In this document: positions 1 through 64,000 of the stretch, in pieces | Layout: each line of letters begins with the position of its first letter | Numbering within the stretch: position 1 is the stretch's first letter | Assembly: GCF_003330765.1 (NCBI RefSeq) | Contig: NZ_CP024903.1 | Span: 2,046,001-2,110,000 of the forward strand | From: Burkholderia pyrrocinia | GTDB taxonomy: Bacteria; Pseudomonadota; Gammaproteobacteria; Burkholderiales; Burkholderiaceae | Direction of reading: 5' to 3' | Length of the DNA stretch: 64,000 nt | Program-made: the position numbers and the translations under genes | The notes under the pieces: generated by a model | Told to the model about the DNA's origin: nothing | The model's input: the letters and a program-made list of their open reading frames with translations, nothing else | Databases searched by the model: none

Positions 1-1
1 A

Positions 2-607
2 GGCGGCGGCTCGTTGACCGCGCTCCCCATTGCGGAAACCGATGCCGGGAACCTGGCAGCATACATCCCGACCAATCTGATCTCGATTACCGACGGCCAG
101 ATCGTGCTGGATGCACACTTGTTCGCGGCCAACCAGCGCCCTGCGATCGATGTCGGACTCAGCATCAGCCGTGTTGGCGGCAAGGCCCAGCTGCCGGCAT
201 TGAGAGCCGCCTCCGGAAGGTTGCGACTCGACTACGCACAGTTTCTCGAGCTCGAGATGTTCACGCGCTTCGGCGGTCTCGGCGACACGAGGATCAAGGC
301 GCAAATCGCTCGTGGAGAGCGTATTCGTACGTTGATTGCGCAGCCGCGATTTGCGCCGCTACGCCCGGTTGGCGAGATTGCGTTGCTGTTTGCGCTGGCC
401 GACGGTGTATTCGATGCGTGTGCACCGTCAACGATCGCTGCCGTGCGAGTCGCACTTCCCGCCCGTCTCGATTCGACCGGCATCGCGACAAGATTGGGCC
501 CAATCCTCGTTGCCGGCGGAGAAGTGTCATCCGACGACCGGGCGGCGCTTGTTCGCATTGTCCGCGACCTCATCCCGCAGTCCGCGGAAGTCAGGAGCGG
601 TCGATGA
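2..607 (+). CDS. atpA: F-type (N-ATPase-like) ATP synthase alpha subunit, C-terminal part (5' cut by window)
   Basis: The reading frame is already open at the left edge, so only the last ~200 residues are present. The stretch [13 protein letters not shown], then [13 protein letters not shown] and [12 protein letters not shown], is the conserved alpha-subunit core; the Arg in SISRVGG is the arginine finger that contacts nucleotide on beta. The stop overlaps the next start as ATGA, so the gamma gene is translationally coupled. Alpha followed directly by gamma as the last gene is the order known for N-ATPase operons (atpDCQRBEFAG), in contrast to housekeeping atp operons where beta and epsilon follow gamma. 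Assignment to the N-ATPase class rests on that order and on divergence from housekeeping alpha. The Na+-binding c subunit lies outside the window. Confidence 0.9.
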
Positions 608-1461
608 GCAATCGGCTCGACGAAGTCCAGAATCGATTGGGTACGGTCCGCGAACTGGAATCCGTGGTAAGTGCAATGCGCGGTATCGCAGCGACACGGA
701 CGCGAGAAGCGCTCTCCCGCCTGCCGGGCATCCGGGCCTGCGCCGATCTGATCGGCCTTGCGATCGCAGATGCAATGGGCATTGCCGCCCAACGCCCCTC
801 CGAGAGCCGAAGGCCCCGCGTTCCGGCCGACACTCACGTCTTTATCGTCATCGGCGCAGAGCACGGCTTCGTCGGCACCTACAACCAACGCGTGTTCCAG
901 TCGATTTGCGTTCCTGCGACTGTTGCCGTCGAGTACTTCGTCGTGGGGAGTCGCGCAAGGGTCGCTGCCGACGCGCTCAATCTGCCGGTCACCTGGTCGT
1001 CGGAAATGATCGGTCACGCCGATATGGTGTCCGATCTCGCAGCCAGGATCATCGATGCGCTTTACGGCCGCCTGCGCCACGGCAACGCATCGCACGTCAC
1101 GCTTGTCCACGGCGCGCCGCAAGCGGCCGGTGAATCGCCTGTACAGTCCACTTCGCTGCTGCCGTTCGATTTCCAGCGGTTCGAACCGGCCAGACGCCCC
1201 TTCCCGCCTGTCGTCACGCTCCCGATACAACAACTGCAGGAAAGGCTGGCCGAGGAATACGTCTACACCCAGGTATGCGAGGCCATCATTCTGTCGTTCG
1301 CCGCGGAGAACGAAGCGCGAATGCGCGCGATGATCGCGGCGAAACGTAATATCGACGACACCGCACAGCGGCTGAACCGGGACTATCACCGCTTGAGACA
1401 GGAGCAGATCACTGCCGAAATCGTCGAATTGTCGAGCGTCGAGGGGACTCTCGCTTCATGA
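604..1461 (+). CDS. atpG: F-type (N-ATPase-like) ATP synthase gamma subunit
   Basis: The 285-residue product starts [20 protein letters not shown], typical of the N-terminal coiled-coil helix of the gamma rotor shaft. The C-terminal helix is also present, with [20 protein letters not shown] close to the consensus where conserved Asn and Arg residues pack against the alpha/beta ring. The ATG overlaps the alpha stop (ATGA). The length matches the family. It is the last gene of its operon: the next gene begins four bases after its stop and is on the opposite strand. Middle sequences are weakly conserved, as in N-ATPase gammas generally. Confidence 0.88.
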
Positions 1462-1465
1462 ATCG

Positions 1466-2725
1466 CTACGGTGCCGTATTTGACGGTTCGGGCGGCGATG
1501 TCAACTTCCGCAAAAGCCATCCGAACGTGGTGCCCTGAGTCAGTACGGAAAACACGACGACGACATAGGTTACGGTCACGATCATTTCCCGCTCGGGCCC
1601 ATGGGGAAGCAAAAGCGCGAGTGCGAGCGAGATGGCACCGCGCAGGCCTCCCCAGATCAGCAGTCTGGTCGTGCCTTTCGGAAACCGGATACGCAGACCG
1701 ATCACCCAGAGCGGAATGGCCACGCTGACTGTCCGTCCCGCCAGCACGCAGCCGACGGCGACTATTCCGGCTATCAGATACGTCCGGCTCTGATGGATCG
1801 AGAGGACTTCAAGGCCAATCAGCAGAAAGAGCACGCTGTTCATCATCTCGTCGACGACCTCCCAGAACATGCTCAGATACTCCCCCGTCTGGCCGGAAAC
1901 GGTCTTCATCGACCCGTGGTTGCCGGCGAACAGCCCGGCCACGACCACCGCGATCAGGCCCGAGGCGTGGGCAAGCTCCGCCAGCGCATATGATCCCATG
2001 CAAAGCGCGATCGATAGCAGGATCTCGACGTGATGATTGTCGATACTTGCGACGAGACGGGATACGATCCACCCTGCTAACCATCCTGCCAAGGCGCCGC
2101 CGACCGCCAGTTGGAGAAACAGCAAGGTGACGTCGAGGACACCGGGTTCGCGAGCGGCGGTTGTGATACTCAGAAGCGTCAGAAAAACGATCGCACCCAC
2201 CCCGTCGTTAAATAGGCTTTCCCCGGTAATTCGGGTTTCCAATTCCCTTGGAGCACCCGCCTTCTTGATGATGCTCATCACGGCAATCGGGTCGGTCGGC
2301 GAGATGAGCGCGCCGAACAGCAACGCATAGATGAAGCCGATCCGTACACCCAGCCACCATGACGCATACCAGAACGCGGCACCGACGAACACGGTGGAGA
2401 TCAGTGTGCCGACGGTCGAGAGCACGCCGACCGTCCATTTCACCTGGCGGAGATCGTGAAAATCGACATGCAATGCGCCGGCAAACAGAAGAAACGGCAG
2501 GAAACCGTGAAACAGGAGTTCGCTGAAGTCGATCTCCGGAATCAGCCGCGTGAAGCGCGTCACGTCGATTGCGCCGAATTCGCCCAGTATGACGAGCAGG
2601 ACGGTTGCCACCAATGCGATCGTCATCACCCCAATCGTCGGCGGCAAATGGAAAGCGCGATGATTGACGTAGCTGCCCAATGCAGCCAGGACGATCAATG
2701 CAGTCAGCGCGTGGAAGAACGTCAT
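1466..2725 (-). CDS. Na+/H+ antiporter, CPA1 family
   Basis: A 419-residue polytopic membrane protein with about 12 hydrophobic segments. The signature SPTDPIAVMSIIKKAGAP followed by GESLFNDGVGAIVF is the conserved CPA1 (NhaP/NHE-type) core; the Asp pairs in PTDP and FNDG correspond to the ion-translocation region. It would exchange cytoplasmic Na+ (or K+) for H+ at the inner membrane. It is convergent with the N-ATPase operon, four bases from its stop. An N-ATPase (often Na+-translocating) beside a Na+/H+ antiporter suggests joint Na+ homeostasis, which is inference. The exact cation preference cannot be read from sequence. Confidence 0.88.
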   Translation of the reverse strand: MTFFHALTALIVLAALGSYVNHRAFHLPPTIGVMTIALVATVLLVILGEFGAIDVTRFTRLIPEIDFSELLFHGFLPFLLFAGALHVDFHDLRQVKWTVGVLSTVGTLISTVFVGAAFWYASWWLGVRIGFIYALLFGALISPTDPIAVMSIIKKAGAPRELETRITGESLFNDGVGAIVFLTLLSITTAAREPGVLDVTLLFLQLAVGGALAGWLAGWIVSRLVASIDNHHVEILLSIALCMGSYALAELAHASGLIAVVVAGLFAGNHGSMKTVSGQTGEYLSMFWEVVDEMMNSVLFLLIGLEVLSIHQSRTYLIAGIVAVGCVLAGRTVSVAIPLWVIGLRIRFPKGTTRLLIWGGLRGAISLALALLLPHGPEREMIVTVTYVVVVFSVLTQGTTFGWLLRKLTSPPEPSNTAP

Positions 2726-3192
2726 GTCTATCGATCCGATGTCTGGCCGAACGGTGTGCTGCCGCGCGCCGAAATAGAAATGTCACAGTGTGACAGGAAT
2801 ACCATGCTGCCCGGAACGGGATGGCGAATGTTGCGCTTTCCAGCCACCTTCGGCCCCCCAAAGAAAGCTGGCCGGATGTTCGCCTTTCCCGAACGCGCCG
2901 TTCATTGGGAATGGCTGAGCAGCGCCCCGCCTTTTCTGCGGTCGAAACTGATCGTCTTGCCGATCATTCCTCCGTTCATTGACTTGCATAGGCGTGCAAT
3001 CGCGCCTAGCCGGCCATGACGACCTTGCCGCTCGAGAAGCCGCAACGCACGTCCCTTGCGACGGGCACGCTGATTCCGGCGTTTTAAGCAAAATTTAATT
3101 CTGGCGACCTACGGTGGAATCGTCACGTCATGAAATAGCCGTGTGGGCGGTTATACGCAGTGCGTTCGGTACGGCGCGACGGGAGCGTAGTC
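2726..3192. other. Intergenic region between divergent antiporter and pseudo-HtrA genes
   Basis: No gene is recognised here. A near-perfect palindrome, TGTCACAGTGTGACA at 2781-2795, lies about 56 bases upstream of the antiporter start and could be an operator. The right end carries the PmrA/QseB-like box described separately (3083-3099) and the ribosome-binding region of the pseudo-HtrA gene. Confidence 0.4.
3083..3099 (+). promoter_or_regulatory. PmrA/QseB-like box upstream of pseudo-HtrA copy 1
   Basis: TTTAAG-CAAAA-TTTAAT fits the PmrA-type direct repeat YTTAAK-N5-YTTAAK. It lies about 94 bases before the ATG at 3193. The same arrangement (GTTAAG-CGCGC-CTTAAT), followed in both cases by CCTACG about ten bases later, precedes the second copy of this operon at 17083-17099. 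Conservation in two diverged copies supports a real site. Which regulator binds it is inference. Confidence 0.55.
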
Positions 3193-4173
3193 ATGACAAG
3201 CATCGGGTTCAAGCGTATCGCGCTTACCAGTCTGGCCATTGCAGCCGTGTCCGCGAGTTGCATGGCGAAGGAACCGCTGTCGCCTGCAACGGCAACACGG
3301 GCTCCGCAGGCTGTTCTGTCCGCAAGCCCGGGTTTCACGGCCTACCCGGGAATCGTGTCCGACTTCGAGAACATGGCGCGAATCGACGGCCCCGCCGTCG
3401 TTGCCGTCAAGGTGTCCAGGATCGACGCGACATCGAGTGTGCGGCAACTGTGGCCCCCGCCAGGCAGCGTGAACGCGCCGTTCCTCGGTTTCTTCGAGGA
3501 ATTTTCACCCCCACCCGGCGGCGATCGCGGTGCCTTGGCACAGCGGCCCGCCAGCGGCTTCATTATCTCGTCGGACGGCGACATCCTCACCGATGCCGGC
3601 GACCTTGCCGGCGCGTCGACGATCGCCGTTACGCTCGCCGACGGGAAAACGTACCGCGCTCGGTTGATCGGCAGCGATCCGGCAAGCGGTGTCGCGCTGC
3701 TTCATATTCATGCGAAAGGTCTGCCGGTCGCCCGGATCGGATCACCTGCGATGCTCAAGGCCGGCGAATGGGTCGCCTCGATCGGTTCGCCCTACGGGCT
3801 GGGAACCTCGATCGTCAGAGGCATCGTCAGCAACCCCTCCCGTCTGCTTCCCGATCAATCGTACGTTCCGTTGATCCAGACCGATCTTACGGAGCACTCC
3901 GGGGACGGCGGCAGCCCGCTCCTGAACCTCAAGGGTGAAGTCGTCGGTATCGAAACGCCACCTCCGGACGACGGCAACGTGTATCAGGGTCTCGCCTTTG
4001 CGATACCGATCGACAAGGCCATGAAGGTCGAACGTCAGTTGAAGTTGCACGGCAAGGCCGCGCATGGACGACTCGGAGTCTCGGCGCAGGAGGTGACGGC
4101 TCCGCTTGCCAAGGCGTTCGGGCTGATGCGGCAGAACGGTCCGCGCACGTTCGTCGCCACGGACGCAGGTTGA
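3193..4173 (+). CDS. HtrA/DegP-like pseudoprotease, truncated copy lacking PDZ domains
   Basis: The 326-residue product has an N-terminal export signal (residues 1-25, with Cys23 near the cleavage region) and a trypsin-fold HtrA domain. Fold landmarks are clear: IISSDGDILT (125-134), IGSPYGLG (197-204), LIQTDLTE (228-235), SPLLNLKGE (241-249), FAIPID. All three catalytic positions are changed: His in the ILTN-x-H context is replaced (A-G-D at 135-137), Asp in DPRSD is Gly166, and the Ser of GNSGG is Gly239. It should have no protease activity. It stops at TDAG, exactly where PDZ1 begins in the second copy (17200-18669), apparently through a ~480-base internal deletion. First gene of a three-gene cassette with 4225-4659 and 4756-5382. 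The ATG follows a GGAG-type site. Confidence 0.85.
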   Translation: MTSIGFKRIALTSLAIAAVSASCMAKEPLSPATATRAPQAVLSASPGFTAYPGIVSDFENMARIDGPAVVAVKVSRIDATSSVRQLWPPPGSVNAPFLGFFEEFSPPPGGDRGALAQRPASGFIISSDGDILTDAGDLAGASTIAVTLADGKTYRARLIGSDPASGVALLHIHAKGLPVARIGSPAMLKAGEWVASIGSPYGLGTSIVRGIVSNPSRLLPDQSYVPLIQTDLTEHSGDGGSPLLNLKGEVVGIETPPPDDGNVYQGLAFAIPIDKAMKVERQLKLHGKAAHGRLGVSAQEVTAPLAKAFGLMRQNGPRTFVATDAG

Positions 4174-4224
4174 GCATGTTTCGCTGTCGGCAGCTCGGCA
4201 TCGTGCACATTCAAGGAGTCAGTC

Positions 4225-4659
4225 ATGAAGTACTCGTCCAGAACAGCGCTCGGCGTCGTCGTCGTGACGATTGCCGTGTTCGCCCAAGACGCGTTTTCCG
4301 CCGAGCAGGCGTCACTGCCGCAGCCCGAACACGCTGGCAACGTAACCTATCTATCCGGCGGCATCGGTAGTGATCAATCGACTGCAATCAAACAGCAGAT
4401 GGGCAAGTATCCGCTCGTGCTCGAGTTTGCGGGGCATACGAGCGGCGGGAACGACTATTTGGCCGATGTCCCGGTCAAGATCGTCGATGCACATGGCAAG
4501 ACCGTGCTCTCGATGCTAACCACCGGGCCATTCCTGCTCGTCTCAACGCCCGACGGGCGCTATACCGTGACGGCCACCTATAACGGGCAGGCCATGCGGC
4601 GAAGCGTCGAGGTACGCGAGTCGTCGCATGCCCACTCGGTGTTCGTCTGGACAATGTAG
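4225..4659 (+). CDS. Secreted carboxypeptidase-regulatory-like domain protein, copy 1
   Basis: The 144-residue product has a signal peptide ending near DAFSA, then a compact beta-rich domain of the carboxypeptidase regulatory-like (transthyretin-like) type: YLSGGIGSDQ, DYLADVPVKIVDAHGKTVL, GPFLLVSTPDGRYTVTATYNG. No catalytic motif is seen, so it is probably a periplasmic binding or scaffolding module. A strong AAGGAG site precedes the ATG. It sits between the pseudo-HtrA and Rieske genes in one operon. The paralogue at 18721-19155 is very similar, and a more distant one stands alone at 37285-37761. Confidence 0.85.
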   Translation: MKYSSRTALGVVVVTIAVFAQDAFSAEQASLPQPEHAGNVTYLSGGIGSDQSTAIKQQMGKYPLVLEFAGHTSGGNDYLADVPVKIVDAHGKTVLSMLTTGPFLLVSTPDGRYTVTATYNGQAMRRSVEVRESSHAHSVFVWTM

Positions 4660-4755
4660 CTCGACCTCCGGGAGCCGGCCCATCTGCTCGACCATGGGTT
4701 CGGGCGTGGCAGCGGCCCGGAAAGCATGAAAGACGGCCACATCGAAGGAGTCGAC

Positions 4756-5382
4756 ATGGACGAGAAACCGACCGAGCCGGCGGGGCCCGACGTCAAGCGT
4801 CGCCGTTGGCTGATCGCGACTTCCGTCGCGAGCGGCATCGGCGGCATCGCGGCCGCCATCCCTTTCGTTGATTCCCTGACACCACCCGCCAATGCGCTCG
4901 CCGCTGGCGCACCGGTCAAGGTCGACATCGGTCGCTTGTCCGAAGGCGCAATGTTGACCGTTGCATGGCGCGGGAAGCCGGTGTTCATCGTCGACCGCTC
5001 GCCGACCATGCTTGAAACCGTCATCAAGGCGACCCCGCTCGTCGCTGATCCGGACTCGCGTCACGCCTTCTCAATGCCATTGCCGGTCTATTGCCAAAAC
5101 ACCTTTCGCTCGCGTGCCGACCATCGGAACATTCTGGTCGTGGTTGGCGTCTGTACGCACCTCGGTTGTACGCCAACACCTCGGTTTCAACCAGGGGCTC
5201 AGCCAAACCTGCCCGATAATTGGCCAGGCGGCTTCCTGTGCCCCTGTCATGGCTCGACCTACGATCTTGCCGGACGGGTATTCCGCGACAAGCCGGCACC
5301 GCAGAACCTCGATGTGCCGCGTTACATGTTCCTGTCGCCGAGCGAACTGCTTATCGGTCAAGACGAACATGGGGCGGCATAG
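4756..5382 (+). CDS. Orphan bc1-type Rieske iron-sulfur protein, copy 1
   Basis: A 208-residue Rieske protein resembling PetA of the bc1 complex. A twin-arginine-type membrane anchor (KRRRWLIATS, residues 14-23, then a hydrophobic helix to about 38) precedes the Rieske fold. Cluster motifs are intact: CTHLGC (133-138) and CPCHGS (162-167), giving Cys133, His135, Cys162 and His165 as ligands and Cys138-Cys164 as the disulfide. Ser167 and Tyr169 favour a high potential. No cytochrome b or c1 gene is nearby, so its partner is unknown. The start at 4756 was chosen for the AAGGAG site six bases upstream and because it matches the start of copy 2 (19255). Last gene of the cassette. Confidence 0.9.
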   Translation: MDEKPTEPAGPDVKRRRWLIATSVASGIGGIAAAIPFVDSLTPPANALAAGAPVKVDIGRLSEGAMLTVAWRGKPVFIVDRSPTMLETVIKATPLVADPDSRHAFSMPLPVYCQNTFRSRADHRNILVVVGVCTHLGCTPTPRFQPGAQPNLPDNWPGGFLCPCHGSTYDLAGRVFRDKPAPQNLDVPRYMFLSPSELLIGQDEHGAA

Positions 5383-5541
5383 TCTCCCGAGAGGATGCAC
5401 GGGGACGCCGCATATCGATCGAGGCAAAAATCCGCTAGGACGAACTCTCGACGCAGTGCCGTCGATGTGCTCTTGTGTCACACTGCGATGCAATTTCGTC
5501 AACGGATCCCACGTCGGGCCGCATCGACACGGAGAACACCG

Positions 5542-5934
5542 ATGAACAATTGGCAGACGGTAATTGCAGCAGGGTTCTGTGTGATGCTCGTGGCGTGTTC
5601 GCGCCGAGACGGCGTCTTCTCCCTATCGCCCGTATTCGCGGAGCAATCGAGCCTGTCTGCGTCCGAGGTCGCGAAATGCGTCGTCCATCGCTGGAAATCA
5701 AGTACGCGGCAGCTGCATCGCGCGGAAGGTGCCGGGGCGATCCTGCTGCGTGCCGAATCATTCTTCCGCGGCGTGCCGATCGGATTGCGCGTCGTGACTG
5801 ACGGACGACACTCGCGCGTCGAATACTTCCGCCGGCGCCGTGCCGACCCGCTTTACTGGTCGATGGTGCGCGGATGCCTGCATTCTGATGTGATCCGTGG
5901 CGCAGCCAGCACGCCGGCCGTTCCACAATCATGA
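5542..5934 (+). CDS. Putative small lipoprotein
   Basis: The 130-residue product begins with a lipoprotein signal (MNNWQTVIAAGFCVMLVACS); the lipobox LVAC predicts lipidation at Cys19. The mature part is basic, with two further Cys residues and no recognised domain. ATG 5542 is preferred over upstream in-frame starts because it gives an intact signal peptide. It lies downstream of Rieske copy 1, on the same strand after a 159-base gap, and is convergent with the next gene. Function unknown. Confidence 0.65.
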   Translation: MNNWQTVIAAGFCVMLVACSRRDGVFSLSPVFAEQSSLSASEVAKCVVHRWKSSTRQLHRAEGAGAILLRAESFFRGVPIGLRVVTDGRHSRVEYFRRRRADPLYWSMVRGCLHSDVIRGAASTPAVPQS

Positions 5935-6051
5935 GCACGCCGCGAGACACACGGGGCGCCAGATCCGGCGTAATGGTTCGACAGCACCTGCGCTCGATTT
6001 AATGTCAGCGCTCGTGTTGGTCACGGCTCGGCATGCGCGAGCCGACCGCCG

Positions 6052-6450
6052 TCATTCCATTGGTTTCATTGCAATGCCCACCACGCGCGTGCGCCAGATG
6101 TTGCACCGTGCCTTCACGGGAATCCAGGCAGCACGAGGCCGCAGGCGCGCTGAAGCGCGAATGGTCACCGTTGAATCCACAGACGGTCCGTTGTCGGCAC
6201 TTCCGTCGATCGCGCGAAACGCGCGAACTTTGGCCCTCAGCAAACGAACGTCCGGTGCGAGAAACATGTCGAATTTCGCCGAAGTTCGGATCCATCGGTC
6301 GATTTCCGCGACGCAATTGATGACGACCGGGCGAACGTTAATACGCGCCAGATAGCGATAATCCTCTGAAATCGTGTCGTCAGCGCTGGATCGTGCCGCA
6401 TAGGCAAACAGAAGCATCAACGCTGAGAGAAAGATGAGCAAACCCTTCAT
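6052..6450 (-). CDS. Hypothetical secreted protein
   Basis: The 132-residue product has a clear signal peptide (MKGLLIFLSALMLLFAYAARSSA) and a mature region with two Cys residues (in VVINCVAEI and KARCNIWRT) that could form a disulfide. I do not recognise a family. The start lies 56 bases after the ClcB stop on the same strand, so the two may be cotranscribed. The ribosome-binding site is weak. Confidence is moderate because the reading frame is short in GC-rich DNA, but the signal peptide is convincing. Confidence 0.6.
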   Translation of the reverse strand: MKGLLIFLSALMLLFAYAARSSADDTISEDYRYLARINVRPVVINCVAEIDRWIRTSAKFDMFLAPDVRLLRAKVRAFRAIDGSADNGPSVDSTVTIRASARLRPRAAWIPVKARCNIWRTRVVGIAMKPME

Positions 6451-6506
6451 GAGTAGAACTGGACGAGGTTAATCATGTCCCGCGCCGCGAACCGATGCCC
6501 TTGAGG

Positions 6507-7826
6507 TCACCGGTGGTCTCCGGGGAAATAGCGTGTCGAAAGCGCTTCATACAGCGGCGGAGCAAAGAATCGCGACACGCGGCTCGCAATCAGGGCCGTG
6601 GCCATCAGCGAGATGACGAGTGCGTGGCCGTTGATCATTTCGATGACAATCACGAACGCCGTGATCGGGCTTTGCGTGACTGCGGCCAGATAGCCGACCA
6701 TCCCGAGTGCAATCAGCATCTGCAACTGCATCCCCGAGAACAGGATATGCAGCGTATTGCCGATCCCCGCGCCGATCGCCAGAGACGGTGCGAACAGGCC
6801 GCCCGGCGCGCCGGGAAGATAGGAGCCGATCATCGAAACCATCTTGAACACCGGGTACAGGATGCTGACGTCGGCGTGGCTCTCGAGCATGCCCCGGGCT
6901 TCCGCGTATCCGCTGCCGAACGTATGGCCGTGGGTCGCAACGCCGACGACCGCGACGACCAGCCCGCACAGGGCGCCAAACAGAACCGGCCGGTTGGCAC
7001 GGAAATCCTGGAGCCTGCTCGGCATCCAGCGCCGCGTGTTGAGCAATATCCAGCAGAAGATCCCGCCCATGACACCCGCCATCACGCCGATGAGCACGAC
7101 CGCCAGCGCCAACGACTCGGGCAGGTGCGTCCCGACGTCGATCGTGCCGAAATAGACGTAGTTGCCCTGAATGCCGAGCGACACGATGCCGGCGAAGATG
7201 ATCGCCGTAATGAGGACACCGCTCGTGCGTTGCTCGAAGCTTCGCGTGAGTTCCTCGATCGCGAACACCACGCCTGCGAGCGGCGCATTGAAAGCTGCGG
7301 AAAGACCCGCGGCCGCGCCCGCAAGAGCCAGCCGATGCTCGAGCACGCCGGGGCGTATCGCACGAAACCGCTGCGGATAGAACCTCCGCAGGTTGAACAT
7401 GAGCGCAGCACCCACATGGATCGTCGGACCTTCGCGTCCGATCGTGAAACCGCCGAGAATGGCCAGGAACGAAACGAGAATCTTCCCGACCAGGATCCGG
7501 AACTTGAGCAACCGTGCGCCCCCGTTGCCCGGTGCGTGAAGCATCGCAATTACCTGCGGAATACCGCTTCCTTCCGCGCCGTCGAAGAATCGCCGCGTCA
7601 GCCAGACCGTGAGCGCACCGATGATCGGTGTGACGATCAGTGGCAGCCACGCGTGCCGGGCAGCGTAGCCCAGAAAAAACCCGTAGCCGAAATCGATCAG
7701 CTTCGCGTAGAGCACCGCCACGAGGCCCACGGCAACCGCGCCCAGCCAGAACACGCCGTAGTGAAGCCACAGACGCCGGGCGTGCAGCAACGCACGTCGA
7801 TCCGCGAGCGCGGAAATGCGAATCAT
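6507..7826 (-). CDS. clcB: ClC-family Cl-/H+ antiporter, ClcB-like
   Basis: A 439-residue ClC protein with all pore motifs: GSGIP (86-90), GREGP (130-134, gating Glu132), GLFAPSLAIG, and FAIEEL where Glu191 matches the proton glutamate of the E. coli antiporter. Together these predict coupled Cl-/H+ exchange at the inner membrane rather than a channel. No CBS domains. Start 7826 was chosen over an in-frame ATG six codons upstream because a GGGGGAG site precedes it. A decayed relative of this gene (19950-20245) sits beside the second cassette copy, showing that clcB belonged to the duplicated block. Confidence 0.9.
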   Translation of the reverse strand: MIRISALADRRALLHARRLWLHYGVFWLGAVAVGLVAVLYAKLIDFGYGFFLGYAARHAWLPLIVTPIIGALTVWLTRRFFDGAEGSGIPQVIAMLHAPGNGGARLLKFRILVGKILVSFLAILGGFTIGREGPTIHVGAALMFNLRRFYPQRFRAIRPGVLEHRLALAGAAAGLSAAFNAPLAGVVFAIEELTRSFEQRTSGVLITAIIFAGIVSLGIQGNYVYFGTIDVGTHLPESLALAVVLIGVMAGVMGGIFCWILLNTRRWMPSRLQDFRANRPVLFGALCGLVVAVVGVATHGHTFGSGYAEARGMLESHADVSILYPVFKMVSMIGSYLPGAPGGLFAPSLAIGAGIGNTLHILFSGMQLQMLIALGMVGYLAAVTQSPITAFVIVIEMINGHALVISLMATALIASRVSRFFAPPLYEALSTRYFPGDHR

Positions 7827-7884
7827 CGGTCTCCCCCCAAACACTGGTCTGCCTGTTTCGAATGTCGAACGACTTCGAGATCGT

Positions 7885-9072
7885 TCAAATGCGCGGCGGC
7901 GGCTGCTTCATGCCGGCCGCGACTGCGAGCCACACCGTAACCAATCCGGCGCACGTCAGGAACACCGTGTTCGCGCCGCCGTGCTTCAGCAGCCAGCCGC
8001 CCACGATGCCGCCGAGCGCGAGCCCGATCGACTGCGTGGTGTTGTAGACGCCCGTGGCCGCACCCTTGCGCGAACCCGGCGCGAGCTTCGACACGAGCGA
8101 CGGCTGCGACGCTTCCAGGATGTTGAACCCGAGGAAGTACACGAACAGGACCGCCGCCACAATCAGGATGGTATGCGGCGCGCTGCCCAGCAGCAATTGA
8201 CCGATCAGGATAGCCAGAATGCCGCCGAGCAGCACCGGCTTCATCTTGCCCCGTTTTTCCGCGACGATGATCGCCGGGACCATCATCACGAACGCGAGCC
8301 CCATCACCGGCAGGTAGACCTTCCAGTGCGCGGCGACCGGCAGCCCGCCTTCGACGAGCAGGCGCGGCACGACGAGGAACAGCGCCGTCTGCGTCGCGTG
8401 CAGCACCAGCACGCCGAAGTTCAGGCGCAGCAGTTCGACGTTGTGCAGCACCTCGGCGAACGGCGCGGGCACGTGCACGGGCTTCGCCGCGTCGGGCACG
8501 ATCCACAGCACCACGCCGATCGCCAGGATCGACAGCACGCCGACGATCGCGAACAGCCCGCTCATCCCGACCCAGTGGAACACGATCGGCGCGCCGACGA
8601 TCGCGACCGCGAACGATACGCCGATCGACCCGCCGACCATCGCCATCGCCTTCGTGCGGTTCTGCTCGGAGGTCAGGTCGGCGATGAACGCGAGCACCGC
8701 GGACGACACGGCGCCCATCCCCTGGATCACGCGGCCGACGATGATCCACGTGATGTCGTGCGCGAACGCGGCGACGAAGCTGCCGAGCGCGAAGATCACG
8801 AGGCCCGTGGCGATCACCGGCTTGCGGCCGAACTTGTCGGACGCCCAGCCGTAGAAAATGTAGAACAGCGACTGCGTGACGCCGTAGGCCCCGAGCGCGA
8901 TGCCGACGAGCAGCACGTTGTCGCCGCCCGGGATGGTTTTCGCGTAGACCGAAAATACCGGCATGATCATGAACAGGCCGAGCATGCGCAGCGCGAAGAT
9001 CGCCGCGAGCGACGTGGTCGCGCGCAGTTCGGGCGCGGTCATGCGGGAAGACGTGGAGGACGACTGTGACAT
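7885..9072 (-). CDS. MFS transporter (12-TM drug/metabolite exporter type)
   Basis: A 395-residue major facilitator with about 12 hydrophobic helices. The loop motif GWASDKFGRKPVI (motif A) and the segment GRVIQGMGAVSSA (close to motif C-like exporter helices) point to the proton-driven exporter group (YajR-like). In Burkholderia chromosomes a similar gene normally lies beside ssb and uvrA (from memory); neither is here, so this may be a paralogous or relocated copy. The untranslated leader contains a strong intrinsic terminator and alternative hairpins (9110-9175), and two MarR-like 12-mers lie further upstream. Substrate unknown. Confidence 0.85.
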   Translation of the reverse strand: MSQSSSTSSRMTAPELRATTSLAAIFALRMLGLFMIMPVFSVYAKTIPGGDNVLLVGIALGAYGVTQSLFYIFYGWASDKFGRKPVIATGLVIFALGSFVAAFAHDITWIIVGRVIQGMGAVSSAVLAFIADLTSEQNRTKAMAMVGGSIGVSFAVAIVGAPIVFHWVGMSGLFAIVGVLSILAIGVVLWIVPDAAKPVHVPAPFAEVLHNVELLRLNFGVLVLHATQTALFLVVPRLLVEGGLPVAAHWKVYLPVMGLAFVMMVPAIIVAEKRGKMKPVLLGGILAILIGQLLLGSAPHTILIVAAVLFVYFLGFNILEASQPSLVSKLAPGSRKGAATGVYNTTQSIGLALGGIVGGWLLKHGGANTVFLTCAGLVTVWLAVAAGMKQPPPRI

Positions 9073-9109
9073 CGTTGATGCGATTTACCGAACAGACCAA
9101 ACAACGGAC

Positions 9110-9175
9110 AAAAAAAACCCAGCTGGGTAGCCGGGTTCTGGAAGCTCGCCCCGGCCTTTCGTATCGGGACGGCCG
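9110..9175 (-). promoter_or_regulatory. Attenuator-like leader of the MFS gene (terminator / antiterminator hairpins)
   Basis: On the minus strand, 9137-9116 forms a fully paired 9-bp stem (AACCCGGCT / AGCTGGGTT, one G-U) with a 4-base loop, followed by eight Us (9117-9110). It is a textbook intrinsic terminator placed about 40 bases before the MFS start. Its 5' arm (CCCGGC) can instead pair with GCCGGG at 9155-9150, and that segment can pair further upstream with CGGCC at 9175-9171. These are three mutually exclusive hairpins, the layout of a transcription attenuator or riboswitch. The ligand or leader peptide is unknown. Confidence 0.6.
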
Positions 9176-9255
9176 AACGTCGAGTTCAGCAAGCTGAGAG
9201 AGCACATCTGAATTCACAATACTGCAGAATTCCTGCATCGTAGCACGCCAACTAG

Positions 9256-9293
9256 TCATGATGTGACATTTCTCCTACGCTACATGATGTGAT
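9256..9293. promoter_or_regulatory. Two putative MarR-type operator copies upstream of the MFS gene
   Basis: TCATGATGTGAC (9256-9267) and ACATGATGTGAT (9282-9293) are direct repeats 26 bases apart. The first differs by one base from TCATCATGTGAC (14512-14523) in front of the marR gene at 14472. This suggests the same regulator binds both promoters. Binding itself is inference. Confidence 0.4.
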
Positions 9294-9477
9294 CCCTGCC
9301 ACTAGCTGTCCATCCACGCAAATCTTTCGGATCACCCTGCAATCAGGTTACAAAATCCCGTCGCACACAAAAAAGAACAGCGAAGGTCACTGCGCTTTCC
9401 GGCAGCTGCGCTGTCGCCTGTTCCAAGGATCCGCGACGCATTCAGTTCGGTTGAGCACATCCTTCGGGAGACCAGTA

Positions 9478-9981
9478 ATGAAAGGCTTGATGCGATATGC
9501 GGTGGTGTTGGTGCTCGTACTGTTCGGCGGGTGCCACTCCGCAACCAAGACGTCCGGCACCACCGGCATGATGAATCAGAGCGCTGCAAATGGTCAGGCG
9601 ATCGGCACGCCTTCGACCATGGCTGACGAGCTGAACAACCCCAACAGTCCGCTCGCGAAACGCAGCATCTATTTCGATTTCGACAGCTATGAAGTAAAAC
9701 CTGAATACCAGTCGCAACTGCAGGCGCACGCCGACTATCTGCGCCTTCATCCAAGCCGGCACGTTCGGATTCAGGGGAACACCGACGAACGTGGCACAAG
9801 CGAGTACAACCTCGCATTGGGTGAACGCCGGTCGCAGGCCGTGCTTCGCACGCTGGAAACGCTCGGCGTACCGGACTCACAGATCGAGGCGGTTAGTTTC
9901 GGCAAGGAGAAGCCAGTTGCACTGGGCCATGACGAAGCGTCGTGGGCCCAGAATCGTCGCGCGGACATCGTGTATCGATGA
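9478..9981 (+). CDS. Pal/OmpA-family peptidoglycan-associated lipoprotein
   Basis: The 167-residue product has a lipoprotein signal with lipobox FGGC near residue 19 and a C-terminal OmpA-like domain. Key motifs are IYFDFDSYEVKPEY, HVRIQGNTDERGTSEYN and LGERRSQAV, where Asp and Arg residues bind the diaminopimelate of peptidoglycan. It is therefore an outer-membrane lipoprotein anchoring to the wall, a paralogue of Pal (the Tol-Pal genes are absent here). Start 9478 is chosen for the signal peptide and a GGGAG site eight bases upstream. It is a lone gene, divergent from the MFS gene. Confidence 0.88.
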   Translation: MKGLMRYAVVLVLVLFGGCHSATKTSGTTGMMNQSAANGQAIGTPSTMADELNNPNSPLAKRSIYFDFDSYEVKPEYQSQLQAHADYLRLHPSRHVRIQGNTDERGTSEYNLALGERRSQAVLRTLETLGVPDSQIEAVSFGKEKPVALGHDEASWAQNRRADIVYR

Positions 9982-9988
9982 AGCGTCG

Positions 9989-10015
9989 CTGTGGCGGGGC
10001 CCGCCCTCGCCACAG
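9989..10015. terminator. Hairpin between convergent Pal-like and small genes
   Basis: CTGTGGCG (9989-9996) pairs with CGCCACAG (10008-10015), with further GC pairing inside. It lies just after the Pal-like stop and before the stop of the convergent small gene. No U-run follows, so termination efficiency is uncertain. Confidence 0.4.
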
Positions 10016-10051
10016 ATTTCGGGCGGGAACGGATCGTCATCGACATCGTGA

Positions 10052-10306
10052 TCACAAGCCCATGAAGTACGTCCGGACATCCATCTCGCCGGACCAGGAC
10101 TGCACGTCGGAGAGTTCGTCGAACGCGATCGGCTTCCCCCTGTAAAGGCAGCAATATCCATTCGCCGTTCGGTAGACGATGACCCACTCGCGATCGTGGT
10201 TCGCCTCATCGTCCAGATTTCCGGCCAATACCTCCTTCCATTGATCGAGGTGCAAGGCAACCGCAAGTCGCCGACGCAGCACGGCCAGTTCAACGCTCAG
10301 TTTCAT
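10052..10306 (-). CDS. Small conserved-looking hypothetical protein
   Basis: The 84-residue soluble product starts MKLSVELAVLRRRLAVALHL and contains EWVIVYRTANGYCCLYRGKP. No family is recognised. The start at 10306 follows a strong AAGGAGG site and overlaps the 3' end of the ClC gene by 17 bases, so it is translationally coupled to it and is probably the last gene of the APC-ClC operon. Its regular pairing with a CBS-domain ClC would suggest an accessory role, but that is inference. Confidence 0.65.
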   Translation of the reverse strand: MKLSVELAVLRRRLAVALHLDQWKEVLAGNLDDEANHDREWVIVYRTANGYCCLYRGKPIAFDELSDVQSWSGEMDVRTYFMGL

Positions 10307-12266
10307 GCGGAACCTCCTTGCCGGCATGCACGTCGGCCCGCGTCGGCACGTAGTTGTCAGGATGCGGCGGTTCCGGCCGCCTCCTGCTATCCACGCACCG
10401 GTTCTCCGGAAAGATCCTGATGCTGCTCGCCACCGCATCCGCAATGTGCTCCTTGGCAATCACGCCGGCGACCTCCAACGTGCCGTTCGCTTCGAGCCGG
10501 GTCACAACGACCGCCATGGTTGCGTGTTTCTGGCGCAATTGGCTGATCACGTCGAACGCCGCTTCGTTCGGCGTGACGACAATGAAATTGTGTTGAGCGA
10601 GAGCACCGAGCGTCACCGATGGATGATCGTGAGAGATGGCGCGTCGCAGCCCGGTATTGATGCGGAGCACGCCTTCGATTCGGCCCGACCGAGTCACGAC
10701 CACATGGCGGAATGGCGGTCCATCCAGATTGCCGAGAATGTCGCGGAAGAGCACGTCGGCGTCCTGCACGAGCACATCGGTTTCCATCACTTGCGCAGCG
10801 TTCTGGACGAGGAACATGTTGGCATGCAACGCGCTGGGAATGACGTGACCGCGACGGACCAGCTTGAGCGTATAGATGCTTTCCCGGCAAAGCAGGCGCC
10901 GGGTCGCGAGACTGACCGCAACCGCGATGATCATCGGTAGCACGATGTCGTAGTCGCGGGTCATCTCGAAGATCATCGCGACCGCCGTCATGGCCGCACC
11001 GGTACCGCCTCCCACCATCGCGCCCATTCCGACCATCGCGAATGCAGGGGCACTCACGGGCGCAGCCGGGAGCACCGCCTGGACGAATGCGGCGAACGCC
11101 CCGCCCAATGCTGCTCCGATGAACAGCGATGGCGAGAAGACACCGCCGGAGGATCCCGAACCCAGGCTGATCGACGTGGCGAGGGTCTTGCATAGAGCTA
11201 GCAATATGAGAAACATGCATCCGCCAAGCTGACCGTAAAGCAGCGCCTGAATTGTCGCGTAGCCCACGCCTTCGACGTAATAATGTCCGGCGAAGCGCAT
11301 CAGCAAGTAGATCGTCACCCCGACGATCAACATCCCCAGCGCGTGACGTACATAACGACCGGGAATGCGCTCGAAGGTGTCTTCCGCATAATGGAGCCCG
11401 TGGGTCAACAGTGCCGCGCCGGCGCCCGTAACGATGCCGAGCACGGCATACAGCAGGAGCGTCAGCACGCTGCCAGGGCGATCGGGAATCGCACCCAACT
11501 GGGCTGGCACCAGAAACGCCGGCGCACTGCCGAAGAATAACCGCCCGACGAACGTCGCCGTGCCGGTCGCCAGTGCGACGGGCAGGAACGTGTTCACGCT
11601 GATTTCCGGCATCATCAGTTCGGTCGCGAACAGGACACCGCCGATCGGCGTATTGAACGTCGCGGCAATTCCGGCCCCTGCGCCTGCCGCCACGAGCGTG
11701 ATGCGCTGACCAGCGCTCATCCTGACTGCCTGCCCGAGCGTCGAGCCGAGTGCAGAACCGATCTGGATGATCGGTCCCTCCCTGCCGACCGCGGCACCCG
11801 TCCCGATTGCGAATGCAGACGCCAGCGATTTCACGACGGCAACGACAGGGCGAATCACGCCGCGCTTGAAGTAGATCGCGTCCATCACCTCGGGCACGCC
11901 GTGCCCCTTCGCCTCCGGCGCAAAGGTGCCAACCAGCCAGGTGACGATCAGACCGCCGACTACCGGCACCAGAATGACGAACGCCCCCCAAACTGCTGGC
12001 GGCGTAAAGGCGCTCGCGTTATATGCGCTTGAGACCTGGCCGAGGAAAAAGGTGTTGTGCACAAAGCCGATCAGGCTGCGAAATGCCACGGCGCCGATTC
12101 CCGTCACGACGCCAACCACAATCCCCAGGCAACTCAGCCGGTACATGTCGATTGGCGACGCGTCGTCCTCGGCTTGCGTCGAACGCTGTACGCGGCCGGT
12201 TTCCACCCGCATCGACGTGAGGTCACCGGCCGCGTTGCTGTCTCGTCCTGTCGATTCCGATGCCAT
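10290..12266 (-). CDS. ClC-family chloride channel/transporter with C-terminal CBS pair
   Basis: The 658-residue product has the ClC membrane domain at about 40-450 and two CBS motifs at about 470-620, which usually sense adenine nucleotides. GREGP (161-165) keeps the gating Glu163, and the Cl- site GSSGGVFSPSLFIG is present, while the selectivity loop reads GHGVP (121-125). In VLFATELMMP the position of the proton glutamate is Leu217, so H+ coupling is probably lost and the protein may act as a channel. The stop overlaps the next gene, and the start lies 50 bases after the APC permease stop, so the three form an operon. AGGA precedes the ATG. Confidence 0.88.
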   Translation of the reverse strand: MASESTGRDSNAAGDLTSMRVETGRVQRSTQAEDDASPIDMYRLSCLGIVVGVVTGIGAVAFRSLIGFVHNTFFLGQVSSAYNASAFTPPAVWGAFVILVPVVGGLIVTWLVGTFAPEAKGHGVPEVMDAIYFKRGVIRPVVAVVKSLASAFAIGTGAAVGREGPIIQIGSALGSTLGQAVRMSAGQRITLVAAGAGAGIAATFNTPIGGVLFATELMMPEISVNTFLPVALATGTATFVGRLFFGSAPAFLVPAQLGAIPDRPGSVLTLLLYAVLGIVTGAGAALLTHGLHYAEDTFERIPGRYVRHALGMLIVGVTIYLLMRFAGHYYVEGVGYATIQALLYGQLGGCMFLILLALCKTLATSISLGSGSSGGVFSPSLFIGAALGGAFAAFVQAVLPAAPVSAPAFAMVGMGAMVGGGTGAAMTAVAMIFEMTRDYDIVLPMIIAVAVSLATRRLLCRESIYTLKLVRRGHVIPSALHANMFLVQNAAQVMETDVLVQDADVLFRDILGNLDGPPFRHVVVTRSGRIEGVLRINTGLRRAISHDHPSVTLGALAQHNFIVVTPNEAAFDVISQLRQKHATMAVVVTRLEANGTLEVAGVIAKEHIADAVASSIRIFPENRCVDSRRRPEPPHPDNYVPTRADVHAGKEVPHETER

Positions 12267-12316
12267 GGTCCGGTTCCTGTCGAATGTGCGTGCTCCGCTT
12301 CAACCCAAGGGATCCT

Positions 12317-13918
12317 TCAACTGGTCTCGTTCATGCGCTCCATCATCTCCGACGTCTCCCCGGCATCGAGCGCGCTGCGCATGGCCAGTGCAAGCACAAC
12401 CGCGCTCCAGATGGCGACCAGCAGAATGTCCCAGCCAAATCCGATCACGCCCAGGCCACCGCCGATTCCACCCAGCCAGGACAACAGCCACAGCCCGCCA
12501 AACCAGGGCAGCAACCATGCGATATGCTTCCAGCCGAAGTCTCGAGGGCTGCGGCGCGCGACGACGTGGTGGTGAAGCGCGTAGAGGACAAAGCCGATTG
12601 CGACAAGCGAGAACAGGAAGTTGTTGGTCTTGAAGCCGGTCCAGTAGATGACGAGATTGCTGCAGACGAATGCGACCGGCGCGATCAACCCGGCTCCACT
12701 CATCCTGAACGGTCGGTGCAGTTCAGGCATGTTGCGCCGCAGAACCAGCAGCGCGATGGGCCCCAGCCCATACGTGAGAACGGTAATTGACGTGATATAG
12801 CTCACCATCTGCTGCCAGGCCGGAAACGGCAGCAGGAACAGCACACCGACTGCCCACATGATCAGTACGGCGACCCACGGAATCCTGTTGGCATTCAGCC
12901 GCGTCAGCATACGCGGGCCGGCATCCAGTTCACCCGCCGCGAACAGGATGCGCGAGCCGCCCGTGACATACATCAGTCCGGTTCCCCCGGGCGATACATA
13001 CGCGTCGATGTAGAGCAGCGTTGCCATCCAGCCCATGCCGAGAGTTGCGGCGAGCCCGGCGAACGGCCCCATCTCGCCCTTGAAGCTGAGGTTGTTCCAT
13101 CCATCGGCAAGGTCGGCCGGCGCGAGCGCATAGATGAACGCCACCTGAAGCAGGATGTAGATGACAGCGGCGAGAAGCACCGCGCCGATCACGGCCAGCG
13201 GGATGTTTCTATGCGGATTGGCGCTTTCGCCGCCGAGGTCGATCGCAGTCCGAAAGCCGAGATAGCTGAAGACGATGCCCGCGGCCGGCAGTGCGGTGAA
13301 CATGCCCGACACATGGTAACTGTCGGGTGCGGCCTGCATCACACCCCAGTGCGTACTTGCCCCGAGCAGGCCGGCGATCGTCAGAAGCGGCACGAGCACT
13401 TTCCACCATGTAATGGTGGAGTTCACGCTCAGCAGCCAGCGGATCACCATCAGATTCAGCAGGGCCATGATGCCGAGCAGCCCGCCACAGGCCATGAAGC
13501 CGATCGCCGTCAACAGGCCTGCGCTTCCCGGCTGGATGAACCACGGGAGATAGTTGTTCGCGTAGGTGACGATCGCCTCCGCCTCGACTGCCGGGACCGG
13601 CACATAAGCGAGAAACAGAAGTCCGCACCAGATGCGCCCCAGTCCCGCGCCGTGGCTCGCGTGACTCATGTGCACGAGCGCGCCGCTGCGAGGAAACAGC
13701 GCAGCCAGTTCCGCGAAACAAAGTGCAATCAGCATGATGATGATCGCACCCAGGACCCAACTACCGATGCTTAGCGGCCCGGCGATCCGGGATGCGTGAT
13801 AGGCGCCGAACAGCCAGCCGGAACCGACCATGCTGGTCGTGCTGGCGAACAGCAGCCCGATGATCCCGGCGTCACGCCGGAGCTTGCCTTCCAGATTGAG
13901 GCTCGAGGTCGTGCTCAT
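12317..13918 (-). CDS. APC-superfamily amino acid permease
   Basis: A 533-residue inner-membrane permease with about 12-14 helices. The N-terminal helix GIIGLLFASTTSMVGSGWLFG carries the G(S)G substrate-binding break of APC transporters, and FSYLGFRTAIDLGGESANPHRNIP is the conserved helix-6/loop region. Start 13918 was chosen because AAGGAG lies seven bases upstream; in-frame upstream codons lack a site. First gene of the operon APC - ClC - small protein. The substrate is not predictable; pairing with a ClC and nearby stress genes would fit acid resistance, in which an amino acid antiporter and ClC work together, but no decarboxylase gene is seen. Confidence 0.87.
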   Translation of the reverse strand: MSTTSSLNLEGKLRRDAGIIGLLFASTTSMVGSGWLFGAYHASRIAGPLSIGSWVLGAIIIMLIALCFAELAALFPRSGALVHMSHASHGAGLGRIWCGLLFLAYVPVPAVEAEAIVTYANNYLPWFIQPGSAGLLTAIGFMACGGLLGIMALLNLMVIRWLLSVNSTITWWKVLVPLLTIAGLLGASTHWGVMQAAPDSYHVSGMFTALPAAGIVFSYLGFRTAIDLGGESANPHRNIPLAVIGAVLLAAVIYILLQVAFIYALAPADLADGWNNLSFKGEMGPFAGLAATLGMGWMATLLYIDAYVSPGGTGLMYVTGGSRILFAAGELDAGPRMLTRLNANRIPWVAVLIMWAVGVLFLLPFPAWQQMVSYITSITVLTYGLGPIALLVLRRNMPELHRPFRMSGAGLIAPVAFVCSNLVIYWTGFKTNNFLFSLVAIGFVLYALHHHVVARRSPRDFGWKHIAWLLPWFGGLWLLSWLGGIGGGLGVIGFGWDILLVAIWSAVVLALAMRSALDAGETSEMMERMNETS

Positions 13919-14046
13919 TTCCCACTCCTTGCAAACGACCTCCCCCTGCTGCATGTGTGTTCGTTATCCCCCTCTGCCGGCCGCGACGGCGGCCGATTGC
14001 GTTCACCACTTTGTCACTCATACCGCGAACGTCGACGTCGCGGCGT

Positions 14047-14472
14047 TCAGTTCGTATCCGTGACGTCCTGGAACGCCCAGCCGAACGATTGAATTTCCGA
14101 TTTGTGCAAAGCCGCGACCTTGCGCAAACAATCCGCCCCTTTTTGCGTCAGATGGATCTCCACCTGCCTTCGATCATGCTGGCTCGTCTGGCGCCTGACG
14201 AGCCCGGCCGCTTCGCAGCGCGTGACCAGCGCCACCGTGCCATGCGACGATGCCTGTAGCCGCTCGGCAATCTCGCCCACGGTCGCCCATGATCGGTCAG
14301 GAAATGCACAGGTGTGCAACATCAACATGTACTGCAACGGTGTCAGCCCCTCGGTACGCAGCATCTCCTCGGAGAAACGCAGAAAGCGCCTCAGCCGATA
14401 ACGGAATTCGGACAACTGCTCGAGGTCGTGCTTCGTGGCGGCTCCGCCAGCCCTTCGGTTGCTCGCTGCCAT
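14047..14472 (-). CDS. MarR-family transcriptional regulator
   Basis: The 141-residue winged-helix regulator has YRLRRFLRFSEEMLRTEGLTPLQ as the dimer/first helices, ATVGEIAERLQASSHGTVALVTRCEAAGL as the recognition region, and RRQTSQHDRRQVEIHLTQKG as the wing with the conserved DxR. It lies 128 bases upstream of the APC-ClC operon on the same strand and may regulate it. A near-identical 12-mer is shared between its own promoter and the MFS promoter at 9256, so the MFS gene is a second likely target. The ligand is unknown. Confidence 0.88.
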   Translation of the reverse strand: MAASNRRAGGAATKHDLEQLSEFRYRLRRFLRFSEEMLRTEGLTPLQYMLMLHTCAFPDRSWATVGEIAERLQASSHGTVALVTRCEAAGLVRRQTSQHDRRQVEIHLTQKGADCLRKVAALHKSEIQSFGWAFQDVTDTN

Positions 14473-14479
14473 TACAAAC

Positions 14480-14523
14480 TCCAGAAACGCCGGGGGTTTT
14501 CTGGAATTATGTCATCATGTGAC
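14480..14523 (-). promoter_or_regulatory. marR leader hairpin and putative autoregulatory operator
   Basis: In the minus-strand transcript TCCAGAAA (14505-14498) pairs with TTTCTGGA (14487-14480). The 3' arm contains the GGAG ribosome-binding site of marR, so the hairpin could hide it. TCATCATGTGAC at 14512-14523 is the putative operator shared with the MFS promoter. Confidence 0.4.
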
Positions 14524-15238
14524 CTAAAATATAGGCGCGCATGAAGGGTAGTGCAAAGTGCTTTCATCAATTGCTACTCCGATCGCAACATGGATTGACC
14601 CGAATCATCCGATCTAGGTGAGGAGAAGTGAACGGCATTTCGATACCGATGCTGATCGCCCTGGTCGTCGTACAGCCCGGCCATTCGATAAGCCCACATA
14701 CGGGAACGGCCAGCCACGTCGTTGTTCCTGCGCGGAAGATCCTCCGTGTGGGCAACCCGCTGCTGTCGCCAAGTCTCACACCGACAGCCCGTCACGGGTG
14801 GGCAAGCGAGTCGGCTTCTGGTCCGGTCTATATCCCAAGCGTCACGTATCACCCGGATGGCTGGGGTACGCACTCCCGGTTGGTAGGCGACCGCTTTCGA
14901 TGGTAGTCGATCGACACGGGATTCTGTAAATCTACCGCCTCGAATGTTGCCTCCAGCCTCCCATTAGACGGCTTCCTTGAGGTATCCCCGTTCGCGACCC
15001 GCATATCCGCTCCCGCTCGCGCTTCCGATACCGACTTCTCTGCCTCCCGCGACAGCTCAAGCCACAGGTGTCGAGCAAGCCACGACCACACCTTCGACTG
15101 AGGTGCTGGAGTCTCGATTTACCTCGATAGGATGATTCGCAAGCCGATCTCGCGAATTTGCCATCGCCTGCGACCGGCGCCGCAATAGCGCGTCGCACGC
15201 TTATATAAAAGAACTCGGAGTGCCAGGCCGGGGCGCTG
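14524..15238. other. Gene-poor segment between marR and the diguanylate cyclase
   Basis: No gene is recognised. A GTG frame at 14628-14906 (92 codons, preceded by AGGAG) is open but has no recognisable domain. A near match to the FNR box (TTGAC-CCGA-ATCAT) lies at 14595-14608. The rest looks like non-coding or remnant sequence. Confidence 0.35.
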
Positions 15239-16717
15239 TCACGCTTGAGACTCAAAAGCTGCAACCTTGTTTCGGCCGGTTGCCTTCGCATAGTACAGCG
15301 CCTCGTCAGCCGCCTTGATCACCGCACCGGGTTCATCGTCTTGATCCGGCAGCCAACTCGCCAAGCCAATGCTGGCGGTCACACGTCCGTATTCGCTTCC
15401 GGCGTGCTCGAGTGCCAGCTCGTTGATTGCCGCACGAATCCGCTCGGCAATCTGGGTGGCTCCAATCTGCGACGTATCGGGGAGCAGCACGACAAACTCT
15501 TCCCCGCCATAGCGGGCCGCAGTATCGATCGGCTGCCGGATGTTTTCGCCGATGCAGCGCGCGACCGCAGCGAGCGCCTCGTCTCCGGCCTGGTGCCCGT
15601 AGGTATCGTTGTAGGCCTTGAAGCGGTCGACGTCGACGAACAGCAGCGAGAAAACGGAACGCGCCCTCCGCGCCCGACGCCACTCCCGGTCCAGTACTTC
15701 TCCAAAGCTGCGACGGTTGTTCAGCCCGGTGAGACCGTCGGTGCGTGCAAGCAGCACGAGCTCGGACTCCGCTCGCATCCGACGTCGCAGTTGCGCGCCG
15801 AGCACGGTGGAGAGCACGATGAAGGCCGCGCCGAAGGTCACCACCAGTGCGCCGATCGTCAAGGCGCGTTGGCGCCACTTCGCATAGATGTCCTGCTCCG
15901 CTTCCGCAACCATGATGATCAGCGGCAGCTTCGGGAGATGCTTAAAGTAATAGAGGCGGCGAACACCATCAATCGACGCTGTTTCCGAGAACGCCCCCTC
16001 CGGTGCGGTCTGGAACCGCCGAAACGTTGCCGCCTTGTTGATGTCGCGGCCGACGATGCCGACATTGTATGGTTGACGCATCACCATGATGCCATCCTCG
16101 CCGATCAGAGAGATCGAGCCACGCTGCCCTAGTGACAGGCCGGCGAACAGCTGGTGGAAATACTCGAGGTTGATCGCGATCAGCGCGATGCCAGCAAACG
16201 AACCATCCGGGTTCGAAATCCGGCGCGACAGCGCGATGCTGAGTTTGCCGCCGCGCAGGCGCGAAGCGAATGGGTCACTGACATAGAGTCCTGCTTTCGG
16301 ATTGTCACGATGGACCGTAAAGTACTTGCGATCCGAAAAATTCCCCCGGCGCGGCACGTCATTGGCGGAATCCAGGATGATGTTGCCGTGGGCGTCGAGC
16401 ACCAGCATCGAGCCGATAAATTGCGCGGTCATCGCGTGATCGAACAGTACGTCGCGCCGCACAGCCGGTGTTGCCGCCATCACGTCGGGCTGTTGCAGAC
16501 CATGAATCAGCGCTTGCAACGATAGGTCGTAGAGCTCGAAGTTTCGCTCGATATCGCGTTCCGCCATCAGACCGAGATTGCGCGAGGTTTCGCTGGCGCG
16601 CTCGCGTGCGTCGTTTCGGCTCTGAAGCAGTTGCAGCACGCACAAGCCCATCAGCGCGCAGGCAATCACAATTGCGACCACCACGATGGTAAACGGGGCC
16701 GCTGTCCGGGGTTGCAT
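15239..16717 (-). CDS. Diguanylate cyclase with periplasmic Cache-type sensor
   Basis: The 492-residue inner-membrane signalling enzyme has TM1 at about 10-31, a periplasmic dCache-like sensor at about 32-280 (SDRKYFTVHRDNPKAGLYVSDP is typical), TM2 at about 285-308, and a GGDEF domain at about 325-490. The active site RYGGEEF (402-408) and metal residues (FVDVDRFKAYND) are intact, so it should make c-di-GMP from two GTP. The inhibitory I-site RxxD expected at 395-398 reads QPID, so product inhibition may be absent or altered. No EAL domain. AGGAG precedes the ATG. It is a single-gene unit. Confidence 0.92.
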   Translation of the reverse strand: MQPRTAAPFTIVVVAIVIACALMGLCVLQLLQSRNDARERASETSRNLGLMAERDIERNFELYDLSLQALIHGLQQPDVMAATPAVRRDVLFDHAMTAQFIGSMLVLDAHGNIILDSANDVPRRGNFSDRKYFTVHRDNPKAGLYVSDPFASRLRGGKLSIALSRRISNPDGSFAGIALIAINLEYFHQLFAGLSLGQRGSISLIGEDGIMVMRQPYNVGIVGRDINKAATFRRFQTAPEGAFSETASIDGVRRLYYFKHLPKLPLIIMVAEAEQDIYAKWRQRALTIGALVVTFGAAFIVLSTVLGAQLRRRMRAESELVLLARTDGLTGLNNRRSFGEVLDREWRRARRARSVFSLLFVDVDRFKAYNDTYGHQAGDEALAAVARCIGENIRQPIDTAARYGGEEFVVLLPDTSQIGATQIAERIRAAINELALEHAGSEYGRVTASIGLASWLPDQDDEPGAVIKAADEALYYAKATGRNKVAAFESQA

Positions 16718-16880
16718 GGGTCTCCTCGCTACGCAAACTTGCGTGCTGGTTTCGCGTGTGGTTTCCGCATACTAAAAATGGACGGCCGAATGTGCAAGCG
16801 TGAATTGCCCTGAGGAACGCTGCCACGGGCACAAGATTCGCGGTGAAAGCGGCTGACAACGCAATCCAAATTTCCCTCAA

Positions 16881-16918
16881 ATGAGCTGGCAGATAGTCAT
16901 GACTATCCGCCAGCTCAT
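16881..16918 (+). terminator. Long perfect inverted repeat, terminator-like
   Basis: ATGAGCTGGC (16881-16890) pairs with GCCAGCTCAT (16909-16918); inside, GATAGTCA (16892-16899) pairs with TGACTATC (16900-16907), with only one A-C mismatch between the two stems. On the plus strand a pyrimidine-rich tract with five Ts follows. It lies between the divergent cyclase and second pseudo-HtrA genes, so no plus-strand gene obviously ends here. It may insulate the downstream operon or be the end of a lost gene. Confidence 0.5.
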
Positions 16919-17082
16919 CTTCCTTTTTCCTATTTTTCTGATGGTAAGCCCGGAAAGCACCGGCTTGGCGCCCGGACAGCAACCATTTGATCTAGATCGA
17001 TCATTTATTGGGGACAGTCAGAAACGCCGTGCGAGTCTAGATTATCCTCACCAGCAAATTGCATGGATATAAAGGTCACTAC

Positions 17083-17099
17083 GTTAAGCGCGCCTTAAT
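17083..17099 (+). promoter_or_regulatory. PmrA/QseB-like box upstream of pseudo-HtrA copy 2
   Basis: GTTAAG-CGCGC-CTTAAT matches the tandem half-site pattern, followed by CCACCTACG as at copy 1. The box ends about 100 bases before the ATG at 17200. An imperfect FNR-like site (TTGAT-CTAG-ATCGA, 16987-17000) lies further upstream. Together with 3083-3099 this is the conserved promoter of the duplicated cassette. Confidence 0.55.
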
Positions 17100-17199
17100 C
17101 TTCCCCACCTACGCTTGAATTGTCGCGTAGTGAAGCGGTCATCCTGCAAGTTGCGCACGTGACGTGCAATGTTCGGGATCGCGCGGCGGGAGTAGCGTC

Positions 17200-18669
17200 A
17201 TGGCAAACATTGTGTTCAAGCGGTTCGCGCTCGCTAATTTGGTCACCGCAGCACTATCCGCGGGTTGTATGGCACAAACGCCGCATACGTCTTTGGCGAC
17301 GAACGCGGCTGTTCCGAGCGCCCCCACTGCAACCTCATTCACAGGTCCCTATCCTGGGATCGTCAGCGACTTCGAGAACATGGCACGGACCCAGGGTCCT
17401 GCCGTGGTCTCGATCAGTATTTCAAGCAGCAGTGGCACGTCCGACTTGAAACAGCTGTGGCCACCGCGCGGCCCCGAGGACAACCCATTCCTCCGATATT
17501 TTCAGCAGTTCCCGCCGAGCCATACGGATGTCGAAGGTAAGTTGGCTGCGCAGCATGCAAGCGGTTTCATCATTACAGCGGACGGCGATATCCTCACGAA
17601 TGCAAGCAACATTGTTGCTCACGCATCGAAAATATCGGTCACCCTAGCGGACGGTCGGACGTACCGGGCCAAGGTGATCGGCAGCGATCCGGCAAGCGGC
17701 GTAGCTCTGCTGAAAATTCCCGAAAATGGGCTGCCGGTCGCCAAGATCGGATCTGCGTCCACTGTCAAAGCTGGCGAATGGGTCGCGTCGATTGGTTCTC
17801 CCTATGGACTTGGAAACTCGATCGAGCGAGGTATTGTGAGCAACACCTCCCGCCTGCTTCCCGATCAATCGTATGTTCCGTTGATCCAGACGGATCTTAC
17901 GGAAAATGCCGGCGACGCCGGCAGTCCGCTCCTGAACCTCAAGGGCGAAGTCATCGGTATCGAAACACCACCGCCGGACAACGGTAATACCTACCAAGGC
18001 CTCGCATTCGCGATACCGATCGACGAGGCGATGAAGGTCGAACGGCAGTTGAAACTGCATGGCAAGGCTGAACATGGACGTATGGGAATCTCGGTCCAAG
18101 AGGTGACGGGCCCGCTTGCCCTTTCGTTCGGGTTGCCGAAACCGAACGGCGCGCTCGTCACGTCGGTCGACGCAGGTAGCCCCGCTGCAAAAGCAGGCCT
18201 GCGAGCAGGTGACATCATTGTCGGCGTGAATGGCGCGGCAGTGCCGGACTCGATTCGATTACCCGTGACGGTTGCCGACATGCGCCCCGGCACAGCGATC
18301 GAATTGTCCTATTGGCGCGCTCATGCAATGCACCATACCGCGCTCACCCTGGCGGCCGTGAATACCAATGACGCTTCCGTCGTTGCGAGAAGCCAGGGAT
18401 CGGCCGACACGTACGGTCTGACCGTGCGCAATCTAACGCGCGACGAGCGTCGCACGACAGGCATTCAGGGAGGCGTCCGCGTCGAGCAAAGCAGCGGATC
18501 GGCAGCGTTCGCCGGAATCGAGCCGGGTGACATCATCTTGAAGGTCGATAACACCTCGGTATCGAGCACTGCCCAATTTCTCGAGCAAATCGCGCATGCC
18601 AAGCAGGCCGTGGCGCTTCTCGTTGAACGCCACGGCACACGAATGTTCGTGACCATGGAAGCGAGTTGA
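17200..18669 (+). CDS. HtrA/DegP-like pseudoprotease with two PDZ domains, full-length copy
   Basis: The 489-residue product has an export signal (1-25, Cys23), a linker, an HtrA trypsin-like domain at about 55-290, PDZ1 at about 293-380 and PDZ2 at about 395-489. Fold motifs are well kept (IITADGDILTN, IGSPYGLGNS, LIQTDLTEN, SPLLNLKGE, GLAFAIPID), and carboxylate-loop PDZ motifs AAKAGLRAGDIIV and FAGIEPGDIIL are intact. The catalytic triad is gone: His is Asn137, Asp is Gly167, Ser is Ala240. It is therefore most likely a periplasmic chaperone, adaptor or peptide sensor rather than a protease. It heads the second cassette with 18721-19155 and 19255-19887. The first copy lacks both PDZ domains. 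Confidence 0.9.
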   Translation: MANIVFKRFALANLVTAALSAGCMAQTPHTSLATNAAVPSAPTATSFTGPYPGIVSDFENMARTQGPAVVSISISSSSGTSDLKQLWPPRGPEDNPFLRYFQQFPPSHTDVEGKLAAQHASGFIITADGDILTNASNIVAHASKISVTLADGRTYRAKVIGSDPASGVALLKIPENGLPVAKIGSASTVKAGEWVASIGSPYGLGNSIERGIVSNTSRLLPDQSYVPLIQTDLTENAGDAGSPLLNLKGEVIGIETPPPDNGNTYQGLAFAIPIDEAMKVERQLKLHGKAEHGRMGISVQEVTGPLALSFGLPKPNGALVTSVDAGSPAAKAGLRAGDIIVGVNGAAVPDSIRLPVTVADMRPGTAIELSYWRAHAMHHTALTLAAVNTNDASVVARSQGSADTYGLTVRNLTRDERRTTGIQGGVRVEQSSGSAAFAGIEPGDIILKVDNTSVSSTAQFLEQIAHAKQAVALLVERHGTRMFVTMEAS

Positions 18670-18720
18670 ACTCGACTCGATACAAGTGCTTCTTCATGGA
18701 GCATATTTGCGGAGGTAGCG

Positions 18721-19155
18721 ATGAAATACCGATCCAACTTAGCGTTTCACGTAGCAGTAATCGTACTTGTCGCTGCGACCGGGAGCGTGCTGGCCGCTGA
18801 GCCGGCTTCATTGCCACCGCCCGAACACGCGGGCAAGATCGCCTATCTGTCGGGCGGGATCGGCAGCGATCAATCGACTGCAATCAAGCAGGAGATGGGT
18901 AAGTATTCGCTGGTCCTGGAGTTCGCCGGCCGCACGCGAGGTGGCAACGACTACCTGGCAGACATTCCTGTCCAGATCACCGACGCACATGCCAAGACAG
19001 TCCTCTCGACGGTGACCACGGGACCATTCCTGCTCGTGTCGCTGCCGGACGGGCACTATTCCGTAACGGCAACGTACAACGATCAGATAAAGCGGCGAAG
19101 CTTCGACGTGCACGCGCCCTCGCATCTCCACGCCGTGTTCGTCTGGACGATGTAG
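18721..19155 (+). CDS. Secreted carboxypeptidase-regulatory-like domain protein, copy 2
   Basis: The 144-residue product matches copy 1 (4225-4659) along its whole length: signal peptide ending near SVLAAE, then YLSGGIGSDQSTAIKQ, DYLADIPVQITDAHAKTVL, TTGPFLLVSLPDGHYSVTATYN, ending VFVWTM in both. It is a single small beta-sandwich domain exported to the periplasm, with no catalytic residues. GGAGG precedes the ATG. It lies 51 bases after the pseudo-HtrA stop and 99 bases before the Rieske gene. Strong conservation between copies, while the upstream protease core has drifted more, suggests this protein carries a specific interaction. Confidence 0.86.
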   Translation: MKYRSNLAFHVAVIVLVAATGSVLAAEPASLPPPEHAGKIAYLSGGIGSDQSTAIKQEMGKYSLVLEFAGRTRGGNDYLADIPVQITDAHAKTVLSTVTTGPFLLVSLPDGHYSVTATYNDQIKRRSFDVHAPSHLHAVFVWTM

Positions 19156-19164
19156 GTCAATATT

Positions 19165-19200
19165 GGAGAAGCCTAAACGGACTGTCATTCAGGCTTCTCC
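19165..19200 (+). other. Intercistronic hairpin between small secreted protein and Rieske genes
   Basis: GGAGAAGCCT (19165-19174) is a perfect inverted repeat of AGGCTTCTCC (19191-19200) with a 16-base loop and no U-run. It lies inside the operon and may act in mRNA processing or differential stability. The corresponding gap in copy 1 has no equivalent. Confidence 0.45.
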
Positions 19201-19254
19201 GCGAGCGCACTTGGACTTGAAGGCTTAAAGCATTCCGGTCTAGAAGGAGCTACG

Positions 19255-19887
19255 ATGGATGAACAAGCGGTTGAATCCGTCGTTGTGAACGTTAATCGAC
19301 GGCGATGGCTCATTGCGACGTCCGTCGTGGGCGGCCTTGGCGGCGTCGCGACAGCTATCCCTTTCATGGACTCGTTGTCGCCGCCCGACAGCGCACTGGC
19401 CGCGGGCGCGCCGGTCAAAGTCGATATCAGTCAATTGTCCGCAGGCGCGATGTTGACGGTTGCGTGGCGTGGCAAGCCGGTGTTCATCGTCAATCGAACT
19501 GATGCGATGCTTGATGGCGTCATCAAAGCGACCTCGATGGTGGCTGATCCCGACTCATCTCATCCGTTTTCAATACCGTTGCCGGACTATTGCAAGAATG
19601 CCTTCCGCTCGCGGACCGATCACCGGAACATACTCGTCGTGGTCGGCGTCTGCACGCACCTCGGTTGCACTCCGATTCCGCGCTTCCAGTCGGGACCCCA
19701 GCCGAACCTTCCCGACGACTGGCCTGGCGGCTTCCTGTGCCCATGCCACGGATCGACGTACGATCTCGCGGGGCGGGTCTTCCGCGACAAGCCCGCGCCG
19801 CAGAATCTCGACGTCCCGCGCTATATGTTTTTGTCGCCGATCGAGTTGCTGATCGGACAGGATGAACGTGGTGAGGCGCAACCTTGA
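19255..19887 (+). CDS. Orphan bc1-type Rieske iron-sulfur protein, copy 2
   Basis: The 210-residue product matches copy 1. It has a twin-arginine-type anchor (NRRRWLIATS, 14-23) and a hydrophobic helix, then the Rieske fold with CTHLGC (133-138) and CPCHGS near 162-167; all ligands and the disulfide Cys are present, as are the Ser and Tyr that raise the potential. No cytochrome b or c1 genes lie nearby. GAAGGAG sits just upstream of the ATG. Keeping two intact copies argues for a working electron-transfer role, possibly with a periplasmic partner delivered by the cassette, but the partner is unknown. Confidence 0.9.
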   Translation: MDEQAVESVVVNVNRRRWLIATSVVGGLGGVATAIPFMDSLSPPDSALAAGAPVKVDISQLSAGAMLTVAWRGKPVFIVNRTDAMLDGVIKATSMVADPDSSHPFSIPLPDYCKNAFRSRTDHRNILVVVGVCTHLGCTPIPRFQSGPQPNLPDDWPGGFLCPCHGSTYDLAGRVFRDKPAPQNLDVPRYMFLSPIELLIGQDERGEAQP

Positions 19888-19949
19888 CATACTCGGGCGG
19901 CGGGTAGCTGACCACACCGCAGCCGCCCCCAAAGCATGCGATATGGACG

Positions 19950-20245
19950 CGTATGTGAAAATCACTGGCCGTGTCCGGGGTGGTAGCGCATCATACAGGG
20001 ACGGCGTGAAGAATAGGTATTCCCTGCTTTCAATGAGGGCAGGTGCCAGCGGAGAAATAACAAGTGTAGGTCGCCACTCATTAGGAATCCGATTCGTATT
20101 GGACGCTTCGTCTCCGAAAATGGCACGTGCAACGTGGCGCCGATCCCCGGCACCGATCGCCAGTGATGGAGCGAACAGCCCTCCTGGTGCGATGGACAAA
20201 TACGAGGCGATCGTCGAGACCAATTTGTGTACCGGATAGGCGCGA
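19950..20245 (-). pseudogene. clcB remnant
   Basis: Read on the minus strand, AYPVHKLVSTIASYL then APGGLFAPSLAIGAG match the Cl-/H+ antiporter at 6507-7826 (FKMVSMIGSYL, APGGLFAPSLAIGAG). After a frameshift and a deletion, LFFTPSLYDALPPR matches the extreme C-terminus (FFAPPLYEALSTR). Only the last third survives and it cannot work. Its position after Rieske copy 2, on the opposite strand, mirrors ClcB downstream of copy 1, so the original duplication included clcB. Confidence 0.8.
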
Positions 20246-20642
20246 ACAAGAGCAGAACCTACGCGGCGCAGCGCATAGGTTCTTAGCTCCCTTGACCACC
20301 TGCGGCATCCCTTTGGTGAGCGCTTGATGGCAACAGAACGACAACTCGAATGCCTTGGCGACCAACGTGTGATTTGCTGCCGTAGGGTGACGGCACCCCC
20401 GGCGGATCTGGTGACAACGAGTTGAGATCGGACGGCTCATTCGTCCGCCGCACTCTTTCAACCCGACGCGTCGTTGGGTCTAGTTTGGTTCTAGCTGACC
20501 GAGGGCCATAGATCAGCCGAGTTCGAAACGTTGGTGCCAAGCATCCCCACGGCCCTTTGCGAGGGCGGCAGCTTAGTATATCCAGTTCGACGGATCGAGC
20601 CCCTCGTTCCACATAAGCCAGTGTCATCGAGCGCATGTGGCA
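20246..20642. other. Degenerate segment
   Basis: No intact gene is seen. The sequence adjoins the clcB remnant and has short frames with no recognisable domain on either strand. It is probably decayed DNA. Confidence 0.3.
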
Positions 20643-21017
20643 TCACGCGGACTTGCTTTCGATGATCCACGCCTGTGCCGCCACTTTGTCGCTACTTGCA
20701 TATACCCGTATTTCCCCCGGGATCACGAATCGAAACGCCGCCAACGCAAATCGGACCCATTCGACGTTCGTCACCACGGCAATGCGTTCCCATTGCGTGA
20801 TGTGCTGAACGCCAAGCTTGAAATCCTCCCAAGCCGCGCCTGGATCCATGCCGGTGAAATCGATTCCCAGTTCATAGTACAAACGTACCTTGGCGTGTTT
20901 GCGAAGCATCGCTTCCATCGCCGGAATCAACACGTCTTCATAGTCCTGCCTTGTGACCTGCCCCGTCGCAACGAATCCCGCGACTCCGTCCGGTAGGCCG
21001 TTGACCTTCTCGATCAT
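20643..21017 (-). CDS. SpoIIAA-like (STAS/SEC14-type) domain protein
   Basis: The 124-residue product belongs to the SpoIIAA-like group (DUF3478): MIEKVNGLPDGVAGFVATGQ, DYEDVLIPAME, KVRLYYELGIDFTGMDPGAAWEDFKLG, WERIAVVTNVEW, RFVIPGEIRVY. These proteins have a STAS-like fold and are cytosolic, with proposed lipid or anti-sigma-like roles. The start at 21017 gives the usual family length; an upstream ATG would add 17 residues not typical of the family. The gene stands alone in a gene-poor segment. Confidence 0.82.
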   Translation of the reverse strand: MIEKVNGLPDGVAGFVATGQVTRQDYEDVLIPAMEAMLRKHAKVRLYYELGIDFTGMDPGAAWEDFKLGVQHITQWERIAVVTNVEWVRFALAAFRFVIPGEIRVYASSDKVAAQAWIIESKSA

Positions 21018-21698
21018 GGCTGCCCCCCATACATGGGTTCGTGGCGCACTCTTCAACACCGACTGCACGCGCCAGATTTTTCCCGAGAGGGTTGAATCGA
21101 CGCTACCCGACCAGACGGAATTTCGCGAAGATCGTACTGTTCATCGGGATCAAGTGGCCTTCTCTTTCACGATAGTTGACCAGAACGCGCTCGCCAACTC
21201 CGCGAGCTGACGGACTTTCTTCCTGGAGTGCCGGCCAGCGGACAAATAACCTGCTGGAACTCACTACTCCCGGGCCTCGCGAACCCTGATGTCAAAGCGC
21301 TTCGCCGATTCTGCGACCGACAATCACTTTCCCAATCGACAGACCAGCGCAAAGATGACCTATCGGTGAAGGCAGGAGCTTTGTACGCACCCGCAGCTTG
21401 CCTATGTGGTCACCCATGTATTCTTCGCGTCGGCGGGAATCGGGAATATCGAAATTGGTGTTGGTCGCACGCGTCCCGATGTACAAGGGCCACCAAAAGT
21501 TACACGGAAGGGTGAAGCGACGGGAAGGCCAGTCAAGAACTTATTGATTTTATTTGATATAATATTGGGGGCTGAGTGCAATGCCTTGTCAGGCCTAGAT
21601 TGCTATCCCCGGTAAAATGCATCGAAATCAAAGCTCCCCCTTTACCCAGGGGTATTCTGCCCACTGGCCAATTCTCTACAGGAAATCCCTGCTCATTC
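21018..21698. other. Gene-poor, partly AT-rich segment with promoter of the H-NS gene
   Basis: No gene is recognised. Near the right end an AT-rich tract contains an extended -10 element, TGATATAAT (21555-21563), about 135 bases before the H-NS start. AT-rich promoters are typical of autoregulated H-NS genes. The remainder shows no motif I can name. Confidence 0.4.
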
Positions 21699-21995
21699 AT
21701 GGCTACCTATCTCGAACTCAAGGCTCAAGCTGAAGCACTGGCACAGCAAGCGGAAGAAGCACGGCTCACCGAGCTCGACAGCATCATCATGACAATGCGC
21801 GAACAGATCGCCGAATATGGGATCACGGCCGAGCAACTTTTCGGGCGGCGCCGTGTGGTCGCGACGAACACGCGGGCGCCGATCTCGCCGAAGTATCAAG
21901 ACCCGAAGACCGGCGCGACCTGGAGCGGGCGTGGCAAGGCTCCCCAATGGATTGCGGGCGCGAAGAACCGCGATCGGTTTTTGATCGAACAGTAA
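21699..21995 (+). CDS. H-NS family nucleoid-associated protein
   Basis: The 98-residue product has an N-terminal coiled-coil oligomerisation region at about 1-45 (LELKAQAEALAQQAEEARL) and a C-terminal DNA-binding domain with YQDPKTGATWSGRGKAPQWI, the beta-proteobacterial H-NS motif that inserts into the AT-rich minor groove. Such proteins silence foreign AT-rich DNA. The gene lies in the lower-GC, gene-poor part of the window, consistent with an accessory H-NS carried by horizontally acquired DNA. Two tiny genes follow on the same strand. Confidence 0.92.
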   Translation: MATYLELKAQAEALAQQAEEARLTELDSIIMTMREQIAEYGITAEQLFGRRRVVATNTRAPISPKYQDPKTGATWSGRGKAPQWIAGAKNRDRFLIEQ

Positions 21996-22017
21996 GCCCG
22001 ATAGACGGTTGAGCGCG

Positions 22018-22227
22018 ATGTCGCCATCGTTACCTGATGGGAAATACTGGGCGACGTGTCGTGAGCGGACAGTCTTTGCTGCCGTGGCAAACGGGCATGG
22101 CGACGTATTTCCGCGCGCAGAGATGATCGTAAAAGATGGATGCGCTACGTTCACCCGTGACGGCGTCGAAGTGTGGAACTGCAGCGCGCGCTACGCTGCT
22201 GCGCACTTCGACGTTCAGTCCGCTTAG
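22018..22227 (+). CDS. Small hypothetical protein
   Basis: A 69-residue product starting MSPSLPDGKYWATCRERTVF and containing DGVEVWNCSARYAAAHF. No family is recognised. It starts 22 bases after the H-NS stop and is followed 12 bases later by another tiny gene with a strong ribosome-binding site, so the three may form one transcript. Confidence 0.5.
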   Translation: MSPSLPDGKYWATCRERTVFAAVANGHGDVFPRAEMIVKDGCATFTRDGVEVWNCSARYAAAHFDVQSA

Positions 22228-22239
22228 GAGGATCTGCCG

Positions 22240-22374
22240 ATGAGCCAGCTTGTTCAGATTGCGCCGGGCGTCGTGTTCTCCGACGATGTCCTTGGTGCCG
22301 AGTGGGCGCGCAAGTATCGGCGGACCAACGCGCATTTGATTTCGCGTGAGGATGCGGAACCCGAACAGGGGTGA
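22240..22374 (+). CDS. Very small hypothetical protein (44 aa)
   Basis: A 44-codon frame begins at 22240, ten bases after a consensus AGGAGG site that overlaps the end of the preceding small gene. The product starts MSQLVQIAPGVVFSDDVLGA and continues with WARKYRRTNAHLISRED. Function unknown. The strong ribosome-binding site and close spacing behind H-NS and the 69-residue gene are the main support. Confidence 0.5.
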   Translation: MSQLVQIAPGVVFSDDVLGAEWARKYRRTNAHLISREDAEPEQG

Positions 22375-22974
22375 CCTTGATTTCCGCACAATTTTCCGGT
22401 TAGAGCAATCCAGACTGCATAAGGCCTAGCGGAATGGCCCCAATAAATATTGGTTCAAGATCAGATGGTTGCTATCTGAGGGCCAAGCCGGCGCTTCCCG
22501 CGCTTACCATCAGATCGACAGCGAAATTAAGAAATGAAGGTTCGGACAATCGCTTTTCGGACAAAGGCGGCAGCTTCACGAGGCACCTTCAGCGACTGCG
22601 CGCTGCGAGCGACTCAATGTTGCCGCCGAGGCTGACGCGGCCTGAGCCGGCGTCACGGCCCGTTTAAGCCGCACCTAATTTCAAGGGCCTGATACGGGCG
22701 AAGTCGACGCCGGTATCGCCGGTCAACCACCCGCTACCGTGTCATCGGTTTTCTCAATGCCAACTTACCTGGTCGACCAGCGCAAACCTCATGGGCCACG
22801 CACGACGTTCACACAGATCGTTGATCTCCATCAACGCCGTGGTGTTGGAGCACTTTGATGTCGAGCGGCGGATGACCAAGATTGAAGTATCGAAACAGGC
22901 TTTCGCGCTTGCTGTCGGGGTGAGGCAGTAAGTCGATTCGCAAATGAGTTTCATTTGTCGGTGCGGAGTTTGAG
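22375..22974. other. Gene-poor segment upstream of the hemerythrin gene
   Basis: No gene is recognised. A degenerate PmrA-like pair, TTTAAG-CCGCA-CCTAAT, lies at 22663-22679, about 300 bases before the hemerythrin start. A 19-codon frame (MTKIEVSKQAFALAVGVRQ) ends just before it and may be a remnant. Confidence 0.35.
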
Positions 22975-23556
22975 ATGACGTCGGTCGGGTCGCGTAGTGC
23001 CATAACCGTCATCCTCCATGAGCACGACCAGTTGTCCACCGTGATCGAGGGCATGCGGCGCTTTGTTCATCTGCTGGTCGCAGGTGCCCCCGTTTCGGGC
23101 CTCATGGTGTTTCGGGCAATGCTTTACTACATCCGAGAATACCCTCAGCAGGTACACCATCCTAAAGAGGATCGCTACCTGTTCAGGCCATTGAGGGAGC
23201 GGACCAATGAGTTTGACAGCGTCCTTGATGAACTGGAGTCTCAGCACGATCGAGGCGACATGAAATTGAGAAATCTGGAACACGCGCTAACCCGGTATGA
23301 GTTGAAGGGTGCCTCTGCACTTCGTACGCTGGGCGCGCTGATGGATGACTATGCGGAGTTCTATGCGGACCACCGGTGCCTGGAAGAGACTTTGATTTTG
23401 CCGGCCGCCAAGCGTCTGTTGACATTGGAGGACTGGGCAGAGATCGACGCCGCCTTTGGAGCAAATCGCGATCCGTTCGATGGGGCAAAGCTTGAACATG
23501 ATCTGGGAAAATTACTCTCGATGATCGTCAACACCATCCCGGATGAGGAAAGCTAA
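22975..23556 (+). CDS. Hemerythrin-like (HHE) domain protein
   Basis: The 193-residue helical-bundle protein has the di-iron ligand pattern: LHEHDQLS (about 13-20), QVHHPKEDRYLF (about 59-70), ESQHDRGD (about 88-95) and HRCLEETLILPAA (about 131-143). Bacterial HHE proteins bind O2, NO or sense oxidants. GGAG lies six bases before the ATG. It stands upstream of a small membrane protein and the cytochrome genes, so it may be part of an O2/NO-responsive set. A second hemerythrin domain occurs in the window, fused to the P-type ATPase at 29786-32077. Confidence 0.9.
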   Translation: MTSVGSRSAITVILHEHDQLSTVIEGMRRFVHLLVAGAPVSGLMVFRAMLYYIREYPQQVHHPKEDRYLFRPLRERTNEFDSVLDELESQHDRGDMKLRNLEHALTRYELKGASALRTLGALMDDYAEFYADHRCLEETLILPAAKRLLTLEDWAEIDAAFGANRDPFDGAKLEHDLGKLLSMIVNTIPDEES

Positions 23557-23676
23557 ACGCTCTGTTGCATCGATCGACGGACGGCCGACCTGATACAAAT
23601 GCGGGTCAGCAGGAACTGGCACCGTGCCGTTCAAGAAAGCATTTATTGAGTACCAGAAGTCGACGTAGGAGGGGAT

Positions 23677-24024
23677 ATGCAAGCCGTTCGCCACTTTCAT
23701 CTTGAACTACGGCACGCAAGTGTGCCCACCTACGTTGCCAGTTATGTCTTTCCGATCCTGTTGCTGGCATATGAGGTTCTCAGAGTGGGCAGGTGGATCG
23801 CCGAATACGGAATGAACTTCATGAACTTCCGGTTCATGGGCTATGAGTTCCTGTTGATGCTTGTGTTCGTTGCGCTTCAGGTCGGCTTTGAATGCGTTTT
23901 CCTGATTGCGGCGTGGATTAGCCGCAACCACGATTTTGAACATCGGGTCGCAAATCTCCTGGCCGGCCTCGGCTGCTCGCTAGTTGTAATCGGCTTCGAC
24001 CTGGCATTGCAGTACGGCCTATAG
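23677..24024 (+). CDS. Small integral membrane protein (3 TM)
   Basis: The 115-residue product has three hydrophobic segments at about 18-35, 55-82 and 92-110. AGGAGG precedes the ATG. No named family is recognised. A paralogue at 26684-27034 has the same layout (YEVLRVG / YEVYRIG; GYEF; W in the second helix) but carries an in-frame stop. The two flank the two cytochrome genes 24118-26130, so they may belong to that electron-transfer or metal system. Confidence 0.7.
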   Translation: MQAVRHFHLELRHASVPTYVASYVFPILLLAYEVLRVGRWIAEYGMNFMNFRFMGYEFLLMLVFVALQVGFECVFLIAAWISRNHDFEHRVANLLAGLGCSLVVIGFDLALQYGL

Positions 24025-24117
24025 CGCAAGTGCTGCGGGGCTAGCCAGCGGCCGACCGAAATCGCGAGCATCTCATTCCGGATGACATGGTCGGTCCGCG
24101 CACTTTTGCCTCGACGG

Positions 24118-24774
24118 TTAGCGGGACTCGAGCCATTCGGCAACGGCTTTCGCTTCATCTGAGTCAAGGGTGTGCGCGACTGCCGTCATGACCGGCGCAT
24201 TCGCGCGCGTGCCGTTCCTGAAGACGTCAATCTGGCGAAGCAGATACTCCTTGTGCTGACCAGCAAGGCGCGGAAACTGACCGACTCCCTGGCCCTCTGC
24301 ACCGTGGCATGACGCGCACGCCGCGGTTCCGCGATCAGGCACGCCATGTTCGAAGATTTCCTGCCCCTTCGCCATCAACGCCGCATCGCCAGGCGCACCG
24401 CGCACCGGCTCCTGATGCGAGTAATACTCGGCCAGCGATGCGATCGTGGCATCGTCGAGTTGCGATGCGATTGCCCACATGTACGAACGGGCATCGGTCT
24501 CGCCGCGCGCATGTTCACGGAACCCTTTTAGCTGCGCAGTAAGATATTCCGGTGTCTGGGCGCTCAGCCGAGGAAATATCGGTGACTCGCTATGGCCGTG
24601 TACCCCGTGACACGCAGCACAAAGCTGGCCGGCAAGCCGCGCGCCATCTTCGGCCCGGGTAGTCGATGGCAACCCGACAAGGATCGCCGAGACTGCAAAC
24701 AAAGTGACCAGCGAGATCGGCAAGCAAAGCCGCTTCTTCAGAGCCGCGCCCGACAGGGAGGATAGAGTGCGCAT
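24118..24774 (-). CDS. Diheme cytochrome c4-like protein
   Basis: The 218-residue exported protein has a long signal sequence (to about 40) and two class I cytochrome c domains: CAACH near residue 52 and CASCH near residue 152, each followed by a Met-containing region (SYMWAIA; VMTAVAH). PRLSAQTPEYLTAQLKGF and PRLAGQHKEYLLRQIDVF are the repeated c4 signatures. It is a periplasmic electron carrier, likely between the respiratory chain and a terminal reductase. It is 15 bases downstream of the heme-bearing barrel gene and cotranscribed with it. Confidence 0.92.
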   Translation of the reverse strand: MRTLSSLSGAALKKRLCLPISLVTLFAVSAILVGLPSTTRAEDGARLAGQLCAACHGVHGHSESPIFPRLSAQTPEYLTAQLKGFREHARGETDARSYMWAIASQLDDATIASLAEYYSHQEPVRGAPGDAALMAKGQEIFEHGVPDRGTAACASCHGAEGQGVGQFPRLAGQHKEYLLRQIDVFRNGTRANAPVMTAVAHTLDSDEAKAVAEWLESR

Positions 24775-24789
24775 GAGTTACCTCGCAGG

Positions 24790-26130
24790 TCAGAAAACAA
24801 GCCAGGCGAGCAAGTACAGCGTGTTGTTATCGCTGGCGTTCCGTCCACTTCCGTCGTAGTTGAAACGCGCGCCGTTGAACTTGAGGAACCACGTGTACTG
24901 CACGGACAGCTTCACTTGCGGAAGCGGCAGGTAGTCGAGCTCGAGAATAATGCCCCGCGTATCGGGCAGGCCATTGGCGCTGCCTGTCACTGGAACGGCG
25001 CCGTACAACCCCATGTCCGCACTGCCTGTCGTCGAGAAGTACCCCAGCGTCGCACCGTACTTGCGCTGGTAGTAATAGGACGCCTTGAGCTTGAGGGTAT
25101 TCAGGTGGTCCGTCGGATTGGTGGGCGTCGGTCCCGCACCGATTCCGCCGCTTGGGAAACTTGCGCTCCAGTCCTGCTTCTCGTGAATGAATGCGATCTG
25201 CGTTGTGAATGCATGTGACAGCGTCAGATACTGGTACTGGGCGTCCAGGCCGAAATCGGTGAAACGATCGGTCGGGGTGGTCGGGATGGTGTTGTCCGGA
25301 TAGACATCCGCGACCATGCCGAAGGTGCCCACCTCGAGAGAATGCGGTCCGAACTCACGATTGTAAGCAACCCGCCAGTACGGATTGGCGCCCCTCAGTC
25401 GCTTGACGCCACCGGGTGTAACAGTGTCCTGGCCGGTCCGAAACACTGAAAACATCTGATCGGCCGTACGATAAAGGCCAAACTCCGCGTAGATGGTGCG
25501 GTTCCAGAAAGCGTAGGCTGTTATGCCGGCGACTTGCTGCGCTAGGCCACCATCGATAAGCGTACCTGCGATTGGCGTGAGAGAAATGCTGCTTGAGGTA
25601 TATGGGAAGCCGAATGCCGGTGTGGTGTTCCAGACGTCGGAGACAGTCGGATTGTTGTTGACCGTGACGCCGTAGATGAAATCGACATCATCGCGCGTGA
25701 AATGTCCTGCAGCGCGGATATCCGTATTGTCTATCCCGCTGTGGTGTGCGATCCCGTCATACGTCCACTGCGCGAACGCCCCGACCGGACCAGCGATCCG
25801 CCCGCCGTAGAAGAGGCTGGCCTGCTGCAGCACGACGTCCTGATTGCGGGCAAAGTCGTAATTAGTGTTGTTGATGCTTCGGGTGTTGGTCTGCGATATC
25901 TGGGCCATCCCGGCGAGCGGGATCGTCCATTTGTTGGAAAGCGTGTAAGCGGTCAACTTGAAGAAGCGGCCGAAGGGTGTCAACTCAGGGAAGCTGACAT
26001 GACACGCGACGCAGGCGAGCCCGGTTTGCCGCGCGAATGCCGGCACTGCCATGGCCTCGGGGGAAAACGACAGCGCCGCCGCAGCCAGTACAAACAAGGC
26101 AAGGCAATACACTCTGATCCGGTTGACCAT
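24790..26130 (-). CDS. Outer-membrane beta-barrel with one N-terminal c-type heme motif
   Basis: The 446-residue exported protein has a signal peptide (to about 30), a single CVACH heme motif near residue 42 followed by FPELTPFGRFFKL, and then a long region of alternating hydrophobic beta strands ending in LLAWLVF, whose terminal Phe is typical of outer-membrane barrels. It looks like a porin fused to a short heme segment. Start 26130 was chosen because GAAGGGGA precedes it; upstream in-frame codons encode a basic stretch without signal. It is cotranscribed with cytochrome c4. Role: perhaps passing electrons to an acceptor at or beyond the outer membrane, which is inference. Confidence 0.78.
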   Translation of the reverse strand: MVNRIRVYCLALFVLAAAALSFSPEAMAVPAFARQTGLACVACHVSFPELTPFGRFFKLTAYTLSNKWTIPLAGMAQISQTNTRSINNTNYDFARNQDVVLQQASLFYGGRIAGPVGAFAQWTYDGIAHHSGIDNTDIRAAGHFTRDDVDFIYGVTVNNNPTVSDVWNTTPAFGFPYTSSSISLTPIAGTLIDGGLAQQVAGITAYAFWNRTIYAEFGLYRTADQMFSVFRTGQDTVTPGGVKRLRGANPYWRVAYNREFGPHSLEVGTFGMVADVYPDNTIPTTPTDRFTDFGLDAQYQYLTLSHAFTTQIAFIHEKQDWSASFPSGGIGAGPTPTNPTDHLNTLKLKASYYYQRKYGATLGYFSTTGSADMGLYGAVPVTGSANGLPDTRGIILELDYLPLPQVKLSVQYTWFLKFNGARFNYDGSGRNASDNNTLYLLAWLVF

Positions 26131-26683
26131 GTTGTCCCCTTCGTCGTTCTTCTCGATGGGTTTGCATCCGATCTTGTTGGCACCGAAGCGGGCATTGCGC
26201 CGTCGGCGCTTTTTTACAATATTTTTCAGAATATGACGAAACGCCGTTTCGTCAACGTAAATTTGAACCGGATGCGTACTTCTACCGATGGCCCGCATCA
26301 AACTCCCGATCTGGAGGCTGCGGGCCGAGGAAAAATGATCGAAAAAGTATCCAATTTAGAAAATCATTGCATCGTGCGACGTACGGAGGGCCCACTACGC
26401 GGGGACTCGCGAGATGGGCCCGGAGGACAGGCCCAATGCCCGATTTCCGTAAAAGGATCATCTCTATGCTCCGTATCGGTGACCTTCAAACTTGCGCGTG
26501 GGGCCCACTGTAGTGCGGCTCGCCAACGCAAAAATCTCTTCCCCTCTTCTCGAGATATTTTTCGCAATTCCTCACCCTCGGAAGCATCCCTCGCCATGCC
26601 TGCGCGAGTCGATCCAACCCGGTGCACTGCGGGCACGATTCATCGCATCATTCCAATCCCCACTTTCAGGCTGGGAGCCAACC
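26131..26683. other. Divergent intergenic region
   Basis: No gene is recognised between the cytochrome operon (minus) and the broken membrane-protein gene (plus). The first 200 bases are AT-rich compared with surroundings (runs such as TTTTTTACAATATTTTT) and probably hold the cytochrome promoter. Confidence 0.35.
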
Positions 26684-27034
26684 ATGCAGACTGGACATCA
26701 TTTCCTTCCCGAGTTTCGGCATGTGATCTTGCCGACTTACTTCGTTTCCTACGTGTTGCCCCCGCCACTGGCCGGCTACGAGGTTTACCGGATCGGGTAT
26801 TGAGTGAGCCGGCGTGGCTGGCATTTCGCGCAACTGCCGCAGGCCGGCTACGAGTTCACGCTGATGCTGTTCCTATTTGTACTGCAGGTGATTCTCGACG
26901 GGCTGTTCTTTATTTCAGCATGGGCAGGCAAGCATCCCGACGCCGAGCATTGGCTCGCGAACATGGCGCTCGGTGTCCTGTGCTCGGGGCTGGTGATCAC
27001 GTTCGATGCCGCCCTGCAAGTCGCCACACTTTGA
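26684..27034 (+). pseudogene. Small 3-TM membrane protein gene interrupted by an in-frame TGA
   Basis: Codons 1-39 (MQTGHHFLPEFRHVILPTYF...) and the frame after 26803 align with the protein at 23677-24024: YEVLRVGRW against YEVYRIGY-stop, then GYEF in both. The paralogue has Trp (TGG) exactly where this copy has TGA (26801-26803), so a single G-to-A change broke it. The downstream part could in principle restart at GTG 26804 and would still encode two membrane helices. A base-calling error is possible. Confidence 0.75.
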
Positions 27035-27197
27035 ATGGCAATCGTAATGACGCTGGCACGTCGGGTCCCCAGCAGGTATTCGCCAACTATCGACGGATCA
27101 GTCAATGAAGCCGCCATTCGAACTGGTGTTTCTGCAATGCTGCGCATCGCGTACCCGATGCACGCGGAGCGTCGAACACCATATCGTAGATTCCAGG

Positions 27198-28547
27198 TCA
27201 CGCCGACATGGGAAACGTGACACGGACGCCAAATCCCATTCCATTCAGCCCTTCGATGTACGCGAAACTCCCACCAAGTTTTGCCACGATTCGCGCGACG
27301 ATGGACAGCCCCAGTCCGCTGCTGCTTTCGCCGTGATCCTCGCCCAGGAAGAAGCGATCGTGCAGCCTAGATAGATTTTCACCAGGGACGCCCGGGCCGT
27401 CGTCGCGTACCTGGAGGCAGATCGTGTCCGCATCCTGCCACGTTGCGATTTCGACGCGCCCCTGCTCGCGACCATACTTGATCGCGTTATCGACGAGGTT
27501 GTCTAGCAGGACGCGGATCAATGTCGGCGGAGCCGTGCACGATGGTGTGACCGTTGGAGCGCGATGTCAGCGACATCCGCTTGCGATCCGCGCGCGCTTG
27601 GTGATCGTTCACGCATACCTGTACCAGGCGCGCGAGATCGACGTCCTCGCCGGGCATCGGTACCGTCTAGTCAAGTCGCGCCAGTGCAAGCAACTGATCC
27701 GCCAGATGCGTGTTCCGGTCGACGCCCTCGACGACTCGTTGCATCGCGCGCCGCTGACGGTCCGGATCACGCGCCGTGAGTGCCACCTGCGCCTGTACCT
27801 TGAGCGCGGCAAGCGGCGTCTTGAGTTCATGTGCCGCGTCGCGGGTGAACGCGCGTTCACGATCGAGCGAGCAGCGCAGACGTTGCAACAATGTATTGAG
27901 TGCCGCGATCAGCGGCCGCACTTCGTCGGGAATGCCCTTCGTTCCGATGGTATCGTGGCAGTCGAGCGAACGTGCCTCGATCGTCTCGGACAGCGTCCGC
28001 AGCGGCGTCAGGCTGCGCCCGATCGCCAGCCAGATCAACACGGCCAGCACGGGCAACGCGAATGCGAGCGGTCGGGCGACGCTGCGCGCAACCTCTGCGG
28101 ACAAGTCCGAACGGTGCGTGCGTTGCTCGAAGATCCGCACGGTCCGGCCACGCGCGGCATCGGTCAGCACGTAGGCGGCCACTTCGGATTGCTGAACCGG
28201 ATCGGGCTCGATGACGCAGCGGGAAACACCGGCGTATCGAGCGAGGTCAGCCCCGGACTGGCCGCCAGGATGCGTCCATCGGTGTCGCTCACCCGATACA
28301 GCCTTCGCGGCGACGCATCATAGTCGCCGTCGTCGTCTTCGGACGAACCGAGGACGATGTCCGCAAAAACCGGGAGATTGGACACATCGAGCGCGACGAA
28401 CGCTCTTGCGATCTGCTCGACGCGGGTTTCGTCCCATTCCTCAGCCTCGTGAATCACCTGGCGGTAGCTCGAGACCAGCGAATACACCCAGACCACCACG
28501 ACACCTGACAGCAGCAGCAAGGTCAGCCGTTGACGGATCGAGCGCAT
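27198..28547 (-). pseudogene. Sensor histidine kinase, broken (QseC/PmrB type)
   Basis: Three pieces of one kinase are visible. 28547-28164 gives TM1 and sensor (MRSIRQRLTLLLLSGVVVVW). 28240-27670 in another frame gives TM2, HAMP and the phospho-acceptor box (FTRDAAHELKTPLAALKVQ). 27521-27198 in a third gives the ATPase part (DNLVDNAIKYG, RDDGPGVP, GLGLSIVARI). They are separated by a frameshift near 28205-28235, a stop (TAG) at 27667-27669 and a frameshift near 27520. The gene overlaps the response-regulator remnant by one base. It cannot produce a working kinase. Confidence 0.85.
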
Positions 28548-28747
28548 CACGACGCTTTCTCCACCACGTAGCCGACGCCGCGATTCGTCCGGATCAATTC
28601 GGCCCCCAGTTTCTTGCGCCAACGTGGCAACTGCCACGCGCACGAACGGTCCAAATGCGCACTTCCCCGGTCGCTCGGCGCGTAAAATCGGTGAGTCGCG
28701 ATCGCGCCATCATCCTGCGGCACCGTGAAGACGAAGGTGCTTGACAA
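28547..28747 (-). pseudogene. Response regulator remnant (OmpR family C-terminus)
   Basis: Only the last ~26 codons are recognisable: WRKKLGAELIRTNRGVGYVV, the wing and final strand of an OmpR/PmrA-type DNA-binding domain, ending at 28547 and overlapping the kinase start. The receiver domain and most of the effector domain are missing. With the kinase pseudogene this is a decayed two-component system. Confidence 0.7.
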
Positions 28748-28754
28748 CGGTCAA
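28741..28754 (+). promoter_or_regulatory. FNR/ANR-type box upstream of universal stress protein
   Basis: TTGAC-AACG-GTCAA is a perfect dyad matching the FNR/ANR consensus pattern. It ends 69 bases before the USP start at 28823, a distance suited to class II activation. It is the leftmost of the perfect boxes found in the right part of the window. Confidence 0.75.
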
Positions 28755-28822
28755 ATCGGCAAAGACCGTACGTGTGAAAAATTGCCGTATGCACGACCGC
28801 CGGTTGTCACCGGGAGATATTC

Positions 28823-29773
28823 ATGAGCATCAGCACTTCACCCTATCAGGCAGTCCCCGCTCCCCAACGGGTACTGATCGCAATCGACGGTTCCACCGCA
28901 TCCGCTCATGCACTCGCGTATGCCAAATGCTTCGTTCCATCGCATGCATCGGTACACATCGTCAGCGTTGCGGAAAATCCGCGAACACTCGTCTCGCTCG
29001 GATCCCAAACCACGGCGTTTCTCGAAGCGGCGCGCGACGAATTGCACAAAGATGCATCCGACTCTCTGTCGCGCGCCAAAAACGCAATGGCGCGCGACGA
29101 CATCACCATCGACACGGAATGCATCGATCTGTCCAATCATGGCGGGGATATCGTGCATGCGCTGGTCGAAAGTGCGGAAGCCTGGCAGGCCGAACTCCTG
29201 ATCGTCGGTGCACGTCAGCATCATGGCTTGCTCAGATGGATCGAAGGAACGATTTCCGGGCCACTCGGCAAATTTATTTGTTGTCCGCTGCTCATCGTTC
29301 CGGAAGGTTTCGCGTCGGTTGCCGAGCATCTGCCGCGTCGGATGCTGTTTGCCGTCGACGGAAGCCCTCTTGCACTCCACGCATTGCGAGTCGGGTTGCA
29401 AGTCTCGAAACCTGACACCGAATTCCGCGCGATATACGTGCTTGATCGCGCCGTATCATTGGGTGACTTCGTCCCAGTCGCGACACTGGAAGGTGCGTTG
29501 CTCGCCGAAGGAAATCGTGCACTGCAAGAAGCCACTGCCATACTCGACGGTGCAACCGGACAGCCACAGTCGCATCTGATTCAAACGGATCGAACTGGCG
29601 CAGACGTTTCTCACGCAATCGTGCACGAAGCTATCGAATGGAATGCGGACATGATCGTCATGGGTACGCATGGACGGCGCGGTATCACGGGCTGGATTGT
29701 CGGTAGCGTTGCCGGACGCGTCGCGCGGATCACGAAGACGCCGGTCCTTCTCGTGAACTCGCCTCGTGCGTGA
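28823..29773 (+). CDS. Universal stress protein, tandem UspA domains
   Basis: The 316-residue product contains two UspA folds (about 15-165 and 168-314). Each begins with the characteristic strand and Asp (VLIAIDGS; MLFAVDGSP). The second keeps the ATP-binding motif GTHGRRGITGWIVGSVAGRV; the first is degenerate (GARQHHGLLRWIEGTISGPL). Cytosolic stress/hypoxia survival protein family. Preceded by a perfect FNR/ANR box, and convergent with the P-type ATPase gene only 12 bases away. One of five USP genes in the window. Confidence 0.93.
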   Translation: MSISTSPYQAVPAPQRVLIAIDGSTASAHALAYAKCFVPSHASVHIVSVAENPRTLVSLGSQTTAFLEAARDELHKDASDSLSRAKNAMARDDITIDTECIDLSNHGGDIVHALVESAEAWQAELLIVGARQHHGLLRWIEGTISGPLGKFICCPLLIVPEGFASVAEHLPRRMLFAVDGSPLALHALRVGLQVSKPDTEFRAIYVLDRAVSLGDFVPVATLEGALLAEGNRALQEATAILDGATGQPQSHLIQTDRTGADVSHAIVHEAIEWNADMIVMGTHGRRGITGWIVGSVAGRVARITKTPVLLVNSPRA

Positions 29774-29785
29774 CGCGCTTCCTTG

Positions 29786-32077
29786 TCACGCATCTGTTCC
29801 CACTGCGTGGAACAGCTCCTCCTCTTGAGCGCAATGCAGGCGTACGATTGCTTCCAGGCCGTACAGCAAACGTTGTATCGCCTGCACCTGCATGGTGTCC
29901 GGTTCGTCATGCGGCATGTCCGTGACCATCTGCCTGAGTGATCGGACCATCTTGAAGATCTCCCGGTGTGCGCTGCTCATCGCTGCAAGCGGGTCCTCGC
30001 CACCGAGCAGCGGGGCAAGGCGCGCGTAGACGTCGAGATCGTCGGCTCGTTCGTGCGGCAGCAGCCGCTCTTCCAGCGAGTCGATGACCTGAGCAAGCTC
30101 GTTGGTCATGGTTACCCCGGATAGCTTCGGTATGCGATCCGCGAGGTCCCTGATCTGGTCCAGCAGTGGCGACAATGCCGTGTGCTCGCGCTTGAGTTGC
30201 TCGACATCGACATCGGTCAGCCGAGCGTCCGTCAACCTCTGGCGAACCAGCAACACGCGTAACGCATTGACGATGACGACGACGTCGATGACCTCCTGAA
30301 TCACCGCACCGGCAATCGGCTGCAGGAATCCCGCCGCCGCAATCGTCATTGCGGCAACCGACAACGACATGCCGGTCACCACGCTCTCGAGCGCAATCCG
30401 GCGCGAGCGTCGTGCGATACGCATCGCGTCCACGAGTCGATCCAGCCGATCCACCAGCAGTATCACGTCGGCCGCTTCGGAAGACGCGGCCGCCCCTCGC
30501 GCCCCCATCGCGATACCGACATCGGCCGCCGCCAGCGCTGGCGCATCGTTCACACCGTCGCCGACCATGATCGTCACGCCCTCCTTGCGAGCTGCCTGAA
30601 TTGCGGCAAGCTTGTCCGTTGGCGCTTGCTCGGCGCGCACATCGGTGACACCCAACAGCTCGCCAACGGCTTGAGCAATGTCCCGCCGGTCACCAGTCAA
30701 CATGATGAGGCGCTCGACGCCTTCACGTTTCAGCAGCCGCAATGCCCTCGGCGTTTCCAGCCGTACCTGGTCGGCCATTTGAATCGCGCCGATCATGGCG
30801 CCATCCACACCGACGAATACAGCGGCCCCGCCTTGGCTGCCGACCCGCCTTAGAACGGCGTCGCTCCAAGGCGCAATCGTCGAGCGGGCAGAGACGTATC
30901 CGAACTTGCCGATCGCGACAGACCTGTTATCGACCCAGCCGGTGACGCCTTCGCCGGCCGTTTCAATGACGGCCGACGGCGGAGACAGACTGATGCGACG
31001 TTCCCGCGCGGCGACCGTCAGCGCATCCGAAATGACATGACCCGAAGCTTGAGCCAATGAGGCCGCGAAACGCAGCACATCGTCCGTTCCGACACCCGCA
31101 CCACATTCGATCGCAACGATACGTGCCCGCCCTGCCGTCAGCGTCCCCGTCTTATCGAAGAAGAGAATCGTTGCTTGTGCAAGACGTTCCAGTGCGCCTC
31201 CGCCTTTGACTAGGACACCGCGTTTCGAACAACGCGACATACCGGAAACAATTGCGACCGGTACGGCGAGAATCAACGGACAAGGCGTGGCCACGACGAG
31301 TACGGCAAGCGCACGTGCGACCTCGCCGGTCAGCAACCAGGAGATGCCCGCGACGAGCAACGAAACGAGCACAAAGAATGCGGCGTAGCGATCCGCGAGA
31401 CGTACGGACGGACTGCGCTCGCGTTGCGCACGCTCGACCATGCGGACGATGCCCGCAAGCGTGCTGTCGCCGACGGTCGTACGGGCGACCATTTCGAACG
31501 GAGCACCGGCGTTGACCACGCCGCTGCATGCGCTTTCCCCGGAGCGTCGCCGCTGAGTGGATGACTCGCCTGTCAGCATGGATTCGTCCAGTTCCGCGTC
31601 GTCGGTCAACGTACCGTCGACCGGCACGAATTCGCCGCTTCGTACGAGCAGTCGGTCACCGGGGAGGACGGTTTCCAGCGCGATAGAACGCCATTCACCG
31701 TTCTCGAACCGGGTTGTCTGCCGAGGGGCACGGCTGAGCAGCGCGGTCATCTCGCATTGCGCGCGGTTTTGCGCATACTGCTCCAGCGTCCGCCCGCTTG
31801 CCAACATTAACGCAATCACCGCGGCAGTAAGCGTCTCATCGAGCGCTATCGCCAGCCCGATCGCCAGCCATGCGAGCACATCGATGCCGGCCTGCCGCCT
31901 CGCCACGGCCTTTGCAAGGGAAACCGTCAACGCGAGCAAGACCGGCAACGTACCAAGCAGCCATACGACTCGCGCGAGCGATGGCAGACCGACCGCAACG
32001 CACATGCCTCCTCCGGCAAGCGTAACGGCCGCCAGGACCAGCAACACGAGATCGATCGACCAGGGTATTCGAGACAT
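29786..32077 (-). CDS. P1B-type metal ATPase with C-terminal hemerythrin domain (P1B-5-like)
   Basis: The 763-residue inner-membrane pump has actuator loop LTGES (168-172), TM metal motif TPCP (264-267), phosphorylation site DKTGTLT (Asp308), and hinge GDGVNDAPA. The N-terminal metal-binding domain is absent. After the last membrane helices a helical region carries hemerythrin-like ligands: KREHTALS, LLPHERADD, SAHREIF and HCAQEEELFHAV. TPCP plus a hemerythrin tail is the architecture of P1B-5 ATPases, for which Fe/Ni export has been reported (Nia type). Start 32077 was preferred because it places the first helix near the N-terminus. Controlled by the FNR-box region at 32177-32243. Confidence 0.88.
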   Translation of the reverse strand: MSRIPWSIDLVLLVLAAVTLAGGGMCVAVGLPSLARVVWLLGTLPVLLALTVSLAKAVARRQAGIDVLAWLAIGLAIALDETLTAAVIALMLASGRTLEQYAQNRAQCEMTALLSRAPRQTTRFENGEWRSIALETVLPGDRLLVRSGEFVPVDGTLTDDAELDESMLTGESSTQRRRSGESACSGVVNAGAPFEMVARTTVGDSTLAGIVRMVERAQRERSPSVRLADRYAAFFVLVSLLVAGISWLLTGEVARALAVLVVATPCPLILAVPVAIVSGMSRCSKRGVLVKGGGALERLAQATILFFDKTGTLTAGRARIVAIECGAGVGTDDVLRFAASLAQASGHVISDALTVAARERRISLSPPSAVIETAGEGVTGWVDNRSVAIGKFGYVSARSTIAPWSDAVLRRVGSQGGAAVFVGVDGAMIGAIQMADQVRLETPRALRLLKREGVERLIMLTGDRRDIAQAVGELLGVTDVRAEQAPTDKLAAIQAARKEGVTIMVGDGVNDAPALAAADVGIAMGARGAAASSEAADVILLVDRLDRLVDAMRIARRSRRIALESVVTGMSLSVAAMTIAAAGFLQPIAGAVIQEVIDVVVIVNALRVLLVRQRLTDARLTDVDVEQLKREHTALSPLLDQIRDLADRIPKLSGVTMTNELAQVIDSLEERLLPHERADDLDVYARLAPLLGGEDPLAAMSSAHREIFKMVRSLRQMVTDMPHDEPDTMQVQAIQRLLYGLEAIVRLHCAQEEELFHAVGTDA

Positions 32078-32176
32078 GACGATATTTCCGATCGCCGTGC
32101 ATGGACGTGTTCGCTGCGTCCGATTCCGGTTGCAGACGGCGTGGCACCAGTCTAGGAAACGCCGCGGTTCGACCGT

Positions 32177-32190
32177 TGACATGGGTCAGG
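32177..32190 (-). promoter_or_regulatory. Near-consensus FNR/ANR box (P-type ATPase side)
   Basis: TTGAC-ATGG-GTCAG has one mismatch in the second half-site and lies 100 bases upstream of the ATPase start. A perfect box (32230-32243) serves the other side of the same divergent region. Confidence 0.5.
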
Positions 32191-32229
32191 ACGACGTGCC
32201 GCCTGCGAAATGCCGGCACGGCGTCTTGC

Positions 32230-32243
32230 TTGACGTGAGTCAA
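32230..32243 (+). promoter_or_regulatory. FNR/ANR box in divergent ATPase / VTT-protein promoter
   Basis: TTGAC-GTGA-GTCAA is a perfect dyad ending 63 bases before the GTG start at 32306 and 153 bases from the ATPase start on the other strand. Confidence 0.72.
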
Positions 32244-32305
32244 GTCGTCGCCCCCTTTCTTCAGCAAAATTGAAACGTGGTACCAGATGACCTGGAGTCG
32301 GTATC

Positions 32306-32923
32306 GTGCTGACGCTGGCAGTGCTTTTTTTGCTGATTCTTCTGCTGAATCTCATGCCGGCGTTCGCTCCGCCCACCTGGATGGCGATGTCGTGGGTCGG
32401 GTTCAATCTGCCTGACGGAAATCCGCTGATTTTTGCCGTCGTAGCGGCAGGCGCGGCCACAACGGGCCGCGTCATTCTGGCTACCTTCGCAAGATCGCTC
32501 GTCCGGTCCCGCTGGATGCCGGAATCCGATCGCGAGAATGTCGACATCGCCACGCACTGGTTGCAACAGCACAGGACACTGACCGCCGGCGCGTTCTTCT
32601 TCTATGCATTGAGCCCGCTTCCGTCGAACTATCTCTTCATCGCATATGGACTTTCCGGGTTACCACTCAAAATCATCGCGGCGGCGTTCTTCGTCGGTCG
32701 CGCAACGACCTATGCGATCTGGGCGCACCTCGGCCGCTTTGCGTCCACCCGGCTGGACGTGGAATCTCAACTCGAAGGCACTTACCTCGGCGGATACTTC
32801 GTCATCACGCAACTGGTCTTGCTCGGCCTCGTCTTCGCGTTGATGAAACTCGATTGGCGTACCCTCGTCAACGAACGTCGATTGACGTTCCGTCGCGGCC
32901 ATCATCCGCACATCTCTGAATGA
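32306..32923 (+). CDS. VTT/DedA-like membrane protein
   Basis: The 205-residue product has hydrophobic segments at about 1-20, 40-65, 95-115, 120-140 and 165-185. Motifs FFYALSPLPSNYLFIAYGLS and LKIIAAAFFVGRATTYAIWA resemble the SNARE-associated/VTT (DedA) family re-entrant region, here with P-L-P-S in place of the usual PG. It starts with GTG, preceded by TGGAG. It is divergent from the metal ATPase with a shared FNR-box region. A role in lipid or solute transport is inference. Confidence 0.65.
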   Translation: MLTLAVLFLLILLLNLMPAFAPPTWMAMSWVGFNLPDGNPLIFAVVAAGAATTGRVILATFARSLVRSRWMPESDRENVDIATHWLQQHRTLTAGAFFFYALSPLPSNYLFIAYGLSGLPLKIIAAAFFVGRATTYAIWAHLGRFASTRLDVESQLEGTYLGGYFVITQLVLLGLVFALMKLDWRTLVNERRLTFRRGHHPHISE

Positions 32924-32972
32924 CACCAGCGCACGCGACGTTTTGAACGGCCAGTCGGCCACCCGTTCTTCC

Positions 32973-33356
32973 CTACCGACCTCGAATCTCGGACGTGACT
33001 CCAGCGACGCTTTCCCGCTTGCGGGGATCGTCGTGCGGCATCGCGTTCAAGACACGGTGATGCCTCATCCCGCGAGCACGCGCGTTGACGGCGATGTCGT
33101 GCCCTCGCGCAACGGTGAGATCGGCGTCGATGTCGAGATGCACGTCCACAAGGATCAGATCGCCCGTCTTTCGCGTGCGCAGGTCGCGCACGTCCGGTGT
33201 CGTACGCAGCGTCGCGCGGATCGCCTGCACATCTTCGGCGTCGGCCGCCCGATCCATCAAGCCATGTAATGCGTCCCAACCGAAAGTGGCGTTTTTTTTC
33301 ACGATCAGGGCGGCGATCGGATCAAGAAGCGGCCGGGACGCATGGTGCTCCAGCAC
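32973..33356 (-). pseudogene. Cation diffusion facilitator (CDF) C-terminal remnant
   Basis: The 127-codon frame encodes RPLLDPIAALIVKKNATFGW (end of the last membrane helix) and the cytoplasmic dimerisation domain with VRDLRTRKTGDLILVDVHLD, DLTVARGHDIAVNARARG and HRVLNAMPHDDP, all typical of FieF/CDF metal exporters. The first five membrane helices with the Zn/Fe site are missing, so it is a truncated remnant. Its position next to the P1B metal ATPase suggests a former metal-efflux cluster. Confidence 0.75.
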
Positions 33357-33372
33357 GACCGAACATCGACAT

Positions 33373-33720
33373 TTAGATCGAAAGCTCCTCGAACGCCATC
33401 AAGGCATGTGCCGCATACATCATCGACGGGCCGCCGCCCATGTAGACGGCGACACCCGCGACGTCCTCGACCTCCTCACGTGTCGCCTTCAATTTGATCA
33501 GCGATTGCATATGGAAACCGATACAGTCGTCGCATCGGCATGATATTGCGATGCCTAACGCGATCAGCTCGCGGGTCTTCTTCGTCAGCGCGCCATCTTC
33601 GGTACCGGCCGCGCCCAACGCACTGAAGGCGGACACGAGTTCTGGCTGCGATTGCCGAAGCTTGCGCAGTTGCTCGGCGACCTCCGCGGTTCTTTCACGA
33701 TAGCGCAGTGAATTCGACAT
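33373..33720 (-). CDS. Carboxymuconolactone decarboxylase / AhpD-like protein
   Basis: The 115-residue helical protein has the AhpD-type redox motif CDDCIGFH (CxxCxxxH) in ISCRCDDCIGFHMQSLIKL, preceded by TKKTRELIALGIA and followed by EEVEDVAGVAVYMGGGPS. Family members act as small disulfide reductases/peroxidase partners or gamma-CMD enzymes; the CxxC favours a redox role. Start 33720 has GGAG ten bases upstream and fits the family length. Confidence 0.9.
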   Translation of the reverse strand: MSNSLRYRERTAEVAEQLRKLRQSQPELVSAFSALGAAGTEDGALTKKTRELIALGIAISCRCDDCIGFHMQSLIKLKATREEVEDVAGVAVYMGGGPSMMYAAHALMAFEELSI

Positions 33721-33930
33721 GGCTGGGTAACTCCGGAATGAGGGGATCAAGTCGGCGCATCACGCCTTGACACGGTGACGTGGAATGATGCGACGCACGG
33801 TTGGCAACAGTGTGATCTCCAGCGTAGTTCGATGGTATTGACGCTCACCACGGCGTACTTGATCTGAGGCAAAGGATCGACCGCCCCTTCTGTGTACGGT
33901 GGAGCACATGCAAACGGCTTGGAGACTGTC

Positions 33931-34323
33931 ATGTCCAGAGCGAATACGTTCACCGTTACGTGCTTGCTCGGCGTCGCGATCGCGATGACGGCCTGTTTGG
34001 CCGATGCCCAGCCAGGTCAGTCCACTCGTGGTCCCGCCATCGAATCGGGCGGCATGATCTACGGTAGTCAACTGATGACGCCGGTCGAGCGGAATGAATA
34101 CCATACCCGTATGCGCGGTGCGGCGTCGGACGCCGAGCGCGAGAAAATACGTGACGAGCACCACGCTGAGATGCAGAAACGTGCGAAGGCGCGCGGCATC
34201 AAGTTGCCGGATGTTCCCCCCATGAGGGGCATGCATCGGGGGCAAGGCATGGGTATGGGCATGGGTCCGGGCTACATGCATGGCCAGCCTTGCGACCCCG
34301 GAAACGGCGCTGCCAGCCAGTAG
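33931..34323 (+). CDS. Exported His/Met-rich small protein
   Basis: The 130-residue product has a signal peptide (to about ADA|QPG; an alternative lipobox-like TAC is present). The mature part has a charged helix (EREKIRDEHHAEMQKRAKARG) and a C-terminal Met/His/Gly tail (GMHRGQGMGMGMGPGYMHG), a composition common in periplasmic copper-binding proteins. GGAG precedes ATG 33931. It is divergent from the AhpD-like gene. Copper or other metal binding is inference from composition. Confidence 0.72.
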   Translation: MSRANTFTVTCLLGVAIAMTACLADAQPGQSTRGPAIESGGMIYGSQLMTPVERNEYHTRMRGAASDAEREKIRDEHHAEMQKRAKARGIKLPDVPPMRGMHRGQGMGMGMGPGYMHGQPCDPGNGAASQ

Positions 34324-34329
34324 TTTCCG

Positions 34330-34680
34330 TCCTTGCCTCATCCGTGAGCCGGGCGGAATTGAACGTGAGAGCGAGCGGCTCGATGGTCTTGCCAGTGACG
34401 ACGTGCCGACCGGCGCCGGTCGGCGTGCTGCCATGACAGGTCGCGCAATTCCGGTCGCGCCCATGTCGAGACGTGAACAACTGTTGACCTCGCGACGACA
34501 TTGCGCCCTCGCCTGCCTGCGGCGTGTAGCCGTCCGGCTACTGGTCAGGTGATCGGCATGTGCGCCGGCAATGTTGGCAAACAACACCGCGCCGCAAAGG
34601 GCACTGCGGGCAAAGCGCGCGAAATGAACGGATTTCCGCGTCGCGATCCTCCTGATCGATGCGTTTATGTTCGGGCGGAT
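34330..34680 (-). pseudogene. DUF1924/SHP-type monoheme cytochrome, broken
   Basis: A signal-like stretch (SALCGAVLFANIAGAHAD) lies in one frame. After a shift near 34545, MSSRGQQLFTSRHGRDRNCATCHG then GRHVVTGKTIEPLAL appear in the next frame, which is the DUF1924 (sphaeroides heme protein-like) core with CATCH heme motif. The usual C-terminus after ARLTDEART is lost where the gene runs into the His/Met-rich gene. Frameshift plus truncation make it non-functional. Confidence 0.7.
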
Positions 34681-34776
34681 TCCTGACAGTACTAAACGTA
34701 CTGGCCGTGTGTGCGGCCTGGCGAACGAACACTGCCGGCTGCCCGGCCGATCCGGAATACGCGCGCCGGTGCGAAT

Positions 34777-37155
34777 TCAGTACAGCAGAAACGCCGGGCG
34801 CTCGTGCGCGAACGCAGCATCTTGCGCATCGACGACACGTTCGATATCGTCAAGCGACCGCCCCGCTTCCAGCATGTCGGCCACCTCGCGCGAGCCGACC
34901 GATGCACGTATCGCATCGATCCGGAACTGCGCCGGATAACGCCGGTGCAGCGCCAGTGCGAGCGCCAGCCCGATCTCGCCCGGCCGCACCGCGCCGGGCG
35001 GCCGTTCGATGCGCACCCCTTCGCACAACCTGCCGCGATACGGCCCCTCCGCTGGCACGAAGCGAACCGGCGAGAATGTCGCGTCCAGCTGCATCGCGCG
35101 AAGATCGACCGCGAGGATGCGCCCGTCGATCCACGGCGCGCCCACCACGCCGAACGGTGTCTCGGTGCCGCGCCCGACACTGACCGCCGCTCCCTCGATG
35201 AGCCCCGTCTCCGGGTACAGCGACAACGCGGCGCCATCGCGCAGGTTCGGCGATGGCGGCACCCGGCCGAGCCCGGTATCGCCGAAGCGCATCGCACGCA
35301 CGTAATTCGCCATCGGCACCACGGTCAGCGCCGCGCCGATATGCAGGCGGTCGTTGAACAGCCGCGCCAGTTCGCCGAGCGTCATGCCGGGCTGGAGCGG
35401 CAACGGGTAATAGCCGGTGAACGTGGCCGGCCCGGCATCGGCCACTGGGCCGCCGAACGTATCGCCGCCCAGCGGGTCCGGGCGGTCGAGCACGAGCACC
35501 GGGCGATGCGCGGCGGCGCCGGCCTCGAGCGCGTAACCAAGTGTGGCCAGGTACGTGAAGAAGCGTAAGCCTGCGTCCTGCAGGTCGATCACCAGCACGT
35601 CGACGTCGGCGAGCAGCGCGGGCGCGATCCTGCGGCGATCGCCGTAGAGACTGTGAATGACCACACCGGTCGCGGCGTCGATCGTGTCGGCGAACGTCTC
35701 GTCGACGTCGGTACCGAGCCCATGCTCGGGCGCGAACAGTGCGACGAGCCGCGCGCCGGGCGCCTGCGCGAGCAAGTCGACCGTTCGCCGGCCGAACCGG
35801 TCGAACCCGCTGCGGTTCGTGACGAGCGCAATGCGCTTGCCGGCCACGGCCGCGAAGCCGCTTGCCGCCAGCACGTCGATGCCGGCCAGCACCGGCCCGC
35901 GCGACACCGGCAACCGGCCGGCCTGCGCGATGGCCGCCGCCATCGCGGGCACGCGCGTCGCAATCTGTGACGGCGTCACGGGCGCGGCCTCGCTCGATAC
36001 GATGCCGAGCACGAGCGAGCGCAATGGCATCGCCGTGCCGGCTTCGTCGGGATACAGCCGGCTCGTCAGCACGACCGCAAAGCGGCGCGTCACGGGATCG
36101 ATCCACAGCGTCGTGCCCGTATAGCCGAAGTGTTGCAGCGCGCCGACCGGCGGCAACCGGTAGCGGTTCGCGACGAGCGGCGGCCCGACCGCCCAGCCTG
36201 GCGTGTGCAGGTCGCCTTCCGCATCGAGCGTGGCAGGCGTCTCGAGCGCGGCGACGCCGCGGCGCGCCAGCACGCGCACCGCGCCGAGCGCGCCGCCGTT
36301 CAGCAGCATGCGCGCGAAGCGCGCCAGATCGTCCGCACTCGCGAACAGGCCTGCGTTGCCGGCAACGCCGCCCATCGCGGCCGCGACGGGATCGTGGACG
36401 CTCCCCCGGAGCAGACGGCCATCGCGAACGGTAGTGGGCGCCACGCGCGCGAACAGCGGCGGCGGTGGCCGGAACGCGGTGCTCGCCATCCCGAGCGGCG
36501 CGAACACATGTGCGGCGCACCACGCGTCGAGCGGCCGGTGCGACACGCGCTCGACGATCTCGCCAAGCACCACGTAGTTGACGTCGCTGTAGCGCACCTG
36601 TGTGCCGGCCGGCGCGCCGGGTGTCATCGCGACGATGTCGGCCAGCACGGCGGCACGGCTGCGCAGCGCCCGGGACGACGACACACCGGCCGGCAGCCCC
36701 GACACATGCGCGAGCAACTGGCGGATCGTGATGCCGGCCTTGCCGTGCGCACCGAACGCGGGCCAGTAGCGCGCGGCCGGCGCGTCGAGGCTCAGCATGC
36801 CGCGCTCCGCGAGCTGCATGATTGCGACCGCCGTCGCCACCGGCTTGGTCAGCGACGCGAGATCGAAGATGGTATCGGCCGTCATCGCCTCGACATGTTC
36901 ACCCGTCACGCGCAGGCCGCGCGCGACGCGCACCCGCACGCCGTCCGCATCGCCCGTCACGACTACCGCGCCGGCAAGATGGCCGTCGGCGATCTCGGCG
37001 GCGATCGCCTCGTCGATCACGGCGGCCTGATGCTGCGCCACGGCCGTGTCGGGCTCCGCGTGCGCACCGGCTGACGCAAGCGCGAACAGCAGCGTGCCGG
37101 TCAGCGCGGTAGCGCAGCGGGATCGTAGCGATCGAGCGCGTTCCACTGTATCCAT
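34777..37155 (-). CDS. Serine beta-lactamase-like hydrolase fused to NamZ-type (DUF1343) muramidase domain
   Basis: The 792-residue exported protein. Residues 1-33 are a signal peptide; about 40-385 form a class C beta-lactamase/esterase fold with SLTK (101-104) and YSD (189-191) plus a HFGYTG segment; about 400-792 match DUF1343, the family of exo-N-acetylmuramidase NamZ: ALVTNRSGFDRFGRRTVDLL, LFAPEHGLGTDVDETFADT, VLVIDLQDAGLRFFTYLATL, VLDRPDPLGG, RGTETPFGVVGAPWIDG. It probably acts on peptidoglycan fragments in the periplasm, coupling a peptidase/esterase-like domain to MurNAc release. The start region overlaps another reading frame (37101-37244). Confidence 0.88.
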   Translation of the reverse strand: MDTVERARSLRSRCATALTGTLLFALASAGAHAEPDTAVAQHQAAVIDEAIAAEIADGHLAGAVVVTGDADGVRVRVARGLRVTGEHVEAMTADTIFDLASLTKPVATAVAIMQLAERGMLSLDAPAARYWPAFGAHGKAGITIRQLLAHVSGLPAGVSSSRALRSRAAVLADIVAMTPGAPAGTQVRYSDVNYVVLGEIVERVSHRPLDAWCAAHVFAPLGMASTAFRPPPPLFARVAPTTVRDGRLLRGSVHDPVAAAMGGVAGNAGLFASADDLARFARMLLNGGALGAVRVLARRGVAALETPATLDAEGDLHTPGWAVGPPLVANRYRLPPVGALQHFGYTGTTLWIDPVTRRFAVVLTSRLYPDEAGTAMPLRSLVLGIVSSEAAPVTPSQIATRVPAMAAAIAQAGRLPVSRGPVLAGIDVLAASGFAAVAGKRIALVTNRSGFDRFGRRTVDLLAQAPGARLVALFAPEHGLGTDVDETFADTIDAATGVVIHSLYGDRRRIAPALLADVDVLVIDLQDAGLRFFTYLATLGYALEAGAAAHRPVLVLDRPDPLGGDTFGGPVADAGPATFTGYYPLPLQPGMTLGELARLFNDRLHIGAALTVVPMANYVRAMRFGDTGLGRVPPSPNLRDGAALSLYPETGLIEGAAVSVGRGTETPFGVVGAPWIDGRILAVDLRAMQLDATFSPVRFVPAEGPYRGRLCEGVRIERPPGAVRPGEIGLALALALHRRYPAQFRIDAIRASVGSREVADMLEAGRSLDDIERVVDAQDAAFAHERPAFLLY

Positions 37156-37244
37156 TCCTTCGTGCCGGCAGCATCGGCGGTGTCGACCTGCGAGCGGATG
37201 TCCACTGCGTCGACGGCGTCAAAATCCGCGATCGGCTGCGGCAT
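37101..37244 (-). pseudogene. C-terminal fragment of the DUF4015 glycoside-hydrolase-like gene
   Basis: A 47-codon frame ends DAADA-type sequence VDTADAAGTKEW, then WNALDRYDPAALPR-stop, matching the C-terminus of the protein at 39008-40264 (VDAADAAGTDGW, WNPRNRYDPAALPR-stop). Nothing upstream continues the homology. Its last 18 codons overlap, in another frame, the start codon and first residues of the hydrolase at 34777-37155. Confidence 0.65.
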
Positions 37245-37284
37245 CGTCAGTTCGCCCCCTCGCCGGTCCTGACCTAGCGCGCGG

Positions 37285-37761
37285 CTAGCGGACCGGATGC
37301 TGCTGCGATCCGGAACACTCGGCACACAGACGCATTGCGCCGTGCCGTTCAGGGTCGTGCCAGTAAAAGCGCACATCGACGGCCCCCCGTGCCGGTACGA
37401 CGACGTGCCGAACTTCCTGAACGGCCCTGTCGTGCGCGGACACGGTATATCGCCCCGGCGGCACGCGGGCGAACAGGAACGGGCCGCTCGTGTGCGCGTC
37501 GAGAATCGTCGACTTTCCGGACGACAGCGTGACATCGACATCGGAAAGATAATGGCCCCTCTTCGATGCGAACGTGATCCGCAGGTTGTATCGCGGGGCG
37601 ACATCGCGAAACGCGGTGACCTCGTCCTGACCGATTCCGCCGGTGATATACGCGACACCGTTCCGCTCGATCGGCTCGGGCGACGTTTCAGCCAGCGCGC
37701 TCGCACCGACGTTCAGCAAGCAGGTTGCCAGCAGCAGCATCTTCACGGTTCCGGTCCACAT
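37285..37761 (-). CDS. Secreted carboxypeptidase-regulatory-like domain protein, distant third member
   Basis: The 158-residue exported protein: signal peptide to about 25, then AYITGGIGQDEVTAFRD, GHYLSDVDVTLSSGKSTILD, TSGPFLFARVPPGRYTVSAHD. This is the same fold and motif order as the cassette proteins at 4225-4659 and 18721-19155 (YLSGGIGSD, DYLADVPV, GPFLLV, GRYTVTA). It has a C-terminal extension with CAEC. AGGAGAG precedes ATG 37761. It stands alone, without the pseudo-HtrA or Rieske partners, and has a perfect FNR/ANR box 130 bases upstream. Confidence 0.8.
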   Translation of the reverse strand: MWTGTVKMLLLATCLLNVGASALAETSPEPIERNGVAYITGGIGQDEVTAFRDVAPRYNLRITFASKRGHYLSDVDVTLSSGKSTILDAHTSGPFLFARVPPGRYTVSAHDRAVQEVRHVVVPARGAVDVRFYWHDPERHGAMRLCAECSGSQQHPVR

Positions 37762-37890
37762 CTTCACTCTCCTGATTGAGCACGCATGGCTGCGATGCCG
37801 CCCGTCCGATCGTGGAACGTGTCGCGTGCGGTGACGTCGCGCATTCGCGTCGACGACGATGTCAGCGTCGCGCGGAACGTCGATTTCCCG

Positions 37891-37904
37891 TTGACTCAAG
37901 TCAA
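37891..37904 (-). promoter_or_regulatory. FNR/ANR box upstream of the third regulatory-like protein
   Basis: TTGAC-TCAA-GTCAA is a perfect dyad. It lies in the 470-base region 37762-38231 between a minus-strand gene and the plus-strand LRAT-like gene; no gene is recognised in the rest of that region. It is 130 bases from the former start and 328 from the latter. Confidence 0.7.
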
Positions 37905-38231
37905 GTGCGCGCCTGTCGAAGCCGAACGAAGCCGGACGGGCCCCGGCGAAACAGTCATCGCGCCCCATCTGCCCGAGCGGCACGGCAAGCCTGAAAACAC
38001 GGGGGAAACAGCATCCGGCCGGCGCAATCGTTCGTGACGGCTGTCAGCGGATATTGCACGGCCCGTCGGAAATTTCCGACACGGTGGCCCGACGTCGGAC
38101 AGCAAGCTCAGGCCACGCTGATTGTCCCGCGCGGCCCCACTACCAATACTGGAGACGTGACAGGATACAACGTGTTTCGCGGCCGGTACGCGGTTCTTCC
38201 GCCCCGCTGCCGCAGGACCGAGGAGCTGGCG

Positions 38232-38729
38232 ATGATTGATCCGACCGCAGCGCACGCCGACGACGCCATGCTGGATGGCGAACCGCCGATCGGTGCCCAC
38301 CTCGTGACCCGCCGCCCCGGCTATGCGCATCACGGGATCTACATTGGCGACGGCAACGTAATTCACTACGCTGGATGGTCACGCCACGCGAGCGGCGGTC
38401 CGGTCGAGGTCGTCACCCTGGACGGCTTCCGTGCCGGTTTCGGGCTCGCGGTCATCCGACACGCGCGCACGCTGTACGTTGGAACGGAAGCCGCGCGCCG
38501 CGCGGCATCGCGTCTTGGCGAATGCCAATACCGGCTGCTCACGAACAACTGCGAGCACTTCTGCCTGTGGTGCCTGTTCGGTGTCGGGCGGAGCGAGCAG
38601 GTCGCGTCGTGTCTGCGCAACCCGGTACACGGCATTGCGGTCGCCGTCATGCTGATGGCGTGCGTTCTGGCCGCGCGATTGCATCCGGCGACGACCGGGC
38701 GCGACTGCCTGGCACGGTATATGGCCTAG
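38232..38729 (+). CDS. LRAT-domain (NlpC/P60-like) protein with C-terminal membrane anchor
   Basis: The 165-residue protein has the LRAT fold: GAHLVTRRPGYAHHGIYIGD with His34, VIHYAG with His45, and NNCEHFCLWCLFG with the nucleophile Cys107. These three match the Cys-His-His set of lecithin:retinol acyltransferase-like thiol hydrolases/acyltransferases. A hydrophobic helix follows (about 133-150). Start 38232 has AGGAG six bases upstream. Bacterial members are poorly characterised; lipid acyl transfer or amide hydrolysis is likely but unproven. Confidence 0.82.
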   Translation: MIDPTAAHADDAMLDGEPPIGAHLVTRRPGYAHHGIYIGDGNVIHYAGWSRHASGGPVEVVTLDGFRAGFGLAVIRHARTLYVGTEAARRAASRLGECQYRLLTNNCEHFCLWCLFGVGRSEQVASCLRNPVHGIAVAVMLMACVLAARLHPATTGRDCLARYMA

Positions 38730-38761
38730 TATCGATGGCAGGGCCGTCGTTCAATCATTCG

Positions 38762-38962
38762 TCAACTTGACCGTCGTCCGCGCCCCCCAAAAGACGCCAT
38801 GCGCACGCCCCACCGTTTCGCCTGCGCGATCGCGATGCGGATCGCGCTGCCCTCGGTACGTCCCCGCCGCAGCAGCGCATTGGCGATATCGATCGCCTTG
38901 CCGCGAACCGGCGGCGGCAGATTCCGCATCGAAGGCGGATAACACGCGTCATTCCACGGCAT
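38762..38962 (-). CDS. Small conserved hypothetical protein
   Basis: The 66-residue basic protein MPWNDACYPPSMRNLPPPVR continues with KAIDIANALL and GSAIRIAIAQAKRWG. The pattern 'P-x-S-M-x-x-L-P-x-x-V-R-x-K-A-I-x-I-A-N-A-L' recurs, as I remember it, in small bacterial proteins of unknown function. Its ribosome-binding site is weak and it is convergent with the LRAT-like gene. It starts 46 bases after the DUF4015 stop on the same strand and may be read from that transcript. Confidence 0.6.
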   Translation of the reverse strand: MPWNDACYPPSMRNLPPPVRGKAIDIANALLRRGRTEGSAIRIAIAQAKRWGVRMASFGGRGRRSS

Positions 38963-39007
38963 GATCGATTCGACTACTGCACGTTCGTGCCGGTCCGCAC
39001 CTGCCGC

Positions 39008-40264
39008 TCAGCGCGGCAAAGCGGCAGGATCGTAGCGATTGCGCGGATTCCACAGCATCCAGCCGTCCGTGCCCGCTGCATCGGCCGCGTCGACCTGTGC
39101 GCGGATCTCGTCGGCATCGAACGGCCGGTGATCGAACGCATAGTCGCGAAACGCCTGGAGCCACGGCCGAAACCGGACACCGTCCAGCCCGGTCCGGCGC
39201 TTCGCCTCGGCCAGCGACCGCGACACGATCTCGCCCGGATGCTCGGTCGGCTTCCGGCAGCCGGGCAGGCCCCACGTGAAGCCGGACGGATACAGCATCG
39301 GTGACACATAGTCGACGACCGGTCCGAGCGCGTCGAGCCGCTGTCCGATCGCGGTGTCGTCGGCGTTCCAGCAGACGTACCCGAAGATGTCGGCCGACAT
39401 GTAGAGGTTGTACGGTCGCAGCCGTTCGCGCGCACCGGTCAGGAATCCCGAGATCGCCGCGACCCGGTTGGCCTCGGTATTGGGCTCGGCGAACCGGAGG
39501 CCGTTGGCGTCGGGAAAGCGCAGGTAGTCGAACTGGATTTCGTCGAAACCCATGCGGGCAGCCTGGTCGGCGACGTCGAAATTGTGTTGCCATGCCGCGC
39601 GCGATGCCGGATCGATCCAGCGCTGATGCTCGCGGTCCTGCCAGATCTCGCCGGCTGCATCGCGCACGGCCCACTCGGGATGAGCACGAGCCAGCGGGTC
39701 GTCCTTGAACACGACGATGCGGGCAATCAGGTAAAGACCGCGCGCATGGAACGTCCGCAGCAGCTCCGGCAGATCAGGCGGATGAACGATGGCACCGGAG
39801 ACATTGTTCGCGGCACCGGAGATTTCGCGCGCCAGGCTTCGATATGGCGTCGCGCCGCTGTCGCCCTTCACGTCGATCACGAGCGCGTTGATCGCCGTCT
39901 TGTCCTGGAGAGACAGCGCCGCCTCGCGCAGCGTGCGGTCCACGACGCCGTAAGCGGACAGATAGACGGCTTTCGGACGCACCGGCGTCATCCGGATCGT
40001 ATGCGCGACATCGGCTGGCGCGAGCGTGACTTCGGTTCGCGCGTAGCCCGGCGCACGCACGCTCAGGCGTGTACCCGCCGCGTCGATCTCCAGTGAAAAC
40101 GCGCCGTCGCGATCCGCGGTCCGGTTCACGCCCGCCGCGTGGCCGATCGCGCCGGCCAGAGGGTGCCCGTTCGTCGCGTCGACGACGGTGATCGTGACGG
40201 GCGCCGCCCGGGCCGCGAATCCGGCGAGCGAAACGAGCAGACAGACGATCAGGCGTTCGATCAC
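39008..40264 (-). CDS. Putative glycoside hydrolase (DUF4015, TIM-barrel type)
   Basis: The 418-residue exported protein: signal peptide to about 22, a short carboxypeptidase-regulatory-like beta domain (about 23-95; TITVVDATNGHPLAGA, APGYARTEVTL), then the DUF4015 barrel: KAVYLSAYGVVDRTLREAAL, INALVIDVKGDSG, RGLYLIARIVVFKDDPLA, FDEIQFDYLRFPD, SADIFGYVCW, DYVSPMLYPSGF. The GTG start overlaps the deacetylase stop as GTGA, so the two are coupled. Likely acts on extracytoplasmic polysaccharide. A fragment of its 3' end is duplicated at 37101-37244. Confidence 0.82.
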   Translation of the reverse strand: MIERLIVCLLVSLAGFAARAAPVTITVVDATNGHPLAGAIGHAAGVNRTADRDGAFSLEIDAAGTRLSVRAPGYARTEVTLAPADVAHTIRMTPVRPKAVYLSAYGVVDRTLREAALSLQDKTAINALVIDVKGDSGATPYRSLAREISGAANNVSGAIVHPPDLPELLRTFHARGLYLIARIVVFKDDPLARAHPEWAVRDAAGEIWQDREHQRWIDPASRAAWQHNFDVADQAARMGFDEIQFDYLRFPDANGLRFAEPNTEANRVAAISGFLTGARERLRPYNLYMSADIFGYVCWNADDTAIGQRLDALGPVVDYVSPMLYPSGFTWGLPGCRKPTEHPGEIVSRSLAEAKRRTGLDGVRFRPWLQAFRDYAFDHRPFDADEIRAQVDAADAAGTDGWMLWNPRNRYDPAALPR

Positions 40265-41052
40265 GGCTTTCCCCCGGCGGTTCTCAGCAATCCGTTCATG
40301 CATCGTGTGTCGCAGGCGTCCGTCATCAGATAGCGCGGCAGCGCCACTGCCGGGTCGGTGATACGAACGGGGCGCGCGTCGAGCGTGAATGCCGCGACGT
40401 AGCCTTCGCGAGCGGCCAGCTGGTCGGTCTGCGCATCATGGATGCCGAACGGCCAGGCCAGCATCCGGACCGGCTGGCCGGTTTCGGACTCGAGCCGTTC
40501 GCGGGACCGGCTCAACTGGAACGACACGAAGCGCTGGTAGTCGTCCGGCGTGAGTCGGGCGCGCTCGGTGCGGAAATTAGGATGCCAGTACGTGTGGGAC
40601 TCGATGTCGAACACGCCGGACTGCCCGAGCGTGCGCAACTGGTCCCATGTCATCGCATAGCTGGCGTTGGAGATGGCCGACGGATAGATGAACAGCGTGA
40701 CCGGCATCGGATGGGCGGCCAGCAATGGGCGCAGCACGTCGTAGACGGAGCGATGACCGTCGTCGACAGTGATCGCGACCGCTCGCGCTGGCATGGCATC
40801 GGCCTGGCCGTCATGCCAGCGCACGACGTCGGCGAGCGGCACGATGCGGTAGCCGTTCGCCTCGATCGCCTGCAGCTGGTTGCGGAACGTTTCGGTACGC
40901 ACCGTCATCGAATCCACGCGTGCGGTCGCGAACCGGTGGTAGACCAGGATCAGCACACGCTGCGGTGGAGAATCGACGGTCGCGACGTCGGCGGACGAAA
41001 CCGGCAGCACACACGACAGCAGGAGCAGACAGACGATCAGGCGAAAGGCCAT
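40261..41052 (-). CDS. Polysaccharide deacetylase (CE4/NodB domain), exported
   Basis: The 263-residue protein has a signal peptide (to about 20) and a NodB fold: LILVYHRF, AITVDDGHRSVYDVL (catalytic Asp-Asp), FDIESHTYWHPNF with the metal-binding His-x3-His, and WPFGIHD. It would remove N-acetyl groups from an amino-sugar polymer in the periplasm. It is the first gene of a two-gene operon with the DUF4015 hydrolase, comparable in logic to PgaB, where a deacetylase and a glycoside-hydrolase-like domain act together; here they are separate proteins (inference). Confidence 0.88.
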   Translation of the reverse strand: MAFRLIVCLLLLSCVLPVSSADVATVDSPPQRVLILVYHRFATARVDSMTVRTETFRNQLQAIEANGYRIVPLADVVRWHDGQADAMPARAVAITVDDGHRSVYDVLRPLLAAHPMPVTLFIYPSAISNASYAMTWDQLRTLGQSGVFDIESHTYWHPNFRTERARLTPDDYQRFVSFQLSRSRERLESETGQPVRMLAWPFGIHDAQTDQLAAREGYVAAFTLDARPVRITDPAVALPRYLMTDACDTRCMNGLLRTAGGKP

Positions 41053-41171
41053 GGCGGACCTCGTGAAATGACTGCCCCATTTTTCGTGATCGCGGCGCGG
41101 CACCCGCTGAGCCAGATCAACGATCGATCGCGCATCAACGAGATGCGTGCACGCGTCCGGCCGCTTGCTCG

Positions 41172-42107
41172 TCAGCTTGCCTGCGCAACCAGTTCGGCAT
41201 GAATCCGTTCGACATCGTCGCGTGTGCACAGTGCCGTCCCCGGATGCTCGACCGATGCGGCCGATGCCGCCAGCGCGTAACGGCACGCATCGTCGAACGG
41301 CACGCCGCGCGCCAGCGCCCAGACCATGCCGCCGACGAAACTGTCGCCGGCGCCGACCGTGCTGCATACCGCTGCCGGCCTGCCGGGCAGGCGCAGCACG
41401 CGATCGCGCGTGACGACCCATGCGCCGCGCGCGCCGAGCGTCAGCGCGACGATATCGGCTTGCCCTCGTGCCACGAGTTCGCTCGCCTTCCGACACGCCG
41501 ACGTGTCGTCGAGCGGTTCGCCCGCCAGCGCGCTCAGTTCGCCGAGACTGGGCTTCACGAGATGAACGCCGGCCTCGAGGGCCGCTTGCAGCGCCCGGCC
41601 CGCCGCGTCGACGACCACCCGGCTGCCCCTTGCCCTGGCCGTCCGCGCGAGCGTCGCATACAGGTCGTCGGGCGCGCCGGGCGGCAGGCTGCCGCTCAGC
41701 ACGAGATAGCGTGGCGCCGATTGCATGGCATCGATGCGGGCCGCGCAGTCGCGCCACTCGGCCTCTGTGACCAACGGCCCCGGCATCACGAAGCGGTATT
41801 CGCAACCGGTCGCGGTCTCGGTCACGCAGACGTTCTCGCGCGTCTCGCCGGCGATCCGGATGCGCACCGCCGGCAGGCGCTCGGCTTCGAGCAGCAGCGT
41901 CAATACGTCGCCGGTCGGCCCGCCGGCCAGGTACAGCGCGACGCAGTCGCCGCCGAGCCGGTGAATGGTCCGGGCGACGTTGATCCCGCCGCCGCCGGGG
42001 TCGCGCCGCGGCCGTGCGCAGCGCAGCTTGTGCGTATCGACGATGTGCTCGACCGACGTCGCGACATCGACGGCCGGATTCACGGTGACAGTAACGATAT
42101 CGGACAT
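41172..42107 (-). CDS. PfkB-family sugar kinase (1-phosphofructokinase / tagatose-6-P kinase type)
   Basis: The 311-residue cytosolic kinase has VTVNPAVDVATSVEHIVDTHK as substrate-binding N-terminus, the GGGGINVART glycine-rich loop, LVLSGSLPPGAPDDLY, KPSLGELSALAG, and the catalytic GAGDSFVGGMVWAL with the base Asp. This is the signature of PfkB enzymes phosphorylating fructose-1-P or fructose-6-P. Exact substrate is uncertain. Transcribed away from the ribonucleotide reductase with a perfect FNR box between them, it would support glycolytic flux under low oxygen. Confidence 0.88.
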   Translation of the reverse strand: MSDIVTVTVNPAVDVATSVEHIVDTHKLRCARPRRDPGGGGINVARTIHRLGGDCVALYLAGGPTGDVLTLLLEAERLPAVRIRIAGETRENVCVTETATGCEYRFVMPGPLVTEAEWRDCAARIDAMQSAPRYLVLSGSLPPGAPDDLYATLARTARARGSRVVVDAAGRALQAALEAGVHLVKPSLGELSALAGEPLDDTSACRKASELVARGQADIVALTLGARGAWVVTRDRVLRLPGRPAAVCSTVGAGDSFVGGMVWALARGVPFDDACRYALAASAASVEHPGTALCTRDDVERIHAELVAQAS

Positions 42108-42235
42108 GGTGCGACGCTCGCAGTCGATGGCAGGCGCGATCCGCCGGCTTGCGCGACGAACGCCGGCGCGGCGCTCCCCGGCAACCGATGCGTGCCGACC
42201 GTGGCTCCACCTTACGTTCGACGCCAGTCACGGCG

Positions 42236-42249
42236 TTGACCACCGTCAA
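42236..42249. promoter_or_regulatory. FNR/ANR box between pfkB-type kinase and ribonucleotide reductase
   Basis: TTGAC-CACC-GTCAA, a perfect dyad, lies 128 bases from the kinase start and 91 from the reductase start in the divergent region 42108-42340. It could serve either or both. Confidence 0.72.
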
Positions 42250-42340
42250 GCCAAGCCGCGAAGGCGCCCGGTTGCGCTCGATCAACGACACGTCCAGGCA
42301 GGCTCTTACAGTGAATTATTCATCGTTGCCGAGCCCCGCC

Positions 42341-44137
42341 ATGGACGAGCAGCCACTTTGCACCACCGTGTTCGCCGAACGCTACGCGCAGCCCGGCGAA
42401 ACGTCTCGCGCGGCCGTCTTCCATCGCGTCGCCCATGCACTGTCGCTCGCCGAACCAGCCGACCTCCGTGCGCCGGTGGCGCGCGCGTTCCTCCTGAACC
42501 TGCAGCGCGGCGCGATCGGCGCGGGCCGCATCCTCGCGAATGCCGGCGCGGACAACGGCGGGACGATGGTCAACTGCTTCGTCCATCCGCTCGCGATTCC
42601 GGCCGACACCCCCGTGCAGACCGTCGACACGGCGCTCGCGCATGCGCTCGACGACGCACGCGTCACGCTGTCGATGGGCGGCGGCATCGGCTACGACTTC
42701 TCGCCGGTGCCGCCCGCCGACGCGTACGAACGACGCCTGTCGTCCGGACGCGGCGCATGCGCGGCGATCGACCGTTTCGATGCGATGTGCCGGGCGCTGC
42801 CGTTCACCGGCCCGCGCCACGGCGCGCAAATGGGTGTGCTGCGCTGCGATCATCCGGACCTCGTCGCATTCGTCGCGGCCAAGCGGGGACGCTCGCGCTG
42901 GCCGACGTTCAACCTGTCGGTCGGCGTCACGGATGCGTTCATGGAGGCAGTCCTGCACGACCTGCCGTGGGCGCTCGTCCATCACGCACCGCCCGGCTGC
43001 GCATCCGGCGCACTGCCCCGGCGGCCGGACGGACGCTACCTTTACGCGACGGTGCCGGCCCGCACGCTCTGGCATGCGATCGTCCACGCTGCGCGCGACA
43101 GCGCCGAACCCGGGCTGCTGTTCCTCGACACGATCCGCGACGCGAATCCGCTGCGCGAGCACGAACGGATTGACGCGACGAACCCGTGCGGCGAGCAGCC
43201 GCTGCCGTCCTACGGCAGCTGCGTGCTCGGACCGATCGACCTGTCGCGGTTCGTGCTCCACCCGTTCGGTGCAGACGGCAAGCCGCGCTTCGACTTCGCG
43301 ACGCTCGCTGACGCGGTACGCATCCAGGTCCGCATGCTTGACAACGTGCTCGACCTGACCGCGTGGCCGCTCGCCGCGCACGAACACGAGGCGCGGCGCA
43401 CGCGCCGCATCGGGGTCGGTGTGACCGGGCTGGGCGACGCGCTGACGATGCTGCGGCTGCGCTACGACAGCGCGGAAGCGCGCGCGTTTGCACGCGGGAT
43501 CGTGCTGACGATGCGCGAGCATGCGTTTGCCGCATCGGCCGCGCTTGCCGCCGAGCGCGGCGTGTTTCCGGCCTACGACCCGGCCGCCTATCTGGCCAGC
43601 CCCGCGCGCCGCATGCTCCTGCCGCTGAAGGTACATCACGCGATCGCGCGGCACGGGCTGCGCAACAGCCATCTGCTGTCGTTCGCGCCGGCCGGCAGCG
43701 TGAGCCTCGCGTTCTGCGACAACTGTTCGAACGGGATCGAGCCGGCCGTCGGCTGGACGCAGCGTCGCATGGTCCGCACCGCGGACGGGCGGGTCCGGCC
43801 GTTTCGTGCGGAGAATCACGCTTACCGGCTGTTTCGCGAACTGCATGGCGATAGCGTCAAGCTGCCGGGCTATTTCGTCACAGCTGCCGATATCGCGCCG
43901 GCCGATCATGTCGCGATGCTCGCGGCCCTGCAGCCGTGCGTCGACGCCGGCATCTCGAAGACCGTGACGATGCCTGGTCAGTGTTCGCTCGCGGAGGTCG
44001 ACGCGCTATTCTTCCAGGCCTGGCGCGACGGGCTCAAGGGAATCACGGTTTTCCGGCCCGATCCGCGGCTCGCGTCGGTCGTGACCGATGACGAAGCGCA
44101 CGCGCGGCGCGACGGCCCGGTCTGCATCGGCTGTTGA
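42341..44137 (+). CDS. nrdJ: Class II (adenosylcobalamin-dependent) ribonucleotide reductase
   Basis: The 598-residue enzyme has ILANAGADNGGTMVNCFVHP with the conserved Cys79, LSMGGGIGYDFSPV, NPCGEQPLPSYGSC (281-294) carrying the thiyl-radical Cys283 with Asn281 and Glu285, LLSFAPAGSVSLAFCDNCSNGIEP, and a C-terminal CIGC that would relay reducing equivalents. No N-terminal ATP-cone is present and the protein is shorter than many NrdJ. It needs vitamin B12, not O2, so it can make deoxynucleotides anoxically. ATG 42341 gives the first family-like residues. A lone gene, divergent from the PfkB kinase. Confidence 0.9.
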   Translation: MDEQPLCTTVFAERYAQPGETSRAAVFHRVAHALSLAEPADLRAPVARAFLLNLQRGAIGAGRILANAGADNGGTMVNCFVHPLAIPADTPVQTVDTALAHALDDARVTLSMGGGIGYDFSPVPPADAYERRLSSGRGACAAIDRFDAMCRALPFTGPRHGAQMGVLRCDHPDLVAFVAAKRGRSRWPTFNLSVGVTDAFMEAVLHDLPWALVHHAPPGCASGALPRRPDGRYLYATVPARTLWHAIVHAARDSAEPGLLFLDTIRDANPLREHERIDATNPCGEQPLPSYGSCVLGPIDLSRFVLHPFGADGKPRFDFATLADAVRIQVRMLDNVLDLTAWPLAAHEHEARRTRRIGVGVTGLGDALTMLRLRYDSAEARAFARGIVLTMREHAFAASAALAAERGVFPAYDPAAYLASPARRMLLPLKVHHAIARHGLRNSHLLSFAPAGSVSLAFCDNCSNGIEPAVGWTQRRMVRTADGRVRPFRAENHAYRLFRELHGDSVKLPGYFVTAADIAPADHVAMLAALQPCVDAGISKTVTMPGQCSLAEVDALFFQAWRDGLKGITVFRPDPRLASVVTDDEAHARRDGPVCIGC

Positions 44138-44189
44138 GCGACCCGACGGCTGGCGGCAAGCGTCTGGCGCGATACCGGCAATCGCTCTT

Positions 44190-46097
44190 TCAGTCGGAGG
44201 CGCTCGCGGTCGTTTCCGTGTCGGTTTCCGCCGGCCGGGGCGCCTCGCCGGCATCGTCCGGCGGCGTGATGAGCGCCACCAGCATGTCGTGATCGATCGA
44301 TTCGTGCTGCAGCAAGCTGCGCGCGATCCGTTCGAGCGCATCGCGGTGCTCGCCGAGCGTCAACGTGACCCGCGCATGCGCATCCTGGAGCAGCGCACGC
44401 ACCTCTTCGTCGATCAGTTGCGCCGTGTGCTCGCTGCAGTGGCCATCGCCCGGCGTCCACACGCCCGGCGCCCCGCCCTGGATGGCGCCATCGTCGAGCG
44501 TCGCCAGACCGACCTTCTCGCTCATCCCGTACTGCATCACCATGTGACGCGCCAGCGCGGTCGCCCGTTCGAGATCGTTCTGCGCGCCGGTCGAGACGTC
44601 GCCGAACACGATTTCCTCGGCCACCCGCCCGCCGAGCAACACGTCGAGCCGGTCGAGCAGTTCGCTCCTGCGCAGCACATAGCGGTCCTCGGTCGGCACC
44701 TGCTGCGTGTAACCAAGCGCCGCGATCCCACGCGGAATGATCGATACCTTCTTCACGGGATCGCAGTGCGCGCGGCTTTGCGCAACGAGCGCGTGCCCCG
44801 ATTCGTGGTACGCGATGGTCCGCTTCTCCTGTTCGTTCATCACGCGGCTCTTGCGCTCCATGCCCGTCATCGCACGATCGATGGCCTCGTCGAAATCGGC
44901 CATTCCGATCGCAGGCTTGCCAAGTTCGGCCGCATGCAGCGCGGCTTCGTTGACGACGTTCGCGAGATCGGCGCCGACGAAGCCTGGCGTGCGCTGCGCC
45001 AGTTCGGCCAGGTCAACTTCTGGGGCAAGCTTCACGCGCTTCGTGTGCACGGCCAGGATCTGCTTTCGTCCGGTCAGGTCCGGCCGGTCGATCGCGATGT
45101 GCCGGTCGAAACGCCCGGGGCGCAGCAGTGCGGGATCCAGGATCTCCGGCCGGTTGGTCGCGGCCATGATGATGACGCCCGAATTGGCCTGAAAGCCGTC
45201 CATCTCGACGAGCAGCTGGTTGAGCGTCTGCTCGCGCTCGTCGTTGCCCGACATCAAACCGACGCCGCGTGCCTTGCCGAGCGCATCGAGCTCGTCGATG
45301 AACACGATGCACGGCGCACTCTGCTGGGCCTGCTCGAAGAGATCGCGCACGCGCGCCGCGCCGACGCCGACGAACATCTCGACGAACGCCGAGCCGCTGA
45401 TCGAGAAGAACGGCACGGCCGCCTCGCCAGCCACCGCGCGCGCGAGCAACGTCTTGCCGGTACCGGGCGCCCCGACGATCAGCACGCCCTTCGGAATCTT
45501 GCCGCCGAGCCGCTGATAGCGTTCTGGACTGCGCAGGAATGCGACGATCTGCTGCAACTCGGCCTTCGCCTCGTCGATGCCCGCGATGTCGTCGAACGTG
45601 ATGCCGGTTTCCTGCTGCACATAGACGCGGGCCTGGCTCTTGCCCATGCCGCTCAGGTCCCGGATCCCGCCCGGCCTGCGCATCATGAAATTCCAGAGCA
45701 GGACGAGCATGATCACGGGAAACACCCACGTCGCCAGCGTCTCGATCCAGCCCGAATCCGGCATCCCGCGATAGCGGATGCCGGCGGCCGTCAGATCGGC
45801 AACCAGATGGTCGTCGGCTACCCGGTTCGTCGTGAAGCGCCACGGCGCGCCGGCCTTCGTCACGGCCTGCGCGTCGGAGGCCTGCAGCGGCGCGGCGGCT
45901 TCGGGCATGCGCAGCACGCCCGAGATGGACGCCTGCCCGATCTCGAGATCGTCGACGAGCCGCGCGTCGACCAGACGGTGAAAGTCGCTGTACGAAATCG
46001 ATGTCGTCGCCGGCCGGGCCGATAGCAGTTGAAATGCGATCAGCACGGCGAAGGCGATCGGGATCAGCAGCCCGGAGTAGTCGAATGACTTTTTCAT
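44190..46097 (-). CDS. ftsH: Second FtsH-like AAA+ zinc metalloprotease
   Basis: The 635-residue membrane protease has TM1 (8-26), a periplasmic segment, TM2 (about 120-137), AAA+ domain with Walker A GAPGTGKT (209-216), Walker [34 protein letters not shown], then the M41 protease with HESGH (431-435). All catalytic motifs are intact. It lies far from rrmJ/folP, where housekeeping ftsH normally sits, so it is an accessory paralogue. Last gene of an operon BON - BCAM0308-like - ftsH controlled from the FNR-box region 47419-47503. It likely performs membrane protein quality control in anoxia. Confidence 0.92.
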
Positions 46098-46130
46098 GGG
46101 ATCGAGCCTGCAGGACGGGAAAATGCCCGC

Positions 46131-46640
46131 TCATGCAGCGTCGCGCTTCCATTCCGCTCGCAGCACGTTTTCGCTGTCGCGATAGTTGAGCGCGAGATCG
46201 CCGTGGTGCGCGTGCAGCAACGCCTCACCCAGGCGTCGCACCATGTGCACGCCCGTGGTCCGAACGATGAGCGCATCGCGGGATTTCTCGATCTCCATGA
46301 TGCGTTCGAGCGCGTGTTCGCTCGTCTCCAGATCAGCCTGTCGCTCGAGCAGGTCGAGGATCATCGACCGGTGTGCGCGCAGGTAGTCGCCACGCAATAC
46401 CAGCTCGCCTGCCGGTGCGTTTTCCCGCATGCGCTTGCAGGCCGGGCATTCGAGCTGCCGCCGGTCGAGCGGGGTCGCGTACCAGGTCCAGCGGCCCTCG
46501 TCGCAGACGGCGCCGCAGCCTTCGCAGATCCGGTCGCCCTTCGGCCGCTTCGGATCGCGATAGCTGTCCTTCGTATGCGGTTGCATGCGCTTGTCGCGGC
46601 GCAGGAAATTTCGGCCGGGGACGGAATTAGAACGGTTCAT
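46131..46640 (-). CDS. BCAM0308-family protein (lxa locus, zinc-ribbon-like)
   Basis: The 169-residue cytosolic protein has a basic N-terminus and two CxxC-type pairs (ICEGCGAVCDEGRW and LECPACKRMREN) that could bind zinc, then a helical region ending in LNYRDSENVLRAEW. I recognise it as the BCAM0308 family named after the B. cenocepacia low-oxygen locus; its function is unknown to me. Start 46640 is chosen for the GGGAGAAG site. It lies 40 bases after the BON stop and 33 before ftsH, within one operon. Confidence 0.8.
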   Translation of the reverse strand: MNRSNSVPGRNFLRRDKRMQPHTKDSYRDPKRPKGDRICEGCGAVCDEGRWTWYATPLDRRQLECPACKRMRENAPAGELVLRGDYLRAHRSMILDLLERQADLETSEHALERIMEIEKSRDALIVRTTGVHMVRRLGEALLHAHHGDLALNYRDSENVLRAEWKRDAA

Positions 46641-46680
46641 CGCTGCTTCTCCCTGATAGTGGACCGTGTAGGCACGCCGG

Positions 46681-47328
46681 TCAGGCAACGGTCAGCCGGT
46701 CGACGACCTCGCGAACACCCCTGACCGACCCCGCCGCGCCGCACGCGGCACGCCTTTCCGCCAGCGATGCGACCGTGCCCGTCAACGTGACAATGCCGTC
46801 GGTTGCCTCGATCGAAATCCCCGCGGATTCGCGCTGCGCGCGACGGGCGAGCGCTTCGGCAATCCGGGTTCCGACGTCCGGCACCGTATGGTCGGTACGC
46901 ACCTGGATGCGATTCGCCACGCCGACGACGCCGATCATCCGGCTCACCATCGCTTCCGCCGCACGGCTCTGGAACGCATGATCGACTTCGCCGTCGAGCG
47001 TCACACAGCCGTGATCGACCTCGACGCGAATCTTGTGATCGCGTAACGCCTCCTGCCAGCCGAGCGCGAACGTGATCGCGATCGCCAACTCCTGGTCCGC
47101 GCAGGCATTCTCCGGCGGGGCAACGTTCAGCTCAAGCACTAGCGCCCGCGCGTCCGCGACATGCAGTGTCGTCTTCTGCGCCTCGAGTTTCTGGGCCCAG
47201 CTGTCGACCGTGCCGCGCAACGTGACGATCCGGTCGCGTACGTCGACGTCGATCCGGCGCGCATCGATCGCCGGATTCCAGAACAGCGCTTGCTCGACAT
47301 CCTGCTTGAGTGCTGCATCGGACTTCAT
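46681..47328 (-). CDS. Triple BON-domain protein
   Basis: The 215-residue protein contains three BON repeats (about 3-70, 77-145, 147-215), each with the pattern I-x-V-x-V-x-x-x-x-V-T-L-x-G-x-V (RIVTLRGTVDSW; GCVTLDGEVDHA; GIVTLTGTVASL). No signal peptide is visible, so it is probably cytosolic, unlike OsmY-type proteins. BON domains are thought to bind phospholipid. First gene of the operon with the BCAM0308-like protein and FtsH; the box at 47419-47432 is 91 bases upstream. Confidence 0.9.
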   Translation of the reverse strand: MKSDAALKQDVEQALFWNPAIDARRIDVDVRDRIVTLRGTVDSWAQKLEAQKTTLHVADARALVLELNVAPPENACADQELAIAITFALGWQEALRDHKIRVEVDHGCVTLDGEVDHAFQSRAAEAMVSRMIGVVGVANRIQVRTDHTVPDVGTRIAEALARRAQRESAGISIEATDGIVTLTGTVASLAERRAACGAAGSVRGVREVVDRLTVA

Positions 47329-47418
47329 GTCGGTCTCCCGTCGGCCCGTGTCGATCGCAAGGTTTGCGACCGCATGCGTGCCGCACCGGATTCAGCATCA
47401 CGCACGGCGACGCCGGCG

Positions 47419-47432
47419 GCTTGACGAGGATC
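47419..47432 (-). promoter_or_regulatory. FNR/ANR box, BON-operon side
   Basis: TTGAC-GAGG-ATCAA is a perfect dyad 91 bases upstream of the BON start, in the 256-base divergent region 47329-47584. Confidence 0.72.
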
Positions 47433-47489
47433 AATCAACACCGGGCTTGCCGCCGCGGTCGTCGGGCGTGCGACGGCCGAATTTGTCCG

Positions 47490-47503
47490 TTGATACAGAT
47501 CAA
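47490..47503 (+). promoter_or_regulatory. FNR/ANR box, export-operon side
   Basis: TTGAT-ACAG-ATCAA is the canonical FNR sequence, 82 bases upstream of the small membrane-protein gene at 47585 that heads the ABC export operon. Confidence 0.78.
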
Positions 47504-47584
47504 CCGTGCGGCAGAGCGCCACGCGATCATGACGCCAGACGCTGCGAAAGCCGTGGCAACACGAACGCTTCCCGGGAGCCCGTC

Positions 47585-47773
47585 ATGATCCGAAAGCAAT
47601 ACCGAATCGTTCTTGCGACGCTAAGCGTGTTCATCGCGCTTGCCTCGCTGTTCGGCATCGTGCACGGGATGCTGTCCGATGAGCGGGTTTTCAGGTACTC
47701 GATCGTCACGCTGATCTCGAGCATCCTCGCGTTCGTCGCGTTGCTGAACCCCACTCCGGGCGACCGTCCGTGA
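47585..47773 (+). CDS. Small two-TM membrane protein
   Basis: The 62-residue product has hydrophobic helices at about 8-27 and 37-55 (LATLSVFIALASLFGIVHG; IVTLISSILAFVALL). GGGAG precedes the ATG. No family recognised. It opens the operon of permease, ATPase, fusion protein and NodT, 28 bases before the permease, and could be a regulatory subunit of the exporter (inference). Confidence 0.65.
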   Translation: MIRKQYRIVLATLSVFIALASLFGIVHGMLSDERVFRYSIVTLISSILAFVALLNPTPGDRP

Positions 47774-47801
47774 CACGCCCGGCCCCGTTGCAGTCGACAT
47801 C

Positions 47802-48938
47802 ATGAACGGCATCCTCAAGCTTGCGTTCAAGCTGCTCGTCAACGACAGCGCGAAGTTCACCGCGCTGACCGTCGGCATCACGTTCTCGGTGCTGCTAATG
47901 ATCGAGATGACCTCGCTGTTCGCCGGGATCCTGAACAAATCGTCGGCGTCCGTCATCAATATCGGCGCGAAGGTCTGGGTGATGGACCCGGCCGTGAAGA
48001 CGATCGCGAACAGCATCGGCATGCCCGACTACGTGCTCGATGCCGTGCGCAGCATCGATGGCGTCAAGTACGCGGTGCCGCTCTATTCGGGCGCCGCACT
48101 CGTCAAGCTGCGCTCCGGCACCTACCAGGCGGTGACGGTCGTCGGCCTCGACGACGCCAGCCTGCTCGGCCGCCCGACGATGCTGCAGGGTCGGATCGAG
48201 GACATCTACGCGGAAAACGGGTTCATTGCGATCGACGACACCGAGTTTCGCAAGCTCGAGCATCCGTCCGTCGGCACCGATTTCGAGCTGAACGATCATC
48301 GCGGCGTCATCGTCGGCATCGCGAAGGTTGCCGCGAGCGGGCTGTTCGGCACGCCGACGCTCTACACCACGTACGCGCGCGCGATCCGCTACATTCCGTC
48401 GCCGCGCTTCACGACCTCATACATCCTCGTCGAGCCAAAGTCGGATGCGGACATCGCGCACATCAAGGCCGTCGTGAAGTCGCTCGGGTATCTCGCGTAT
48501 ACGCGCGACGAATTCATCGCGCAGATCGCGCGCTTCTACAAGTACGAGACGGGGCTCGGCACCAACATCATGCTGATGACGATCATCAGCTTCATCATCG
48601 GACTGTCGATTTCCGGTCAGACGTTCTACGCCTTCATCCTCGAAAACCTCGACAAGTTCGGCGCGCTGAAGGCGATCGGCGCGAAAAGCCGCGAACTCGT
48701 CACGATGATTCTTTTCCAGGCGACGTTCACCGCGCTGACGGGATACGGAATCGGCGTCGGCCTGTGCGTGCTGATGATCAGTCTCGCGAAGCTGCAGATT
48801 CCCGATTACGCGGCGCTCATCACGTTCGGCAACCTGTCGCTCGCGTTCGGGATGGTGGTCGTGATCGCGACGCTATCGAGCTATCTCGGAGTGAGACGCG
48901 TGCTGCGCATCGAACCGTTCGACATCTTCCGGGGCTGA
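47802..48938 (+). CDS. ABC transporter permease, FtsX/MacB-like (DevC type)
   Basis: The 378-residue permease has one N-terminal TM (about 22-45), a large extracytoplasmic MacB-type domain (about 46-255), and three C-terminal TMs (about 260-285, 305-335, 345-365), the standard FtsX topology. KFGALKAIGAKSRELVTMILFQ is the coupling segment before TM3, and RRVLRIEPFDIFRG the typical C-terminus. It partners with the ATPase two bases downstream and the fusion protein after it, forming a tripartite exporter with the NodT channel. Confidence 0.9.
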   Translation: MNGILKLAFKLLVNDSAKFTALTVGITFSVLLMIEMTSLFAGILNKSSASVINIGAKVWVMDPAVKTIANSIGMPDYVLDAVRSIDGVKYAVPLYSGAALVKLRSGTYQAVTVVGLDDASLLGRPTMLQGRIEDIYAENGFIAIDDTEFRKLEHPSVGTDFELNDHRGVIVGIAKVAASGLFGTPTLYTTYARAIRYIPSPRFTTSYILVEPKSDADIAHIKAVVKSLGYLAYTRDEFIAQIARFYKYETGLGTNIMLMTIISFIIGLSISGQTFYAFILENLDKFGALKAIGAKSRELVTMILFQATFTALTGYGIGVGLCVLMISLAKLQIPDYAALITFGNLSLAFGMVVVIATLSSYLGVRRVLRIEPFDIFRG

Positions 48939-48940
48939 CG

Positions 48941-49639
48941 ATGTCGAACATCGCGATCGATGCACGCGGCGTCAGCAAATGGTTCGGCGACGGCGAAGCG
49001 CGCACGCAGGCCCTGTGCGACGTGTCGATGCAAGCCAGCTTCGGCGAGATGCTGCTGATCGTCGGACCGTCCGGCAGCGGCAAGACGACGCTGCTCAGCG
49101 TGATCTCGGGGATCCTGCGGCCGGAATCCGGCTCGGTGTCGATTGACGGCGTCGATCTATGGGCGCAGCCGAACGACGCGATCGCCGATTTCCGGCTGAA
49201 CCGGATCGGCTTCGTGTTTCAGGACTACCACCTGTTCCCGAGGCTCACGACCGCGGAGAACGTTGCAATCCCGCTGATCCTGAAACGCCGGCCATGGGAC
49301 GAAGCCGTGAAAGAGGCGCTCGACTATCTCGACGTCGTCGGCCTCCGGAATCGTGCGCACCTGCCGCCCGTCAAGCTGTCCGGCGGCGAACAGCAACGCG
49401 TGGCGATCGCGCGCGCGATCGTCAGCAAGCCCGATCTGCTGATCCTCGACGAACCGACCGCGTCGCTCGATGGCGACACGGGGCGAATGATCATCGACTT
49501 CGTCAAGCACAAGGTGCTGAGCGACACGCGCTGCATCGTGATCGTCACGCACGACGCGCGGATCTTCGAGTACGCGGATCGCATCCTGCGGATGGAAGAC
49601 GGCAAGCTGAACGGCATCGACCGCAGAGGTGCGCGATGA
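48941..49639 (+). CDS. ABC transporter ATP-binding protein (LolD/MacB/DevA type)
   Basis: The 232-residue ATPase has Walker A GPSGSGKTT, Q-loop FVFQDYHLFPRL, signature LSGGEQQRVAIARAI, Walker B LLILDEPTASLD and the H-loop VTHDARIFEYADRI. It starts two bases after the permease stop and overlaps the fusion-protein gene by ATGA. It drives the FtsX-like permease, here a mechanotransmission-type exporter. Confidence 0.94.
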   Translation: MSNIAIDARGVSKWFGDGEARTQALCDVSMQASFGEMLLIVGPSGSGKTTLLSVISGILRPESGSVSIDGVDLWAQPNDAIADFRLNRIGFVFQDYHLFPRLTTAENVAIPLILKRRPWDEAVKEALDYLDVVGLRNRAHLPPVKLSGGEQQRVAIARAIVSKPDLLILDEPTASLDGDTGRMIIDFVKHKVLSDTRCIVIVTHDARIFEYADRILRMEDGKLNGIDRRGAR

Positions 49640-50721
49640 AACACAGGCTCGTGTTCGCGGCGGCCCTGCTCGGCTTCCTGGCGAGTCTCGTCGCCGCGTG
49701 GGTTTACAGCCGTCAGGAGCCACCGCAGCCGCCGGTGTTCAAGCCGGCCGCCAATCCGTACGTGCGCGGCGTCTATGCGAACGGCATCGTCGAAAGCGAG
49801 CAGCCGGCCGGCGCCAACGTGAACGTCTATCCGGACGTATCGGGCGCGGTGACGCGCATCCTCGTGCACGACGGCGATCCGGTGAAGGCCGGCGACCCGC
49901 TGCTGACGATCGACGACTCGGTGCAACGCGCAACGGCCGCCCAGCTCGCGGCACAGGCCGACGCGGCAGCCGCCCTGCTCGACGAGCTGAAGGCGCAGCC
50001 GCGCCGGGAGGTGCTGGACGTGGCCGGCGCGCAGACGACGGCCGCCCAGGCAAGCCTGAAGCTGGCACAGGATCAGTACGACAAGCAGCGGCGCGCGTAC
50101 GACATCGACCCGAAGGCCGTCAGCCGCGATGCGCTCGACACGGCCGCGAACGCCGTGCGCGTCGCGGCGGCCAACCTGGATGTAACAACGCGGCAGTATC
50201 GTCTGACGAAAGCCGGCGCGTGGCGCTACGACGTGCGCAACCAGGAGGCGCAAGCCATCGCGTTGCGGCGCGCGGCCGACGCGGCTGCCGCACTGCTCGC
50301 CCGCTACACGCTGCACGCGCCGGCGGACGGCACCGTACTGGCAATGAACGCGGCCGTCGGGTCGTACCTGACTTCGCAGGGACTCTACGACACCTATACC
50401 CAGGGTAACGCACCCGTCGCGGTGCTCGGCACGCCGGTCGACCGCCTGCAGGTGCGCTGCTACATCGACGAAATCCTGATCCACCAGCTGCCCGATCTGC
50501 ATGCGTTGAAAGCGCATATGTTCGTGCGCGGCACGTCGGTCGAGGCCGACCTTCAGTTCGTCCGCGTGCAGCCGTACGTCACGCCGAAGATCGAACTGTC
50601 CGACCAGCGCACCGAACGCGTCGACGTGCGCGTGCTGCCGGTGATTTTCCGTATCGTGCCGAACAGGAATGTGCGGCTGTTCCCCGGGCAGATCGTCGAT
50701 GTCTACGTTGCAGGCAAATAA
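49636..50721 (+). CDS. HlyD/RND-type periplasmic membrane fusion protein
   Basis: The 361-residue adaptor has an N-terminal membrane anchor (about 5-24), a split biotinyl-lipoyl domain (VNVYPDVSGAVTRILVHDGD near 65-85; YTLHAPADGTVLAMNAAVGS near 228-247), a coiled-coil hairpin (about 95-215, Ala/Gln/Arg-rich), and a beta-barrel. The gene overlaps the ATPase gene by ATGA and the NodT gene by 23 bases, so all are coupled. It links the FtsX-like permease to the outer-membrane channel. Confidence 0.9.
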   Translation: MKHRLVFAAALLGFLASLVAAWVYSRQEPPQPPVFKPAANPYVRGVYANGIVESEQPAGANVNVYPDVSGAVTRILVHDGDPVKAGDPLLTIDDSVQRATAAQLAAQADAAAALLDELKAQPRREVLDVAGAQTTAAQASLKLAQDQYDKQRRAYDIDPKAVSRDALDTAANAVRVAAANLDVTTRQYRLTKAGAWRYDVRNQEAQAIALRRAADAAAALLARYTLHAPADGTVLAMNAAVGSYLTSQGLYDTYTQGNAPVAVLGTPVDRLQVRCYIDEILIHQLPDLHALKAHMFVRGTSVEADLQFVRVQPYVTPKIELSDQRTERVDVRVLPVIFRIVPNRNVRLFPGQIVDVYVAGK

Positions 50722-52189
50722 CCTGGCCCGTCGCGGGCATGCGCTGGGCCATGCAACGGGCGCGCTGGCGATCGCCACGCTGCTCGCCGGGTGCATGGTC
50801 GGGCCCGACTTCGTCTGTCCGCCCGCGCCGCGCGTCGCGCGCTTCGTGCCGACCGACGAACCGGGCATGGCATCCGGCGCGTGGACCGTTGGCGATCACA
50901 CGCAGGCCTTGTCGGCCGGTACGACACTGACACGCGACTGGTGGACGCGCTTCGGCAGCCGCGACATCGACTCGACCGTCGGCGACGCACTGACCGGCAG
51001 TCCGACGCTCGATCTCGCCGAGGCGACGCTGCGGCGCAGCGAACACGCGCTGCGGGCCGGCCAGGGGATCTTCTTTCCGCAGGCGGATGCACAGGCCGGC
51101 GCGGCACGTCAACGCTATGCGCCGCTGCGCACCGGCCAGGCCCTGCCGGCGTCGATCTTCAACCTGTTCACGCTGTCGGCAACGGTCAGCTACACGCTCG
51201 ACCTGTGGGGCGGCGAACGGCGTCAGGTCGAAGCGCTGGCGGCCGACGTCGACGCGCAGCGCCAGGCGTTGGCGGGCGCTTACCTGATGTTGACCGCCAA
51301 CGTCGTCAATACGATGATCGCGCGCGCGGCCTATCGCGACGAGGCCGCCGCAACGCGCGAAATGGTCGGCCTGCTCGACGAGCAGATTCGCCTGACGCAC
51401 GCGCAGGTGACGGCCGGCGCGGCGGCCTACGTCGCGGTGCTGACGCTGGAATCGCAGCGGGCATCGCTCGAGGCGACGCTGCCGGCGCTCGACCAGAAGC
51501 GCACGCAGGCCGACGATCTACTCGCGCTGCTGACCGGCCGCTACCCGGTCGACTGGCGCACGCCCGACCTGTCGCTCAACAGGATCGAATTGCCCGCCAG
51601 CCTGCCGGATACGGCGCCGTCGTCGCTGGTGCGCCGCCGGCCCGACATCCTGCAAGCGGAAGCGCAGTTGCACGTGGCCAGCGCACAGGTCGGCGTCGCG
51701 ACGGCCGCGCTCTATCCGAACGTCACGCTGTCCGCGTCGGGCGGGTTCGACAGTATCGTCGCCGGCAAGCTGTTCGCGCCGGCCGGCCGCGCGTGGAGTG
51801 TCGGCGCCGGACTCACCGCGCCGCTCTTTCACGGCGGCACGCTATGGCACCAGCGGCGCGCGGCGCAGGACGCGTATGACGAAGCCGACGCATCCTATCG
51901 GCAGGTCGTCCTGTCGGCGCTCTCGCAGGTGGCCGACACGTTGCGTGCGCTCGCGAACGATGCGACGGCGCTCGACGCGCAGGCACGCGCGATGGCGGCG
52001 GCCCGCGATGCACTGAAGCTCACGCAGGCCGGCTATGACGCGGGGATCGCCGGCTACGTCCAATTGCTCGTCGCCGACGTGCAATATCATCAGGCGCGTA
52101 TTGCCTGGCTGCAGGCGGTCGCGCAGCGGCTGCAGGACACGGTCGCGTTCTATGTTGCGCTCGGCGGCGGCTGGGGCGACGCGGGCTGA
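50699..52189 (+). CDS. NodT-family outer-membrane efflux lipoprotein (TolC-like)
   Basis: The 496-residue protein has a lipobox (LLAGC near residue 32) followed by MVGPDF, the hallmark start of NodT/OprM channels, then two repeats of the outer membrane efflux protein family (DWWTRFGS, LDLAEATLRRSEHALRAGQG, YTLDLWGG, VRRRPDILQAEAQLHVASAQVGVATAALYPN). It forms a trimeric outer-membrane/periplasmic tunnel. It overlaps the fusion-protein gene and ends the operon. NodT channels usually serve RND pumps; here it pairs with an ABC exporter. Confidence 0.92.
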   Translation: MSTLQANNLARRGHALGHATGALAIATLLAGCMVGPDFVCPPAPRVARFVPTDEPGMASGAWTVGDHTQALSAGTTLTRDWWTRFGSRDIDSTVGDALTGSPTLDLAEATLRRSEHALRAGQGIFFPQADAQAGAARQRYAPLRTGQALPASIFNLFTLSATVSYTLDLWGGERRQVEALAADVDAQRQALAGAYLMLTANVVNTMIARAAYRDEAAATREMVGLLDEQIRLTHAQVTAGAAAYVAVLTLESQRASLEATLPALDQKRTQADDLLALLTGRYPVDWRTPDLSLNRIELPASLPDTAPSSLVRRRPDILQAEAQLHVASAQVGVATAALYPNVTLSASGGFDSIVAGKLFAPAGRAWSVGAGLTAPLFHGGTLWHQRRAAQDAYDEADASYRQVVLSALSQVADTLRALANDATALDAQARAMAAARDALKLTQAGYDAGIAGYVQLLVADVQYHQARIAWLQAVAQRLQDTVAFYVALGGGWGDAG

Positions 52190-52216
52190 AACGTCGTGGC
52201 GCGGGCGTTCAGCCCG
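52182..52216. terminator. Bidirectional hairpin containing both stop codons
   Basis: CGGGCTGAA (52182-52190) pairs perfectly with TTCAGCCCG (52208-52216). The TGA of the NodT gene lies in the left arm and the stop of the convergent minus-strand gene in the right arm. There is no long U-run. Confidence 0.5.
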
Positions 52217-52658
52217 ATTGCGTCACGATGTCGGGCCGCTGCCAAGGCGGCAGCTCCGCCCAGCCGAGCGGGCCGTAGACGGTGCCGCCGGCGGCCTCGA
52301 TCGTCTCGACGAATGCGCCGAGCGTCGCCCCGGCCGGAACGGCCAGCGTCATCGCATCGACGAAATCCTCGCTGCGCAGCCACGGCGCCGCGCCGCGGTT
52401 GATCTGCTCGACGCTCCACGCATGCCCATGTCGCCCGGCCTCGGGCGGCAACAGACGCGGCGCGTCGAACGCAACCCGCAGCAGTTGGGCGCGCGAATCG
52501 CTGTACGGCGGCTTCGCAACGTCCTGGTAGGGCACGTCCGCCCAGCTCTCGCCGCATTGCAGATCGAGCGGCAAGCACGTAAACCACGCCCATGGCGTGC
52601 GGACGAAGCACAGTCGGTAGCAGGTCCGGGCACCGTCCAGATTGGCAATCAACGTCAT
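52209..52658 (-). CDS. Hypothetical protein
   Basis: The 149-residue protein MTLIANLDGARTCYRLCFVR continues with PWAWFTCLPLDLQCGESWADVPY and ends LGWAELPPWQRPD. Cys and Trp are frequent; no signal peptide, membrane segment or known motif. Start 52658 is the first ATG with a plausible (weak GGGACG) site. Convergent with NodT and divergent from the metallo-beta-lactamase gene, with a perfect FNR box 126 bases upstream, so it may belong to the low-oxygen set. Function unknown. Confidence 0.6.
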   Translation of the reverse strand: MTLIANLDGARTCYRLCFVRTPWAWFTCLPLDLQCGESWADVPYQDVAKPPYSDSRAQLLRVAFDAPRLLPPEAGRHGHAWSVEQINRGAAPWLRSEDFVDAMTLAVPAGATLGAFVETIEAAGGTVYGPLGWAELPPWQRPDIVTQSG

Positions 52659-52783
52659 GATGTGTTCGTCCCGAAAGCGTCGTGATGCCGCCGCGCATGA
52701 CGCGCATGGCATGCGCGGATAGCGGGGTCAAGACACTGCATCCGCGCACAGGGCCACTATCGTGCTGCCGCCCAGCCCAGGGG

Positions 52784-52797
52784 TTGATTGACGTCAA
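52784..52797. promoter_or_regulatory. FNR/ANR box between hypothetical and MBL RNase-like genes
   Basis: TTGAT-TGAC-GTCAA is a perfect dyad in the 278-base divergent region 52659-52936, 140 bases before the MBL gene and 126 before the minus-strand gene. Confidence 0.72.
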
Positions 52798-52936
52798 ACC
52801 TCCAGAACGGCACCCTGCTTGCGAACCTCGCCCGACCGGAAAAGGGATGCGGCAATCCCTGATTTCCATCAACCATCGTACGCGCGTTCGCGATGTAATC
52901 GACTCACTGCTCCCTCGACTCCCAGTGAGACGATCC

Positions 52937-54340
52937 ATGAAACTGACATTTCTCGGTGCGACCGAAACCGTGACCGGCTCGAAGTATCTGGTCGAGCATG
53001 GCAACCGGCGCGTTCTGGTCGATTGCGGCCTGTTCCAGGGCACGAAAAATCTGCGGCTGCGCAACTGGGCCCCGTTGCCGCTTGCACCCGACACGCTGGA
53101 CGCGGTCGTTCTCACCCACGCGCATATCGACCATACCGGCTATCTTCCAGTACTGGTGCGCGAAGGGTATCGCGGGCCGGTGTACTGCACGGCGGCGACG
53201 GCCGAACTCTGCGACATCATGTTGCGCGACAGCGCGCGGCTGCAGGAGGAAGAAGCCGACTTCGCGAACCGGCACGGTTACTCGAAGCATCATCCGGCGC
53301 AACCGCTCTACACGGTGGACGACGCGCAGCGCGCGCTGCGCCTGCTGACGCCCGTCGCGTTCGACGAGTGCACCTCGCTGGGCGGCGGCCTGTCGTTCCG
53401 TCTGCTGCCGGCCGGGCATATTCTCGGCGCGGCGAGCGTCGTGATGCACTGGAATCACAAGGTGCTCGCGTTCTCGGGCGATCTCGGCCGGTATCACGAC
53501 CCGATCATGCACCCGCCGCTGCCGCCCGCTCATGCGGACTACCTGGTCGTCGAATCGACGTACGGCGACCGCTTGCATCCGGTCTCGGATCCCGAGAGCG
53601 AGCTGGCCTCGGTGTTCGAAAAGACCTTCGCGCGGGGCGGAGTCGTCGTGATGCCCTGCTTTACCGTCGGCCGCGCGCAGGAAATTCTGCACTACATCGC
53701 ACGCCTGAAAGCGTCCGGCCGCATGGCGCGCGTCCCAGTGTTTCTCGACAGCCCGATGGCGACGGACGTGACCGAGATCTATCGCCACCATATCCTCGAA
53801 CACCGCCTGACCCTTTCCGAGGCGAACGCGCTCGGCCACGCGGCAACGATGATCCGATCGGTCGACCAGTCAAAGGCGATTGCCGAACACCAAGGGCCGA
53901 TGGTCATCATCGCCGGAAGCGGCATGGCGACGGGCGGACGCGTGCTGCATCACCTGAGCCGCTACGCGCCCGATGCGCGCAACACGATCGCCCTGGTCGG
54001 CTACCAGGCCGCCGGCACGCGCGGCGCGGCGCTGGCCGCACACGAGCCGACGCTGAAGATTCACGGCGAGTACGTCCGCGTGCGCGCACAGATCGAGTCG
54101 ATCACGACACTCTCCGCGCATGCCGACTACGAAGAGATTCTCAAGTGGCTCGGCACGATGCAGCGCGCCCCCGTGCGGACCTTCATCACGCACGGCGAAC
54201 CGGCCGCGGCCGATGCATTGCGGCGGCGCATCTCGGAGAGGCTGCATTGGCCGTGCGAAGTGCCGACCTACGCACAGCGCGTCGATCTCGACGAGGTCGA
54301 GTCCGGCGACATGCATGAGCCGGTCGCGCTTTCATCCTGA
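52937..54340 (+). CDS. Metallo-beta-lactamase / beta-CASP RNase-like protein
   Basis: The 467-residue cytosolic protein has an MBL core with HAHIDH (61-66), LLPAGHILGAASVVM, and the Asp motif AFSGDLGRYHDPIM. The beta-CASP region contains VVESTYGDRLHP, GGVVVMPCFTVGRAQEILHY, VFLDSPMATDVTEIY, IIAGSGMATGGRVLHHL and the final TLSAHADYEEIL and TFITHGEP. This matches bacterial homologues of CPSF/RNase J-like exonucleases (YSH1 group). It probably processes or degrades RNA; a role in mRNA turnover during anoxia is inference. Confidence 0.92.
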   Translation: MKLTFLGATETVTGSKYLVEHGNRRVLVDCGLFQGTKNLRLRNWAPLPLAPDTLDAVVLTHAHIDHTGYLPVLVREGYRGPVYCTAATAELCDIMLRDSARLQEEEADFANRHGYSKHHPAQPLYTVDDAQRALRLLTPVAFDECTSLGGGLSFRLLPAGHILGAASVVMHWNHKVLAFSGDLGRYHDPIMHPPLPPAHADYLVVESTYGDRLHPVSDPESELASVFEKTFARGGVVVMPCFTVGRAQEILHYIARLKASGRMARVPVFLDSPMATDVTEIYRHHILEHRLTLSEANALGHAATMIRSVDQSKAIAEHQGPMVIIAGSGMATGGRVLHHLSRYAPDARNTIALVGYQAAGTRGAALAAHEPTLKIHGEYVRVRAQIESITTLSAHADYEEILKWLGTMQRAPVRTFITHGEPAAADALRRRISERLHWPCEVPTYAQRVDLDEVESGDMHEPVALSS

Positions 54341-54413
54341 CGGCCGCGCCAGTGGACGCAGGCCGGGCGCGGCGAGAACCGAACATCGTATGTCGGCTCC
54401 CGCCACCCGGTAA

Positions 54414-55454
54414 TCAGCCCACTTCGATGATGACTTTCAGCGCATGAGTTTCCGCCGCGCGGCCGAACGTGTCGTACGCACGCTCGACATCGTCGAGCGA
54501 GAACCGGTGCGTGATCAGGCGCTTCGGATCGAGGCGCCCGGCGCGTATGGTCTTCAGCAGCATCGACGTGCTGACCGTGTCGACGAGCCGCGTCGTGATC
54601 GAGATGTTGCGATCCCACAGCTTCTCGAGGTGCAGGTCCGCCTTGACGCCATGCACGCCGACGTTCGCGACAACGCCGCCCGGCGCCACGAGCGAAGTGC
54701 ACATCTCGAACGTCGCCGGAATGCCGACCGCCTCGATCGCGCAATCGACGCCGACGCCGTCGGTCAGCTTCATGACTTCCGCAACCGGGTCGCCAGTTAG
54801 GCCGTCGAAGCATTCGGTTGCGCCGAAGCGGCGCGCGATGTCGAGCCGGTTGCTGTCCGGGTCGATCATGATGACCTGCGCCGGCGAGTAGAACTGCGCG
54901 GTCAGCAATGCCGCCAGCCCGATCGGGCCGGCGCCGACGATCGCGACCGTGCAGCCCGGCTGTACCTTGCCGTTCAGCACGCCGCATTCGAACCCGGTCG
55001 GCAGGATGTCCGACAGCATCACGAGCGCGTCCTCGTCCGCCCCTGCCGGAAGCGGGTACAGGCTCGTCTGCGCGTGCGGGATGCGCACGTACTCGGCCTG
55101 CGTCCCGTCGATCCGGTGTCCGAGGATCCAGCCGCCGGTCGTACAGTGCGAATACAGTCCCCGGCGGCAGTATTCGCAGCGGCCGCACGACGTGATGCAT
55201 GAAATCAGCACGTGATCGCCCGGCTTCAGCGAGTCGACCGCGGCGCCGACCTGCTCGACGACCCCGACCCCTTCATGACCGAGAATGCGGCCGGGTTCGC
55301 ACGTCGGTACGTCACCCTTGAGAATGTGCAGGTCTGTACCGCAAATCGTCGTGCGCGTCACGCGAACGATCGCGTCAGTGGGCGACTGCAGTTCCGGCAT
55401 GGGCCGCCGTTCGAGCGCCTTGCGCCCCGGCCCGTGGTAGACGAGTGCTTTCAT
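54414..55454 (-). CDS. Zinc-dependent alcohol dehydrogenase (MDR family)
   Basis: The 346-residue enzyme has catalytic zinc ligands in CGTDLHILKG (Cys near 38) and GHEGVG (His-Glu near 60), the structural zinc lobe CGRCEYCRRGLYSHC, and the NAD(P) motif VAIVGAGPIGLAA. It resembles medium-chain dehydrogenases acting on secondary alcohols or short-chain aldehydes. It starts 37 bases after the pta stop and is probably the last gene of the phasin-phbB-phaC-pta-adh operon, where it could reoxidise NADH. Confidence 0.92.
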   Translation of the reverse strand: MKALVYHGPGRKALERRPMPELQSPTDAIVRVTRTTICGTDLHILKGDVPTCEPGRILGHEGVGVVEQVGAAVDSLKPGDHVLISCITSCGRCEYCRRGLYSHCTTGGWILGHRIDGTQAEYVRIPHAQTSLYPLPAGADEDALVMLSDILPTGFECGVLNGKVQPGCTVAIVGAGPIGLAALLTAQFYSPAQVIMIDPDSNRLDIARRFGATECFDGLTGDPVAEVMKLTDGVGVDCAIEAVGIPATFEMCTSLVAPGGVVANVGVHGVKADLHLEKLWDRNISITTRLVDTVSTSMLLKTIRAGRLDPKRLITHRFSLDDVERAYDTFGRAAETHALKVIIEVG

Positions 55455-55491
55455 CGCTATTCCTCCGTCGAAAGGGTTACCCGTTCATTCA

Positions 55492-56529
55492 TCACAACTG
55501 GCGCATGCCGACCGTCCCTGCTTCGCCTTCGCAGGCAGGCGGGGCCGATGCGCGCCGAACCTGCGCCAGCAGCACCGCCAGCGCACAGGAAGCGACCCTG
55601 ACGGCGACGCTGTCGGCGCGGCTCGTCAGCACGATCGGTACGCGCGCGCCCACGACGATGCCCGCGTTGGCGGCACCACCCAGGTATTCGAGCTGCTTCG
55701 CGAGCATGTTGCCCGCTTCGATATCGGGAACGACCAGGATGTCGGCGCGGCCGGCAACCGCCGAATCAATCCCCTTGTCGAGTGCCGCCCGCTGCGATAT
55801 CGCGTTGTCGAATGCGAGCGGGCCGTCGACGATTGCCCCCGCGATCTGGCCGCGTTCAGCCATCTTCGCCAGTGCCGCGGCATCGAGCGTCGAGCGCATC
55901 GCCGGATTGACGGTTTCGACCGCGCACAGTACGGCCACCCGCGGGCAGGCAACGCCCAGCGCATGCGCGACGTCGACGGCGTTCTGCGTAATGGCCGCCT
56001 TCTGCGCGAGGTCCGGCGCGATGTTCACCGCCGCGTCGGTCAGGATGAACGGCCGCGGATACGCCCGCGTCTCGATCAGGAAACAGTGGGACATGCGCTT
56101 GTCCGTGCGCAGACCTGATTCCGCCGCGACGACCGCACCCATCAGCTCGTCCGTATGCAGGCTGCCTTTCATCAGCGCGCCGGCGTGGCCGGCTGCCGCG
56201 AGTTCGACCGCGCGGGCCGCTGCCGCATGGCTATGCGGCACATCTTCGATCATCCATCGGGCAAGATCGACGCCCGCCTCGTCCGCCATGCGCAATACCT
56301 TCTCGCGCGGCGCGACGATCAGCGGCTCGATCAATCCACCCAATGGTGAAGCGCTTAACGCGGCAAGCGCACCGAGACTGGTTACATCGCACGGATGCAC
56401 GACGGCGATCACGAGCGGCGACGCGTTGCATGCACGCGCGATCAGCGACGGCAGCTCGCCGTCCGCGCGCGGCGACAGTCCGGGCAGGCACGCGCCGTCG
56501 GACGTATCCGGAGGCATGTTCCCGTTCAT
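55492..56529 (-). CDS. pta: Phosphate acetyl/butyryltransferase (Pta-like)
   Basis: The 345-residue enzyme of the PTA/PTB family has VVHPCDVTSLGAL, PLIVAPREKVL, AGALMKGSLHTDELM, RPFILTDAAVNIAPDL, IAGAIVDGPLAFDNAIS, and ADILVVPDIEAGNMLAKQLEYL. It converts acyl-CoA plus Pi to acyl-phosphate. The short single-domain form is usual for phosphotransacetylases paired with PHB genes in Burkholderia. The ATG overlaps the phaC stop (ATGA). The matching acetate kinase lies in the divergent operon at 60649-61848, so together they can make ATP and acetate. Confidence 0.88.
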   Translation of the reverse strand: MNGNMPPDTSDGACLPGLSPRADGELPSLIARACNASPLVIAVVHPCDVTSLGALAALSASPLGGLIEPLIVAPREKVLRMADEAGVDLARWMIEDVPHSHAAAARAVELAAAGHAGALMKGSLHTDELMGAVVAAESGLRTDKRMSHCFLIETRAYPRPFILTDAAVNIAPDLAQKAAITQNAVDVAHALGVACPRVAVLCAVETVNPAMRSTLDAAALAKMAERGQIAGAIVDGPLAFDNAISQRAALDKGIDSAVAGRADILVVPDIEAGNMLAKQLEYLGGAANAGIVVGARVPIVLTSRADSVAVRVASCALAVLLAQVRRASAPPACEGEAGTVGMRQL

Positions 56530-58340
56530 GTCTCGAGCACGTAGGCGCCAGGGGCCGCGGCGAGTCCGGCGTCCGGCGTGCGCGCCTGCACCTCGCCCGA
56601 CGACCGCGCGTGCAACCAGTCGCGCCAGCACGTCCACCACGATCCGTTAACCGCAGGCGTCTCGCTCACGAAGTCGTGCCGGCTACGGTAAGGCGCGTCG
56701 GGCTCGCGGGTCGCGCAGCGATAGTGGCGTCCCGGATGGCCGGGTTCCGACACGATGCCGGCGTTGTGGCCGCCGGCCGTCAGCACGAAGGTCAGCGCGT
56801 GGTGCGTGAGCAGATGGAGCTTGTAGACGGAGCGCCAGGGCGACACGTGATCGCGCTCGGTCCCGACCACGAACGTCGGCACGCCGATATCCGACAACGC
56901 GACCGGCCGCCCGTCGACGCAGTAGTGGCCGGCCGCGAGATCGTTGTCGAGGAAGAGCCGCGTCAGGTATTCCGAATGCATGCGATACGGCATGCGCGTG
57001 GTGTCCGCATTCCACGACATCAGGTCGTTCGGCTTCGTGCGCTTGCCGAGCAGGTATTCGCTCATCATGCGCGACCAGATCAGGTCGCGTGCGTTGAGCA
57101 GTTCGAACGCAGCGGACATTTGCGCGCCGTCCAGGTAGCCCTGCCGCCACATCAGCGCGTCGAGTGCGGACAGCTCGCTGGCGTCGATGAAAAGGCCAAG
57201 CTCGCCGGGTTCGCTGAAGTCGGTCTGGGCCGCCAGCAACGTCATGGACCGCAATGCTTCGTGTTGCCGCCCGTCGCGCGCGAGCGCTGCCGCGCCGATC
57301 GCCAGCAGCGTGCCGCCGAGACAATATCCGACCGCGTGGACGGCTTCGCCGCAGATCGACCGTGCGGCGTCGAGCGCCGCCATGCACCCGTCGCGCAGAT
57401 AGTCGTCGAGCCCGAGGTCGCGCGCTTCCGCGCCCGGGTTGCGCCACGACACGGCAAACACGGTGTAGCCGGAATCGACCAGGAAGCGAATCAGCGAATT
57501 GTGCGGCTGCAGATCGAGGATGTAGTACTTCATGATCCACGACGGCACGATCAGGATCGGCTCGCGCGCAACGCGGGGCGTCGTCGGGTCGTACTGCAAC
57601 AATTCGCACAATGCGTTGCGCCATACGACCCTGCCGGGCGTGATTGCCACGTCGCGCCCCGGCAGATAGGCACACGCGTCATGGGCACGCGTGCCGCCAG
57701 CACGATCAAGCAATGCGTTCGCGTCGTCGAGCCAGTGCCGGATGCCTGCCGCGAGATTCGCGCCACCGCTGCGCATCGTCGCGTCGAGCACGACCGGATT
57801 GGTCGCCAGGAAATTGCCGGGCGAGCACGCGTCGAGCCATTGACGCGCGACGAATCCGACCAGTTCCTCGTGGTGGCGCTCGACGCCCGGTACGCCGCGT
57901 GTCGCGTCGCGCCACCAGCGCTGGATTGCCAGAAAGCCGTCCCGATAGGTACGGAACGGCCAGCCGGCCCACGCGGGCGCGGCGAAGCGCGGATCGGCCT
58001 CCCCCGCATGCACGGCCAGCCCGCTTGCGTCCGCTTCGTCCGCCATGCCTTTGTCCGCGGTCGATGGGGCTGCCGCCAGCCACGCCTGCATCGCGAGCCC
58101 GAAGCACTTTCCCGGCGACACGGCCAGATGCGCGCTCCAGTCGAGCATGGCCAGCGCCAGCGACACGGGCGACAGCCCGAAGGTCATCGCGGCAACGTTC
58201 GCATGAGCCGCGCGGTTCCACTGTTCGGCCGCGGTCGTCTGGGCCCGCACGCATTCGGCCGGGCTCGCGTGCTGCTCTTCCCTGCCCGATCGCTGCGTCG
58301 ATTCGTGCGGGAGCGGTGCGCGCATGACGGACGCTTTCAT
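56526..58340 (-). CDS. phaC: Poly-beta-hydroxybutyrate polymerase (PhaC, class I type)
   Basis: The 604-residue synthase has the N-terminal PhaC domain (PFRTYRDGFLAIQRWWRDA), LIVPSWIMKYYILDLQPHNS, and the lipase-like box GYCLGG with nucleophile Cys340. The catalytic Asp is in VGTERDHVSPWRSV and His in GGHNAGIV. It polymerises (R)-3-hydroxybutyryl-CoA into PHB at the granule surface. Start overlaps the phbB stop as ATGA, and its own stop overlaps pta. A long upstream extension in the same frame has no support. Confidence 0.92.
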   Translation of the reverse strand: MKASVMRAPLPHESTQRSGREEQHASPAECVRAQTTAAEQWNRAAHANVAAMTFGLSPVSLALAMLDWSAHLAVSPGKCFGLAMQAWLAAAPSTADKGMADEADASGLAVHAGEADPRFAAPAWAGWPFRTYRDGFLAIQRWWRDATRGVPGVERHHEELVGFVARQWLDACSPGNFLATNPVVLDATMRSGGANLAAGIRHWLDDANALLDRAGGTRAHDACAYLPGRDVAITPGRVVWRNALCELLQYDPTTPRVAREPILIVPSWIMKYYILDLQPHNSLIRFLVDSGYTVFAVSWRNPGAEARDLGLDDYLRDGCMAALDAARSICGEAVHAVGYCLGGTLLAIGAAALARDGRQHEALRSMTLLAAQTDFSEPGELGLFIDASELSALDALMWRQGYLDGAQMSAAFELLNARDLIWSRMMSEYLLGKRTKPNDLMSWNADTTRMPYRMHSEYLTRLFLDNDLAAGHYCVDGRPVALSDIGVPTFVVGTERDHVSPWRSVYKLHLLTHHALTFVLTAGGHNAGIVSEPGHPGRHYRCATREPDAPYRSRHDFVSETPAVNGSWWTCWRDWLHARSSGEVQARTPDAGLAAAPGAYVLET

Positions 58341-59083
58341 CGCATGTGCATCCCGCCGTTGACGTCGAATTCCGCCCCGGTCGCGAATGCCCCCGCGTCG
58401 GAGCACAGGAAGGCGACGAGCGCGGCGATTTCGTCGGGGTCGCCAAGACGCCCGAGCGGAATCTGCGGCAGGATCTTCGTATCGAGCACGTTCTTCGGCA
58501 CCGACTCGAGCATCGCCGTGGCCAGGTAGCCGGGCGAAACCGTGTTGACCGTCACGCCGTGCCGTGCGAGCTCGAGCGCCAGCGCCTTCGTGAAGCCATG
58601 GATGCCGGCCTTCGCGGCCGCGTAGTTCGCTTGCCCGAAGGCGCCTCTCGAACCGTTCACGGAACCGATGTTCACGATCCGCCCGAAGCCGGCGTCGATC
58701 ATGCCGGGCACGAACGGCTTCGTCATGTTGAACATGCTGTCGAGATTGGTGCGCAGCACCGCATCCCACATGCTCTTGGTCATCTTCACGAAAGTGGCGT
58801 CGTGCGTGATCCCGGCGTTGTTGACGAGCACGTCGACGCGCCCGAACTCGGCCAGCACGCGTGCCGCGCAGTGCTGGCACGAATCGTAGTCGGCAACGTC
58901 TGCCTCGAACGCATGAAACGTGCGACCCGCCTCGCGTTCGTGCGTGAGCCACGTCGCGACGTGGTCGTTGCGTTCCGAATGCGACACCGCCACCGTCATC
59001 CCGGCTTCGTGCAGGCGGCGGCTGATCGCGGCGCCAAGGCCGCCCATTCCGCCCGTGACGAACGCAACGCGCTTAGCGGACAT
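58337..59083 (-). CDS. phbB: Acetoacetyl-CoA reductase (PhbB)
   Basis: The 248-residue short-chain dehydrogenase has cofactor loop VTGGMGGLGAAISRRL, NNAG in VDVLVNNAGITHDATF, catalytic Ser and Tyr/Lys in IVNIGSVNGSRGAFGQANYAAAKAG, and the PhaB hallmark KNVLDTKILPQIPLGRLG. It reduces acetoacetyl-CoA to (R)-3-hydroxybutyryl-CoA with NADPH, giving the monomer for PhaC. GGGAG precedes ATG 59083. The gene overlaps the upstream phasin-like gene by 11 bases and phaC by four. No thiolase gene is in the operon. Confidence 0.93.
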   Translation of the reverse strand: MSAKRVAFVTGGMGGLGAAISRRLHEAGMTVAVSHSERNDHVATWLTHEREAGRTFHAFEADVADYDSCQHCAARVLAEFGRVDVLVNNAGITHDATFVKMTKSMWDAVLRTNLDSMFNMTKPFVPGMIDAGFGRIVNIGSVNGSRGAFGQANYAAAKAGIHGFTKALALELARHGVTVNTVSPGYLATAMLESVPKNVLDTKILPQIPLGRLGDPDEIAALVAFLCSDAGAFATGAEFDVNGGMHMR

Positions 59084-59612
59084 GATCGTGCTCCCGTTCG
59101 CCATCGATACCGGCCAGACGACGGGCATCATTCGGTATGCCGTCGTTGGCCCCGACGACGTCCGTGATCCCGCGCTCGAATGCCGCCATCCAGTCGCTCC
59201 ACGGCATGCTGGCCTCGTTGATCACGGCCAGTCGCCCCAAATCGGGCAACCAGTCGGTCTGGTAGCGCGACAGCGCGTTGGCGCCGTATTCACGCAACCA
59301 CGTGCGCCATACGCCGGCGCCTTCGTACTGCTCGCGCATGCAGAGCTCGGTGGCGTCCTGCCAGATCGCGACACTTGCGATCGCGTAGTCGCGCATCACC
59401 TGCCGGGTGGTTTCGCCGAAAGCTGTCCACGCGTTCGTTTCGGCGAACGCCTGCTGCAGACGGCGCAGCGCGTCACGGTCCCGTTCGATGCATCGCCCCG
59501 CCAGCGCATGCCATTCGTGCTGCCGGTCGCGGTTCAGCGCGACCATGCGCAACGCGAGATCGCATTCCGCGCGGCAAACGTCATTCGGTGTCGTCAAAGC
59601 GTCGGTGCTCAT
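59073..59612 (-). CDS. Phasin-like protein (putative PHB granule-associated)
   Basis: The 179-residue, largely helical protein contains ECDLALRMVALNRDRQHEWH and a helix rich in Trp and aromatic residues (SVAIWQDATELCMREQYEG). No signal peptide. I assign it as a phasin from its amphipathic helical make-up and its place as the first gene of the phbB-phaC operon, not from a clear motif. GAGGGAAG precedes the ATG. A perfect FNR box lies 108 bases upstream. Confidence 0.6.
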   Translation of the reverse strand: MSTDALTTPNDVCRAECDLALRMVALNRDRQHEWHALAGRCIERDRDALRRLQQAFAETNAWTAFGETTRQVMRDYAIASVAIWQDATELCMREQYEGAGVWRTWLREYGANALSRYQTDWLPDLGRLAVINEASMPWSDWMAAFERGITDVVGANDGIPNDARRLAGIDGEREHDHVR

Positions 59613-59719
59613 CGTCTTCCCTCGTTCGATCCCATCAATGGGTTGGCATCCGCCTCGTGCCGCCCGCCCGGGTCGGCATCGCGACCGCTTCACTGTGCGG
59701 CCATGGCGCACGGCTGCCG

Positions 59720-59733
59720 TTGATCTGAGTCAA
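59720..59733. promoter_or_regulatory. FNR/ANR box shared by the PHB-pta and USP-ackA operons
   Basis: TTGAT-CTGA-GTCAA is a perfect dyad in the 188-base divergent region 59613-59800, ending 67 bases before the USP start (class II-like spacing) and 108 bases from the phasin-like start. Confidence 0.78.
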
Positions 59734-59800
59734 GCGCGCGGAGAGCCTGCTTCGTAGACTGGATTGCACAGGCGGATCACCCGTCGATGGAGCGATTCCG

Positions 59801-60640
59801 ATGAGCTACAAAAGCATGGTCGTGCACCTCGATACGAGCGCCCGCGCGCATTCGCGCCTCGAGTTCGCGTTGCGTCTCGCCCGGCGCTTCGGTGCGCATT
59901 TGACCGGACTGTTTGCCGTCTACACGCCGGAACCGCATTCGTTCTACGTGATGGCCGGTTCCGCCGACTATTTCCGCGAGCACCGCGAACAGCGCGACGA
60001 ACGGCTTGCCGCGCTGGAACGCCTGTTCCACGCGGAGACGGCACGCGCGAAAGTGCCGTCGGCCTGGGTTTGCGCGGACGAGCGCGCCAATGTCGCCGTG
60101 CCGCGCGCCGCGCGCCTTGCCGACCTCGTGATTGCCGGTCAAAGCGACCCCAACGATCCCGAGACCTATATCGATGACCAGTTTCCGGAGAACCTCGTGT
60201 TGTCCGCAGGCCGTCCGGTGCTGTTCTGGCCGTACACCGGAGAATTCCCGTCGATCGGCGAACGGGTCGTCGTCGCGTGGGACGGCAGCCGGGAAGCCGT
60301 CCGCGCCGCACATGATGCGATCCCCTTTCTCGAGCATGCGAAGCGCACGACGGTCGTCGCCGTGGTCGACGGTGATTCGGAAGCCGCGACCACGCGCATT
60401 CCGGCGGCCGACGCCGCGTTGATGCTTGCGCGCCATGCGCCCGACGTCAACGTGCTCGATATCGATACCGGCGTCGGCGCGTCAATTGGCGACACACTGC
60501 TGTCGCGCGCTTATGAAACGGGCGCGGATCTGCTCGTGATGGGCGCTTATGGCCATCCGCGCTGGCGTGAACTGGTGATGGGCGGCGCCACGCGCACGGT
60601 GCTGGCGTCGATGACGCTGCCGGTGCTGATGTCGCACTGA
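59801..60640 (+). CDS. Universal stress protein, tandem UspA domains
   Basis: The 279-residue protein has two UspA folds. The first (about 1-145; MSYKSMVVHLDTSARAHSRL) lacks a canonical ATP loop, and the second (about 155-279) keeps VVVAWDGSREAVRAA and GAYGHPRWRELVMGGATRTVL. Same subtype as the protein at 62418-63251 (MSYKTLLVHLDDS start, VLLSH end). First gene of the operon with ackA, eight bases upstream of it, under the shared FNR box. Confidence 0.93.
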   Translation: MSYKSMVVHLDTSARAHSRLEFALRLARRFGAHLTGLFAVYTPEPHSFYVMAGSADYFREHREQRDERLAALERLFHAETARAKVPSAWVCADERANVAVPRAARLADLVIAGQSDPNDPETYIDDQFPENLVLSAGRPVLFWPYTGEFPSIGERVVVAWDGSREAVRAAHDAIPFLEHAKRTTVVAVVDGDSEAATTRIPAADAALMLARHAPDVNVLDIDTGVGASIGDTLLSRAYETGADLLVMGAYGHPRWRELVMGGATRTVLASMTLPVLMSH

Positions 60641-60648
60641 GCCGGCCG

Positions 60649-61848
60649 ATGCGTACGCTCGCGCTGCTCGTCGTCAATGCCGGTTCGTCGAGCGTGAAGT
60701 TCGCGCTCTTTGCGTTCCCGCCACATGGCGATCCCGCGCGGCGGCCGCTGCACGAGGGCGAAGCGGTCGAGACCGGCAACAGCGTGTCGATCCGCTTCGA
60801 TGCCGAACCGGCCGGTTCGCTGCCGCTGGTCGCGGGCGATCCCTATCGCGCCGTGCTCGAGCAAATCGCGCTGTGGATACGCGTGCAGCTGCCGCATATC
60901 GCGCTGGGCGCGATCGCGCATCGGGTCGTCCACGGCGGTGCGCGGTATATGGAGCCGGTGGTCGTCGACGACGAAGTGCTGGACACGCTTCGCACGCTGA
61001 CGCCGCTGGCGCCGTTGCATCAGCCGCACAGCCTGGACGCGATCGAGGTGCTGCGCGACACGTTTCCGGACGTTCCGCAAATCGCCGTGTTCGACACGGC
61101 GTTCCATCGCACGCTGCCGCGCGCCGAGCAGTTGCTGCCGCTGCCGCACGCGTGGTTCGACCGGGGTGTGCGTCGCTACGGGTTCCATGGCCTTTCGTAC
61201 GAATATCTGGCCGTCGCACTCGACGAGTTGTTCGGCGCGCGTGCGCACGGCCGCGTCATCGCCGCCCACCTCGGCAGCGGCGCAAGCCTGTGCGCGATGC
61301 ACGATTGCCGCAGTGTCGCGACGACCATGGGCTTCTCGGCGCTCGACGGACTGATGATGAGCACCCGTTGCGGGACGCTCGATCCCGGTGTGGTGCTCTA
61401 CCTGCTCGAGGTCGGGAAGCTGTCGGGCGACGCACTGGGCCGCCTCCTGTATCACGAGTCGGGGCTCAAGGGCGTCTCGGGCGCGTCCGGCGATCCGCGT
61501 GTGCTGCTCGCGTGCGAGGCGGCCGGCGACGCGCTGGCGCGCGATGCGCTGACACTGTACGTCCATCGCATCGTGCGTGAAGCGGGCGCGCTGACCGCAC
61601 TGCTCGGCGGCATCGACATGCTGGTCTTCACGGCCGGCATCGGCGAACACTCCGCGGTATTGCGCGAGCGGATCTGCGCGTCGCTCGGCTGGCTCGGCAT
61701 TGAAATAGACGCTGGCGCGAATGCGGCCGATGCGCATGTCGTGTCGTCCGCGTCGAGCGCGGTCACGGTCGTTGTCGAGCCGACCAACGAAGCCTGGATC
61801 GCGGCGCGCGCCGCGGCCCGCGTGCTTCGCAGCGGTCGAGACGCTTGA
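60649..61848 (+). CDS. ackA: Acetate kinase
   Basis: The 399-residue kinase of the ASKHA superfamily has VVNAGSSSVKFALF, HRVVHGGARYMEPV, RRYGFHGLSYEYL, AAHLGSGASLCAM with the phosphate loop, TMGFSALDGLMMSTRCGTLDPG, ESGLKGVSGASGDPR, and FTAGIGEHSAVLRERIC. All catalytic residues appear intact. It converts acetyl-phosphate and ADP to acetate and ATP. It follows the USP gene by eight bases. With the Pta-like enzyme in the divergent operon it completes a substrate-level phosphorylation route. Confidence 0.95.
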   Translation: MRTLALLVVNAGSSSVKFALFAFPPHGDPARRPLHEGEAVETGNSVSIRFDAEPAGSLPLVAGDPYRAVLEQIALWIRVQLPHIALGAIAHRVVHGGARYMEPVVVDDEVLDTLRTLTPLAPLHQPHSLDAIEVLRDTFPDVPQIAVFDTAFHRTLPRAEQLLPLPHAWFDRGVRRYGFHGLSYEYLAVALDELFGARAHGRVIAAHLGSGASLCAMHDCRSVATTMGFSALDGLMMSTRCGTLDPGVVLYLLEVGKLSGDALGRLLYHESGLKGVSGASGDPRVLLACEAAGDALARDALTLYVHRIVREAGALTALLGGIDMLVFTAGIGEHSAVLRERICASLGWLGIEIDAGANAADAHVVSSASSAVTVVVEPTNEAWIAARAAARVLRSGRDA

Positions 61849-61858
61849 TCCAGATCAG
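61845..61858 (+). promoter_or_regulatory. Near-consensus FNR/ANR box inside the USP-ackA-USP-USP cluster
   Basis: TTGAT-CCAG-ATCAG has one mismatch and overlaps the ackA stop, 59 bases before the next USP start. It could provide a second, internal low-oxygen promoter for the two downstream USP genes. Confidence 0.45.
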
Positions 61859-61917
61859 CGCGATCGACGCGCACGCGTCGATGATGATTCCATCGACATC
61901 CGTTCAAGGTAAACGCC

Positions 61918-62421
61918 ATGTACTCGAACATTCTGGTTGCGCTCGACGGCAGCGACACGTCGTCCCGCGCACTCGATGCCGCGCTGACGCTCGCGTCGGA
62001 AACGGGTGCGCGGCTGACCCCCGTCTACGTCGTCGATTTCCTGGTGCCGGCCTACGACATGTACGGATACGACCCGTCGATCCTGATCGACGCATTCCGC
62101 GAAGAGGGGCTGCGCGTCACGGAGGACGCGGCGAGACGCATGAAAGCGCGCGACGTCGCCGGCACGCCTCAGATCTCCAACGTTGCGCCGGCGGGCGAGG
62201 ACATTCCGCGCCGGATCGTCACTCTTGCCGGCGAGATCGAAGCCGACCTGATCGTGATGGGCACGCATGGCCGGCGCGGTTTTCAGCGCCTGTTCCTCGG
62301 CAGCGTGGCCGAGCGCGTGCTGCGTCAGGCCACGTGCCCGGTCCTGATGATTCCGGCGAGCGGCGCATCGAAGGCGAGCGCCGAAACCACTGCGGCATCA
62401 ACCGAAAAGGAGCCGTCATGA
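61918..62421 (+). CDS. Universal stress protein, single UspA domain
   Basis: The 167-residue protein has MYSNILVALDGSDTSSRALD, and the ATP-binding loop GTHGRRGFQRLFLGSVAERVL followed by CPVLMIP. This is the ATP-binding UspA subtype (G-2x-G-9x-G-S/T). A short Ala/Ser-rich tail follows. The stop overlaps the next USP start as ATGA. It lies 69 bases after ackA. Confidence 0.93.
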   Translation: MYSNILVALDGSDTSSRALDAALTLASETGARLTPVYVVDFLVPAYDMYGYDPSILIDAFREEGLRVTEDAARRMKARDVAGTPQISNVAPAGEDIPRRIVTLAGEIEADLIVMGTHGRRGFQRLFLGSVAERVLRQATCPVLMIPASGASKASAETTAASTEKEPS

Positions 62422-63251
62422 GCTACAAGACCCTGCTCGTCCATCTCGACGATAGCGAACGCTGCACCACGCGTGTCGACCTCGCGCTCGAACTCGCGGG
62501 GCGCTGGAACGCGCACCTGATCGGCCTCTACGTGGTCTGCCAGGACCTCTTCGAACCGTTGCGACGACCCGATGAACCGCTCAAGCTTGCCGTTTATGAA
62601 CGTCTGTGCGAGCAGCGGCGCAAGGATGCCGAGGAGAAATTCCTCATGGCCGCCGAACGCGCGGGCCGCAGCGTCGAGTGGCAGGCGCCGTCGGGCGAAG
62701 CGACCGCCGCTGCGGTCCTGCATGCGCGCCATGCCGATCTGCTGGTGCTGGGCCAGGAAGACCCCGACGACCGCAAGACCTACGTGGCTCGCCATTTCGT
62801 CGAGGATGTCGTGATGGGCAGCGGCCGTCCGGCGATCGTCGTGCCCTACGCGGGCGACGTGCGAACGTTCGGCGAGAACGTGCTGATCGGCTGGGATGGC
62901 GGACGCGAAGCCGCTCGCGTGATGGCCGACGCGCTGCCGCTGCTCGCCCGCGCGCGCTTCGTCAACGTCGAGACGGTCGCCCGCGGGCAACCCGATCCGG
63001 ACAAGACGCCGGCGGGCGTCGACGTCGCCGCGTATCTCGAACGACACGGTGTTCGCGCGTCGTTCTCGACGACACCGCGCGAACGCTCGGTCAGCGTGGG
63101 TGCGACGCTATTGAACCGGGCGACCGACCTGCATGCGGATCTGCTCGTGATGGGCCTGTACAGCCACACCCGCATGCACGAACGTGTGCTGGGCGGTGCG
63201 ACGCGCACGATCCTCGAAACGATGACGGTGCCGGTACTGCTGTCTCATTGA
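62418..63251 (+). CDS. Universal stress protein, tandem UspA domains
   Basis: The 277-residue product with two UspA folds: MSYKTLLVHLDDSERCTTRV (first, degenerate loop) and VLIGWDGGREAARVMADAL with GLYSHTRMHERVLGGATRTIL (second). Closely similar in layout to 59801-60640. AAAGGAG precedes the ATG, which overlaps the preceding USP stop. Last gene of the operon, followed by a strong hairpin (63262-63289). Confidence 0.93.
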   Translation: MSYKTLLVHLDDSERCTTRVDLALELAGRWNAHLIGLYVVCQDLFEPLRRPDEPLKLAVYERLCEQRRKDAEEKFLMAAERAGRSVEWQAPSGEATAAAVLHARHADLLVLGQEDPDDRKTYVARHFVEDVVMGSGRPAIVVPYAGDVRTFGENVLIGWDGGREAARVMADALPLLARARFVNVETVARGQPDPDKTPAGVDVAAYLERHGVRASFSTTPRERSVSVGATLLNRATDLHADLLVMGLYSHTRMHERVLGGATRTILETMTVPVLLSH

Positions 63252-63261
63252 GCTAGCGAAT

Positions 63262-63289
63262 ACGGGGCAGCCGCTTACGGCTGCCCCGT
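63262..63289. terminator. Strong hairpin between convergent USP genes
   Basis: A perfect 12-bp stem: ACGGGGCAGCCG (63262-63273) with CGGCTGCCCCGT (63278-63289) and a four-base loop, then GACTTTGT. It lies between the convergent stops at 63251 and 63297 and probably works in both directions. Confidence 0.7.
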
Positions 63290-63296
63290 GACTTTG

Positions 63297-63767
63297 TCAC
63301 AACACGGTTGTGCACGCGCCCGGCCCCTCCCGCACGACCAGCACCGGTCGGTCCGCGGTACGCACCAGCGATTCGGCGACGCTGCCGAGCAACGCCCGGC
63401 GAACGCCGCGACGACCATGCGTGCCCATCACGATCAGATCTGCATCGCATTCGGTTGCGGCTCGCGCCAGCACGGACGATACATCCTCGCCGCACGCGTC
63501 AATCGTTTGCGCCGTCCCGCGTACGCCACACAGGCGGAATGCGGTTTCGGCGTCCGCGACTGCGATCGCGGCCTTGTCCGCGTCCAGTCCCGCCGGGTCG
63601 CGCTGGTCGATATAGCCGCTGTCGACATCCGTCAGCCTTGGCGCATCCGATACCACACACACGGCGACGATCAGGCCGCCCGATTCTCGGGCGAGCGAGA
63701 TCGCCTCGTCAAGCGCGAGCCGCGCACTGCGGCTGCCGTCGAGTGCTGCAAAGATTCGTTCATACAT
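63297..63767 (-). CDS. Universal stress protein, single UspA domain
   Basis: The 156-residue product: MYERIFAALDGSRSARLALD and ATP loop GTHGRRGVRRALLGSVAESLV followed by RPVLVV. ATP-binding subtype. Start 63767 is preceded by AGGGAGG. Convergent with the preceding USP gene; a perfect FNR/ANR box (63839-63852) lies 72 bases upstream. Fifth USP gene of the window. Confidence 0.93.
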   Translation of the reverse strand: MYERIFAALDGSRSARLALDEAISLARESGGLIVAVCVVSDAPRLTDVDSGYIDQRDPAGLDADKAAIAVADAETAFRLCGVRGTAQTIDACGEDVSSVLARAATECDADLIVMGTHGRRGVRRALLGSVAESLVRTADRPVLVVREGPGACTTVL

Positions 63768-63838
63768 GACGCCTCCCTGGTGTCGTCGGGTTTCGATCGA
63801 ATTGCTAAACCAGTCTGGGCCCGACGAGAGCCTTTCCG

Positions 63839-63852
63839 TTGACACCGGTCAA
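63839..63852 (-). promoter_or_regulatory. FNR/ANR box upstream of the last USP gene
   Basis: TTGAC-ACCG-GTCAA is a perfect dyad, 72 bases upstream of the USP start at 63767. No gene is recognised between it and the right edge of the window. Confidence 0.75.
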
Positions 63853-64000
63853 GCACGCAGGGCGGCAGCCGTACGCATCGGTCCCGATTGGCGAACGTCG
63901 GCAAAGCGCGCACAATTTCGGGCGACATCGCAGTTCCGGCACGCCCCGCTTTTCGTGCCTCGCGTCCGGCTCGCCGCAAGCCGGCCGCCGGCGAAATCCG

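What the first reader, a model, noticed from the sequence alone, without database searches (positions are those of the whole stretch)
3193..5382. Duplicated cassette: catalytically dead HtrA + small secreted protein + orphan bc1-type Rieske
Seen: the same three-gene order occurs at 3193-5382 and 17200-19887. In both HtrA-like proteins all three catalytic positions are replaced (copy 2: Asn137, Gly167, Ala240; copy 1: no His at 135-137, Gly166, Gly239) while fold motifs are kept. Both small proteins and both Rieske proteins look intact, with full cluster ligands. Known: HtrA proteases need His-Asp-Ser, and Rieske proteins of this type normally sit with cytochrome b and c1. Inference: a periplasmic redox system in which the dead HtrA acts as chaperone, sensor or adaptor and the Rieske protein has a new partner. 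I do not know a described system of this composition.
Basis: partly seen in the sequence, partly recalled or inferred. Interest (0 to 1): 0.82.

Follow-up and report, generated by a model that had tools for sequence, protein, structure and literature searches.

The report
Pseudo-protease and spare Rieske gene cassette
A three-gene set, carried twice in this Burkholderia stress region and also on plasmids and in related bacteria, joins a protease-like protein that has lost its cutting site, a small secreted partner and a spare copy of a respiratory iron-sulfur subunit, probably to keep respiration going under stress.

Summary
The cassette (HtrA-like, small secreted, Rieske gene; one strand, short gaps) lies at 3193-5382 and 17200-19887. 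All three catalytic positions of both HtrA proteins are replaced; copy 1 also lacks both PDZ domains. It recurs: 8 full copies in 7 of 65 genomes of the genus, on three Burkholderia plasmids, and in a second genus. The 17 HtrA rows of this kind form one side of the tree (100/100); catalysis was lost at least twice while long forms stayed under purifying selection. HtrA plus small protein is an older pair: DegP and a small-protein paralogue lie together in 63 of 65 genomes. The orphan Rieske proteins part from PetA in the tree, yet keep the bc1 ligand and docking motifs, and the genome has one cytochrome b. Most likely reading: an alternative Rieske subunit that enters the housekeeping bc1 complex under stress, helped by a non-proteolytic chaperone and its partner. 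A new redox partner is not excluded, but no redox neighbour is constant. A Cys at the signal-peptide end (17 of 17 rows) may be a lipid anchor, but is not specific. Orphan Rieske subunits and HtrA pseudoproteases are each known; eight literature searches showed no description of the combination.

The parts
3193..4173 (+). copy 1 pseudo-HtrA, short form (protease domain only, no PDZ); ORF opens at 3160
   Evidence: Trypsin_2 only; triad lost; ends before PDZ1
3259..3261 (+). codon of the Cys at the end of the signal peptide (possible lipid anchor)
   Evidence: same alignment column in 17 of 17 clade rows, but also in two intact HtrA rows; anchor inferred
4225..4659 (+). copy 1 small secreted protein, 144 aa
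   Evidence: CarboxypepD_reg match below cut-off; 68% identical to copy 2
4756..5382 (+). copy 1 orphan bc1-type Rieske; ORF opens at 4726
   Evidence: TIGR01416 184.6 bits; ligand motifs
16987..17000 (+). FNR/Anr-like box (one mismatch) upstream of copy 2, between it and the divergent GGDEF gene
   Evidence: no such box with at most one mismatch upstream of the other 16 clade HtrA rows
17200..18669 (+). copy 2 pseudo-HtrA, long form (protease domain and two PDZ); ORF opens at 17164
17266..17268 (+). codon of the Cys at the end of the signal peptide (possible lipid anchor)
   Evidence: anchor inferred
18721..19155 (+). copy 2 small secreted protein, predicted all-beta
19255..19887 (+). copy 2 orphan bc1-type Rieske
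   Evidence: TIGR01416 187.1 bits; ligand motifs
9289..9981 (+). OmpA/Pal-type lipoprotein gene; such a gene lies within 8 kb of the orphan Rieske in 10 of 27 loci
   Evidence: PF00691

Best explanation
The cassette encodes a stress-time variant of the respiratory bc1 Rieske subunit together with its own periplasmic helpers. Shown: the Rieske belongs to a group apart from PetA with bc1 ligand, anchor and docking motifs; the genome has a single PF00033 cytochrome b; the HtrA has lost its triad and its long form is kept by selection; HtrA plus small protein resembles an older DegP plus small protein pair. Inferred: the Rieske is exported by Tat, anchors in the inner membrane and replaces PetA in the housekeeping bc1 complex under low oxygen or envelope stress. 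The pseudo-HtrA, possibly tethered by a lipidated Cys, acts without cutting, as a holding chaperone or as a regulator of active DegP. The small beta-sandwich protein is its partner, inherited from DegP. Together they would protect or place the variant Rieske or other envelope proteins.
For: Adjacency: of the 14 orphan Rieske genes in 65 genomes of the genus (one short fragment dropped), 8 have HtrA and small protein just upstream, 1 has the small protein only, 5 have neither. Over 27 fetched orphan loci (partly chosen by such hits, with near-copies, some cut by contig ends) HtrA lies within 8 kb in 16 and the small protein in 20, in every case upstream and on the same strand. Plasmid cassettes. 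One PF00033 cytochrome b. Orphan/PetA split 99/94. Motifs kept. HtrA clade 100/100, at least one triad residue lost in all 17 rows. dN/dS: long HtrA 0.12-0.31 in 19 of 28 pairs with finite dS; orphan Rieske 0.07-0.26 in 15 pairs. DegP plus small protein pair in 63 of 65 genomes. Precedents: spare Rieske genes outside the bc1 cluster with functional redundancy in Rubrivivax gelatinosus and Rhodospirillum rubrum, as cited in PMC6256036 (abstract and passages seen); MamO (PMC4794232, abstract and one section seen).
Against: No expression, complex or exchange data. 5 of 14 orphan Rieske genes in the genus lack both helpers, so these are not strictly needed. Some loci have other redox genes nearby (b561/b562, c-type cytochromes, Mo-hydroxylase), which could be partners. 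The FNR-like box is at copy 2 only. Short HtrA shows weaker constraint (0.28-0.54), and the copy 1 small protein against its close relatives gives 0.40-1.00, on few changes. Dead HtrA also occurs with no orphan Rieske found in the stretch fetched (L060; L062 at a contig end). The signal-peptide Cys is also in that column in two intact HtrA proteins of the own genome, and the residue at -3 is Ser in Burkholderia, off the lipobox rule as I recall it.
Confidence: 0.5

Rival explanations
1. The Rieske has a new redox partner in the periplasm or inner membrane (cytochrome b561/b562, a c-type cytochrome, a Mo-hydroxylase with multihaem cytochrome c, or a cupredoxin), with the dead HtrA as scaffold: the first reader's view.
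For: Cytochromes b561 and b562 lie 3-5 kb upstream in L038, L057 and L058 and 12-14 kb upstream of own copy 1 and of L059 (Pfam). Multihaem cytochrome c in 5, a c4-like cytochrome in 1 (own copy 2) and Mo-hydroxylase in 3 of 27 loci within 8 kb.
Against: None of these is near most of the 27 loci, while HtrA and small protein recur; bc1 motifs are kept.
Confidence: 0.2
2. Three separate stress genes that travel together as cargo: a spare Rieske, a paralogue of the DegP pair, and no functional link between them.
For: Plasmid and island setting. 5 of 14 orphan Rieske genes in the genus stand without the pair, and small proteins occur with neither HtrA nor Rieske in the stretch (L050-L054).
Against: Order, strand and short gaps are kept in the window genus and in genus g20, and on plasmids. 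Each HtrA found beside an orphan Rieske has lost at least one triad residue, while the five HtrA plus small protein pairs without a Rieske whose triads were checked (own DegP, L066-L068, L080) keep all three.
Confidence: 0.22
3. Decaying genes: the HtrA copies are on the way to loss and the rest follows.
For: Copy 1 lacks both PDZ domains; short forms show dN/dS 0.28-0.54 and the copy 1 small protein 0.40-1.00 against close relatives; HtrA is interrupted in L069 and a remnant in L044.
Against: Open frames over long distances and low dN/dS in long forms and Rieske. In 6 of 7 short rows, from several genomes and a plasmid, the protein ends at the same place; the seventh (L059) has a different, longer tail.
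Confidence: 0.08

Closest known systems
Redundant second Rieske proteins (Rubrivivax gelatinosus, Rhodospirillum rubrum; Ouchane et al. 2005 and Schneider and Schmidt 2005 as cited in PMC6256036, passages seen)
   Same: bc1-type Rieske encoded outside the bc1 gene cluster
   Different: No pseudo-HtrA or small protein is mentioned in the passages seen; exchange not tested here
MamO and other magnetosome HtrA pseudoproteases (PMC4794232, abstract and section 11 seen)
   Same: HtrA-type fold with a degenerate triad, in a special gene set, with repeated independent loss
   Different: Not MamO by the curated model (31.8 and 38.4 bits, cut-off 800); metal binding not tested
DegP/MucD with a downstream small protein (this genome C1:2995124 and C1:2994582)
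   Same: Same two-gene order; likely ancestor or sister of the first two genes; the small paralogue passes CarboxypepD_reg (37.1 bits, cut-off 32.3)
   Different: Triad intact, no Rieske gene beside it (the genome's three Rieske genes lie elsewhere), Tyr in place of the signal-peptide Cys
Orphan cbb3 subunit CcoN4 of Pseudomonas aeruginosa (PMC5697931, abstract and outline seen)
   Same: Lone subunit of a respiratory complex encoded apart from the full operons; a section heading speaks of CcoN4-containing isoforms in biofilms
   Different: Other complex; no pseudoprotease mentioned in what I saw
lxa locus (PMC6127331, passages seen) and tLST (PMC8290217, passages seen)
   Same: Low-oxygen or stress islands: BON, PfkB and Usp genes named for lxa, with FtsH BCAM0309 (PMC3759415) inside its gene range; DegP for tLST. 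The window holds FtsH, BON, PfkB and Usp genes
   Different: The word Rieske does not occur in the held main texts of either paper; tLST DegP is described there as having conserved signature residues

Membership tests
bc1 Rieske (TIGR01416) | Score over the curated cut-off | tested here: met
   184.6 and 187.1 bits against 97.4
bc1 Rieske (TIGR01416) | Two cluster motifs, with the Ser and Tyr of high-potential forms (Ser/Tyr rule as stated in PMC6256036) | tested here: met
   CTHLGC and CPCHGSTY in both
bc1 Rieske (TIGR01416) | Tat-type N-terminal anchor | tested here: met
   PF10399 26.1 and 25 bits, cut-off 24; RRRWLI motif
bc1 Rieske (TIGR01416) | Encoded with cytochrome b and c1 | tested here: not met
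   No petB match in the 27 stretches; the one PF00033 cytochrome b is at C1:416162
bc1 Rieske (TIGR01416) | Assembles into the bc1 complex | not testable with these tools
   needs biochemistry
HtrA/DegP protease | Trypsin-like domain | tested here: met
   PF13365 84 and 92.5 bits, cut-off 27.6
HtrA/DegP protease | His-Asp-Ser triad | tested here: not met
   all three positions replaced in both copies
HtrA/DegP protease | PDZ domain | tested here: inconclusive
   met in copy 2, absent in copy 1
HtrA/DegP protease | TIGR02037 Do family cut-off of 416.2 bits | tested here: not met
   203.5 and 350.9 bits
MamO-type metal-binding pseudoprotease | Degenerate triad | tested here: met
MamO-type metal-binding pseudoprotease | MamO curated model | tested here: not met
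   31.8 and 38.4 bits, cut-off 800
MamO-type metal-binding pseudoprotease | Surface di-His metal site | not tested
   model of copy 2 failed
Bacterial lipoprotein (pseudo-HtrA) | Lipobox with Cys at the end of the signal peptide | tested here: inconclusive
   Cys in 17 of 17 clade rows; -3 is Ser in most, Leu in L060; two intact HtrA rows (L007, L008) also have Cys in that column; lipobox rule recalled

The most novel reading that the evidence does not exclude
A lipid-tethered HtrA pseudoprotease with a transthyretin-like partner is a dedicated periplasmic assembly and protection factor for an alternative Rieske subunit, so that accessory islands and plasmids can re-equip the host's complex III for stress. 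(Odds lowered from 0.25 to 0.22, because the Cys that suggests the tether is not specific to this clade.)
Probability: 0.22. Interest if true: 0.85.

Novelty: new variant of a known kind. Interest (0 to 1): 0.6.

Why it matters
Here a clade of HtrA proteins has lost catalysis, apparently more than once, mostly beside one respiratory subunit gene. If the link holds, it gives a testable case of a pseudoprotease as an assembly or protection factor of complex III, and shows that stress islands and plasmids can carry replacement parts for a core respiratory complex.

Tried and rejected
FNR control of all cassettes: rejected; of 17 clade HtrA rows only copy 2 has a box with at most one mismatch in the 400 bases upstream. 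A constant local redox partner: rejected; none is near most of 27 loci. A substitute triad: nothing conserved in the motif stretches, but the copy 2 model had mean pLDDT 30.6 and was not used. Solved structures for the small protein by sequence: none at E up to 10. Its fold search gave weak matches, best E 2.6e-4 with TM about 0.4. Promoter and terminator scans gave no more than shuffles. Rooting of the Rieske tree: the one outgroup row has a branch of 3.76 and settles nothing, so the orphan group may be paraphyletic. Cassettes beyond the family: the order search (86 of 399 genomes with a match) showed nothing over 45% identity outside the family; neighbours of those hits were not checked and no Rieske search was made there. 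Signal-peptide Cys as a mark of the clade: weakened, since two other intact HtrA proteins of the own genome have it too. One 38-residue Rieske fragment (G006:C68) was dropped from the orphan count.

Full report
Setting. The window is G000:C2:2046001-2110000 of an 8.0 Mb genome in 3 contigs. Three genomes that the tool puts in the same genus have contigs of the same length and match as named records: Burkholderia ambifaria RZ2MS16 (G003), B. aenigmatica LMG 13014 (G001) and B. pseudomultivorans LMG 26883 (G029), so the window is from a Burkholderia. At the left edge lies an ATP synthase gamma gene, 93% identical to that of an ATP synthase operon on plasmid pBPJTT; cytochromes b562 and b561 lie further upstream (Pfam for b561). 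To the right are FtsH, BON, PfkB and acetate kinase and three Usp genes, a content like that of the lxa (low-oxygen-activated) locus of B. cenocepacia (PMC6127331 and PMC3759415, passages seen). FNR/Anr-like boxes are enriched in the window: 10 with at most one mismatch, against a mean of 0.82 in 100 shuffles.

Anatomy. Both cassettes have the order HtrA, small protein, Rieske on the + strand, with 51 bp between the first two genes and 66 or 99 bp before the Rieske ORF. Copy 2 HtrA has a trypsin-like domain and two PDZ stretches; copy 1 stops before PDZ1. All three catalytic positions are replaced in both. The small protein has only a sub-threshold CarboxypepD_reg match, but its paralogue beside DegP passes that model. 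A model of it (mean pLDDT 74.6 in the best of five, the others 49 or less; residues 1-34 poor; alignment of 5) is all-beta apart from one short helix and weakly resembles transthyretin, CnaB and CueP chains. The Rieske proteins pass the bc1 model.

Ancestry. The own genome has a DegP with intact triad at C1:2995124 followed by a paralogue of the small protein at C1:2994582. By coordinates, such a pair apart from the cassettes lies within 1 kb in 63 of 65 genomes of the genus (missing G040 and G057). So the first two cassette genes look like a duplicated DegP pair. The Rieske is a paralogue of PetA, 69% identical to that of the own genome over residues 10-208.

Spread. Of 65 genomes of the genus, 7 hold 8 full cassettes (G000 twice, G001, G023, G029, G057, G058, G064); G047 has small protein plus Rieske. 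Of 14 orphan Rieske genes, 8 have both helpers, 1 has one, 5 have none. Full cassettes also lie on plasmids of B. cenocepacia (pBCEN1232, typed conjugative), B. contaminans (pB1701) and B. pyrrocinia (pBPJTT), the last two typed non-mobilizable; L038 (G023) and pBCEN1232 are near-copies. In the family sample (398 genomes) I fetched selected loci only. In genus g20 (unnamed; probably Paraburkholderia, since its HtrA rows group with a named Paraburkholderia plasmid, L060), L061 has all three genes, L064 all three with a Pal gene between, L065 all three with a gap, L069 all three with an interrupted HtrA, L063 HtrA and Rieske; L076, L099 and L101 (g20) and L100 (g25) have small protein and Rieske. 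L066-L068 and L080 (g11), HtrA plus small protein with no Rieske match in the stretch, have intact triads. Two dead HtrA genes (L060, L062) have no Rieske in the stretch fetched; L062 is at a contig end.

Evolution. In a tree of 24 HtrA rows the 17 dead ones (16 different) are one side of a branch, 100/100; the rows were chosen by likeness to the window protein. L064 and L060 have lost only the His; L063 keeps a His but has lost Asp and Ser; the other 14 have lost all three. This needs at least two losses of catalysis, unless residues returned. dN/dS (Nei-Gojobori): long forms 0.12-0.31 in the 19 of 28 pairs with finite dS, many of these saturated; the less diverged pairs L061/L062 and L037/L038 give 0.18 and 0.26. 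Active DegP pairs, as control, give 0.04-0.39. Short forms give 0.28-0.54 in 15 pairs, orphan Rieske 0.07-0.26 in 15 pairs, PetA 0.10-0.23 in 6 pairs. The small proteins give 0.18-0.30 between distant rows, but the copy 1 protein against its five close relatives 0.40-1.00 on few changes. So the long pseudo-HtrA and the Rieske are kept by selection; the short-form cassette is less clear. Six of seven short HtrA rows end at the same place; L059 has a different tail. 27 orphan Rieske and 17 PetA rows part at one branch, 99/94, or 98/95 with an outgroup row; the root is unresolved, and row L049 is long.

A possible lipid anchor. All 17 dead HtrA rows have a Cys in one alignment column at the end of the signal peptide, where the DegP rows paired with a small protein have Tyr. 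Against this: two other intact HtrA proteins of the own genome (L007, L008) also have a Cys in that column, in a loosely aligned part. I infer lipidation as possible, not shown; the -3 residue is Ser in most rows (lipobox rule recalled).

Mechanism. The own genome has one PF00033 cytochrome b, next to petA. The Rieske keeps the parts that in bc1 hold the cluster and meet cytochrome b (role recalled): CTHLGC, CPCHGSTY and a PAP turn are in all 27 orphan rows, apart from one substitution in L069 and changes of the residue before PAP in four rows. Local redox genes vary: within 8 kb, b561 in 3, multihaem cytochrome c in 5, c4-like cytochrome in 1 and Mo-hydroxylase in 3 of 27 loci; by comparison ClC channels in 11 and Pal in 10. 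A Rieske whose partner is a core complex fits this better than one with a local partner. Spare Rieske genes with functional redundancy are known in Rubrivivax gelatinosus and Rhodospirillum rubrum (as cited in PMC6256036), and in Mesorhizobium loti a second Rieske is expressed only at low oxygen, though there with its own cytochrome b and without a phenotype in the nodulation test. The pseudo-HtrA may hold unfolded protein or tune active DegP; MamO is a precedent for an inactive HtrA-type protein that activates an active one (PMC4794232, abstract and one section). These roles are inference.

Novelty. Eight searches of the paper library gave no listing that describes this gene set; of the papers I opened I saw passages, abstracts, outlines or single sections only. 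Each part has a known kin; the combination and the clade-wide loss of catalysis are new to me.

Noticed in passing
window 29786-32182 (-): P-type ATPase (E1-E2 ATPase and HAD hydrolase domains) with a C-terminal hemerythrin domain in one protein, which looks an unusual fusion.
   Followed up: no
window 34777-37155 (-): Beta-lactamase-type (PF00144) domain fused to a NamZ exo-muramidase.
   Followed up: no
window 16170-61858: Ten FNR/Anr-like boxes (at most one mismatch) against 0.82 expected by chance; the region resembles the lxa locus in gene content.
   Followed up: partly
window 37285-37983 (-): A further, divergent paralogue of the small protein (38% identity).
   Followed up: no
G000:C3:369078-369424 (L020): A small-protein paralogue split over two frames, near genes that look like Hsp20 by eye.
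   Followed up: no
L043, L047, L048, L050-L052, L054: Orphan Rieske or small protein near a Mo-hydroxylase gene and a multihaem cytochrome c gene; in L043 and L050-L052 also ECF sigma factor, cupredoxin and DUF4142 genes (clusters, Pfam of one member of each).
   Followed up: partly
window 38034-38729 (+): LRAT-domain protein (PF04970).
   Followed up: no
L069:6250-10400: Cassette HtrA interrupted by an insertion in a g20 genome.
   Followed up: no
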